From: Bacillota bacterium
Lineage (GTDB): Bacteria > Bacillota > Sulfobacillia > JAJYWN01
Direction of reading: 5' to 3'
DNA: 35,472 nucleotides
NCBI GenBank assembly: GCA_021791495.1
Contig: JAJYWN010000049.1
Span: forward strand, 1 to 35,472
Below the pieces are notes generated by a model, which had not been told where the DNA came from, did no database searches, and saw only the letters and a list, made by a program, of their open reading frames with translations. Made by a program: the position numbers and the translations under genes. Of the stretch, positions 1 to 35,472 are shown piece after piece (the first letter of the stretch is position 1; each line of letters begins with the position of its first letter).

Positions 1-12
1 CGGTGGCGGCGG

Positions 13-29
13 CCCCCCCCCCCCCCCCC
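13..29. repeat. C17 homopolymer run
   Basis: Seventeen consecutive C residues are flanked by GCGGCGG (6-12) and CCGCCGC (31-37), which could fold as a hairpin with the C run in the loop. It lies within 30 bases of the window edge. A real slippage tract or an assembly artefact at a contig end are both possible. Confidence 0.8.
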
Positions 30-124
30 ACCGCCGCGGACTGCGCACGCACCTTGTCGTCTGCCGCAAGAACGGGTCATAGATAAGGCGGTTTGCGCCG
101 CGGCAACCTCTCTGTCACAAGGCT

Positions 125-152
125 GAGGGGCCGACCTCAGCGGCGGCCCCTC
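125..152 (-). terminator. candidate terminator hairpin of the dehydrogenase gene
   Basis: An 8-bp perfect stem, GAGGGGCC (125-132) with GGCCCCTC (145-152), lies about 50 nt beyond the stop of the reverse-strand dehydrogenase. A competing 6-bp hairpin CTGAGG/CCTCAG (123-128 with 135-140) overlaps it. There is no clear U run on the minus strand, so a role in termination is inferred from position and stem strength only. Confidence 0.4.
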
Positions 153-202
153 GCCATCTCTGTCCTGTGACCGGTTTGCCCACCGGTTCCGACTATCAGC
201 CT

Positions 203-1222
203 TCATTTCCGGGACATGATCTGACCGCGCACCGAGGACTTCGGCCTTTCACCCCTCAATACGCGGGCGATGTCCTCGCCGCCGCCCCGGGCGATGGCCG
301 CCTGGCATTCCTTGGTGGAGCCGGCGCAGTGGGGCAATAGCACCACGTTATCCAGGGTAGCCAGGTCCTTGGCCTTCGGCGCCGCCAGCGGCGGCTCCGG
401 GTCCTGCACGTCCAGACCGGCGCCCGCTAACTGACCCGCCACCAACGCGTCGTACAAGGCCCCCTGGTCGACGACGCCACCCCGCGACGTGTTGATCAGG
501 AAGGCTGTTTTCTTCATCCTGGCAAGGAGCGAGGCGTTCACCACCCGCCTAGTCTCATCGGTGAGTGGCAGGTGGAGGCTGACGTAGTCGGAGCGTTGGA
601 ACAACTCCTCCAGGCCGGCAGGCGTGGCCCCGGCAGCCGTCACCGCGGCGGAATCCACGTACCGGTCATAGGCCAGCGCCGACATGCCCATCCCGGCCGC
701 CTTTTGCAGAAGCAGCCGTCCGATGTTCCCGAAGCCGACGATCCCCAGCGTGGCCCCGCGCAGTTCCCGCCCGATGACGCGGCAGGAAGCCCACTCGCCA
801 CCGCGCACGCGACGGTCTTGCCGGCTGATACCCCGCGCCACATCCAGCATCAGGCCTATGGCCAACTCGGCTACAGCATTGGAGTTGCCCCCCGGGACGT
901 TGGTGACCTCGATCCCCCGCGCCCAGCAGGCCTCGACGTCGAACTGCTCGACCCCCACGCCGTGGACGGTGACGATTTTCACCTTCGGGCACCGTTCCAG
1001 GAGTTTCTCCGTGATGTCTCCCGACCGCACGAAGAAGGCATCGCCGTCGGCCATCCGCTCCCAGGCTTTCTTCACGGCTTCGCCGTCGGCGCCCTCGCGG
1101 TCGGGTGTCCCGAACGGCATGTTGACTGGGATGACCTCGGCCAGGCCGGTCAAAGGGTGGCGCAAGGCATCGATATCGATGGGCATGGATGGGCTTTCGC
1201 AGGCGTAAACCTTGTACGTCAC
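203..1222 (-). CDS. D-2-hydroxyacid dehydrogenase (NAD-dependent, SerA-like)
   Basis: A 339-residue NAD-dependent D-isomer 2-hydroxyacid dehydrogenase, expected to interconvert a 2-keto acid and a D-2-hydroxy acid in the cytoplasm. The Rossmann dinucleotide motif GFGNIGR lies mid-protein. The family's catalytic triad is visible: Arg247 in NTSRGG, Glu276 in DPEPP and His298 in LPHCAG, with normal spacing. The GTG start at 1222 is preferred because GGGGAGG lies about 8 nt upstream and the family's N-terminus begins there; an upstream extension reaching 1399 is low-complexity. It has no ACT domain, so it is not the long form of phosphoglycerate dehydrogenase, and the substrate cannot be named. 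It is divergent from yqfC across 176 bp and appears monocistronic. Confidence 0.9.
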   Translation of the reverse strand: MTYKVYACESPSMPIDIDALRHPLTGLAEVIPVNMPFGTPDREGADGEAVKKAWERMADGDAFFVRSGDITEKLLERCPKVKIVTVHGVGVEQFDVEACWARGIEVTNVPGGNSNAVAELAIGLMLDVARGISRQDRRVRGGEWASCRVIGRELRGATLGIVGFGNIGRLLLQKAAGMGMSALAYDRYVDSAAVTAAGATPAGLEELFQRSDYVSLHLPLTDETRRVVNASLLARMKKTAFLINTSRGGVVDQGALYDALVAGQLAGAGLDVQDPEPPLAAPKAKDLATLDNVVLLPHCAGSTKECQAAIARGGGEDIARVLRGERPKSSVRGQIMSRK

Positions 1223-1398
1223 GGTGATTCCCTCCCCAGGGGTGCTGAGGGATGTTTTCGCGCCGGGGGCCCTCCGCCCCTGCCCCGGCCCGGCGAGAGG
1301 GACCTCCGCCCGGGTCCGGTACGGCCGGTGGCGCCCACGGCATCCGTGGCAGGCGCGTTTCATAGGATAGGCCAGACGGGGAAGGAGGGCGGCCGCCA

Positions 1399-1710
1399 AT
1401 GGCAGACGAGAACCGCTCTGGCGGTTTGCCTGAGTTCCGCGGCTTCCGCCGGGCCGGCCTTCGCCTGGCCGAGACCTTCCAGATGCCCCGGGACATCGTA
1501 CTCAACCTACCCCGGATTTCCCTGGTCGGCAACCTGCAGATGATCGTCGAGAACTTTCAGGGCATCGTGGAATGCACCGAACAGCGCGTTCGCGTGGCTC
1601 TGGTCCGCGGGCAGCTGGTAGTGACCGGCCGCGACCTGTCCATCTCCTACGTCCATTCCGAAGACATTTTGGTCACCGGGCTCATCGACCGAGTCGAGTT
1701 TATGGGTTGA
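1399..1710 (+). CDS. yqfC: sporulation protein YqfC
   Basis: A 103-residue protein matching the YabP/YqfC sporulation family in length, in the core segment around LPRISLVGN and the following beta-rich repeats, and in its place directly before yqfD and phoH. In Bacillus, yqfC belongs to the mother-cell sigma-E regulon and its molecular role is poorly known. The ATG at 1399 has AAGGAGGG (1382-1389) at ideal spacing. The gene ends in a TTGA overlap with the TTG start of yqfD, which implies translational coupling. Its presence is good evidence that the organism can form endospores. Confidence 0.92.
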   Translation: MADENRSGGLPEFRGFRRAGLRLAETFQMPRDIVLNLPRISLVGNLQMIVENFQGIVECTEQRVRVALVRGQLVVTGRDLSISYVHSEDILVTGLIDRVEFMG

Positions 1711-2921
1711 CGCCTTTGGACATCATCCAGTTCTGGCGCTTCCTGGCGGGGTACGTCCTCCTGTCCGTCGAGAGCCGGACCCCCGAAAAGTTCATCAACC
1801 TGGTTCGTGCCAACGGTCTACGCGCCTGGGACATCCGGGTCACCGGCGAGAAACTGACCCTTTGCCTGCCGGTGTCGGATTTTTTTGCCGTGCGCGGGCT
1901 GTCCCACCTGGCCCCGGCCCGCGTCAAGATACTGGGCAAGTTCGGTCTGCCCTTCCTCTGGCGCCGGGCCCGGCGCCGCACCATTTTCATCGTCATTGGC
2001 CCGATCCTCGTGGGACTGATGCTCTTCGCTTTCTCGTCCTTTGTATGGTTCGTAGAAGTGACCGGAGCCGAAATCGTGGAGCAAGGTGCCATCCTTGACG
2101 GCGCGGCCCGCCTCGGCCTCCGCCCGGGGGCCTGGAAGGGGCAGCTGAACCTCAAGCAACTGGGCACCGACCTGCCCTTGGAAGTCCCGGGGCTGGGCTG
2201 GGCGGCCGTGGAAATCCACGGCACGGTGGCCATCATCGAGGTGGCGGAAAAACAGCGTCCCAAGGAGCCCCAACAGTACGCCGACGAGATGTCGCGTGAC
2301 GTCATCGCCACGCGCGATGGCCTGGTCCAGTCCGTCATGATCATGGCCGGCCTCCCCCTGGTACACGAAGGCCAGGTGGTGAAGGCCGGTGACATCCTGA
2401 TCCACCCTTGGCCGCCCGCGCCCGGCCGGCCGCCCATCGCCGCCGGTATCGTGCGTGCCCGTTGCTGGAATGAGAGTGAAGCCGAAGCCGCCCTGGAGGA
2501 GACCCACTATCACCGCACGGGAAAGGTCTACCGCCGCCTGGCGGTTAGGATAGGAGGCAGGGAAGTTATACTAAAAGGTTGGAAGCCGCCACCGTTCGCC
2601 GTGTATGAGGCCGCGGAAACAGCGAAAGGCCTGTTTTGGAGGAATCACGCACAGGTCGTCGAAGTCGTAGAAACGGTTTTTCGAGAGCTTCAGGCCGAAA
2701 AAAGCGTCCGGTCGCGCGAGGAAGCCGTATCCCTGGCCCGAGAGCAAGCCAGGCGCGAAGCACTTCGGACCGTAACTCCCGGCGTGAGAGTCCTCCGCGA
2801 GTTCTTCGAAGTCATTCCCGTCGACGAACGCACTGTTCGCGTGAAGGTCGTTGTGGAAACACTGGAAGACATTGCGAGGCCCAAGCCTCTGAAAGAATTG
2901 CCGGGTGGCGAGGGAGGTTAG
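1707..2921 (+). CDS. yqfD: sporulation membrane protein YqfD
   Basis: About 404 residues, close to the usual length of YqfD (about 400). It has a cytosolic N-terminal domain, one strong membrane segment near residues 92-115 and a large C-terminal region expected outside the membrane, where POTRA-like and DUF-type repeats are known in the family. The open frame extends upstream to 1572, but that part overlaps yqfC out of frame. TTG at 1707, overlapping the yqfC stop as TTGA, is the best start; TTG at 1716 is an alternative. In Bacillus it is a sigma-E-dependent gene required for normal sporulation. Its 3' end overlaps the most upstream possible phoH start by 17 bp. Confidence 0.9.
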   Translation: MTPLDIIQFWRFLAGYVLLSVESRTPEKFINLVRANGLRAWDIRVTGEKLTLCLPVSDFFAVRGLSHLAPARVKILGKFGLPFLWRRARRRTIFIVIGPILVGLMLFAFSSFVWFVEVTGAEIVEQGAILDGAARLGLRPGAWKGQLNLKQLGTDLPLEVPGLGWAAVEIHGTVAIIEVAEKQRPKEPQQYADEMSRDVIATRDGLVQSVMIMAGLPLVHEGQVVKAGDILIHPWPPAPGRPPIAAGIVRARCWNESEAEAALEETHYHRTGKVYRRLAVRIGGREVILKGWKPPPFAVYEAAETAKGLFWRNHAQVVEVVETVFRELQAEKSVRSREEAVSLAREQARREALRTVTPGVRVLREFFEVIPVDERTVRVKVVVETLEDIARPKPLKELPGGEGG

Positions 2922-3957
2922 AGAGCCGGACTTGGGAAACCCAGAATACGGGGAAGCGACTGTGGCCGTCGAGGATAACGCCCAAGCTTTGGCCCTTTTC
3001 GGCAAGTTCGACCAGAACTTGCGGATGATCGAAGACAGCTTTGGCGTCAGGCTCGTCACGAGAGGAAACACCATCACCGTGACGGGACCTGGAGCCGATG
3101 TGGAAAGGGTGAGGGCGCTCCTGGAGCGGCTTCTTGGTCTTTTAGAGGAGGGGCACCACCTTTCCGGACATGACGTAAAATACGCCGTGGACCTCGCCCG
3201 TGAAGGCGCGCCCGCCGAAAATGAAAGCATTGCCGACCTGCATTCGGACGTGGTGGTGGTCACCGCTCACGGACGCCCCATCAAGCCCAAGACTCTTGGG
3301 CAAAAGGCGTATGTCGACGCCATGCGCCGCAACGGGTTGGTGTTCGGGATCGGCCCGGCCGGAACGGGGAAGACCTACCTGGCCGTGGCCATGGCCCTGG
3401 CCGGTTTCAAGGAAAAAAGGTATCAGCGCATCATCTTGACCCGGCCCGCGGTGGAGGCCGGCGAGAAGCTCGGTTTCCTGCCGGGCGACCTGCAGGAGAA
3501 GGTGGACCCCTATCTGAGGCCGCTTTACGACTCGCTGTGGGACATCCTGGGCCTGGACACTTTCCAGAAGCTACGCGAGCGCGGCATCATCGAAGTGGCG
3601 CCCCTGGCCTATATGAGGGGGCGCACGCTGGACGACTCGTTCATCATCCTGGACGAGGCCCAGAACACCACTCCAGAGCAAATGAAGATGTTCTTAACCC
3701 GGATGGGCTTCGGCTCGAAGGCGGTGGTCACCGGGGACATCACGCAGATCGACCTGCCGCGCGGCAAGTACAGCGGCCTGGAGGAAGTCCGTACGGTCCT
3801 GAAGGGCGTCGAGGGGATCGAGTTTGTCTACTTGACGGACCGGGACGTGGTCCGCCACGAACTGGTCCAGAAGATCATACAGGCCTACGAGCACTTCAAC
3901 CAGGCCAAGTCCGCCGCGGAGAAGGCGGCTCAACTGGCGGATAAGCTCGAGCCTTAG
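2905..3957 (+). CDS. phoH: PhoH family ATPase (PhoH/PhoL)
   Basis: A 350-residue PhoH-type P-loop ATPase with an N-terminal KH-like RNA-binding region. Walker A is GPAGTGKT (about 150-157) and Walker B is FIILDEAQN (about 246-254). The family is linked to RNA metabolism and ribosome maturation and lies next to ybeY in many bacteria, as it does here with yqfF between. The start is uncertain. GTG 2905 gives the longest form; TTG 2932 (GGGAGG upstream, long spacing) and GTG 2962 (GGGGAAG at close spacing) are plausible, because the conserved region begins near VEDNAQALALFG. It is followed after 13 bp by yqfF. Confidence 0.93.
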   Translation: MAREVREPDLGNPEYGEATVAVEDNAQALALFGKFDQNLRMIEDSFGVRLVTRGNTITVTGPGADVERVRALLERLLGLLEEGHHLSGHDVKYAVDLAREGAPAENESIADLHSDVVVVTAHGRPIKPKTLGQKAYVDAMRRNGLVFGIGPAGTGKTYLAVAMALAGFKEKRYQRIILTRPAVEAGEKLGFLPGDLQEKVDPYLRPLYDSLWDILGLDTFQKLRERGIIEVAPLAYMRGRTLDDSFIILDEAQNTTPEQMKMFLTRMGFGSKAVVTGDITQIDLPRGKYSGLEEVRTVLKGVEGIEFVYLTDRDVVRHELVQKIIQAYEHFNQAKSAAEKAAQLADKLEP

Positions 3958-3970
3958 GAGAACCACAAAG

Positions 3971-6187
3971 GTGCCCGCACCATGGGACGCCCGGCGCCTA
4001 GGCGACCGCTGGCGGAAAATCGTATATGAACGCCTCCTGCCCGACCGCGCCCGGCGCCGCCAGGTCTGGTTCGCCGTCTTCTTTCTCGTCTTCAGCACCT
4101 TTCTAGCCAGCACCATCGTTCCCGAGCGCATCGTCCTGAAAGCCGGCCAGGTCTCCCCAAGGGATATCCCCGCGCCGCGCAACAGCACCGACCGCCTGGC
4201 CACCGACGACTTGCGGAAGAAAGCGGCCCAGAGTGTTCCCGAAGTCCTGGAACTGGACCCCAAGGCGGCCCAGACGGCCTTGGACAGTGCCGCCCGTTTC
4301 TACCAGCAGGCCCTGTCCATCAAGGAGGACACCGGTCTGACCTCTGCCCAGCAGGCGGGTTCCTTGCGGGGGCTGGCTTCCGGGTTCGCCTCCGAAACCG
4401 CGTTGGACTACCTCCTCCAGGCGTCCGCGGCCGACCTGCGGCCCCTGGTCGCCCCCACTCAGGACGTCGTACGGAAAGTGATGCAGACCGGGATCAAAGC
4501 GGACGCGATAGACCGCGCGCGCCAGCAGGCGGCGGCGGAGGCCAACCTCCTCTCCCTTTCCAGCGAGAAGCGCCTCCTGGTGGCCGAGGTCGCCGGCCAG
4601 AGCATCCAGCCGAACCTGGTCTTGAACCAGCAGGAAACGGGTGCCCGCCGGCAACAGGCTATGGACGCCGTGGAACCGGTCCGGATTCTGAAGGGCCAGA
4701 CCATTATCCGCCGTGGTGAAGTCGTCACCGACCGGCATGTTGCCATTCTGCAGGACTTGGGTATGATGCGCGCGGGGCGGGACGTCCGGAGTTACGCCGG
4801 GGTAGCCACGCTTGTCCTGCTTTTCATAGGGGCCTCGGGAGCCTATCTATACCATTTCCGGCGCGACCTTTACCAGAGCGATTCCTACATCCTGCTCTAC
4901 GGACTCGTCGCCGTGCTGGTCATGGCCCTGGCCATGCTGCTTCTTCCGGTCTCCCCCTTCCTGGTCCCGGTGGCCGCCGGCGCCATGTTGACCGCCATTC
5001 TCATCGACGCTCAGGTGGCCGTGGTCTTTGCCTTGACTGCCAGTTTCGTGGTGACCCTGATGGGCGGAGGAGAACTACGCCTCTTCCTCGTTCTGGTGGC
5101 CGGCGGCCTGACGGGCGTCTTCAGCGTGGCCCGCGTCGGCCAGCGCTCGGACTTGACCCGGGCCGGTTTCCTGGTGGGATTCGGCGGGGCCGCGGCGCTG
5201 GTCGGAATGTCCCTGCTTTCGCGTGTCTCCTTCACCGAAGTGGCGGTTTGGCAGGAGATCCTCTGGACCATGGTGGGCGGTCTCTTCTCCGCCGTACTGA
5301 CCATCGGGCTGTTACCGTTTTTCGAGAGCTTCTTCGGCATCATCACCTCCGTGCGCCTCCTGGAGCTATCAAACCCCAGCCAGGAAGTGCTGCAACGCAT
5401 GTTAGTGGAGGCGCCGGGCACTTACCATCACAGCATCATCGTGGGGAACCTGGCCGAATCAGCGGCCGAGGCCGTGGGCGGAAACGCCCTGCTGGCAAGG
5501 GTGGGGGCCTATTACCACGACATCGGCAAGATCAAACGGCCTTATTTCTTCATCGACAACCAGTTTGGCCAGGAGAACCCGCACGACAAGATCTCGCCCA
5601 GCTTGTCTACTCTGATCATCACGTCCCACGTCAAGGACGGGGTGGAGATGGCCGAGGAGTACCGGCTGCCGCCGGCGGTAGTGGACATTATCCGCCAGCA
5701 CCACGGCACCACGCTGGTCTCCTACTTCTATTCGCGGGCGGCGGAGAACGGCCAGAACGTCCAGGTGGTCGAGGCCGATTTCCGCTATGAGGGCCCGCGC
5801 CCCCAGACCCCCGAGGCGGCCATCGTCATGCTGGCGGACTCGACCGAGGCGGCGGTGCGTTCGCTCACCAAGCCCACCCCGGCCCGCATCGAAAGCTTGG
5901 TGCGGCGGATCATCAAGGACCGGGTCAACGACGGCCAGTTGGACCAGAGCGACCTGACCCTGGCCGATCTGGACACCATCGCCAACGTGTTCGTCCGCGT
6001 GCTGACGGGCATCTTCCACCCCCGCATCGAGTATCCGGAGAAATTCCTGCGTGAGATCAGGGGCAGAGGATCGGCGGGGGGCGGGGAGATCAGCCAGGGT
6101 GACCAAAGTGACCAGGGCCAACGGGGCGAGAGCGGCGGATCCGACCGTCCGGAAGGTCCGGCGGGACCGGCCCGGTCCAGCCTTTGA
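3971..6187 (+). CDS. yqfF: 7TM-HD cyclic-dinucleotide phosphodiesterase (YqfF/PgpH family)
   Basis: A 738-residue membrane protein with the YqfF/PgpH architecture. It has an N-terminal membrane segment (about residues 34-50), a large extracytoplasmic 7TMR-HD domain, a run of seven hydrophobic helices (about 275-460) and a cytoplasmic HD domain. The metal-binding residues are visible in YHHS (485-488) and YYHDIGK, with His516 and Asp517. Members of the family hydrolyse c-di-AMP to pApA; that activity is inferred from the family. The start is GTG 3971, with AGGAG just after the phoH stop. The C-terminal tail beyond the HD domain (about 695-738) is Gly/Ser/Asp-rich and poorly conserved. Confidence 0.93.
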   Translation: MPAPWDARRLGDRWRKIVYERLLPDRARRRQVWFAVFFLVFSTFLASTIVPERIVLKAGQVSPRDIPAPRNSTDRLATDDLRKKAAQSVPEVLELDPKAAQTALDSAARFYQQALSIKEDTGLTSAQQAGSLRGLASGFASETALDYLLQASAADLRPLVAPTQDVVRKVMQTGIKADAIDRARQQAAAEANLLSLSSEKRLLVAEVAGQSIQPNLVLNQQETGARRQQAMDAVEPVRILKGQTIIRRGEVVTDRHVAILQDLGMMRAGRDVRSYAGVATLVLLFIGASGAYLYHFRRDLYQSDSYILLYGLVAVLVMALAMLLLPVSPFLVPVAAGAMLTAILIDAQVAVVFALTASFVVTLMGGGELRLFLVLVAGGLTGVFSVARVGQRSDLTRAGFLVGFGGAAALVGMSLLSRVSFTEVAVWQEILWTMVGGLFSAVLTIGLLPFFESFFGIITSVRLLELSNPSQEVLQRMLVEAPGTYHHSIIVGNLAESAAEAVGGNALLARVGAYYHDIGKIKRPYFFIDNQFGQENPHDKISPSLSTLIITSHVKDGVEMAEEYRLPPAVVDIIRQHHGTTLVSYFYSRAAENGQNVQVVEADFRYEGPRPQTPEAAIVMLADSTEAAVRSLTKPTPARIESLVRRIIKDRVNDGQLDQSDLTLADLDTIANVFVRVLTGIFHPRIEYPEKFLREIRGRGSAGGGEISQGDQSDQGQRGESGGSDRPEGPAGPARSSL

Positions 6188-6241
6188 ACCAGGTTATCCT
6201 GGACATGCTAAATGGGATAGCTTTCCAGGGGGATGGTGCTT

Positions 6242-6730
6242 GTGGAAGTTTTGGTCAATAACCTTCAGGACCGGAAGGCCCTTTCGCCCGAGTTGGAGTC
6301 CCTGCTCACACGCGTGGCCGAGGTGGCCGTGGCCGAACTGAACGCCGGGACGATGTTGGGTGGAGGCAGCGTCGCAGGCGGTAGCGCAGGTGGGGGCGAA
6401 GGCGACAAGGCCGTCGAGCTATCGGTCGCCCTGGTCGACGATGACTACATCCAGGAGTTGAACCGTACCTACCGGCACTTGGACGAGCCTACCGACGTGC
6501 TCTCTTTCCCCATGAACGAGGAGGGCCTTCTGGGGGATGTGGTGATCAGCCTGGAACGGGCCGAAAAGCAGGCGACCGACTACGGGCATAGTTTCGAACG
6601 GGAAGTGGCTTTCCTCTTAGTCCACGGAATCCTACACCTGTTCGGGTACGACCACGATAACGACGAGGAACGGGCGAAGATGCGTGACCGGGAAGAGGCC
6701 ATTCTGGCCGGGCTCGGCCTTGTCAGGTAG
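6242..6730 (+). CDS. ybeY: endoribonuclease / rRNA maturation factor YbeY
   Basis: A metal-dependent RNase of the UPF0054 family involved in 16S rRNA 3'-end processing and ribosome quality control. The zinc signature [11 protein letters not shown] is intact (His128, His132, His138 from the chosen start). GTG 6242 is chosen because AGGGGG (6227-6232) stands 9 nt before it and the protein then begins MEVLVNN as in the family; ATG 6233 is too close to that site. A Gly/Ser/Ala-rich insert (6347-6409) interrupts the region before the conserved VALVDD strand, making the protein about 162 residues against a usual 140-155. Confidence 0.94.
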
Positions 6731-7289
6731 GGAGACCGTCTGGGTCAGCTTCGCCCGGGCCTTGGACGGACTGGCTCTGGCCCTTCGCCAGCGCAATCTG
6801 CGCATTCACCTGGCTGCGGCCGTGGGTGTGGTTTCGGTCGGCCTTTTCCTGAACCTCAAGCCCTGGCAGTGGTTGGCCGTTTTCTCGGCAGTCTTCCTGG
6901 TGATGGTGGCCGAGACTTTGAACAGCTCCATCGAAGCCGTCGTCGACCTGGTTACCAGAGAGAGGCACCCCTTGGCCGGAGCCGCGAAGGACATGGCCGC
7001 CGGCGCCGTCCTGTTCTCGTCTTTTTATGCCCTTGTCGTGGCCGGGGTGGTTTTCGTGCCGGCCGTGGCGCACGCCGTGGCCGCGCCCGACGGAGGGGGA
7101 GGCGGGTTGAGCGGCGGGTTCGGGGGCGGTGGGTTTGGTGGCGGAGGACGCCTTGTCTTCCTGGCCCTCTTCTTTCTGTCCGCTCTGGCCGTCCTTTTCC
7201 TCCTTTTCCGGACAGCGCCTCTGGGCAGGGGAAAGAGTGCTAGGCCGGAGAATCAAAGCAGTCATGGGCAAGATTCCCCCGGACCTTGA
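6720..7289 (+). CDS. dgkA: diacylglycerol/undecaprenol kinase family protein
   Basis: A small integral-membrane lipid kinase of the DgkA family; in Gram-positive bacteria these phosphorylate undecaprenol. The family signature is visible as [15 protein letters not shown], followed by [16 protein letters not shown], and three helices make up the core. The C-terminus is unusual. After the core, a Gly-rich stretch (7091-7150) leads to a fourth hydrophobic segment and a basic tail, giving about 189 residues against a usual 120-130. The start is uncertain: TTG 6720, overlapping ybeY by 11 bp, or GTG 6684; neither has a strong ribosome site. It lies between ybeY and cdd as in Bacillus, with two extra genes before cdd. 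Confidence 0.88.
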
Positions 7290-7366
7290 GTATTAAGTAC
7301 ATGGAGGACGAGCACTCCATAAGGGATGACCTCCCAGAGACAAGACCATAAGGAGCGCGGCTGACC

Positions 7367-8029
7367 TTGAGTTGGTTCAGAGTAACGTTCGTGGCCGGAC
7401 TGATCGTCTTGCTCCCTTTGGCAGCCACCTACTACGTGCTGAGGGCGCTCTTCCACTGGATCGACGGCATTCTGGCCGAGCGCGTCGCGGCCATCACCGG
7501 CCGGTTTATCCCCGGCCTGGGCGCCATCGCCACGATCTTGGTCGTCCTGGGAACCGGAGTTCTGGCCACGAATTTCTTCGGCCGCCGGTTCATCATCTGG
7601 GTCGAGGCCCTGATGGCCCGCACTCCCTTCGTCCGCAGCGTATACGTCACCATGAAGCAGATCACCGATGCCTTCGTTTCGCCCAGCCAGTCGGCTTTCA
7701 AGCGCGTGGTAATGTTCCAGTTCCCCCAGAACGGTACCTATGCCATCGGGTTTATGACGGGCACGGTCAAGGGTGAAGCTGAGCGCCTCGCCGGCGAACC
7801 CGTGGTGACCGTCTTCATGCCCACCACACCTAACCCCACGACCGGATTTCTCTTCCTGATTCCCGTCAGCCAGGTGGTCTTTCTCGACGTTCCGGTGGAG
7901 GAGGGGCTGAAGATGATTATCTCCGCGGGCGTCATTACTCCTCCGGATCTGCGCGTCATGGCGGCGCCGGTTTCGCTCCTGAACGGAAGCTTCCCAGACG
8001 GCCCTCCCGCCCCCCAGGCGGGGCCCTGA
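7367..8029 (+). CDS. DUF502 family membrane protein
   Basis: A 220-residue protein recognised as DUF502 from its two N-terminal membrane helices and the conserved segments FFGRRFIIWVE, RTPFVRSVY and FMPTTPNPTTGFL. The biochemical function of the family is unknown; it is membrane-bound with a soluble C-terminal domain. The start is TTG 7367, with AAGGAG (7350-7355) upstream. The leader contains a small hairpin, ATGGAG/CTCCAT (7301-7306 with 7315-7320). It is followed after 6 bp by the DUF3048 gene. The pair is extra relative to the Bacillus order between dgkA and cdd. Confidence 0.88.
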   Translation: MSWFRVTFVAGLIVLLPLAATYYVLRALFHWIDGILAERVAAITGRFIPGLGAIATILVVLGTGVLATNFFGRRFIIWVEALMARTPFVRSVYVTMKQITDAFVSPSQSAFKRVVMFQFPQNGTYAIGFMTGTVKGEAERLAGEPVVTVFMPTTPNPTTGFLFLIPVSQVVFLDVPVEEGLKMIISAGVITPPDLRVMAAPVSLLNGSFPDGPPAPQAGP

Positions 8030-8035
8030 GGGCGG

Positions 8036-9178
8036 ATGACCCTCCGGACCCGCCGGCGCCACCGCGCGCGCCGCCGGCGCTACAGACTGCGGTGGAAAGG
8101 GCCGGGCTGCCTGCTAGTAGTGGCAGTGGTCGTGTGCGGCCTCCTTGGGACGGCCCTTGTCTGGTCCCTGCACAGCGGCGGCCGCCCGACGTCCTCGGGA
8201 CAGACCGGGACCGCCTGGTTCCGGCTCCCCTGGACGGGTCCGAAGACTACGGGTCCAGACAAAGTGCCGGCCCCGCCGGTCTCTATCTACACCGGACGCG
8301 AGGTTTCGCCGGAGGTCTACCGGAGGCGCCCCCTGGCGGCCATGATCGATAACCTGGCCGCCGCCAGGCCTCAGAGCGGGCTGGATAAGGCGGACATGGT
8401 CTACGAGGTCCTGGCGGAAGGCGGCATTACGCGCTTCTTCGCCCTGTTCCAGGGTGATGCCGACGTGGTGGGGCCGGTGCGCAGCGTCCGCCACTACTTC
8501 CTCGACCTGGTCATGGAGCACGAGGCCATCCTGGTCCACTGTGGGCAGAGCCCGCAGGCCGAGGCCGACATCCCCGCCCTGAAGATCAATAACATCAACG
8601 AGCTGTCGGGGACTCAGGGGAAGTACTTTTGGCGCTCTAAGGACCGGCAGGCGCCCCACAACCTTTACACTTCCACGGCCCAACTTCGCCAGGCGGCGGC
8701 CCAGAGCGGTTACGCCGCCAACCTCTCCGCGGCGACGCCGGCGCCCATCTTCCGCCGGGGGACCATGCCCGCCTCGGCCGCGGCGGCGACGGACATCACC
8801 ATCAAGTACCCCGACTCCTATCTGCACTATCAGGTGCAGTACCAGTATGCTAACGGGGTCTACCTGCGCTTCAGCGAGGGGAAGCCTCACGCGGCGGCGC
8901 CCGGCGGCAAGCAGCTGACGGCGGACAGCGTCTTGGTGCAGTATGTTCCGGCCAAGCCCATCCCCAACGACCCGGCGCTCCGGATCGACGTCTTCTTCGT
9001 GGGACAAGGAAAGGCCACGCTGTTCGCGGGCGGGAAAACGGTGGAGGCTACCTGGAAGAAGGAATCGCGTTCGGCCCGGACGGAATTCTACGATGCGGAG
9101 GGCAAGCGCCTAACCGTGCCGCCGGGACGGACCTGGGTCATGGTGGTCCCGCCGGAGACGTCGGTGATCGCGAAATGA
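8036..9178 (+). CDS. DUF3048 domain-containing putative anchored protein (YerB-like)
   Basis: A 380-residue protein with a strongly Arg-rich cytoplasmic start, one hydrophobic anchor (about residues 24-44) and a DUF3048/YerB-like extracytoplasmic region. Recognisable segments are RRPLAAMIDN, ARPQSGLDKADMVYE and VGPVRSVRHYF. The family is common in Gram-positives and its function is not established; an envelope location is inferred from the topology. The C-terminal half (about 255-380) corresponds to the second DUF3048 lobe. The stop overlaps an ATG of the cdd frame as ATGA, although the better cdd start is slightly downstream. It is probably co-transcribed with the DUF502 gene. Confidence 0.87.
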   Translation: MTLRTRRRHRARRRRYRLRWKGPGCLLVVAVVVCGLLGTALVWSLHSGGRPTSSGQTGTAWFRLPWTGPKTTGPDKVPAPPVSIYTGREVSPEVYRRRPLAAMIDNLAAARPQSGLDKADMVYEVLAEGGITRFFALFQGDADVVGPVRSVRHYFLDLVMEHEAILVHCGQSPQAEADIPALKINNINELSGTQGKYFWRSKDRQAPHNLYTSTAQLRQAAAQSGYAANLSAATPAPIFRRGTMPASAAAATDITIKYPDSYLHYQVQYQYANGVYLRFSEGKPHAAAPGGKQLTADSVLVQYVPAKPIPNDPALRIDVFFVGQGKATLFAGGKTVEATWKKESRSARTEFYDAEGKRLTVPPGRTWVMVVPPETSVIAK

Positions 9179-9195
9179 GTGAGGGAGGTCCGGGA

Positions 9196-9648
9196 GTGGC
9201 GGACGGGACGAAAGGGGCAAGAGCGGAAGCCGGTGGCGGTGCTCCGCTAACTGAAAGTATGGCGGCCAGGCTGGTCGAGGCGGCCCGGCGGGCACGGGAG
9301 CACGCCTATGTGCCCTACTCGCATTTTCCGGTGGGCGCGGCGGTCCTGGCGGCCGATGGGACCATCTTCGCGGCCTCTAACGTGGAGAACGCTTCCTTCG
9401 GGCTGACCATTTGCGCCGAGCGGGCGGCCATCTTCAAGGCCGTGAGCGAAGGGCGCCGTGACCTGGTGGCTATCGCCGTGGTAGCCGACACCTCCGGACC
9501 GCCACGCCCTTGCGGCGCCTGCCGCCAAGTGATGGACGAGTTCAACCCAGCCATGACGGTAATCATGGCCAACCTCCGCGGCCAGGTGGAAACGCTTCCG
9601 CTGGCCGAGATGCTGGCCCGGCCTTTCCGGCTGGAAGGGCAGGTCTGA
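9196..9648 (+). CDS. cdd: cytidine deaminase
   Basis: The homotetrameric type of cytidine deaminase, which converts cytidine or deoxycytidine to uridine or deoxyuridine in pyrimidine salvage. The zinc site is complete: Cys73-Ala-Glu75 (Glu is the proton shuttle) and PCGAC with Cys106 and Cys109. GTG 9196 is preferred because GGGAGG sits 7-8 nt before it; ATG 9175, overlapping the previous stop, has no good ribosome site. The first 20 residues are non-conserved and Gly/Ala-rich. The stop lies 5 bp before era, as in the Bacillus order. Confidence 0.95.
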   Translation: MADGTKGARAEAGGGAPLTESMAARLVEAARRAREHAYVPYSHFPVGAAVLAADGTIFAASNVENASFGLTICAERAAIFKAVSEGRRDLVAIAVVADTSGPPRPCGACRQVMDEFNPAMTVIMANLRGQVETLPLAEMLARPFRLEGQV

Positions 9649-9653
9649 TAGGC

Positions 9654-10673
9654 ATGCCATACCGTTCGGGATTTGTCACCGTCATTGGCCGGCCGAACGT
9701 GGGCAAGTCCACCCTTGTCAACCGCATTTCTGGCCAGAAGATCTCCATCGTCTCCGACAAGCCGCAGACCACCCGTAACCGTATCATGGCCGTCGTGTCG
9801 GGAGACGGGTATCAGATCGTGTTCTTGGACACTCCGGGAATCCACAAACCCCGCCACCGTCTGGGTGAGTTCATGTTGAACGCCGTCCGGCAGTCCCTCG
9901 AGGAAGTGGACCTGGTGCTAATGGTGGTGGAGGCCCACGTGCGTCCCGGGCCGGGCGACCATTACGTGGCGGCCGAAGCGGAGAAGGCGGGGACGGCCTG
10001 TCTGCTGGTGGTGAACAAGGTGGACCTGGTGTCGGCGGGCGAAGCCGAAGTCGCCTGTCGCGCCTATGGTGAACTGGGCCGGTTCGCGAGTGTCCTGCCC
10101 GTCTCAGCGGCCCGCGGGGATAATCTGGACGAACTGACGCGGGCCATCATCGCCCACCTCCCCGAGGGGCCCCAGTACTACCCGGAGGACACCGTCACCG
10201 ATCAGCCGGAGAGATTCGTCGTGGCCGAACTGGTCCGGGAGAAGGTCTTTGAGCTGACCAGGGACGAGGTACCCCATTCCGTGGCCGTGACGGTGGATGA
10301 GATGACTCTGCGGGGCCGACCCTTCGAGAGCTCCGACCAGGATGCGGACGCAGATGAGGATGTGGACGAGGACTCGGACGCGGGCTCGGATGCGGACGCG
10401 GGCGAGGTGGGGGAGGACGCGGTGGCCGGCGGCAAGGGTGAGGCCGGCAAAGTCTACGTCAAAGCCACCATCCACGTGGAGAAAGACTCCCAAAAAGGCA
10501 TCATCATCGGCGCCAAGGGCCGGATGCTGAGGGAAATCGGCCAGCGGGCGCGAATAGACACGGAGAGGCTCCTTGGCTCGCCGGTATTCCTTGAACTCTG
10601 GGTGAAGGTGAACAAGGGTTGGAGGAACGAGGAAGCTGCCTTGCGCCGCCTGGGGTACCACGAGGAGCGGTAA
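9654..10673 (+). CDS. era: GTPase Era
   Basis: Essential GTPase that binds the 3' end of 16S rRNA during 30S assembly. The G motifs are GRPNVGKS (12-19), DTPG (59-62), NKVD (121-124) and SA (151-152). The C-terminal KH domain carries GIIIGAKG (282-289). The start is ATG 9654; the open frame continues upstream but overlaps cdd. At 339 residues it is longer than the usual ~300. The excess is an acidic Asp/Glu/Ala/Gly-rich insert (about 226-264, bases 10329-10446) in the first strand-loop of the KH domain, directly before the conserved VYVKATIHVEKDSQKG. All catalytic and RNA-binding motifs are intact. Confidence 0.95.
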   Translation: MPYRSGFVTVIGRPNVGKSTLVNRISGQKISIVSDKPQTTRNRIMAVVSGDGYQIVFLDTPGIHKPRHRLGEFMLNAVRQSLEEVDLVLMVVEAHVRPGPGDHYVAAEAEKAGTACLLVVNKVDLVSAGEAEVACRAYGELGRFASVLPVSAARGDNLDELTRAIIAHLPEGPQYYPEDTVTDQPERFVVAELVREKVFELTRDEVPHSVAVTVDEMTLRGRPFESSDQDADADEDVDEDSDAGSDADAGEVGEDAVAGGKGEAGKVYVKATIHVEKDSQKGIIIGAKGRMLREIGQRARIDTERLLGSPVFLELWVKVNKGWRNEEAALRRLGYHEER

Positions 10674-10676
10674 CGG

Positions 10677-10709
10677 GACCGAGCCGAGACCGAGCCTCGA
10701 CCGAGCTAC
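10677..10709. repeat. three tandem 11-bp repeats upstream of deoC
   Basis: GACCGAGC starts at 10677, 10688 and 10699, an exact 11-bp period (units GACCGAGCCGA, GACCGAGCCTC, GACCGAGCTAC). The array begins just after the era stop and ends 28 bp before the deoC start. One copy per helical turn would suit a regulator-binding site; simple slippage is the alternative. Confidence 0.8.
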
Positions 10710-10737
10710 CAAATCACGGATATGGGGGGCGGGTACC

Positions 10738-11463
10738 ATGACCACCAAGATGACTCCGGCTCAGCTAGCTGCGACCATTGACCACACTCTCCTTAAACCC
10801 GAGGCCACAGCCGCCGATATTGAGGCCTTATGTAAAGAGGCTCTCGAATACCGATTTGCCGCGGTATGCGTGAATCCGAGTTATGTAACCTTGTGCGCCG
10901 AACGGTTGAAGGGGTCTACGGTGGCGGTATGCACCGTCATTGGCTTCCCCCTCGGCACCCATGAACCCGAGGTCAAGGCCTTCGAGGCGGCCCGCGCCGT
11001 GGCCGCCGGCGCCTCCGAGGTGGATATGGTCATTAACGTCGGCGCTCTCCGCGGCGGCAACGCCGACCTGGTCCTCGCGGACATCGAGGCTGTGGTCCAG
11101 GCCAGCCGTCAGGCTGGAGAGCAGGCTGTCCGCGCCGGGCGGCGCTTCTCCGAGCAGGGGCGCCCCTTGGTGAAGGTGATTATCGAAACCTGTTTTCTGA
11201 CCGACGATCAGAAGCGGCTGGCCTGCCGCTTGGCCGCCCAGGCCGGGGCTGATTACGTCAAGACGTCGACGGGCTTCGGCCCCGCCGGGGCTAAGCTGGA
11301 AGATGTGCGCCTAATGAAGGAGGCTGCCGGTGGATTGAAGGTGAAAGCCGCCGGTGGCATCCGCGACCTGCCCACGGCTCTAGCCATGCTGGAGGCCGGA
11401 GCCAGCCGCCTGGGCGCCAGCGCCGGGGCCAAACTGGTGAAAGAACTGGCCGATGCTGTATAA
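10738..11463 (+). CDS. deoC: deoxyribose-phosphate aldolase
   Basis: Class I aldolase that cleaves 2-deoxyribose 5-phosphate to acetaldehyde and glyceraldehyde 3-phosphate in deoxynucleoside catabolism. The Schiff-base lysine is Lys175 in DYVKTSTGF; Lys203 in VKAAGG and Asp96 in EVDMVIN complete the catalytic set. At 241 residues it is slightly long because of a helix-loop insert near 125-143. The ATG 10738 has a G-rich ribosome site. Placement between era and recO is unusual, but it fits functionally with cdd two genes upstream: deaminated deoxynucleosides feed into DeoC. Its end overlaps recO by 11 bp. Confidence 0.95.
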   Translation: MTTKMTPAQLAATIDHTLLKPEATAADIEALCKEALEYRFAAVCVNPSYVTLCAERLKGSTVAVCTVIGFPLGTHEPEVKAFEAARAVAAGASEVDMVINVGALRGGNADLVLADIEAVVQASRQAGEQAVRAGRRFSEQGRPLVKVIIETCFLTDDQKRLACRLAAQAGADYVKTSTGFGPAGAKLEDVRLMKEAAGGLKVKAAGGIRDLPTALAMLEAGASRLGASAGAKLVKELADAV

Positions 11464-12268
11464 AGTCGACGCCATCGTCCTCCGGTCGCGGGACCTGGGC
11501 GAGGCCGACAAGGTTCTAACTCTCTACTCAAAAGAGGAGGGCAAGCTGCAGGCGGCGGCGCGCGGGGCCCGGCGCCCCCGGAACCGCATGGCCGGAGCCT
11601 CTCAGGCCCTGACCCACGGCCAGTTCATGTTGTTTCGGGGGCGCGGTCTGGACACGGTCAGCCAATGCCAGATCGAGGATTCCTTCCAAGGGCTCCGAGA
11701 CGACCTGGTGAAGGGGGCCGCCGCCCAGTACGCAGCCGAGCTGCTGGACCTCCTCTCCCGCGAGCGGGACCGGAACGAGGGCGCCTTCTTGCTTCTGCTG
11801 ACGTGCCTTTTCTTGCTGAACGAAGCCGACGATGTGGACTTCATCCTGCGCCTGTACGAACTGCGCCTCCTAGCCTCTCTGGGTTTCCGCCCCCGCTTGG
11901 ACCGGTGCGCCGGCTGTGGCGGGCCGGTGACCTCAAACCCCGTCTTCTTCGGCCTGGCCTCCGGAGGCGTCCTGTGCCAGGACTGTCAGGCCGGCTCCAC
12001 GTCGGCCGCCGTCGCCGACGCGGATGCGGCCGGCGGCGCCGAGCCGGGGCACCTATTGTCCAGGGGCACCGTGGAGACCATGCGCCGCATGCTGGACGGC
12101 GATCTGCGCCGGGCCATGAACCTCCGCCCGACGACGGCTACCAGGGCGGAAATGGCCAGGGCCGTCCACGGCTACATCCTCTACCATTTCGACAAACTCC
12201 CCCGATCCCTGGAGTTTCTTGAAACACTGTTGAAGCCCGCGCAAACTCGCTTAGACACGCAATCCTGA
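11453..12268 (+). CDS. recO: DNA repair protein RecO
   Basis: RecO mediates RecA loading onto SSB-coated single strands in RecF-pathway recombination. The N-terminal OB fold begins MLYKVDAIVLRSRDLGEADK, and the C-terminal helical domain carries a zinc ribbon with Cys152, Cys155, Cys175 and Cys178. Directly after the last Cys pair is a low-complexity Gly/Ala/Ser/Asp insert (11991-12050), so the protein is 271 residues against a usual 240-255. The start overlaps deoC by 11 bp. It ends the first conserved block; glyQ, its usual neighbour, lies 12.8 kb further on. Confidence 0.93.
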   Translation: MLYKVDAIVLRSRDLGEADKVLTLYSKEEGKLQAAARGARRPRNRMAGASQALTHGQFMLFRGRGLDTVSQCQIEDSFQGLRDDLVKGAAAQYAAELLDLLSRERDRNEGAFLLLLTCLFLLNEADDVDFILRLYELRLLASLGFRPRLDRCAGCGGPVTSNPVFFGLASGGVLCQDCQAGSTSAAVADADAAGGAEPGHLLSRGTVETMRRMLDGDLRRAMNLRPTTATRAEMARAVHGYILYHFDKLPRSLEFLETLLKPAQTRLDTQS

Positions 12269-12571
12269 AGGATTTTCCCGCCATCTGGTAGAATCTGGGC
12301 CGGAAATTGTCCGGGTTTTGCACTATCGCGAGACCGGCGGCCCAGATCGGACCGCCGGAAGCACAGAACGTTCTCAGAATGCTGCACGTACCGTCCTCCT
12401 CACGTTGTTACGACCACGAATCGGATTCTTTCGCACAGGCGGAAGGACCGTGTCCTTCCACAATCTCGGTTACTGGTGCGCGAAAGATGAGGTGGTGGCC
12501 ACCAGAGAGTAGGAAAGCCCTCTTAGCGTTGCTGTGGCCGTCAACAGTGGACACGCGAAAGGAGCAATGGG
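12269..12571. other. intergenic region after recO, before the solute-binding protein gene
   Basis: No convincing gene lies in these 303 bases. They hold a weak terminator-like hairpin CCGGA/TCCGG followed by GTTTT (12300-12319), which may end the yqfC-recO transcript. There is also a 7-bp hairpin CCGGCGG/CCGCCGG (12334-12340 with 12352-12358) without a U run, and a 10-bp palindrome AGAACGTTCT (12365-12374). I could not identify a good -35/-10 pair for the downstream gene. Confidence 0.5.
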
Positions 12572-14134
12572 ATGCGCAAACTCAAACTCGTCCTTACACT
12601 AGTCCTGATCTTCGTCATGGTAGCTTCTCTGTCAGCCTGCGGCGGCGGAAAAGCCAAGAACACCGGCAAGACCATCGTCATGGCCCGCCCGATGGACTCC
12701 GATAACCTGGACCCCGTTATCCAGGACGGTAACGTGAATATCTGGGTGTTCAACCTCGTGATGGAGACTCTGGTGAAGACCGATGCCGAGGGCACCAAGA
12801 ATGACCTGCCGGGCCTCGCCACCGAGTGGAAAGTTGCCCCCGATAAGAAGTCCATCACCTTCACCCTACGCCAGGGCGTGAAGTTCTCCGATGGGACGAA
12901 CATGACGGCCGACGATGTCGTCTTCTCGCTGGAGCGTGCCCGGACCACCAAGGCATCACCGTGGCTCTTCGCCCTCGAGGCCGTTGAGAAGACGGAGAAA
13001 GTGGATGCCAGCCATGTGAAGGTATCCTTGAAGAGCGAATGGTCGCCCATTTTCGCCGACTTGGCCATGTTCAACGTGGTCATTACGTCGAAGGCCTACT
13101 TCGAGAAGGTCGGCGCCCAAGCCTATTCGCAGAAGCCGATCGGTACCGGGCCCTTCATGTTCGTCGAATGGAAGAAGGGCGAGTACATCCTCCTGAAGAG
13201 GAACCCCTATTACTGGCAGAAGGGCAAGCCTCTGGTCGATGAGATCAAGATCACGGTGGTGCCAGACGACAACACCCGTATCATGCAGTTGCAGAGCGGG
13301 GCCATCGACATGATGGAGTTCGTGCCCTTCAGCCGCGTGGTGGACATTCAGAAGGACCCGAACCTGAACATGATCCTGGTCCCGTCCACCAGCACGACCT
13401 ACATCGGCTTCAACAACAGCAAGCCGCCTTTCAATGATCCCAAGGTCCGCAACGCTATGGCCTACGGTACCGACAAGGCGGCGCTAATCAAGACCATCCT
13501 GTTCGGCAACGGCTACGAAGCCACGTCCTTCATGCCCAAGGCCGGACCGATGTGGAACCCCAACATCAAGTCCAAGCCCTATGACGCGGCGAAAGCCAAG
13601 CAGATGCTGGCCGAAGCCGGCTATCCCGATGGTTTCAAGACTGAAATAGCCATCAACCCGGCCCGGCTGAACGACGTGCAGATCGCCACCGTCTTGAAGG
13701 ACCAGTGGGCCAGAATCGGCGTGGAACTGACGGTCAAGCAGTTGGACGCCGCCACGCTCCGCACCTATACCCGCGGTCTCCAGTACCAGGTGTCCGTGGG
13801 CGGGTGGACCAACGACATCGTGGACTCTTCCCAGATCACCGAGTACATGACCAACCCCACCGTATCCAGGTGCTTCTGGACCGGCTGGGAAGTGGCCAAG
13901 GACTCCAAGCAGAAGCAGGCCTTCGACCTAGCCGTCAAAGCCAAGAGCGAACTGGATAACGCCAAGCGGCAGGAACTCTACTACCAGATCCAGCAGTTGG
14001 TAGATGACGACATGCCACGTATCCCCATCTACCACACGCCTTACCTGTTCGCCACCAGGAAAACCATTACCGGGTTCGTCCAAACCCCGCTGGGAAACTA
14101 CTGGTTCGAAAACCTGGACAAGGTAACCAAGTAG
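12572..14134 (+). CDS. ABC transporter solute-binding lipoprotein, family 5 (Opp/Dpp type)
   Basis: A 520-residue extracytoplasmic substrate-binding protein of the SBP_bac_5 family (oligopeptide, dipeptide, nickel or glycoside binding). It has a basic start, a hydrophobic signal helix and the lipobox LSAC with the lipidated Cys near residue 23. The family pattern is visible in FTLRQGVKFSDG, then NPYYWQ and NDPKVRNAMAYGTD. ATG 12572 follows AAAGGAG (12558-12564). No permease or ATPase genes of an Opp/Dpp system are adjacent, so it is an orphan here and must work with transport components encoded elsewhere. The ligand cannot be assigned from sequence. A bidirectional terminator follows the gene. 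Confidence 0.92.
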   Translation: MRKLKLVLTLVLIFVMVASLSACGGGKAKNTGKTIVMARPMDSDNLDPVIQDGNVNIWVFNLVMETLVKTDAEGTKNDLPGLATEWKVAPDKKSITFTLRQGVKFSDGTNMTADDVVFSLERARTTKASPWLFALEAVEKTEKVDASHVKVSLKSEWSPIFADLAMFNVVITSKAYFEKVGAQAYSQKPIGTGPFMFVEWKKGEYILLKRNPYYWQKGKPLVDEIKITVVPDDNTRIMQLQSGAIDMMEFVPFSRVVDIQKDPNLNMILVPSTSTTYIGFNNSKPPFNDPKVRNAMAYGTDKAALIKTILFGNGYEATSFMPKAGPMWNPNIKSKPYDAAKAKQMLAEAGYPDGFKTEIAINPARLNDVQIATVLKDQWARIGVELTVKQLDAATLRTYTRGLQYQVSVGGWTNDIVDSSQITEYMTNPTVSRCFWTGWEVAKDSKQKQAFDLAVKAKSELDNAKRQELYYQIQQLVDDDMPRIPIYHTPYLFATRKTITGFVQTPLGNYWFENLDKVTK

Positions 14135-14196
14135 TATCACAGAGCGGCTGTGGCCAGGCGCCAGTTAGCCAGCAGACTCATCTGGCGAAATGTGGG

Positions 14197-14222
14197 AAGG
14201 GCCGGGAGATAGCCCGGCCCTT
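14197..14222. terminator. bidirectional intrinsic terminator
   Basis: A 10-bp perfect stem, AAGGGCCGGG (14197-14206) with CCCGGCCCTT (14213-14222) and a 6-nt loop, lies between the convergent solute-binding gene (+) and glycosidase gene (-). The plus strand continues with a pyrimidine-rich stretch. A second hairpin CGCCAG/CTGGCG (14159-14164 with 14182-14187) precedes it. Confidence 0.85.
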
Positions 14223-14252
14223 CTCCTTGTCGTCGGCTATCTTCGTCGAGGC

Positions 14253-16382
14253 TCACTCTTCCTGGCCGCCGAAGGCCATGGTCATGGCATAGGCCAGGAA
14301 ACCGGCACAAGTAGCGAACGCCGCGCCCGTTTTGGCCACCCCCGTGTGGCGGTCGAAGGCCTCGCAGGCCAGGCCCCCGTCCAGCGGAGCTTCCAAGAGG
14401 ATGTTCTTGACCTCGCCGGCGCGCCCGCACAGGAGGCTGTTGAAGACGCCCATGACGAAGGGATGTTCCGAGTGGGGGCACCCTACTTCCTTGAAGCGGC
14501 CGTCCAGGTACGAGTGGGGATTGTCTCCCGAGTGGATCCAGGCCACGGTGTTACGGAAAACCTCGTTGTCCGGGCCGCACAGGCCGTAGTACGAAAGCAG
14601 CTGTAGCGAACCGGGCGGCTCATCGTAGACCTTGGTCGCCCCGTCGAGGTCGGTGGACCAGGCAAACATGGGACCAAGAGGGCCGGGCACCACACAATGG
14701 CGGAAGATGGCCTGGCGCACCGCGGCGGCCATCCGTAGGTAGATGCCTCCCGCTATCTCTGGCTCTGTGGCCGCGGAGGCCCGCAGCCCGGCCGGCGCGG
14801 ATAGGTCTTTCTGGCCCGGACCGTCGGGCGCAGCCTCTTCCCGGGGGAAGGCGGTGAAGAGAGGTCGGTACAAACCGGCGTCGCTCCAGGCGGCGATAAT
14901 GTCGAACATCAGGGCGACCAGCGTGTTGTCGTAGGTGACATAACGATAGGCAGCCGGATCGTCGGACGGGTAGAGGAAGGTCTCAAACAGCCATTCCGAC
15001 GGGTGTTTCTTCAAAAACAGTCGTCGCTCGATGTAGCGGAGCCCTTCGGACACGCCTTCGCGGCGGAGCAGGGAGTCGTCGCCTGTCCGGTGGCGGTAGG
15101 CTTCCAGGGCGATGACGTAGGCGCACAGCTCGTCCAGTTCGAATCCCGGGTAGAGCAGGGTGCCATCCATGTATAGGCTGTGGATGCCGGCGTGCTTGAG
15201 GTACCGCGTGAAACACGCCTCCAGCATCTCGCGGGCCGTCTCCGGCTCGACCATCAGGACGGCGGGGAAGCTCCAGAGGAGGGTGTCGCGAGCCCAGAAG
15301 GCGGCGCTTACGTAGTAGAGGGGGCTACGCGAGGTGACGCACGCCAGCTCCTCGGTATCGACGGTCCGGCCCACGGCGAAGAAGTAGTTGAAGAAGAGGT
15401 TGAGGTTGGCCACAGCCTCCAACTTCTCACGCTCGGAGGGCTCGGCCTTGGTAAGCCCGACGGCTTTCCGCTCCAGCCACTTCGAAGTCCTGTCCAACAG
15501 TTCCCTCCAGCCGTGCCGGGCCAAGTCGATGGCGGTGGTCCGCGCCCCATCACCCTCGCGGTTCACGCCGAAATAAAAGGCCAGCTCCACCGAGGCCGGC
15601 TCCATCAAACGCCCGTCAGGGGACCCTGCGTCTCCCCCATCCACCGCCGGCGCAGGCGGCAGGTCGAAGGTCTTGGAGAACTCGTAGGTGATGGGCTCGC
15701 CGGCGGTAACGGCAAAATCCGTTCGATCCCCCCGCCCGTTTCCCCGCGAAACAGGTCGCCAGACACAGGTATCCAGCGCCTCCGAGGGCATCAGCGCCCA
15801 CCCCAGAATGGCCGGACCGGGACGAACTTCGAAGACTGGGCCGGCCGTCCACCGGTCCCGGTGAACACGGTGGGTGCCGTAAACCCGTCCAGAGGTATAC
15901 ACAGTCTGGAGAGTGTCACCCCATTGGCCGCGCAGGCCAAGGGTGACTCGCGCGGGCCCGGTCGCGGTAGCGGTGGCGCGCAGGACGTAAACGAAACCCT
16001 TGTCGCCCAGTGGAGCGAAAATGGTACCTTCCAAGGTAACGCCGACGTCGGCAAGAGCGGCTCGGAAGCGGGGAAGGAAGTGCCCCAGTCTCTCCCAAGA
16101 GAGGTGCCCCGCCAGAGGCAGTTCGTGGCCGTTCACGCGAAGGAACGGCGCCAGGAGGGCGGGTTCACCGGGGCCGGCCGGGACCTTGGAGGCCGGCGCC
16201 GGGCCGCAGACCTCTAAGAGGGAGACCAGGCCCATGTGCAGCGCGCCGAAACGTTCCACTGCTCCGTCTGCAGGCCGAATGGTGGGCAGACTGACAAACT
16301 CATTCCCCGTGGGTATGAAAGCCACGTGGTCGCTGATTTCCTCGGGAGTGGTGAGGAGCCGCCCCTCGTGGGTCTTGACCAA
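14253..16382 (-). CDS. six-hairpin glycosidase, GH125-like
   Basis: A 709-residue protein. The first ~300 residues look beta-rich and family-unspecific; the remainder resembles an (alpha/alpha)6 glycosidase. It shares landmarks with GH125 exo-alpha-mannosidases: FWARDT in place of WLRDS, then PPGSLQLLSYYGL, the SGDNPHSYLDG segment, and near the C-terminus a GCPHSEH and CEAFDRHTG pattern. The assignment is by my recall of motif order, so family membership is likely but the substrate is not known. There is no signal peptide, so it should be cytoplasmic. TTG 16382 is the start, with GGAGGAGGG upstream. It is the third gene of a reverse-strand operon, 4 bp after the nitrilase stop. Confidence 0.75.
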   Translation of the reverse strand: MVKTHEGRLLTTPEEISDHVAFIPTGNEFVSLPTIRPADGAVERFGALHMGLVSLLEVCGPAPASKVPAGPGEPALLAPFLRVNGHELPLAGHLSWERLGHFLPRFRAALADVGVTLEGTIFAPLGDKGFVYVLRATATATGPARVTLGLRGQWGDTLQTVYTSGRVYGTHRVHRDRWTAGPVFEVRPGPAILGWALMPSEALDTCVWRPVSRGNGRGDRTDFAVTAGEPITYEFSKTFDLPPAPAVDGGDAGSPDGRLMEPASVELAFYFGVNREGDGARTTAIDLARHGWRELLDRTSKWLERKAVGLTKAEPSEREKLEAVANLNLFFNYFFAVGRTVDTEELACVTSRSPLYYVSAAFWARDTLLWSFPAVLMVEPETAREMLEACFTRYLKHAGIHSLYMDGTLLYPGFELDELCAYVIALEAYRHRTGDDSLLRREGVSEGLRYIERRLFLKKHPSEWLFETFLYPSDDPAAYRYVTYDNTLVALMFDIIAAWSDAGLYRPLFTAFPREEAAPDGPGQKDLSAPAGLRASAATEPEIAGGIYLRMAAAVRQAIFRHCVVPGPLGPMFAWSTDLDGATKVYDEPPGSLQLLSYYGLCGPDNEVFRNTVAWIHSGDNPHSYLDGRFKEVGCPHSEHPFVMGVFNSLLCGRAGEVKNILLEAPLDGGLACEAFDRHTGVAKTGAAFATCAGFLAYAMTMAFGGQEE

Positions 16383-16386
16383 GAGA

Positions 16387-17673
16387 CTATCCCTCCTCCG
16401 GCTCTAGGACGCGCCGCCGCCGCCCCCAGCGCTCCTCGGCCTTGATGTAGACGTCGGGTAGCTCGCGCCGGAGCAGGTCCAGGTTCAGGCCACGCTCCGG
16501 GCCACTCTTGCGCCGGTACTCGCGGAGGGCGGCGAGATCCAGGTCGGCTAGGACGAGGTCGGACCCGGTGGGGTGAGCGGCCATAGCCACCACACCGTCA
16601 CCCGCCGCCGTGAGGTCGACGGGGGCGAAGACCGACGCCCGCTGTGTGGCCGGCATGCCCAGGAAGCGACCGACCATGGGGCTCATCACGCCATAAACGC
16701 CGCTTTCCTGGACACGGGGCCAGATGCCCCGGAGGGCCTTCCAGAAGTTGTACTCCTGGGTGTCGGCCACCGGCAGCAAGACCACCTCGCAGCCCAGGAG
16801 CGAGGCGACGCGGAAGGTCTCGAAATAGGTGGCGTCCATGCACACCGGCATGGCCATCTTGGCCCAGGGGGTCTCGAAAACCGGCAGCGACGCCCCGCGC
16901 GAGAGCCCAAGGCGCGCTTCCGTGGGAATTAGGTGGATCTTCTCATGCGTGCCGAGAAGGCGGCCGTCCGGATCGTAGAAATAGGCGCGGTTGCAGACCG
17001 GCTCCGGACCCTGTGCCCGGCCCACCCGCGTTCCCCCGCCCGCGCCCGCGCCCGCGGCGCCGGCGCCCGGGCCGGCCAGATCGGGCAGGTTAGCGCTGCC
17101 CGCGGCGATATACACGCCGAAGCCGCGGGCCAGCATAGAAAAGGTGGTGTCGTACACACGCCAGGTGGCCGGGCCGATGAAACGCAGCACGTCCAAGGGG
17201 TTGGGTCCGTCAGCCGCCCTCTGCGCGTGCCGTCGTCGCCTCCGCCCCTTGGCGACATCCTCCGCCGCCTGGTCCGATAGGGCCTCGTCCTCCTCGGGCG
17301 GCTGGGCGCCGGGGTCAGGTAGGCCGTGGGTCAGGAGCCGCTCCACCCCAGGTAGAAGACCCAGAAGCTCGGTGCCCAGTTCCTCCGGGAAAAGGATGAT
17401 CTGCGCCCCTCCCTCCACCGCACGTTCCACGGCCTCGAAGGCCCGCCGCACGAAATGGTGAGGGTGGTGAGCCAGTTGGAAGTCCACCTGGACGGCCGCT
17501 ACCCGGACGGTATCGGGAGCCGCGGTGATGCGGCTAATGGCGCAGTTATCCGAATGGCGGATGTGCTTGGAGGCCAGGTAGTGCTCCACCGATCTGGCGC
17601 TGGCCAAGTAATCCAGATAGGTGCCGAAGGCTTTCTCCTGAATCCGGCCGACGGCGGTGGTGAACCAGCTCAA
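16387..17673 (-). CDS. carbon-nitrogen hydrolase (nitrilase superfamily), catalytically intact
   Basis: A 428-residue nitrilase-superfamily amidohydrolase with a complete catalytic triad: Glu97 in FPEE, Lys245 in HEKIHL and Cys278 in PVCMD. It carries a ~55-residue N-terminal extension, a charged linker (about 125-152, acidic then poly-Arg) and a Gly/Ala-rich insert (about 200-215), all absent from typical ~280-residue members. The TTG start at 17673 overlaps the stop of the upstream pseudo-nitrilase as TTGA, with GGGGGTGAG upstream, so the two are translationally coupled. The substrate (amide, nitrile or N-carbamoyl) is unknown. The C-terminal pattern ADLDL...NLDLL...VY is shared with its neighbour. 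Confidence 0.9.
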   Translation of the reverse strand: MSWFTTAVGRIQEKAFGTYLDYLASARSVEHYLASKHIRHSDNCAISRITAAPDTVRVAAVQVDFQLAHHPHHFVRRAFEAVERAVEGGAQIILFPEELGTELLGLLPGVERLLTHGLPDPGAQPPEEDEALSDQAAEDVAKGRRRRRHAQRAADGPNPLDVLRFIGPATWRVYDTTFSMLARGFGVYIAAGSANLPDLAGPGAGAAGAGAGGGTRVGRAQGPEPVCNRAYFYDPDGRLLGTHEKIHLIPTEARLGLSRGASLPVFETPWAKMAMPVCMDATYFETFRVASLLGCEVVLLPVADTQEYNFWKALRGIWPRVQESGVYGVMSPMVGRFLGMPATQRASVFAPVDLTAAGDGVVAMAAHPTGSDLVLADLDLAALREYRRKSGPERGLNLDLLRRELPDVYIKAEERWGRRRRVLEPEEG

Positions 17674-18584
17674 GGGGTCTCACCCCCATCGCCGGTCTCT
17701 CGGGAGCCCGCCGGAGTCTTTCCGTAGACACCCGGGAAAAAGGAGCGGTAGAAGTCCAAGTTCTGCTGCTCCCACAGAGAGTAGCCGTCCACCGTGCGCT
17801 GCAAGGCGTCGAAATCCAGGTCCGCCACCACCAGCCCCGGCTCGGCGCTTCCGGCCGCCGAGAGGCCATCGGCCCATTGGCCCGGGTCGATGGCTTTCGG
17901 GTCCACACCAATCTGGGCCAGGATCCCGGTTTCGCCCGGCGTCATCTCGCAGGGAGCGAAGATGGCCGAGCGGCCGGCATAGGAATGGGCCGTACCAGAC
18001 CCGACCAGGCACGCCTCCAGACCGAACACCTGGTTCTGCTGCACTTGTTGCCATATGGCCGCCACCTGGCGCCAGGGACTATAGGGCGCCCGCATGGCGA
18101 CCGGGGCCAGGAGCAGGGCGGCCCCCTTCAAGGTCAGAATCCGCGCCACTTCCGGATACCAGGCGTCCGACCCCACCAAAAAGCCTGCCTTCAGCCCCGC
18201 GGGCGCCGGCGGAGGGAGGGAAATGGGCTCCAAGGTAGTGCCCGGCACGATGCCGCCGACCCGTTCCTCCGGAAGCACCTGCGTCTGAGCCTGCCGGCCG
18301 AGGAGGCGTCCGTCCGTCCCGAAGAGGTAGCCCCCGCGGGCGGTCCCCGTGGGGCCCGACGTTTCGGCCGCGAACCCAAGCATAAGGCCGGTCTCCCGTG
18401 CCAGTGCCGCTACGGCGCCGAAAAAGGCGCCGTCGTCGCTCAACGTTACCGGCAGCAGGGGAAAGAGGACGAGGTGGCAGCCGGCCTCCTTGGCCTGAAG
18501 CGCCCACGGTCGAAAACCTTCGGGCCCTTCGGGACTCGTCCCTAAATGGATACTTGCCGTCATTTGGGCCACGGCGACCCGCAT
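17670..18584 (-). CDS. nitrilase-fold protein lacking the catalytic triad (pseudoenzyme)
   Basis: About 304 residues of nitrilase-like sequence, clearly related to the gene downstream: aligned stretches include DGRLLG, the D-A-x-Y-x-E segment, and the C-terminal ADLDF...NLDF...VY. All three catalytic positions are replaced: Glu becomes Leu43 (FPLLP), Lys becomes Gln100 (RQAQTQ) and Cys becomes Gly138 (LVGSDAW). The frame is open and well conserved, so it is not simply a decayed gene; I infer a structural or regulatory partner of the intact nitrilase. ATG 18584 fits the family N-terminus (MRVAVAQM) and has AAAGGGA upstream; ATG 18617 would add 11 basic residues and also has a ribosome site. 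Confidence 0.88.
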   Translation of the reverse strand: MRVAVAQMTASIHLGTSPEGPEGFRPWALQAKEAGCHLVLFPLLPVTLSDDGAFFGAVAALARETGLMLGFAAETSGPTGTARGGYLFGTDGRLLGRQAQTQVLPEERVGGIVPGTTLEPISLPPPAPAGLKAGFLVGSDAWYPEVARILTLKGAALLLAPVAMRAPYSPWRQVAAIWQQVQQNQVFGLEACLVGSGTAHSYAGRSAIFAPCEMTPGETGILAQIGVDPKAIDPGQWADGLSAAGSAEPGLVVADLDFDALQRTVDGYSLWEQQNLDFYRSFFPGVYGKTPAGSRETGDGGETP

Positions 18585-18707
18585 CGTCTTTTTCCCTTTC
18601 CCATTTCTGGAGACCATCCTATATTCTTTCCCCTGCCCCGTTCACCTCCGGTCTTTCGCCAACGGAGTAGTGAGAGCCAGTGAAGTCGTGCCAGTAGAGT
18701 AGTGTCC

Positions 18708-18737
18708 TTGACCGCTCCGCGCGACCGATGCTATAAT
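18708..18737 (+). promoter_or_regulatory. sigma-A-type promoter for the ABC exporter operon
   Basis: TTGACC (18708-18713), an 18-bp spacer and a perfect TATAAT (18732-18737). Transcription should begin near 18744, giving a leader of about 190 nt before the ATPase start. It is the strongest promoter match I found in the window. Confidence 0.82.
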
Positions 18738-18743
18738 CTGGCT

Positions 18744-18934
18744 GTTGAATTCCTAATCTTTCCGGAAGGGGGCGGCAGACGTGACAAGGTGTGTCATAGG
18801 TAACAGCCTGGTCGAAGCCTGCCGCCGGTCCGCGCTCTAACCCAGCATTTTTCGGGAGAGTCCGTCTCCCCTTGGATTGGCAGGAGGCTTCCTCCTGCCA
18901 CTTTTCTGTTTTCAGAAGGGAGAACGGACTAGCC
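18744..18934 (+). ncRNA. candidate cis-regulatory leader RNA (riboswitch-like attenuator)
   Basis: The leader folds into several perfect helices. P1 is GGCGGCAG (18771-18778) with CTGCCGCC (18819-18826). It encloses TGACA/TGTCA (18782-18786 with 18792-18796) and a short AGG/CCT (18798-18800 with 18807-18809), a three-way junction. Next comes GGGAGA/TCTCCC (18854-18859 with 18865-18870), then a strong terminator. CCTGCC (18818-18823), mostly within the P1 3' arm, is complementary to GGCAGG (18879-18884) in the terminator's 5' arm, so P1-plus-terminator and antiterminator are mutually exclusive. I do not recognise T-box, SAM-I, TPP, cobalamin, fluoride, c-di-GMP or guanidine-I consensus elements. 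The ligand, and whether it is a true riboswitch, are unknown. Confidence 0.6.
18878..18912 (+). terminator. intrinsic terminator in the ABC operon leader
   Basis: TGGCAGGAGG (18878-18887) pairs perfectly with CCTCCTGCCA (18891-18900), followed by CTTTTCTGTTTT. It stands only 22 nt before the ATPase start codon and after the promoter, so it can only act as an attenuator of its own operon. Its 5' arm can instead pair with 18818-18823. Confidence 0.8.
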
Positions 18935-19981
18935 ATGCCTCTAATCGAAGTCTCCCGCCTCACCAAGGTCTACCAGGTCCCTCTGCGTCAACCGGGTTTC
19001 ACCGGCGCGGCGCTGTCGCTGGTCCGGCCGTCCTACAAAGCCGTGACGGCGGTGGACGGCATCGACTTCACCATCCAGGCGGGTGAGATGGTCGGTTACA
19101 TTGGCCCCAACGGGGCGGGGAAGTCCACTACCATCAAGCTATTGTGCGGGGTCCTCGCCCCGACGTCTGGCTCCGTCTCGGTCGGGGGCTTGGACCCGCA
19201 CCGGCGACGGATGGAAAACGCGCGACGCATCGGGTTGGTTTACGGCCAGCGCAGCCAGCTCCTGTGGGACCTGCCGGTGCGTGAGACCTTCTACTTGCTG
19301 CGGCGGATCTACCAGGTCCCCGAGAGTACATATCGCGAGAACCTGGCCGACTTCGGCCGCACCTTCGAGATCGATGCCGTCTGGGACACGCCAGTGCGCC
19401 TCTTGTCCTTGGGACAACGGATGCGGGCAGAGCTAGCGGCCGCTCTCATCCACAGTCCGCCCATCGTCTACCTCGACGAACCCACCATTGGGTTGGACGT
19501 CCTGGCGAAGAGCCGTATCCGGGAATTCCTGCGCCAGATGAACCGGCGTCGGGGGACAACCGTCATTCTCACCACCCACGACCTCCGCGACGTGGAAGAG
19601 GTCTGTGACCGTATTATCATGATCCATCAAGGGCGCTTGGTCTACGACGGAGCGCTGGAAGGTCTGCGCGGGACCTTCGGCGAGCGGTGCACTCTCACAT
19701 TAGAGCTGGAGGAGGCCGCCGGAGGTGCCGTGGCGCCGGAAGTAGCCCTGGACGACGACGTCCGGCTGATCAAGGCCGACGGCAAGCGGGTGGAACTCGC
19801 TTTCGACCGGCGCCGTATCTCGGCCCCAGAGGTCATCGCCCGTGCCTGTGCCGTCCTGCCCGTACGGGATCTGGTCTTGCGCGAGACCGACCTGGAGTCC
19901 GTGGTGAAGCAGGTCTACGGCGGAAACGGGATCGAGAACGGAAACGGAAACGGAGAAGGGAGAGGGGGTGGGGAGCCTTGA
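18935..19981 (+). CDS. ABC transporter ATP-binding protein (ABC-2 exporter type)
   Basis: A 348-residue nucleotide-binding subunit, predicted to drive export through the two permeases downstream. Walker A is GPNGAGKST (57-65), Walker B is IVYLDEPT with the following IGLD, and an H-loop His lies in LTTHD. The signature is LSLGQ (157-161), a usual variant in DUF990-linked ATPases, rather than LSGGQ. ATG 18935 fits the family start; AAGGGAGA lies 12 nt upstream and an in-frame extension overlaps the leader terminator. After the ATPase core comes a C-terminal domain of about 90 residues, ending in an Asn-Gly/Gly-rich repeat tail (bases 19920-19975). The stop overlaps the next TTG start as TTGA. 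Confidence 0.93.
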   Translation: MPLIEVSRLTKVYQVPLRQPGFTGAALSLVRPSYKAVTAVDGIDFTIQAGEMVGYIGPNGAGKSTTIKLLCGVLAPTSGSVSVGGLDPHRRRMENARRIGLVYGQRSQLLWDLPVRETFYLLRRIYQVPESTYRENLADFGRTFEIDAVWDTPVRLLSLGQRMRAELAAALIHSPPIVYLDEPTIGLDVLAKSRIREFLRQMNRRRGTTVILTTHDLRDVEEVCDRIIMIHQGRLVYDGALEGLRGTFGERCTLTLELEEAAGGAVAPEVALDDDVRLIKADGKRVELAFDRRRISAPEVIARACAVLPVRDLVLRETDLESVVKQVYGGNGIENGNGNGEGRGGGEP

Positions 19982-20802
19982 ACGTCCTCACCAACTTCAT
20001 TCCTCTACCCGGCCCTCTTCGCTATCTCGCCTACACCCGGGCCGCGGTCGCTCGCGTCCTGGCTTACCGGGTCAACTTCTGGATGGGGGCCGTGGGGACA
20101 GTCCTGGGGATGACCATCCAATACTACCTTTGGACCGCCATCTACCACGGCGAAGATGGCGCACTGGCGGGCTACGGGGCGGTGGAAGCGCTCACCTACG
20201 TCATCCTGGGCCAGGCGCTCCAAGGCTTCCTCCATCCCGAGGGCGATCCCCTCGGACGGAAAGTACGCGACGGGTCCATCGCCGTGGACCTGGCGCGGCC
20301 GGCCGATTGGCAGTGGGTCGTGTTCTGGGACTACCTTGGCGGCAGTCTGTTCCGGTGGTTGACCACCGGCGTCCCAGCCATGGTGCTCTTCACCGTGGTG
20401 GGGGCCGTGGCGGCGCCACCCTCATTGGGGGCCTTCCTGGTTTTCCTGGTCTCCGCGTTCCTGGGTTTCGTTCTCCTCTTCGCCTGGCACTTCCTCTTTG
20501 GGCTCCTATCCTTCTGGACCAAGGGGGGAGGGCTCATCGACCTCAAGGCCACCGCGGTCTCTCTGTTCTCCGGGGCGCTGGTGCCGCTGGAGTTCTACCC
20601 GCCGGGGCTGCGGCGGATGGCCATGGCCCTGCCTTTCCGGGGCATCTACTACCTGCCCCTATCCATCTACACCGGACGCCTCGGCGCCGGAGAGGCGGCC
20701 GGGGCGTTGGGGTGGCAGGCGGCTTGGGCGGTGGGGCTCTTCTTGATGGCAAGAGTCTTGTGGAGGCGGGCCACACGCAGCCTGGTTATCCATGGAGGGT
20801 AG
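19978..20802 (+). CDS. ABC-2 family permease, subunit 1 (DUF990-like)
   Basis: A 274-residue membrane protein with about six hydrophobic helices, matching the ABC-2 (DUF990, ABC2_membrane_6) permease type in length. The segments YRVNFWMGAVG and SGALVPLEFYPPGLRRM are typical of the family. Start TTG 19978 overlaps the ATPase stop and has a purine-rich ribosome site (AGAGGGGGTGGGGAG); the open frame upstream is the antisense-like reading of the ATPase tail. It forms a heterodimeric channel with the next gene, by inference. The exported substrate is unknown. The stop is 8 bp before the second permease. Confidence 0.88.
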   Translation: MNVLTNFIPLPGPLRYLAYTRAAVARVLAYRVNFWMGAVGTVLGMTIQYYLWTAIYHGEDGALAGYGAVEALTYVILGQALQGFLHPEGDPLGRKVRDGSIAVDLARPADWQWVVFWDYLGGSLFRWLTTGVPAMVLFTVVGAVAAPPSLGAFLVFLVSAFLGFVLLFAWHFLFGLLSFWTKGGGLIDLKATAVSLFSGALVPLEFYPPGLRRMAMALPFRGIYYLPLSIYTGRLGAGEAAGALGWQAAWAVGLFLMARVLWRRATRSLVIHGG

Positions 20803-20810
20803 ATAGACCG

Positions 20811-21653
20811 ATGAGGACTTTCGGCTCCTACGTGGGCCTTTACTTGTGCTATCTGAGGGTGAACTGGCTGGCGCTAATGGCCTATCCCACCGAGTTCTGG
20901 GGCAATAACCTCGGCAATGTGGCCGGGAACCTCCTCGGCATCGCGGCCGTGGGAATCGTCTTCGGTCACGTTAGGGCCATCGGGGGATGGAGTTTCGACC
21001 AAGTGCTGTTCCTCTATGCCTTGGCCATGGTGGCCCGTTCACTGTGGCACCTGTTCATGGTGAACTGCTTGAACCTTCCCTACTACGTGCAGCGGGGGAC
21101 CCTGGACCGCCTGATGGTCCGGCCGGTCAACATCCTTTTTCAGGTCTACGCGGACTACCTCGACAACGATGATTGGGGGGAGGCCGTCATCGGCCTGGTC
21201 GTTCTCGGGACGCTGTCGGTAAGGCTTGGACTGGTGGGGGTCGGCCCCGAGGTTGGTCTCGCACGCAGCCTCACCAACGTTCTGTGGCTGGCGGTCATCG
21301 CCCTCTCGGGGACGGCCATCTTCGCCGCCATCCACCTGGCCGCCAACACGACCTCCTTCTGGCTGGTGCAGGCCGGCGCTGTAAGCCAGTTGGTGTGGCA
21401 GGTCGATGGGTTCTCCCGCTACCCGTTGAATGTGTACAGCCGTCCGCTACGGTTCGTCTTGAGCTGGCTCCTGCCTTTCGGGTTTATCAACTTCTATCCG
21501 GCGCACCTCTTCTTCGGGCCCTCGGGGGTCCCGGAGGGCGGCGGTCTCCTGTGGGTGGCTCGCCTCACTCCCTTGGTGGCGGCGGCCGCCTTCGGCCTGG
21601 CTTACCGCTTCTGGCAGGCCGGGCTGGACCACTATCAGGGCGCGGGCAGCTGA
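20811..21653 (+). CDS. ABC-2 family permease, subunit 2 (DUF990-like)
   Basis: A 280-residue polytopic protein paralogous to subunit 1, with segments such as YPTEFWGNNLGN near the start and RGTLDRLMVRPVN in the middle, matching RDGSIAVDLARPAD of subunit 1. ATG 20811 is supported by GGAGGG (20794-20799). The helices end with LAYRFWQAGL, as in related permeases. With the ATPase and subunit 1 it makes a complete exporter of the ATPase-plus-two-permeases type. No peptidase, lantibiotic or immunity gene is nearby, so the cargo cannot be inferred from context. Confidence 0.88.
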   Translation: MRTFGSYVGLYLCYLRVNWLALMAYPTEFWGNNLGNVAGNLLGIAAVGIVFGHVRAIGGWSFDQVLFLYALAMVARSLWHLFMVNCLNLPYYVQRGTLDRLMVRPVNILFQVYADYLDNDDWGEAVIGLVVLGTLSVRLGLVGVGPEVGLARSLTNVLWLAVIALSGTAIFAAIHLAANTTSFWLVQAGAVSQLVWQVDGFSRYPLNVYSRPLRFVLSWLLPFGFINFYPAHLFFGPSGVPEGGGLLWVARLTPLVAAAAFGLAYRFWQAGLDHYQGAGS

Positions 21654-21711
21654 AGGAATCGAGAGGGAAAATTACCGTAGTCGTAGAATTCCGCCCCCCG
21701 AGGTGATCTAG

Positions 21712-22185
21712 ATGTCCACAACTCCCACTCGTAACGTATGGAACGCCATCAATGATGAATGGGACCGCGCCCGCCAGGACTTCGTCGGCTTCCTGAAAGC
21801 GCAGCCCGCCGAGTTCCTTGAGCTAAACGTGGAGGGTAACCAGAAATCGGTCAAGGGTATCATGGGCCACGTCGCCGGCGCCGCCTATGCTTTCCCGGGC
21901 CGCATTTTGACGGCTATGAACAAGCCGGTGCCGCCCGTGAAGTACCCCGACATCCGCACCAGCCAGAACCTGGACGAACTGTGGGACGCCTTGGAAGACA
22001 TTAGGAAGTACCAGATAGAAGCCACGGCCGGCCTCACCGACCAGGACCTCGGCTGGATCATGATCGCCTTCGGGCAGAAGCCCACCACGGCCGAGTTCGT
22101 GATGGAGCACGCCATCGTCCACTTCCTGAAGCACCGCCGCCAGCTGGACCGCGCCAAGCGGGGCGAGCTGAAGACCTGGAAATGA
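21712..22185 (+). CDS. DinB-like metal-binding four-helix protein
   Basis: A 157-residue protein with the DinB superfamily pattern: a helical bundle carrying a histidine triad, His53 (MGHVAG), His133 and His137 (EHAIVHFLKH), expected to bind a divalent metal. Members include bacillithiol- and mycothiol-dependent transferases and stress-induced proteins of unknown activity; I cannot tell which applies. ATG 21712 has the very strong site GAGGTGATC. It follows the exporter by 58 bp with no terminator seen between, so it may be read from the same transcript. A long bidirectional terminator follows. Confidence 0.85.
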   Translation: MSTTPTRNVWNAINDEWDRARQDFVGFLKAQPAEFLELNVEGNQKSVKGIMGHVAGAAYAFPGRILTAMNKPVPPVKYPDIRTSQNLDELWDALEDIRKYQIEATAGLTDQDLGWIMIAFGQKPTTAEFVMEHAIVHFLKHRRQLDRAKRGELKTWK

Positions 22186-22248
22186 TGGTGAAAGTGACCG
22201 GAGCCTGACGGTCAGGGACCTTACCTAAGCGGTAACGGCACGAACACA

Positions 22249-22277
22249 AAGGGGGCTGACATGGCGTCAGTCCCCTT
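22249..22277. terminator. bidirectional intrinsic terminator
   Basis: A 12-bp stem with one G-U pair: AAGGGGGCTGAC (22249-22260), a 5-nt loop, and GTCAGTCCCCTT (22266-22277). It lies between the convergent DinB (+) and ClC (-) genes and can serve both; the reading on each strand has A/T flanks. Confidence 0.88.
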
Positions 22278-22304
22278 CAAGTTTCCGACAAGGGCGGCTT
22301 CCAG

Positions 22305-24428
22305 TCACGAACCCTTGGTCTCTGGTAGCGGCGTCCCCGGCAACTCACCGTGGTGGGGGCGGTGGCCGCGGTGGTGAGGACCGTGCCCTTGGACAAGCTC
22401 CTCCACCTGATGAGCCGAATGCGACGGGCTGCAGAAGAACAAGACTCTGTCGCCCGGCTTCAGGACCGTGTTCCCGTGGGGGATCAGGACGTCGCCGTTC
22501 CTGGTCACCGTTACCAGCAGACACTGCGGCGGCAGGTGGGTGTCCGCCAGGGTCCGCCCGGCCAGCGGCGAGGCGCCCAAGAGCACCATTTCCCGGAAGA
22601 CCCCTTGATCCTTGGCCAACTCGCGAAGGAGTTGGACCTTCCGCGTCGTCTCGAAGCTGTGCATGGTATGGGTGCTGTAGGCCGCCAGCGCATCGGACCT
22701 TCCCAGCACGCCGACCACTTCCGCCGGATTCGTCCGGCTGACCACGGGCAGCATCCGGTAATCGTACAAGGCGAACAGCCGCATGGCCTCCTCCACACTC
22801 TGGTCGGGGAAGACCGTAATCACGTTGCGCGAGGCGACATCACCCACCGGGAGAGCGCCCTTCTCTTCACCGATGGCCCGCCAGACCTCTTCGGGCGATA
22901 CCACACCGTATAGACTGCCGGCCTCATCCACCAGGATCAATGATTCCTGACGGTGCCCGGCTGAACCGGTGTATTGACGGTACACCGTCTCCAAAGGGGT
23001 GGTGGCCGGGATGCCGTTCTCAAAAGGCTGCTGCGCGGCGCTCACTGGGATACGCTCGGTCGGGCGCACCTCCGTGCCGCGCAGGATGACGATGCCCCTC
23101 TTCGTAAGCTTGACCGTGTACATGGAATCACGCGCCAAAGAACCGTAGACGAAGTAGCTCATGGCGCAGGCCGCCATGACACCGACCGTGATGGCGTAGT
23201 CGCCGGTCATTTCGAGGATGATGATGATGGCCGTCAAGGGGGCCTGAGCGGCGGCGGCGAAGACCGCTCCCATGCCCACTACGGCGTACGCCTGGGGGAC
23301 CGCTACCACGTTCGGAAAAAGGCCGTGGGCCACGGCGCCGAAACTCCCGCCCAGCATTGTCCCAAGGAAGAGAGACGGCGCGAAGACGCCGCCGGAGCCG
23401 CCGGCACCGATGGTGATGAGGGTGGCCAGATACTTCGACACCAACAGCACAAAGAAAGCGCCCAGCGTCAGGCCCCCTGTCGTGGCCAGGTCCATGGTCT
23501 CGTATCCCACACCCAGGACCCTGGGAACGAAAAGGCCCAAGGCGGCCACCAGCGCGCCGCCCGTCACCGGCTTCACCCAGAATGGCACACGCCAGTTCCC
23601 GAACAGGTTCTCCGACAGGTGCAAGCCTTGCGTATAGGCCAGTCCCACCAGACCGGCGATGGCTCCAAGGAGAAGCATGACGAAGAACTCGCCGGGGTGG
23701 GCCATTCCAAAAGTGGTCGTGGGGAGCACCAAATGGTTCCCCATGATGGCGTTGAAGGTGATGGACCCCGTCACGGCCGCCACCATGGTTGGGACGATGA
23801 CTCCCATGGCGTAGCTCCCGAGGACCACTTCCATGCCGAAGAAAGCGCCGGCGATGGGGGCGTTGAAGGTGGCCGCGATGCCCGCGGCCGCCCCCGAGGC
23901 GACCAGGAGGGACAGATAGCGGTCGGAAAGGCGCAAGACCTGTCCCATGACGGAGCCGAAAGACGCCCCGATCAAGGCGATGGGGCCTTCCTGCCCCACC
24001 GATCCGCCGCTGCCGATGGTCAGCGCCGGGGCGACGATACCCAGGGACGCGACGCGGGACCGGATCCGCCCGCCCCTCAGGGCCAGGGCTTCAAGGATCT
24101 GCGGGATCCCGTGCCCCTTGACCTCCGGTGCCAGGTACTTGGAAATGAACGACACGGCCAAGAGGCCGACCAGGGGACCGAGGATGGGAAGGTTCTGCCT
24201 GGGCTCTCCGAAGAGGGGCATGCCGGGGACCAGGGCCAGCAAGTGGCTAATGCCGACGCCGGCCCAGTTGATCATCATTCGGAAAAGGATGGCGCCCAGA
24301 CCGCCCACCACTCCGGTGGCCAGGGCGAGGACCAAGAGCAGAACGAACTCGCCCAGGGGCGAAGTGACGAACCGGGCCAAGCTCTGCGAACCAGGCTTCG
24401 ATGGTTTGGACAATGGCACTTCGGACAT
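22305..24428 (-). CDS. ClC-family chloride transporter with CBS pair and TrkA-C domain
   Basis: A 707-residue ClC protein. The selectivity and gating motifs are GSGGSVGQEGP (139-149) with the external gating glutamate Glu147, and GAGGSGGVFAPS (341-352). The residue aligned with the internal proton glutamate (Glu203 in E. coli ClC-ec1) is Val201 in MEVVLG, as in many eukaryotic channels; some prokaryotic exchangers also lack it, so channel versus exchanger is undecided. After the membrane domain come two CBS modules (about 450-590) and a TrkA-C-like ligand domain (about 620-680), then a His-rich tail (HGPHHRGHRPHH). The ATG 24428 has only a weak ribosome site. A palindrome lies upstream. Confidence 0.9.
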   Translation of the reverse strand: MSEVPLSKPSKPGSQSLARFVTSPLGEFVLLLVLALATGVVGGLGAILFRMMINWAGVGISHLLALVPGMPLFGEPRQNLPILGPLVGLLAVSFISKYLAPEVKGHGIPQILEALALRGGRIRSRVASLGIVAPALTIGSGGSVGQEGPIALIGASFGSVMGQVLRLSDRYLSLLVASGAAAGIAATFNAPIAGAFFGMEVVLGSYAMGVIVPTMVAAVTGSITFNAIMGNHLVLPTTTFGMAHPGEFFVMLLLGAIAGLVGLAYTQGLHLSENLFGNWRVPFWVKPVTGGALVAALGLFVPRVLGVGYETMDLATTGGLTLGAFFVLLVSKYLATLITIGAGGSGGVFAPSLFLGTMLGGSFGAVAHGLFPNVVAVPQAYAVVGMGAVFAAAAQAPLTAIIIILEMTGDYAITVGVMAACAMSYFVYGSLARDSMYTVKLTKRGIVILRGTEVRPTERIPVSAAQQPFENGIPATTPLETVYRQYTGSAGHRQESLILVDEAGSLYGVVSPEEVWRAIGEEKGALPVGDVASRNVITVFPDQSVEEAMRLFALYDYRMLPVVSRTNPAEVVGVLGRSDALAAYSTHTMHSFETTRKVQLLRELAKDQGVFREMVLLGASPLAGRTLADTHLPPQCLLVTVTRNGDVLIPHGNTVLKPGDRVLFFCSPSHSAHQVEELVQGHGPHHRGHRPHHGELPGTPLPETKGS

Positions 24429-24472
24429 CTCTTTTCATGATAGCGTAGTTCATGTCGTACCTAGTGAGGTCT

Positions 24473-24485
24473 GTTCTTCAAGAAC
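24473..24485. promoter_or_regulatory. 13-bp perfect palindrome upstream of the ClC gene
   Basis: GTTCTT-C-AAGAAC is a perfect inverted repeat centred at 24479, about 45 nt upstream of the ClC start codon. Its size and place suit an operator for a dimeric regulator. No regulator gene is adjacent, so this is an inference from symmetry and position alone. Confidence 0.4.
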
Positions 24486-24614
24486 CCCACTTACCTATTT
24501 TACACACTCTATGGTGGCTGGTTAACAGTAATCCTGTCATTGCCGGCCATTGCGCTCTCGTGCCTGGTCGATTTCCGGCGGTTGGCAGTCGCCGGAGGCT
24601 AACGGTCACAGCGG

Positions 24615-24644
24615 TTGACGGTCCGGTGTCGGTTCTGCTACATT
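24615..24644 (+). promoter_or_regulatory. promoter for the glyQS T-box leader
   Basis: TTGACG (24615-24620), an 18-bp spacer and TACATT (24639-24644) stand about 60 nt before the first T-box helix. Upstream to 24429 I see only the palindrome at 24473-24485 and no gene. Confidence 0.6.
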
Positions 24645-24704
24645 TAAGTCAACCCGGCAGCCCCCGACTGGAGCCGGTAGGTCCTGAGAGAAAACTTAGA
24701 GAAG

Positions 24705-24927
24705 GCTTTGACGGAGAGAAGTACCAGGTGGCAATGGCGACCGAAGCGAGCCCGCGGATGGTGCGAGGCGGGCGGCGCGGCTTCTGGGAAGGCGCTCCTG
24801 AGCCAGGATAATCAAGGTGGGCGATTTGGGAGGTGTGGGACCGACCGAATCGCCAACCAGGGTGGAACCGCGGGAGATACTCCCGTCCCTGGAGCCGCAA
24901 GGCTTTGGGGGCGGGAGTCGTTTTTTT
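24705..24927 (+). ncRNA. glycine-specific T-box leader with terminator
   Basis: The universal T-box sequence AGGGTGGAACCGCG lies at 24859-24872. Stem III is GGCGATT (24820-24826) with AATCGCC (24848-24854). The Stem I specifier segment GAAGGCGCTCCTGAG places GGC, a glycine codon, at 24791-24793, as in known glyQS leaders. The terminator is ACTCCCGTCCC (24879-24889) with GGGGCGGGAGT (24908-24918), followed by T7 (24921-24927); the antiterminator uses the T-box sequence. Uncharged tRNA-Gly pairing to specifier and T-box bulge would prevent termination and raise glyQS expression. The 5' boundary is approximate. Confidence 0.95.
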
Positions 24928-24934
24928 AGGGGGC

Positions 24935-25016
24935 GTGGGGGCCGGGGTCCTGAAGCCGCCAGCGCAGCCGGGTTAGCCCGGCGGAGCGTTCAGGCGGCGG
25001 AGGGTACGGCCCCCAC
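24935..25016 (+). promoter_or_regulatory. nested stem-loop between the T-box terminator and glyQ
   Basis: An 82-nt element of stacked perfect helices: GTGGGGGCC (24935-24943) with GGCCCCCAC (25008-25016), CCTGAA (24949-24954) with TTCAGG (24989-24994), CGC/GCG (24963-24965 with 24986-24988) and GCCGGG/CCCGGC with loop TTAG (24967-24982). A small hairpin GGCAG/CTGCC (25041-25045 with 25053-25057) then directly precedes the glyQ ribosome site. T-box leaders do not normally include this. A processing site, an mRNA stabiliser or a mobile palindromic repeat are all possible. Confidence 0.6.
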
Positions 25017-25076
25017 CATAGGAACCAGCAGGCTTGGCCGGGCAGACTATACCTGCCAAAGGAGGCTGTACTTGCG

Positions 25077-26027
25077 GTGAATTTCCAGGAGATGCTACTC
25101 ACCCTTGAGCGGTACTGGAGCGGCCAGGGCTGCATCATCCAACAGCCCTACGATGTGGAGAAGGGCGCCGGTACCATGAACCCCGCCAGTTTCTTCCGGG
25201 CCCTGGGCCCGGAACCCTGGCGCGTGGCCTACGTCGAGCCCTCGCGCCGCCCCGCCGATGCCCGGTACGGCGAGAACCCGAACCGGGTTTACCAGCACCA
25301 CCAGTATCAGGTGATCCTTAAGCCGTCGCCCGATAACGTCCAGGACCTCTATCTCGACAGCCTGAAAGCGCTGGGCATCGACCCACAGGTTCACGACATC
25401 CGTTTCGTCGAGGATAACTGGGAGGCTCCCACCCTCTCCGCCTGGGGGCTGGGCTGGGAGATCTGGCTGGACGGCATGGAGATCACGCAGTTCACCTATT
25501 TCCAGCAGGTGGGCGGGTTCGAAGTCAAGCCTGTCGCGGTGGAAATCACCTACGGGCTGGAGCGCATCGCCCTCTACTTGCAGCAGAAGGAAAGCGTCTT
25601 TGAGCTGGAGTGGATCCCCGGCGTGACCTATGGCGACATCTTCCGGCGCGCCGAGTACGAACACTCCGTGTACAGCTTCGAGGTGGCGGACCCCGCCATG
25701 CTCCGTGCCTTGTTCGAAACCTTCGAGCGCGAGGCCCGTGCCGTCATGGAGAAAGAGCTGGTGCTGCCGGCCTACGACTACGTGCTGAAGTGCAGCCACC
25801 TCTTCAACATCCTGGACGCCCGAGGGGCTATGAGCGTCAGCGAGCGCACGGCCTACCTGGGACGCTTGCGGAACCTGTCGCGGCGTTGCGCCCAGACCTA
25901 CCTGGCCCAGCGCGAATCCATGGGCCACCCGCTCCTACAGCGTGGAGGCATTTTCACCACTCCGGACCCCGAAGCGACGCTGCCGGAAACGGTTGGAGTC
26001 TGGCCGAAGGAGGTGACGGCGAAGTGA
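25077..26027 (+). CDS. glyQ: glycyl-tRNA synthetase alpha subunit
   Basis: The alpha subunit of the bacterial-type (alpha2beta2) glycyl-tRNA synthetase, which holds the class II catalytic core and forms glycyl-adenylate. It is 316 residues, typical in length. Family landmarks include [12 protein letters not shown] near the start, then [10 protein letters not shown] and [17 protein letters not shown]. The start is GTG 25077 with AAAGGAGG (25058-25065) upstream. It is controlled by the glycine T-box. The stop overlaps glyS as GTGA, giving coupled translation of the two subunits. Confidence 0.97.
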
Positions 26028-28249
26028 AGGACTTTCTCCTTGAAGTCGGTACCGAAGACATCCCGTCGCGGTTCATGCCGTCCACCCTTGAGCAGTTGGC
26101 GGCCCGCTTCCGCGCCTTTCTGAAGGACAGCCGGTTGCCCCACAGTTCGGTCAAGGCTTACGGGACCCACCGCCGCTTGGTAGTGGAGGTGAAAGGGCTG
26201 GCCCCGCACCAGGAAGAGACTACGGTGGAAGCCAAGGGGCCCGCCCGGAAGGCCGCCTTCGACGCTGAGGGCCGCCCCACGCGCGCCGCCGAAGGGTTCG
26301 CCCGCGGCCAGGGCGTGCGAGTGGAGGACTTGGTGACGCGGACCACGCCACAGGGCGAGTATGTCTTCGCCGTCAGACGGGACCGCGGTCTCCCCGCCGC
26401 CGAGGTGCTGGCCCAGGCCGTTCCCGGCCTCGTCACCGGCCTCGAATTTCCGAAACAGATGCGCTGGGGGGCGGGCGAATACCGTTTTGTCCGCCCCGTA
26501 AAATGGGTGGTGGCGCTCCTGGGCACGGACATCGTGCCCATGACCATCCTTGGCGTGCCGTCCGGACGCACCAGCCGCGGACACCGGTTCTTGGCCCCGC
26601 GGCCCTTCCGCCTGACTTCCGCCGGCGAGTACCTGAGCGCCGTCCACCAGGCTATGGTCATTGTCGAGCCGGAGCGGCGCCGCGAGATGATCCACGACTC
26701 CGCGCGGTCCGCCGCCGCCAAGGCAGGCGGGCGCCCCCACGAAGACCCCGACCTCCTCGAAGAGCTGGTGTTCTTGGTCGAGTACCCCACGGCTGTCCTG
26801 GGGTCCTTCCCCGCGGAGTTTCTGGAACTGCCGGCCGAGGTGCTCATTACCACCATGCAGCACCACCAGAAGTACTTCGCCGCGAAGGCCTACGAAGAGG
26901 AGCCCGAGCTCCAACTACTCCCCAACTTCATCGCTTTCCGGGATGGCGGGACGGAGGGCCTGGACGTGGTCCGGGCGGGATACGAGAAAGTGCTACGCGC
27001 CCGGCTGGCCGACGCCAAGTTCTTCTTCGATCAGGATAGGGAACGGTCTCTGGAGGATTGGGCCGCCCAACTCACCACCATCGCCTTCCAGGACAAACTC
27101 GGTACGCTGGCGGGCAAGGCCTCTCGCCTGGAGTGGCTGGCGCGAGCGTTGGCGCCGAAGGTCGGGCTGGACCCCGCGCGCGCCGCCCGGGCCGCCCGCC
27201 TCCTGAAGGCCGACCTGGCGACGAACCTGGTCCGGGAATTCACTGAACTCCAAGGGACCATGGGCCGCGTCTACGCCCGCCTGTCGGGCGAGGGGGACGA
27301 CGTGGCCGAGGCCATCTTCGAACACTACCTGCCGCGCTTCGCCGGCGACGAACTGGCGCAGACGAGGATGGGGCAACTGATGTCGGTTTTGGATAAGGTG
27401 GATTCGCTGGTCGGATTCTTCGCCGTCGGTCTGGCGCCCACGGGTTCCCAGGACCCCTATGCCCTGCGCCGCCAGGCGGTGGGGCTGGTAGCCACCCTGG
27501 TCGAGGCCGGGTTCCCCTTCGGCATCGAAGGCCTGGTATCCGAGGGAGTGGCGGCCTATTTGAACGAGCGGTTCGAAGTGGTGGGAACGGCGGCCGTCGG
27601 GTCGGCGGTGATGTCCGCGGCTATGCCGGCCGGTCGGCCCAAACCCGAGGACTTCGCCCGGGGGGCCGCCGAACTGCGGGAATTCCTGCAGTCTCGAGTC
27701 AGAGCTTACCTGGAAGAACAAGGATTCCGCTACGACGTGGTCGAAGCCGTGGTAGGAGCGATCAACTCGGCCGCGGGGCCGGGTGCCGGCGCCAGAAACG
27801 GCACCGGCGCGGGCGCCGACGTTCCGGCCGACATGGCCGATCGGGCGGCGGCGCTGGCGGCCTTCCGCGAGACCGACGGCTTCGCCGACGCGGTCATCGC
27901 CTTCGGTCGGGCGGCAAACCTTGGTGGTCGCTCCCCCGAACGGGAAGTGGACCCGCGTCTCTTGAAAGACCCGGCGGAAGTGGCCCTGAACAAGGGTTTC
28001 CAAGAAGTGCGCGGCCGGGCTCGGGAGATGCTGGCCACCCACCGCTACGGAGACCTGCTGGCCACGGTGGCGCAGCTCCGGCCTGCCGTCGACCGCTTCT
28101 TCGAGGCGGTGATGGTGATGGTGGACGACGAGGCCGTCCGGAACAACCGGCTGGCACTCCTGAAAGGGATTTCGTCGCTGGTAGGCCAGGTGGCTGACTT
28201 CAGCAAGCTTGTGGTCAGCAAAGATGAATTGGGGGGGCCGGGCAAGTGA
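26024..28249 (+). CDS. glyS: glycyl-tRNA synthetase beta subunit
   Basis: The beta subunit, needed for tRNA recognition. The protein is 741 residues, beginning with the family N-terminus ([15 protein letters not shown]) and ending in a C-terminal anticodon-binding region. GTG 26024 overlaps the glyQ stop and is preceded by the excellent site AAGGAGGTGA (26007-26016); the open frame extending upstream lies inside glyQ. The length exceeds the usual ~690 residues, partly because of a Gly/Ala-rich low-complexity insert (bases about 27770-27840) in the C-terminal helical region. The stop overlaps the ppsR GTG as GTGA. Confidence 0.96.
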
Positions 28250-29073
28250 GTCTTCCGGTCATCTTCGTGGTCTCGGACTCCATCGGGGAGACGGCCGAAC
28301 TGGTCACCAGGGCGGCCCTCACCCAGTTTGATGGTGCCCAGGCCGATGTCCGGCGCATCCCCCATGTGAACGGCGAGAAGGACTTTATGTGGGCGGTGGA
28401 CGTGGCGGCGAAACAGCACGGCATCATCGCCTTTACCCTGGTTTTCCCGGACATGCGGAAGGCCATCATCGACGCCTGCCAAGCGAAGGGCGTCTTGTGG
28501 GTGGATATCCTCGGCCCCATGATGGAGGCCCTGGCCGCTTCCAGCGCCATGCGCCCGCGCCTGCAGCCGGGCTTGGTGCGCCAACTGGATGAGGAGTACT
28601 TCCGGCGCGTGGAGGCCGTCGAATTCGCCGTGAAGTACGACGACGGTAAGGACCCGCGCGGCCTGCGGGCCGCCGACGTGGTCATCGTCGGGGTCTCGCG
28701 GACGTCGAAGACCCCCGTCTGCATGTACCTGGCCCACCAGCGCATCAAGGCCGCCAATGTCCCCCTTGTCCCCGAGGTCGTCCCGTCACCCGAACTTTTC
28801 CGCCTCCCCAAGGGACGGGTCGTGGGCCTGACTATACGCCCCGAGAACCTGAACCACATCCGGCAGGAGCGGGCCCGGTCCATGGGGCTGGGTCCCACCG
28901 CCGATTACGCGAATCCCGATCGTATTCGGAGAGAACTCGATCATTCCGAGGACGTCATGCGAGCTATCGGTTGTCCGGTGATTGACGTTACGAACAAGGC
29001 CATCGAGGAAACGGCCGCCAAAGTCTTGGAACTGATCCGGCCTTCCCTCGGTCCCGGCCAGGGAGGTCGCTAG
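28246..29073 (+). CDS. ppsR: pyruvate, phosphate dikinase regulatory protein (PpsR/PDRP, YqfL)
   Basis: A 275-residue DUF299 bifunctional serine/threonine kinase and Pi-dependent phosphorylase that inactivates and reactivates pyruvate, phosphate dikinase. It has the family start VIFVVSDSIGETAELV and the P-loop-like GVSRTSKTP (149-157). In Bacillus the orthologue yqfL follows glyS and ccpN; here no CcpN-type regulator is present and the gene follows glyS directly. GTG 28246 overlaps the glyS stop. The target enzyme, PpdK, is encoded 5 bp downstream, so regulator and substrate are made together. Confidence 0.95.
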   Translation: MSLPVIFVVSDSIGETAELVTRAALTQFDGAQADVRRIPHVNGEKDFMWAVDVAAKQHGIIAFTLVFPDMRKAIIDACQAKGVLWVDILGPMMEALAASSAMRPRLQPGLVRQLDEEYFRRVEAVEFAVKYDDGKDPRGLRAADVVIVGVSRTSKTPVCMYLAHQRIKAANVPLVPEVVPSPELFRLPKGRVVGLTIRPENLNHIRQERARSMGLGPTADYANPDRIRRELDHSEDVMRAIGCPVIDVTNKAIEETAAKVLELIRPSLGPGQGGR

Positions 29074-29078
29074 AGGTC

Positions 29079-31790
29079 GTGAAGAAGTACATCTATCACT
29101 TTACCGAAGGCAATGCCCAGATGCGGGAGCTCCTGGGCGGGAAGGGCGCGGGCTTGGCCGAGATGACCCGTATCGGCCTGCCCGTGCCGCCCGGCTTCAC
29201 TATCAGCACCGAGGCGTGTAAGGAGTACTACACGCAGGGCCAGCGGTTCCCCGAAGGCCTGGAAACCATGGTGAATGACGCCCTCGTGGAGTTGGAGCGG
29301 AAGACGGGGAAGAAGTTCGGCGACCCCGCCCAACCTTTGCTGGTATCGGTCCGGTCCGGCGCCGTCTTCTCCATGCCGGGTATGATGGATACCATCCTGA
29401 ACCTGGGCCTGAACGACACTTCGGTCAAGGCGGTGGCCACCGCCACGGACAACCCGCGCTTCGCCTATGACTGCTACCGCCGCTTCATCCAGATGTTCGG
29501 CGACGTGGTTATGAAAGTGGAGATGCGCGAGTTCGAGCAGGCTCTGGATGGCGCCAAGCGGCGCGTCGGGGCAAGGTATGACGCCGACTTGCCGGCGGAA
29601 GCTCTGGCGGCGCTGGTCGAGGAGTATAAGGGCATCGTCCGGCGGGTGGCGGAGCGCGGTTTTCCTCAGGATCCGAAAGAGCAGCTCTTCATGGCTATCG
29701 GCGCCGTGTTCTCCTCCTGGAACAATGAGCGTGCCATCGTCTACCGGCGCGTCAATAGGATCCCGGACGACCTGGGAACGGCCGTGAACGTCCAGATGAT
29801 GGCCTTCGGCAACACCGGCCCCAACTCGGGCACGGGCGTCATCTTCACGCGCAACCCGGCCAACGGCGACCCGCAACTCTATGGGGAGTTTCTCACGAAC
29901 GCCCAGGGCGAGGATGTTGTCGCCGGCATCCGCACGCCGCGGCCGGTGAGAGAGATGGCCGAGGCGCTGCCCGAGGCCTACGGCGACCTGCAGCGGGTGT
30001 GCCGGCTGTTGGAAAAGCACTACCGTGACATGCAGGACATCGAGTTCACCGTCGAGAACGGCAAGCTCTTCACCTTGCAGACAAGGACCGGGAAGCGGAC
30101 GGCGGCGGCGGCGGTGCGCATCGCCTACGACATGGTGGGGGAAGGCATCATCACGAGAGAAGAGGCCGTGGGGCGCATCGAGCCCGATCAGGTGGTCAAG
30201 CTGCTGCACCGCGGGGTCGACCCGGCGGCGAAGCTGGACGTCATCGCCAAGGGGTTGCCGGCGTCTCCGGGCGCCGCTTCTGGGAAGATCGTTTTTGACG
30301 CCGACGTGGCCGAGGAGCTGGGGAAGAAGGGCGAAAAAGTCATCCTGGTCCGCCCCGAGACCACGCCGGACGACATCCACGGCATCGTGGCCGCCCAGGG
30401 TGTCCTCACCAGCCGCGGCGGCATGACCTGCCACGCGGCCATCGTGGCCCGCGGCATGGGCAAGCCCTGCGTGGTGGGGTGCGAGTCTTTGCGCATCGAC
30501 CTGGATGCCAAGCGGGTGGCGGCGACGGCTGCCGCGGCATCAGGCGGGGCGGCCACCGGCCCGGTTGAGTTCAAGGAAGGTGACCTCATCTCCATCGACG
30601 GAGCCACCGGCCAGGTCATCCGCGGGCAGGTCCCGCTGGTCGACCCGCACCTGGGCGAAGACTTCAAGGCCATCCTGGGGTGGGCCGACGGCATCCGGCG
30701 CCTGGGCGTGGAGGCGAACGCCGACACGCCGGAGGACGCCCGAAACGCCCGCCAGTTCGGGGCCGAGGGCGTAGGCCTCTGCCGCACCGAGCACATGTTC
30801 ATGCAGGTGGAACGGCTGCCGGTGGTGCAGGACATGATCATCGCCGTGACCGAGGACGAGCGGCGCGCCGCCCTTGACAAGCTTCTCCCCATGCAACAGG
30901 GGGACTTCGAGGGCATTCTGGAGGCCATGGAGGGATATCCGGTCACCATCCGCCTCCTCGACCCGCCGCTCCACGAGTTCCTGCCGAACGCCGAGGAGCT
31001 CTTGGTCCAGATCACGCGTCTGCGCACGCTGGGCGAAGTCAGGAAGCTGAGCCCGGACGAGGCGAAGGAGCTGCGCGGGCACGAGGAGATGCTGCGCAAG
31101 GTCCGGGCCCTGTCGGAATTCAACCCCATGCTTGGCTTCCGCGGCTGCCGCCTCGGCATCGTCTTCCCGGAGATCTACGAGATGCAGTGCCGGGCCATCT
31201 TCCGGGCGGCCTGCAACCTAAAGAAGCGTGGCGTCGACGCCCGTCCCGAGGTCATGATCCCCCTGGTCGGCCACATCCACGAGTTCACCCCGCTGCGCGA
31301 GATGGCGCTGCGGGTGGCCAAGGAGGAGATGGACGCCGCCGGCGTGCACTTCCACTTCACCGTCGGCACCATGATCGAGATCCCGCGGGCGGCCTTGACG
31401 GCCGGCGAGATCGCCAAGGAGGCCGAGTTCTTTTCCTTCGGGACTAACGACTTGACCCAGACCACCTTCGGTTTTTCGCGCGACGACGCCGAGGGCAAGT
31501 TCCTGACCACTTACATTCAGAAGAAGGTCCTGCCCGAGAACCCCTTCGCCGTCCTGGACGAGGAGGGCGTGGGCAAGCTGGTGCGGATGGCGGTTGAGGC
31601 GGGACGGGCGACTCGGCCCGAGCTCAAGGTCGGCATCTGCGGTGAGCACGGCGGCGACCCGCGGTCCATCGACTTCTGCCACCGCGCCGGGCTGGACTAT
31701 GTCAGCTGCTCGCCCTTCCGGGTGCCCATCGCCCGGCTGGCGGCGGCTCAGGCGAGCCTGGCGGGAAGGGCGGCGGCCAGGGACAAGTGA
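29079..31790 (+). CDS. ppdK: pyruvate, phosphate dikinase
   Basis: A 903-residue enzyme that interconverts pyruvate, ATP and Pi with PEP, AMP and PPi. Domains in order: N-terminal ATP-grasp nucleotide domain (to about 350), swivelling phosphohistidine domain with GGMTCHAA (catalytic His452, and Thr450 as the expected PpsR target), and the PEP/pyruvate TIM barrel with Cys854 in GICGEHGGDP. The length is slightly above the usual 870-890 because of an Ala/Gly-rich insert at 30519-30564 after the phosphohistidine motif. GTG 29079 is the start; GGGAGG lies upstream. It ends the T-box operon; a strong hairpin follows 75 nt later. Confidence 0.96.
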   Translation: MKKYIYHFTEGNAQMRELLGGKGAGLAEMTRIGLPVPPGFTISTEACKEYYTQGQRFPEGLETMVNDALVELERKTGKKFGDPAQPLLVSVRSGAVFSMPGMMDTILNLGLNDTSVKAVATATDNPRFAYDCYRRFIQMFGDVVMKVEMREFEQALDGAKRRVGARYDADLPAEALAALVEEYKGIVRRVAERGFPQDPKEQLFMAIGAVFSSWNNERAIVYRRVNRIPDDLGTAVNVQMMAFGNTGPNSGTGVIFTRNPANGDPQLYGEFLTNAQGEDVVAGIRTPRPVREMAEALPEAYGDLQRVCRLLEKHYRDMQDIEFTVENGKLFTLQTRTGKRTAAAAVRIAYDMVGEGIITREEAVGRIEPDQVVKLLHRGVDPAAKLDVIAKGLPASPGAASGKIVFDADVAEELGKKGEKVILVRPETTPDDIHGIVAAQGVLTSRGGMTCHAAIVARGMGKPCVVGCESLRIDLDAKRVAATAAAASGGAATGPVEFKEGDLISIDGATGQVIRGQVPLVDPHLGEDFKAILGWADGIRRLGVEANADTPEDARNARQFGAEGVGLCRTEHMFMQVERLPVVQDMIIAVTEDERRAALDKLLPMQQGDFEGILEAMEGYPVTIRLLDPPLHEFLPNAEELLVQITRLRTLGEVRKLSPDEAKELRGHEEMLRKVRALSEFNPMLGFRGCRLGIVFPEIYEMQCRAIFRAACNLKKRGVDARPEVMIPLVGHIHEFTPLREMALRVAKEEMDAAGVHFHFTVGTMIEIPRAALTAGEIAKEAEFFSFGTNDLTQTTFGFSRDDAEGKFLTTYIQKKVLPENPFAVLDEEGVGKLVRMAVEAGRATRPELKVGICGEHGGDPRSIDFCHRAGLDYVSCSPFRVPIARLAAAQASLAGRAAARDK

Positions 31791-31865
31791 CTGTAGAGCC
31801 GGTTCGCCGGGCTAGGAGCAGGCGTTACCAAGTATCTTAGGTATGAGCCGGTAAACGGTGCAGAC

Positions 31866-31893
31866 ATGGGGGCCCTTTCCTGAGGGCCCCCAT
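31866..31893 (+). terminator. candidate terminator after ppdK
   Basis: An 11-bp perfect stem, ATGGGGGCCCT (31866-31876) with AGGGCCCCCAT (31883-31893) and a 6-nt loop, lies between ppdK and the next gene. It has no U run, so it may act as an RNA 3'-end stabiliser or with factors. A small UUCG-capped hairpin (31797-31813) sits just after the ppdK stop. Confidence 0.6.
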
Positions 31894-31902
31894 CTGGCCT
31901 CT

Positions 31903-31923
31903 ATCGAGTACCTAACACTCGAT
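31903..31923 (+). promoter_or_regulatory. hairpin abutting the ribosome site of the next gene
   Basis: ATCGAGT (31903-31909) pairs with ACTCGAT (31917-31923), loop 7 nt. The stem ends immediately before TTGGAGGG, the ribosome site of the gene starting at 31938. It could be an operator or could modulate access to the ribosome site. Confidence 0.4.
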
Positions 31924-31937
31924 TTGGAGGGTGAGAA

Positions 31938-33551
31938 TTGGCTCTAAGGGCGATCGTCTTCCTAGGCGGAACTGTCTCGATGTCCCTGGAGATGGTGGGG
32001 AGCCGCATTCTGGCGCCCTACTTCGGCAATAGCATCTTCGTGTGGGGCAGCCTCATCGGGGTCTTCCTGACCGCCCTTGCCGTTGGCTACTACCTCGGCG
32101 GCATGCTGGCTGACCGGTGGCCGCATCTGAATGTGCTGGCAGGCTTCTTGGCGGTCGCGGCCCTCTTGGTCTTGGGGATACCGGCGGCGTCCGCTCCGGT
32201 GAACATCTTCTTGGACGCGCGTTTTCCCGATCCGCGGGTCGGAGCGCTCCTTGCCACCTCGGTGCTGTTCGCCGCACCCACTATTCTCTTGGGCACCATC
32301 TCACCTTACGCTGTGAGGCTCGAGGCGCGAAGTTTGGCCGGGGTCGGAAACACCGCGGGAATGCTCTACGCCCTATCTACCGCCGGAAGCATCCTGGGGA
32401 CCTTCGCCACGGCCTTCGTCCTGGTACCGGCGATGGGTGTGAAGAACATCGTCTATCTCCTTGGCGCTTCCTTGCTGCTCCTGGCGGCTCTCGGCTATGT
32501 GACCGCCGGAGCCCGGCGGGAGCGGAAAGCCAAGTTGGGGTTGCCGATGGCTCTGGTCGCTTTGGCGGGTGTCGTCGCCTTGTCGACCTTCTCGTCGTTA
32601 GGACCCACAGCCCGTCCGAAGACGCCTGGTAGCGGCACCGCCCTGGGCACTGTCCTGCTGGAGGAGGATACGCTCTACCACCACCTGGTGGTCGCCGAAC
32701 AGCGGGGCGTCCGGTACTTGCAGTTCGACGACTCGGTGCAGGGCGCCATGTATGTCGCCCAGCCGTCCAAGACCCCCGTCCAGTACATTCCGCGGATGAC
32801 GGTGGGGCTGATGCTCCAGCCCCAGCCAAAGCGGGCGCTACTCATCGGCCTGGGGCCGGGTTCGCTGCCCAAACTGCTCTTGGAAGCCTACCCAAGACTC
32901 GGGCTGGATGTGGCGGAGATTGACCCGGAGGTACTGGACGTCGCCCGTGGCTACTTCAATCTTCCCGAAGACACCCGGCTGAGAATCCACATCGCCGACG
33001 GGCGTGACTTCCTCGAAGCGGGCGGCCCCGGCTACGATCTGGTCTTCATCGATGCCTATTACGCCAGCGCCATCCCCTTCCACCTGACCACCAAGGAATT
33101 CTTGGAGAAGCTGAAGGGGGGGCTGGAGCCGGGTGGGGCGGTGGTGGCGAACATCATCGGCGCGGTGACCGGAGACCAGAGCCGCCTTTTCCGGGCCATG
33201 TATAAGACTTTCCGATCCGTGTTTTCAGGGGTGTATGTTTTCCAGGACCCAGCCACCGTCGGCCAAGGCGCCGCCGGCGGGGCCGGTGCTGGGAGCGTCG
33301 CCAGCTCCAATCCCCAAAACCTCATCCTGGTGGCGTCGCGTGAAGCCCGCGGCACGAAAGCTTTCAGTGCCGAGGCTCTCCCGGTGGCTTTGGCGAACGG
33401 CGTGGCCTGGGTCACCAGGGCCGACCTGCTCCGTTACGCGGGAGGACTATACACCGGCACCATCAAGGTGGACGACGTCCCTCTCCTCACCGACGACTAC
33501 GCTCCCCTCGACAGCCTCTTTAATGTCTATAGGGAGACTTTGACGCGTTAG
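31938..33551 (+). CDS. fused membrane / spermidine synthase-like methyltransferase-fold protein
   Basis: A 537-residue protein. Residues 1 to about 195 hold roughly seven or eight hydrophobic helices, with SMSLEMVGSRILAPYFG at the start; one more helix follows near 205-222. The remainder is a soluble SpeE-like Rossmann domain with the SAM-type loop LIGLGPGSLP (about 302-311), the acidic EIDPEV and the active-site region FIDAYYASAIPFH in place of the usual DSTDP. Such fusions are widespread and annotated as spermidine synthase, but the activity is unproven and the DSTDP motif is missing. A Gly/Ala-rich insert (33256-33310) is present. TTG 31938 follows TTGGAGGGTG. It heads a three-gene set. 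Confidence 0.88.
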   Translation: MALRAIVFLGGTVSMSLEMVGSRILAPYFGNSIFVWGSLIGVFLTALAVGYYLGGMLADRWPHLNVLAGFLAVAALLVLGIPAASAPVNIFLDARFPDPRVGALLATSVLFAAPTILLGTISPYAVRLEARSLAGVGNTAGMLYALSTAGSILGTFATAFVLVPAMGVKNIVYLLGASLLLLAALGYVTAGARRERKAKLGLPMALVALAGVVALSTFSSLGPTARPKTPGSGTALGTVLLEEDTLYHHLVVAEQRGVRYLQFDDSVQGAMYVAQPSKTPVQYIPRMTVGLMLQPQPKRALLIGLGPGSLPKLLLEAYPRLGLDVAEIDPEVLDVARGYFNLPEDTRLRIHIADGRDFLEAGGPGYDLVFIDAYYASAIPFHLTTKEFLEKLKGGLEPGGAVVANIIGAVTGDQSRLFRAMYKTFRSVFSGVYVFQDPATVGQGAAGGAGAGSVASSNPQNLILVASREARGTKAFSAEALPVALANGVAWVTRADLLRYAGGLYTGTIKVDDVPLLTDDYAPLDSLFNVYRETLTR

Positions 33552-33599
33552 TTTGGGCTCCGGGCCCCGAAGAATGACATGGTGTCTGGAGGGTAGGTC

Positions 33600-34088
33600 A
33601 TGCGAAATGAGGTCCGGTTCCGGATGGGTCTCAGGCTGGGGGCCGCACTTATCCTGGTAGTGGTTCTGGCCACCGCTTGCGGAGACGACCGATCGCTCCG
33701 TACGGAGGAGCCGACCCCAGCCAACATTGACCCCTTCTCCCAAAAGACCAGCAGTACCTGGGTGCAGACAGCCGTCGAGGTGGGTCGCCGCCTCTTCACG
33801 GAATACCTTAGGAGCTTCATAAGCCTCACACCTGGAGGCAAGAGTCTGAAGGACTTCAAGGTACTGGACGCTACTCTTAATCGGGTCCAGGAATCGGACA
33901 GCGGGATCTTCGTCAGGGTCCGGTATTCGGTTCTGCCATTCTACAACAATGACAGGGAGACGAATTACTGGGGAGCAGGAAACGGCACGGTTCGCGAGGA
34001 TGGCTGGATAGTCAACAAGGCTGCCGTCATTCTGCTCGAACTTGAGGAAGGTGCCTGGGCCTTCAAGGGAATGGGGACTGGGCCCTGA
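33600..34088 (+). CDS. putative lipoprotein of unknown function
   Basis: A 162-residue protein that I do not recognise. A basic N-terminus, hydrophobic helix and lipobox-like ATAC (Cys near residue 27) indicate a lipoprotein signal. The mature part is polar, with an FVRVRYSVLP beta segment and a C-terminal ELEEGAWAF strand, consistent with a small extracytoplasmic beta-rich domain such as the NTF2/DUF4440-like group, though that is a guess. ATG 33600 has GGAGGG upstream. It is sandwiched between the SpeE-like fusion (48 bp upstream) and a membrane protein (2 bp downstream), so the three are probably one envelope-associated operon. Confidence 0.7.
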   Translation: MRNEVRFRMGLRLGAALILVVVLATACGDDRSLRTEEPTPANIDPFSQKTSSTWVQTAVEVGRRLFTEYLRSFISLTPGGKSLKDFKVLDATLNRVQESDSGIFVRVRYSVLPFYNNDRETNYWGAGNGTVREDGWIVNKAAVILLELEEGAWAFKGMGTGP

Positions 34089-34090
34089 CC

Positions 34091-35278
34091 ATGAAGCCAT
34101 TCACATCGCTCTTGGTGCAAATCGCTTTCGGCTGGCCTGCCATCGTCGCGGTCGCTGCCTTCTCTACGTACGGGCTTGTCGGGCGCCGCGCAACCTGGCT
34201 TCTCGTGGCTGCGGTCTGCAGCCTCGGTCCCTCCTTCTACCTGTTTGGAACACCATTGTTCCGGGATATCGGGCTACTCTTTCCGTTCCTGTTTGTCGCC
34301 GCGGGGTGGGCAGTGGCCCGTCATCGGTCTCCGCAGGCGGTCGCCTTGGCCGTCGTTCCTTTTCTGGTCGTCGGCCCGCGAGTCGGCAGCATGTGGTCCA
34401 TAGCCCGGGACGAGAACAACGCGGCACTCCTTGCCAAGGAGAAGGCCGTGGCGCAGGAGCTAAGCGCCGTCTTTCATCTGGAGTTAGAAAACATGACCTT
34501 CCGTCCTTATTGGAAGGACCTGCAGGCTAGCCCGTTTTCGGCAGCTGACCCGCGTTCAAACCACTCGGACCCGGCGGATCCTCTGGCCCGGTTCATCGCC
34601 CGGTACTTGCCGCCCCAAGGGAAATACTCAGAGGTCGGGGACGACGAGCCGGTGGTCTTCCTCAACCGCGCCGGTGACCAGGTCGGGCTCGGCGTCCGGC
34701 AACAAGCCGGCCGGGCGCTATTGGTCTTAGGACAAAGGGTCAATGGGGACTGGCACGAGACGTGGTTGGTCAAGAGCCCCGTAGATACGACACTGACGTC
34801 CGATGCGCGAACGGATATCGCCGCTATCTCGGCGGCTGTTGAGAAGATGCGGGAGGAAACGGGCGAACTGCCCGTCGGCGCTCTCGGGACCAGCGTCCGG
34901 GATTTGAAGGGGGATCCTTATGGGGCAGCGGACTTCACGGCATTGAACTTCCGCAAATTGTACAATGAACTCATTGTCGGTGGCCGCCGGCGCGGCCCCT
35001 ACCTTCCGCTCCTGCCGGATACGAGCTATATTGCCTCCTGCCCCGGCGGAAGCCCCCTTGATTTCACACCGCTTGTGCTAAACTCGAAGATCGTTACCAG
35101 GCCGGACATCCCCAAGTTCATTTACGTCCTCCGGAACTCAGACCTGAAAGTGATGGCCATCCGGGTAGCAGACGGTATGAAAGACCCCACGTTCCGGAAA
35201 CCCCCGGCCAAAGCGCTAGTCACTGACCCGACGACCGGGGAGACGCAGGTAGGGACCATTTACTACCCGGCGCGCTAG
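34091..35278 (+). CDS. membrane protein with pseudopilin-like C-terminal region, unknown
   Basis: A 395-residue protein of unknown function. The first ~100 residues contain about four hydrophobic helices; the rest (about 110-395) is soluble. The stretch around residues 239-300 (ARTDIAAISAAVEKMREETG, then GPYLPLLP) resembles the head domain of type II secretion major pseudopilins (GspG), where DIxAIxxALELYxxDxGxYP precedes a GGYLxxLP motif. The resemblance is by eye and short. It has no prepilin leader at its N-terminus. ATG 34091 follows the lipoprotein stop by 2 bp, so translation is likely coupled. It has no recognisable enzyme motif. Confidence 0.6.
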   Translation: MKPFTSLLVQIAFGWPAIVAVAAFSTYGLVGRRATWLLVAAVCSLGPSFYLFGTPLFRDIGLLFPFLFVAAGWAVARHRSPQAVALAVVPFLVVGPRVGSMWSIARDENNAALLAKEKAVAQELSAVFHLELENMTFRPYWKDLQASPFSAADPRSNHSDPADPLARFIARYLPPQGKYSEVGDDEPVVFLNRAGDQVGLGVRQQAGRALLVLGQRVNGDWHETWLVKSPVDTTLTSDARTDIAAISAAVEKMREETGELPVGALGTSVRDLKGDPYGAADFTALNFRKLYNELIVGGRRRGPYLPLLPDTSYIASCPGGSPLDFTPLVLNSKIVTRPDIPKFIYVLRNSDLKVMAIRVADGMKDPTFRKPPAKALVTDPTTGETQVGTIYYPAR

Positions 35279-35472
35279 GTCCTCTGAATCTGGGCCGCAA
35301 GGGGTTCCCCGTCATGCAACCTTTCCCCGGAGCCTCGGCTGCCCGACATGACGTGAGTGTCAGGCTGCCTAGACCATTGTCCTCGAAGTCCTGATAGCCT
35401 TGGGAGTCTGGGATCACGGGCTCTACAGTGCCATTATTGACCATCCATCGTGGACAGAAGTTTGCGGGCACG
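35279..35472. other. window end, no gene seen
   Basis: In the last 194 bases I see no supported gene, terminator with a U run or RNA. A short minus-strand open frame reaching the edge (35220-35471) overlaps the preceding gene, has no ribosome site and lacks recognisable motifs. Confidence 0.5.

Follow-up and report, generated by a model that had tools for sequence, protein, structure and literature searches.

The leader preceding a three-gene ABC-2 exporter operon in the window (the complete 35,472-nucleotide stretch of DNA analyzed here, from a 4.2-Mb genome) is likely to be an attenuator governed by translation of a short upstream open reading frame (uORF) encoding a leader peptide, rather than a metabolite riboswitch. 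The operon encodes an ATPase (ABC_tran, 348 aa; 18935..19981, forward strand) and two PF06182 permeases (19978..20802 and 20802..21653, both on the forward strand), the second of which presents a start codon at about 20811 and has no PDB relatives at E 1. We take COG4586/4587/3694 to be the COG numbers for this exporter type of ATPase plus two permeases; no paper treating the three together was found in the literature searched.

The leader is preceded by a sigma-70-type promoter (TTGACC-18-TATAAT; 18708..18737, forward strand), which had been recognized as a consensus promoter in an initial annotation of this DNA and which matches the consensus at 11 of 12 positions, in addition to carrying a TG-extended -10 element. 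The transcribed leader spans ~190 nt, and as a whole it is more stable than its shuffled counterparts (z -3.2). Folding bears out two further elements of that annotation: an 8-bp closing helix (P1), formed by 18771..18778 and 18819..18826 (forward strand), and an intrinsic terminator (18878..18912, forward strand) consisting of a 10-bp hairpin (18878-18900) and a tail (18901-18912) that is U-rich yet interrupted. For P1, shuffling returned a p-value of 0.0145 at its place in the window. The three-way junction that P1 had been described as enclosing did not withstand folding, since an imperfect stem is preferred (-26.2 kcal/mol, versus -23.1 kcal/mol for the best multiloop); among the 242 suboptimal folds of the 56 nt enclosed by P1, four contain a multiloop, the best of them being 3 kcal/mol worse than the imperfect stem.

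The initial annotation overlooked a 19-codon uORF that runs from a GTG to a TAA codon within this region (18781..18840, forward strand; MTRCVIGNSLVEACRRSAL). It is preceded, 8 nt before the GTG, by the Shine-Dalgarno (SD) sequence AAGGGGG (18766..18772, forward strand), with a predicted anti-SD duplex of -11.4 kcal/mol, and the uORF is predicted to be translated. The 5' strand of P1 lies between the uORF SD and start codon, and its 3' strand falls inside uORF codons 13-16. After a 1 kcal/mol penalty for the GTG start, an SD-preceded uORF of this quality arises in 0.8% of dinucleotide shuffles (p 0.008).

A tblastn search of 154 genomes of the class identified the closest leader-bearing ATPase orthologues in genomes G067, G027 and G042, at 53-56% identity. 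A short ORF with an SD is present in all four orthologous leaders (MARSYQKVTAG in G067, MAQTFAEVVPG in G027 and MTLLPITRVNILPIAG in G042), with excellent SDs and p-values against dinucleotide shuffles of <0.001 in G067, <0.001 in G027 and 0.039 in G042. The four leaders also have in common a TGCTAYAAT promoter element and a P1-like helix that brings together the stretch between SD and start codon and the end of the uORF. Counted from the assumed start of transcription, the uORF begins at a distance of 28-29 nt in the three relatives and of 37 nt, which is 8-9 nt more, in the window. The peptide itself is not conserved, given that the window uORF has a GTG start and encodes a peptide unlike the other three.

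The initial annotation had read the leader as a riboswitch matching no known class, and had proposed an Rfam search together with a check of orthologous leaders for covariation in P1. Nothing near the gathering score was obtained from Rfam, and neither gathering nor permissive thresholds returned a match for any of the four leaders. Compensatory changes are present in P1, as counted by hand on few sequences, the searched genomes having yielded only four leaders. Between the window (GGCGGCAG/CTGCCGCC) and G042 (ATGGGTAG/CTGCCCAT), three of the eight pairs are compensated on both sides and one on one side, with pairing kept throughout; between G067 and G027, one double and one single change among six pairs likewise preserve pairing. 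The shuffle p-values for P1 in the three relatives (0.18, 0.13 and 0.0155) are, like that of the window, modest.

A covarying P1, a real terminator that engages in mutually exclusive pairing and the lack of an Rfam match are what would be expected of a new riboswitch class, in which P1 would enclose an aptamer recognizing some small-molecule cargo of the pump and, when closed, would allow the terminator to form. The interior of P1, however, shares no motif with G042, G067 and G027 beyond the start-codon region, so that only the helices and the uORF start persist across the four leaders and no conserved aptamer sequence is found within the closing helix. The portion of the leader that precedes the terminator does not exceed shuffles in stability (z -0.25), the predicted fold departs from a three-way junction, and an aptamer would leave the SD-preceded uORF of every leader unexplained. 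We hence regard a riboswitch as improbable. The recurrence of the uORF, the placement of the P1 5' strand, the lack of aptamer-like conservation and the covarying flanking helix instead make a ribosome on the uORF the simplest sensor.

The distribution of the leader is narrow. In the ATPase gene tree, the four leader-bearing ATPases fall in a single clade (support 100/99), together with five further sequences from two other families for which no such leader was detected and in which it appears to have been lost. The ATPase locus of G067 (L025) is also present on the 10,544-base contig DYFO01000055.1 (L054), from a metagenome-assembled genome of the class that is filed as Symbiobacterium thermophilum. 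Most other orthologues in the class and phylum begin directly after another gene or without a uORF leader, no such leader precedes the three ATPase paralogues encoded in the window's own genome, and the window leader used as DNA query against 101 genomes returned only short, chance-like matches. Two extra DNA matches obtained with the G042 leader as query were not leader-like on inspection. In G084 (L048), the source of another ATPase relative, an SD-preceded short ORF (MLPGRDGRILG) lies ~200 bases before the ATPase match, in the orientation of the match, and is overlapped by promoter-like sequence.

The small number of homologues, and the fact that most related operons lack the leader, would fit a leader that acts constitutively, its hairpin being incidental and its short ORF a product of chance, or one regulated by a leader-binding protein. 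Both options seem very unlikely to us, as separate shuffle tests of the uORF, P1 and the pairing with the terminator arm all favor function, and the same arrangement is found in relatives whose ATPases are only 53-56% identical to that of the window. The leader is probably a genuine regulatory element.

The proposed regulatory logic rests on the competition for the 5' arm of the terminator. The complementarity between CCTGCC (18818-18823) and GGCAGG (18879-18884) noted in the initial annotation is present, and it belongs to a longer competing pairing of 16 bp, in which 18815..18832 pairs with 18873..18890 (both on the forward strand), the latter overlapping the terminator 5' arm. Both terminator-bearing leaders show complementarity between this arm and the P1 3' region, with predicted duplexes of -23.1 kcal/mol in the window (shuffle p 0.0005) and -23.7 kcal/mol in G042 (p 0.005), and no stretch of the window leader away from the P1 3' region rivals its pairing with the arm. 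In G042 (L027 / L134), the P1 3' strand and the terminator 5' arm form a perfect 11-bp alternative helix (ACATCCTGCCC/GGGCAGGGTGT), which makes it a cleaner experimental case than the window.

The effect of a translating ribosome was modeled by folding transcripts that end just past the terminator 5' arm while masking the ribosome footprint codon by codon. On these truncated transcripts, a masked ribosome on codons 1-7 of the window uORF yields the 16-bp antiterminator as the minimum-energy fold, and one on codons 1-5 in G042 yields the 11-bp antiterminator; once the ribosome has reached codon 9, and likewise when it sits on a later codon or the stop codon, the antiterminator cannot form, which places the switch at codons 7-9. 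The cost of freeing the terminator arm, calculated as early minus late ribosome, amounts to 5.0 kcal/mol in the window (p 0.06) and 7.4 kcal/mol in G042 (p 0.010), and in shuffled leaders the difference between early and late ribosomes averages about 0. Full-length RNA at equilibrium always prefers the terminator fold. In the ribosome-free transcript ending at 18890 the antiterminator is the minimum-energy fold, and in the one ending a single base earlier P1 is the likelier state. Since full-length RNA always folds into the terminator and ribosome-free truncated RNA favors the antiterminator, the model requires the decision to be kinetic and made co-transcriptionally, as in known attenuators.

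These models outline a four-segment attenuator and a direction of switching that we infer from them. Segment 1 (18771-18778) can pair with segment 2 (18819-18826), or segment 2 and its flanks can pair with segment 3 (18873-18890), which can alternatively pair with segment 4 to form the terminator (18878-18900). These segments and the mutual exclusion of their pairings are evident in the sequence, as is the uORF with its SD, and a diverged relative has an identical arrangement. In the absence of translation, P1 would form and transcription would end before the exporter; under fast translation, the ribosome would pass over segment 2 and the terminator would again form (OFF). A ribosome stalled while initiating on the uORF or shortly afterwards (roughly codons 1-7) would cover segment 1, and as a consequence segment 2 would capture segment 3, the terminator would fail and the exporter would be made (ON). 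The transcriptional OFF-switch logic of the initial annotation holds, with P1 as an anti-antiterminator whose 3' strand is a competing partner for the 5' arm of the terminator; the change lies in the predicted sensor.

A second, translational layer may be provided by a helix absent from the initial annotation. In the minimum-energy fold, the region of the exporter SD (18918-18930) is paired with 18859..18870 (forward strand), which leaves the SD of the ATPase gene (AAGGGAG; 18916..18922, forward strand) mostly paired; the best ungapped stretch of this helix is 7 bp (shuffle p 0.14). It is weaker than the corresponding helices of G067 and G027, formed over the exporter SD by a 14-nt strand that is paired at 13 positions in G067 and at all 14 in G027 (p 0.0005 in G027), and occlusion of the SD reaches significance in only one of the four leaders (p 0.12-0.33 in the others). 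No terminator was evident in the G067 and G027 leaders, for which SD control would seemingly be the sole layer. For some early ribosome positions in G067, the anti-SD strand is predicted to pair elsewhere; no such alternative was evident in G027.

The uORF sequences also bear on what the ribosome might sense. The segments follow the logic of trp/his-type leaders and the uORF overlaps the anti-antiterminator, as would be the case if the early codons sensed amino-acid starvation or charged tRNA. Against this, the four uORFs (MTRCVIG.., MARSYQK.., MAQTFAE.., MTLLPIT..) have no run of a single codon in common, and the operon encodes an exporter instead of a biosynthetic or uptake system. Neither a T-box motif in Rfam searches nor a regulatory-codon run in the four uORFs was detected, and we deem an attenuator of this type quite unlikely.

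For a leader read by ribosomes on the uORF, the natural inducer would most likely be a translation inhibitor. No stall motif is shared among the four uORF peptides, which all begin Met-Ala or Met-Thr. Chloramphenicol and linezolid have been described to stall ribosomes after Ala and, to a lesser extent, after Ser/Thr (PMC8987054); an Ala or Thr at codon 2 is nonetheless a weak hint, because these residues are so common. More speculatively, and with a rather low likelihood, the clade could have retained a ribosome sensor on a single exporter operon while changing its output, with terminator plus SD control in the window and G042 and SD control alone in G067 and G027; the sensor may be tuned to drugs, phenicols/oxazolidinones for instance, that stall ribosomes after Ala/Ser/Thr. 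Were this the case, the exporter family would constitute an unrecognized pump for ribosome-targeting antibiotics.

A ribosome-sensing leader ahead of these genes would point to a translation inhibitor as the exported compound and provides a functional clue, in an uncultured lineage related to Symbiobacterium, to an exporter family composed of an ATPase and two PF06182 permeases. The putative ABC-2 pump probably has a toxic compound as its cargo, and the leader itself offers a ready reporter for finding the inducer. After a gap of 58 nt, the exporter is followed by a gene for a DinB-family protein (PF12867; 21712..22185, forward strand), with no promoter found between them, and this gene is possibly co-transcribed with the exporter. 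Thiol transferases are among the proteins with a DinB fold, so that a detoxification function is possible for this gene, which was not found adjoining the G067 and G027 operons. On the opposite strand upstream of the leader lie two neighboring, divergent nitrilase-superfamily (CN_hydrolase) genes (16387-18617) and a gene (14253-16382) for a 709-aa protein without an NCBIfam family, for which only a weak GH125-like match at the C-terminus was obtained (E 1.3e-8).

The predicted layout is that of known uORF-mediated attenuators of resistance genes, such as those of VmlR and BmrB-BmrCD. In the Bacillus subtilis vmlR leader, the anti-antiterminator contains a uORF and precedes a terminator and a hairpin over the SD; expression is turned on when ribosomes stall during initiation (PMC9226507). 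The likeness is one of layout: a uORF in the first stem-loop (vmlR SL-1), an antiterminator, an intrinsic terminator (vmlR SL-3) and a final SD hairpin. The vmlR uORF, however, has 3 codons (MIN) and an SD that is single-stranded before SL-1, whereas that of the window has 19 codons and an SD partly overlapping P1, and vmlR encodes an ABC-F ribosome-protection factor instead of an ABC-2 exporter. The B. subtilis bmrB-bmrCD system likewise combines a leader-peptide ORF with transcription attenuation before an ABC exporter, and the BmrB leader peptide controls this multidrug exporter in response to lincomycin, erythromycin and chloramphenicol (PMC4191407). Induction by some ribosome-targeting antibiotics is a feature of bmrB-bmrCD; BmrB has 53 codons with the terminator inside it, and BmrCD is a different type of ABC exporter.

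The version proposed for G067 and G027 would be translational and resemble the toiL uORF of Escherichia coli topAI, where stalled ribosomes alter the structure over a downstream SD (PMC12121999), although the toiL system uses Rho-dependent termination and controls a toxin-antitoxin operon. Lastly, the window leader shares the P1/antiterminator/terminator logic of riboswitches in which P1 acts as an anti-antiterminator, and differs from them in lacking a conserved aptamer or Rfam match and in containing a uORF. An anti-antiterminator that contains a uORF can pass for the P1 helix of a riboswitch.
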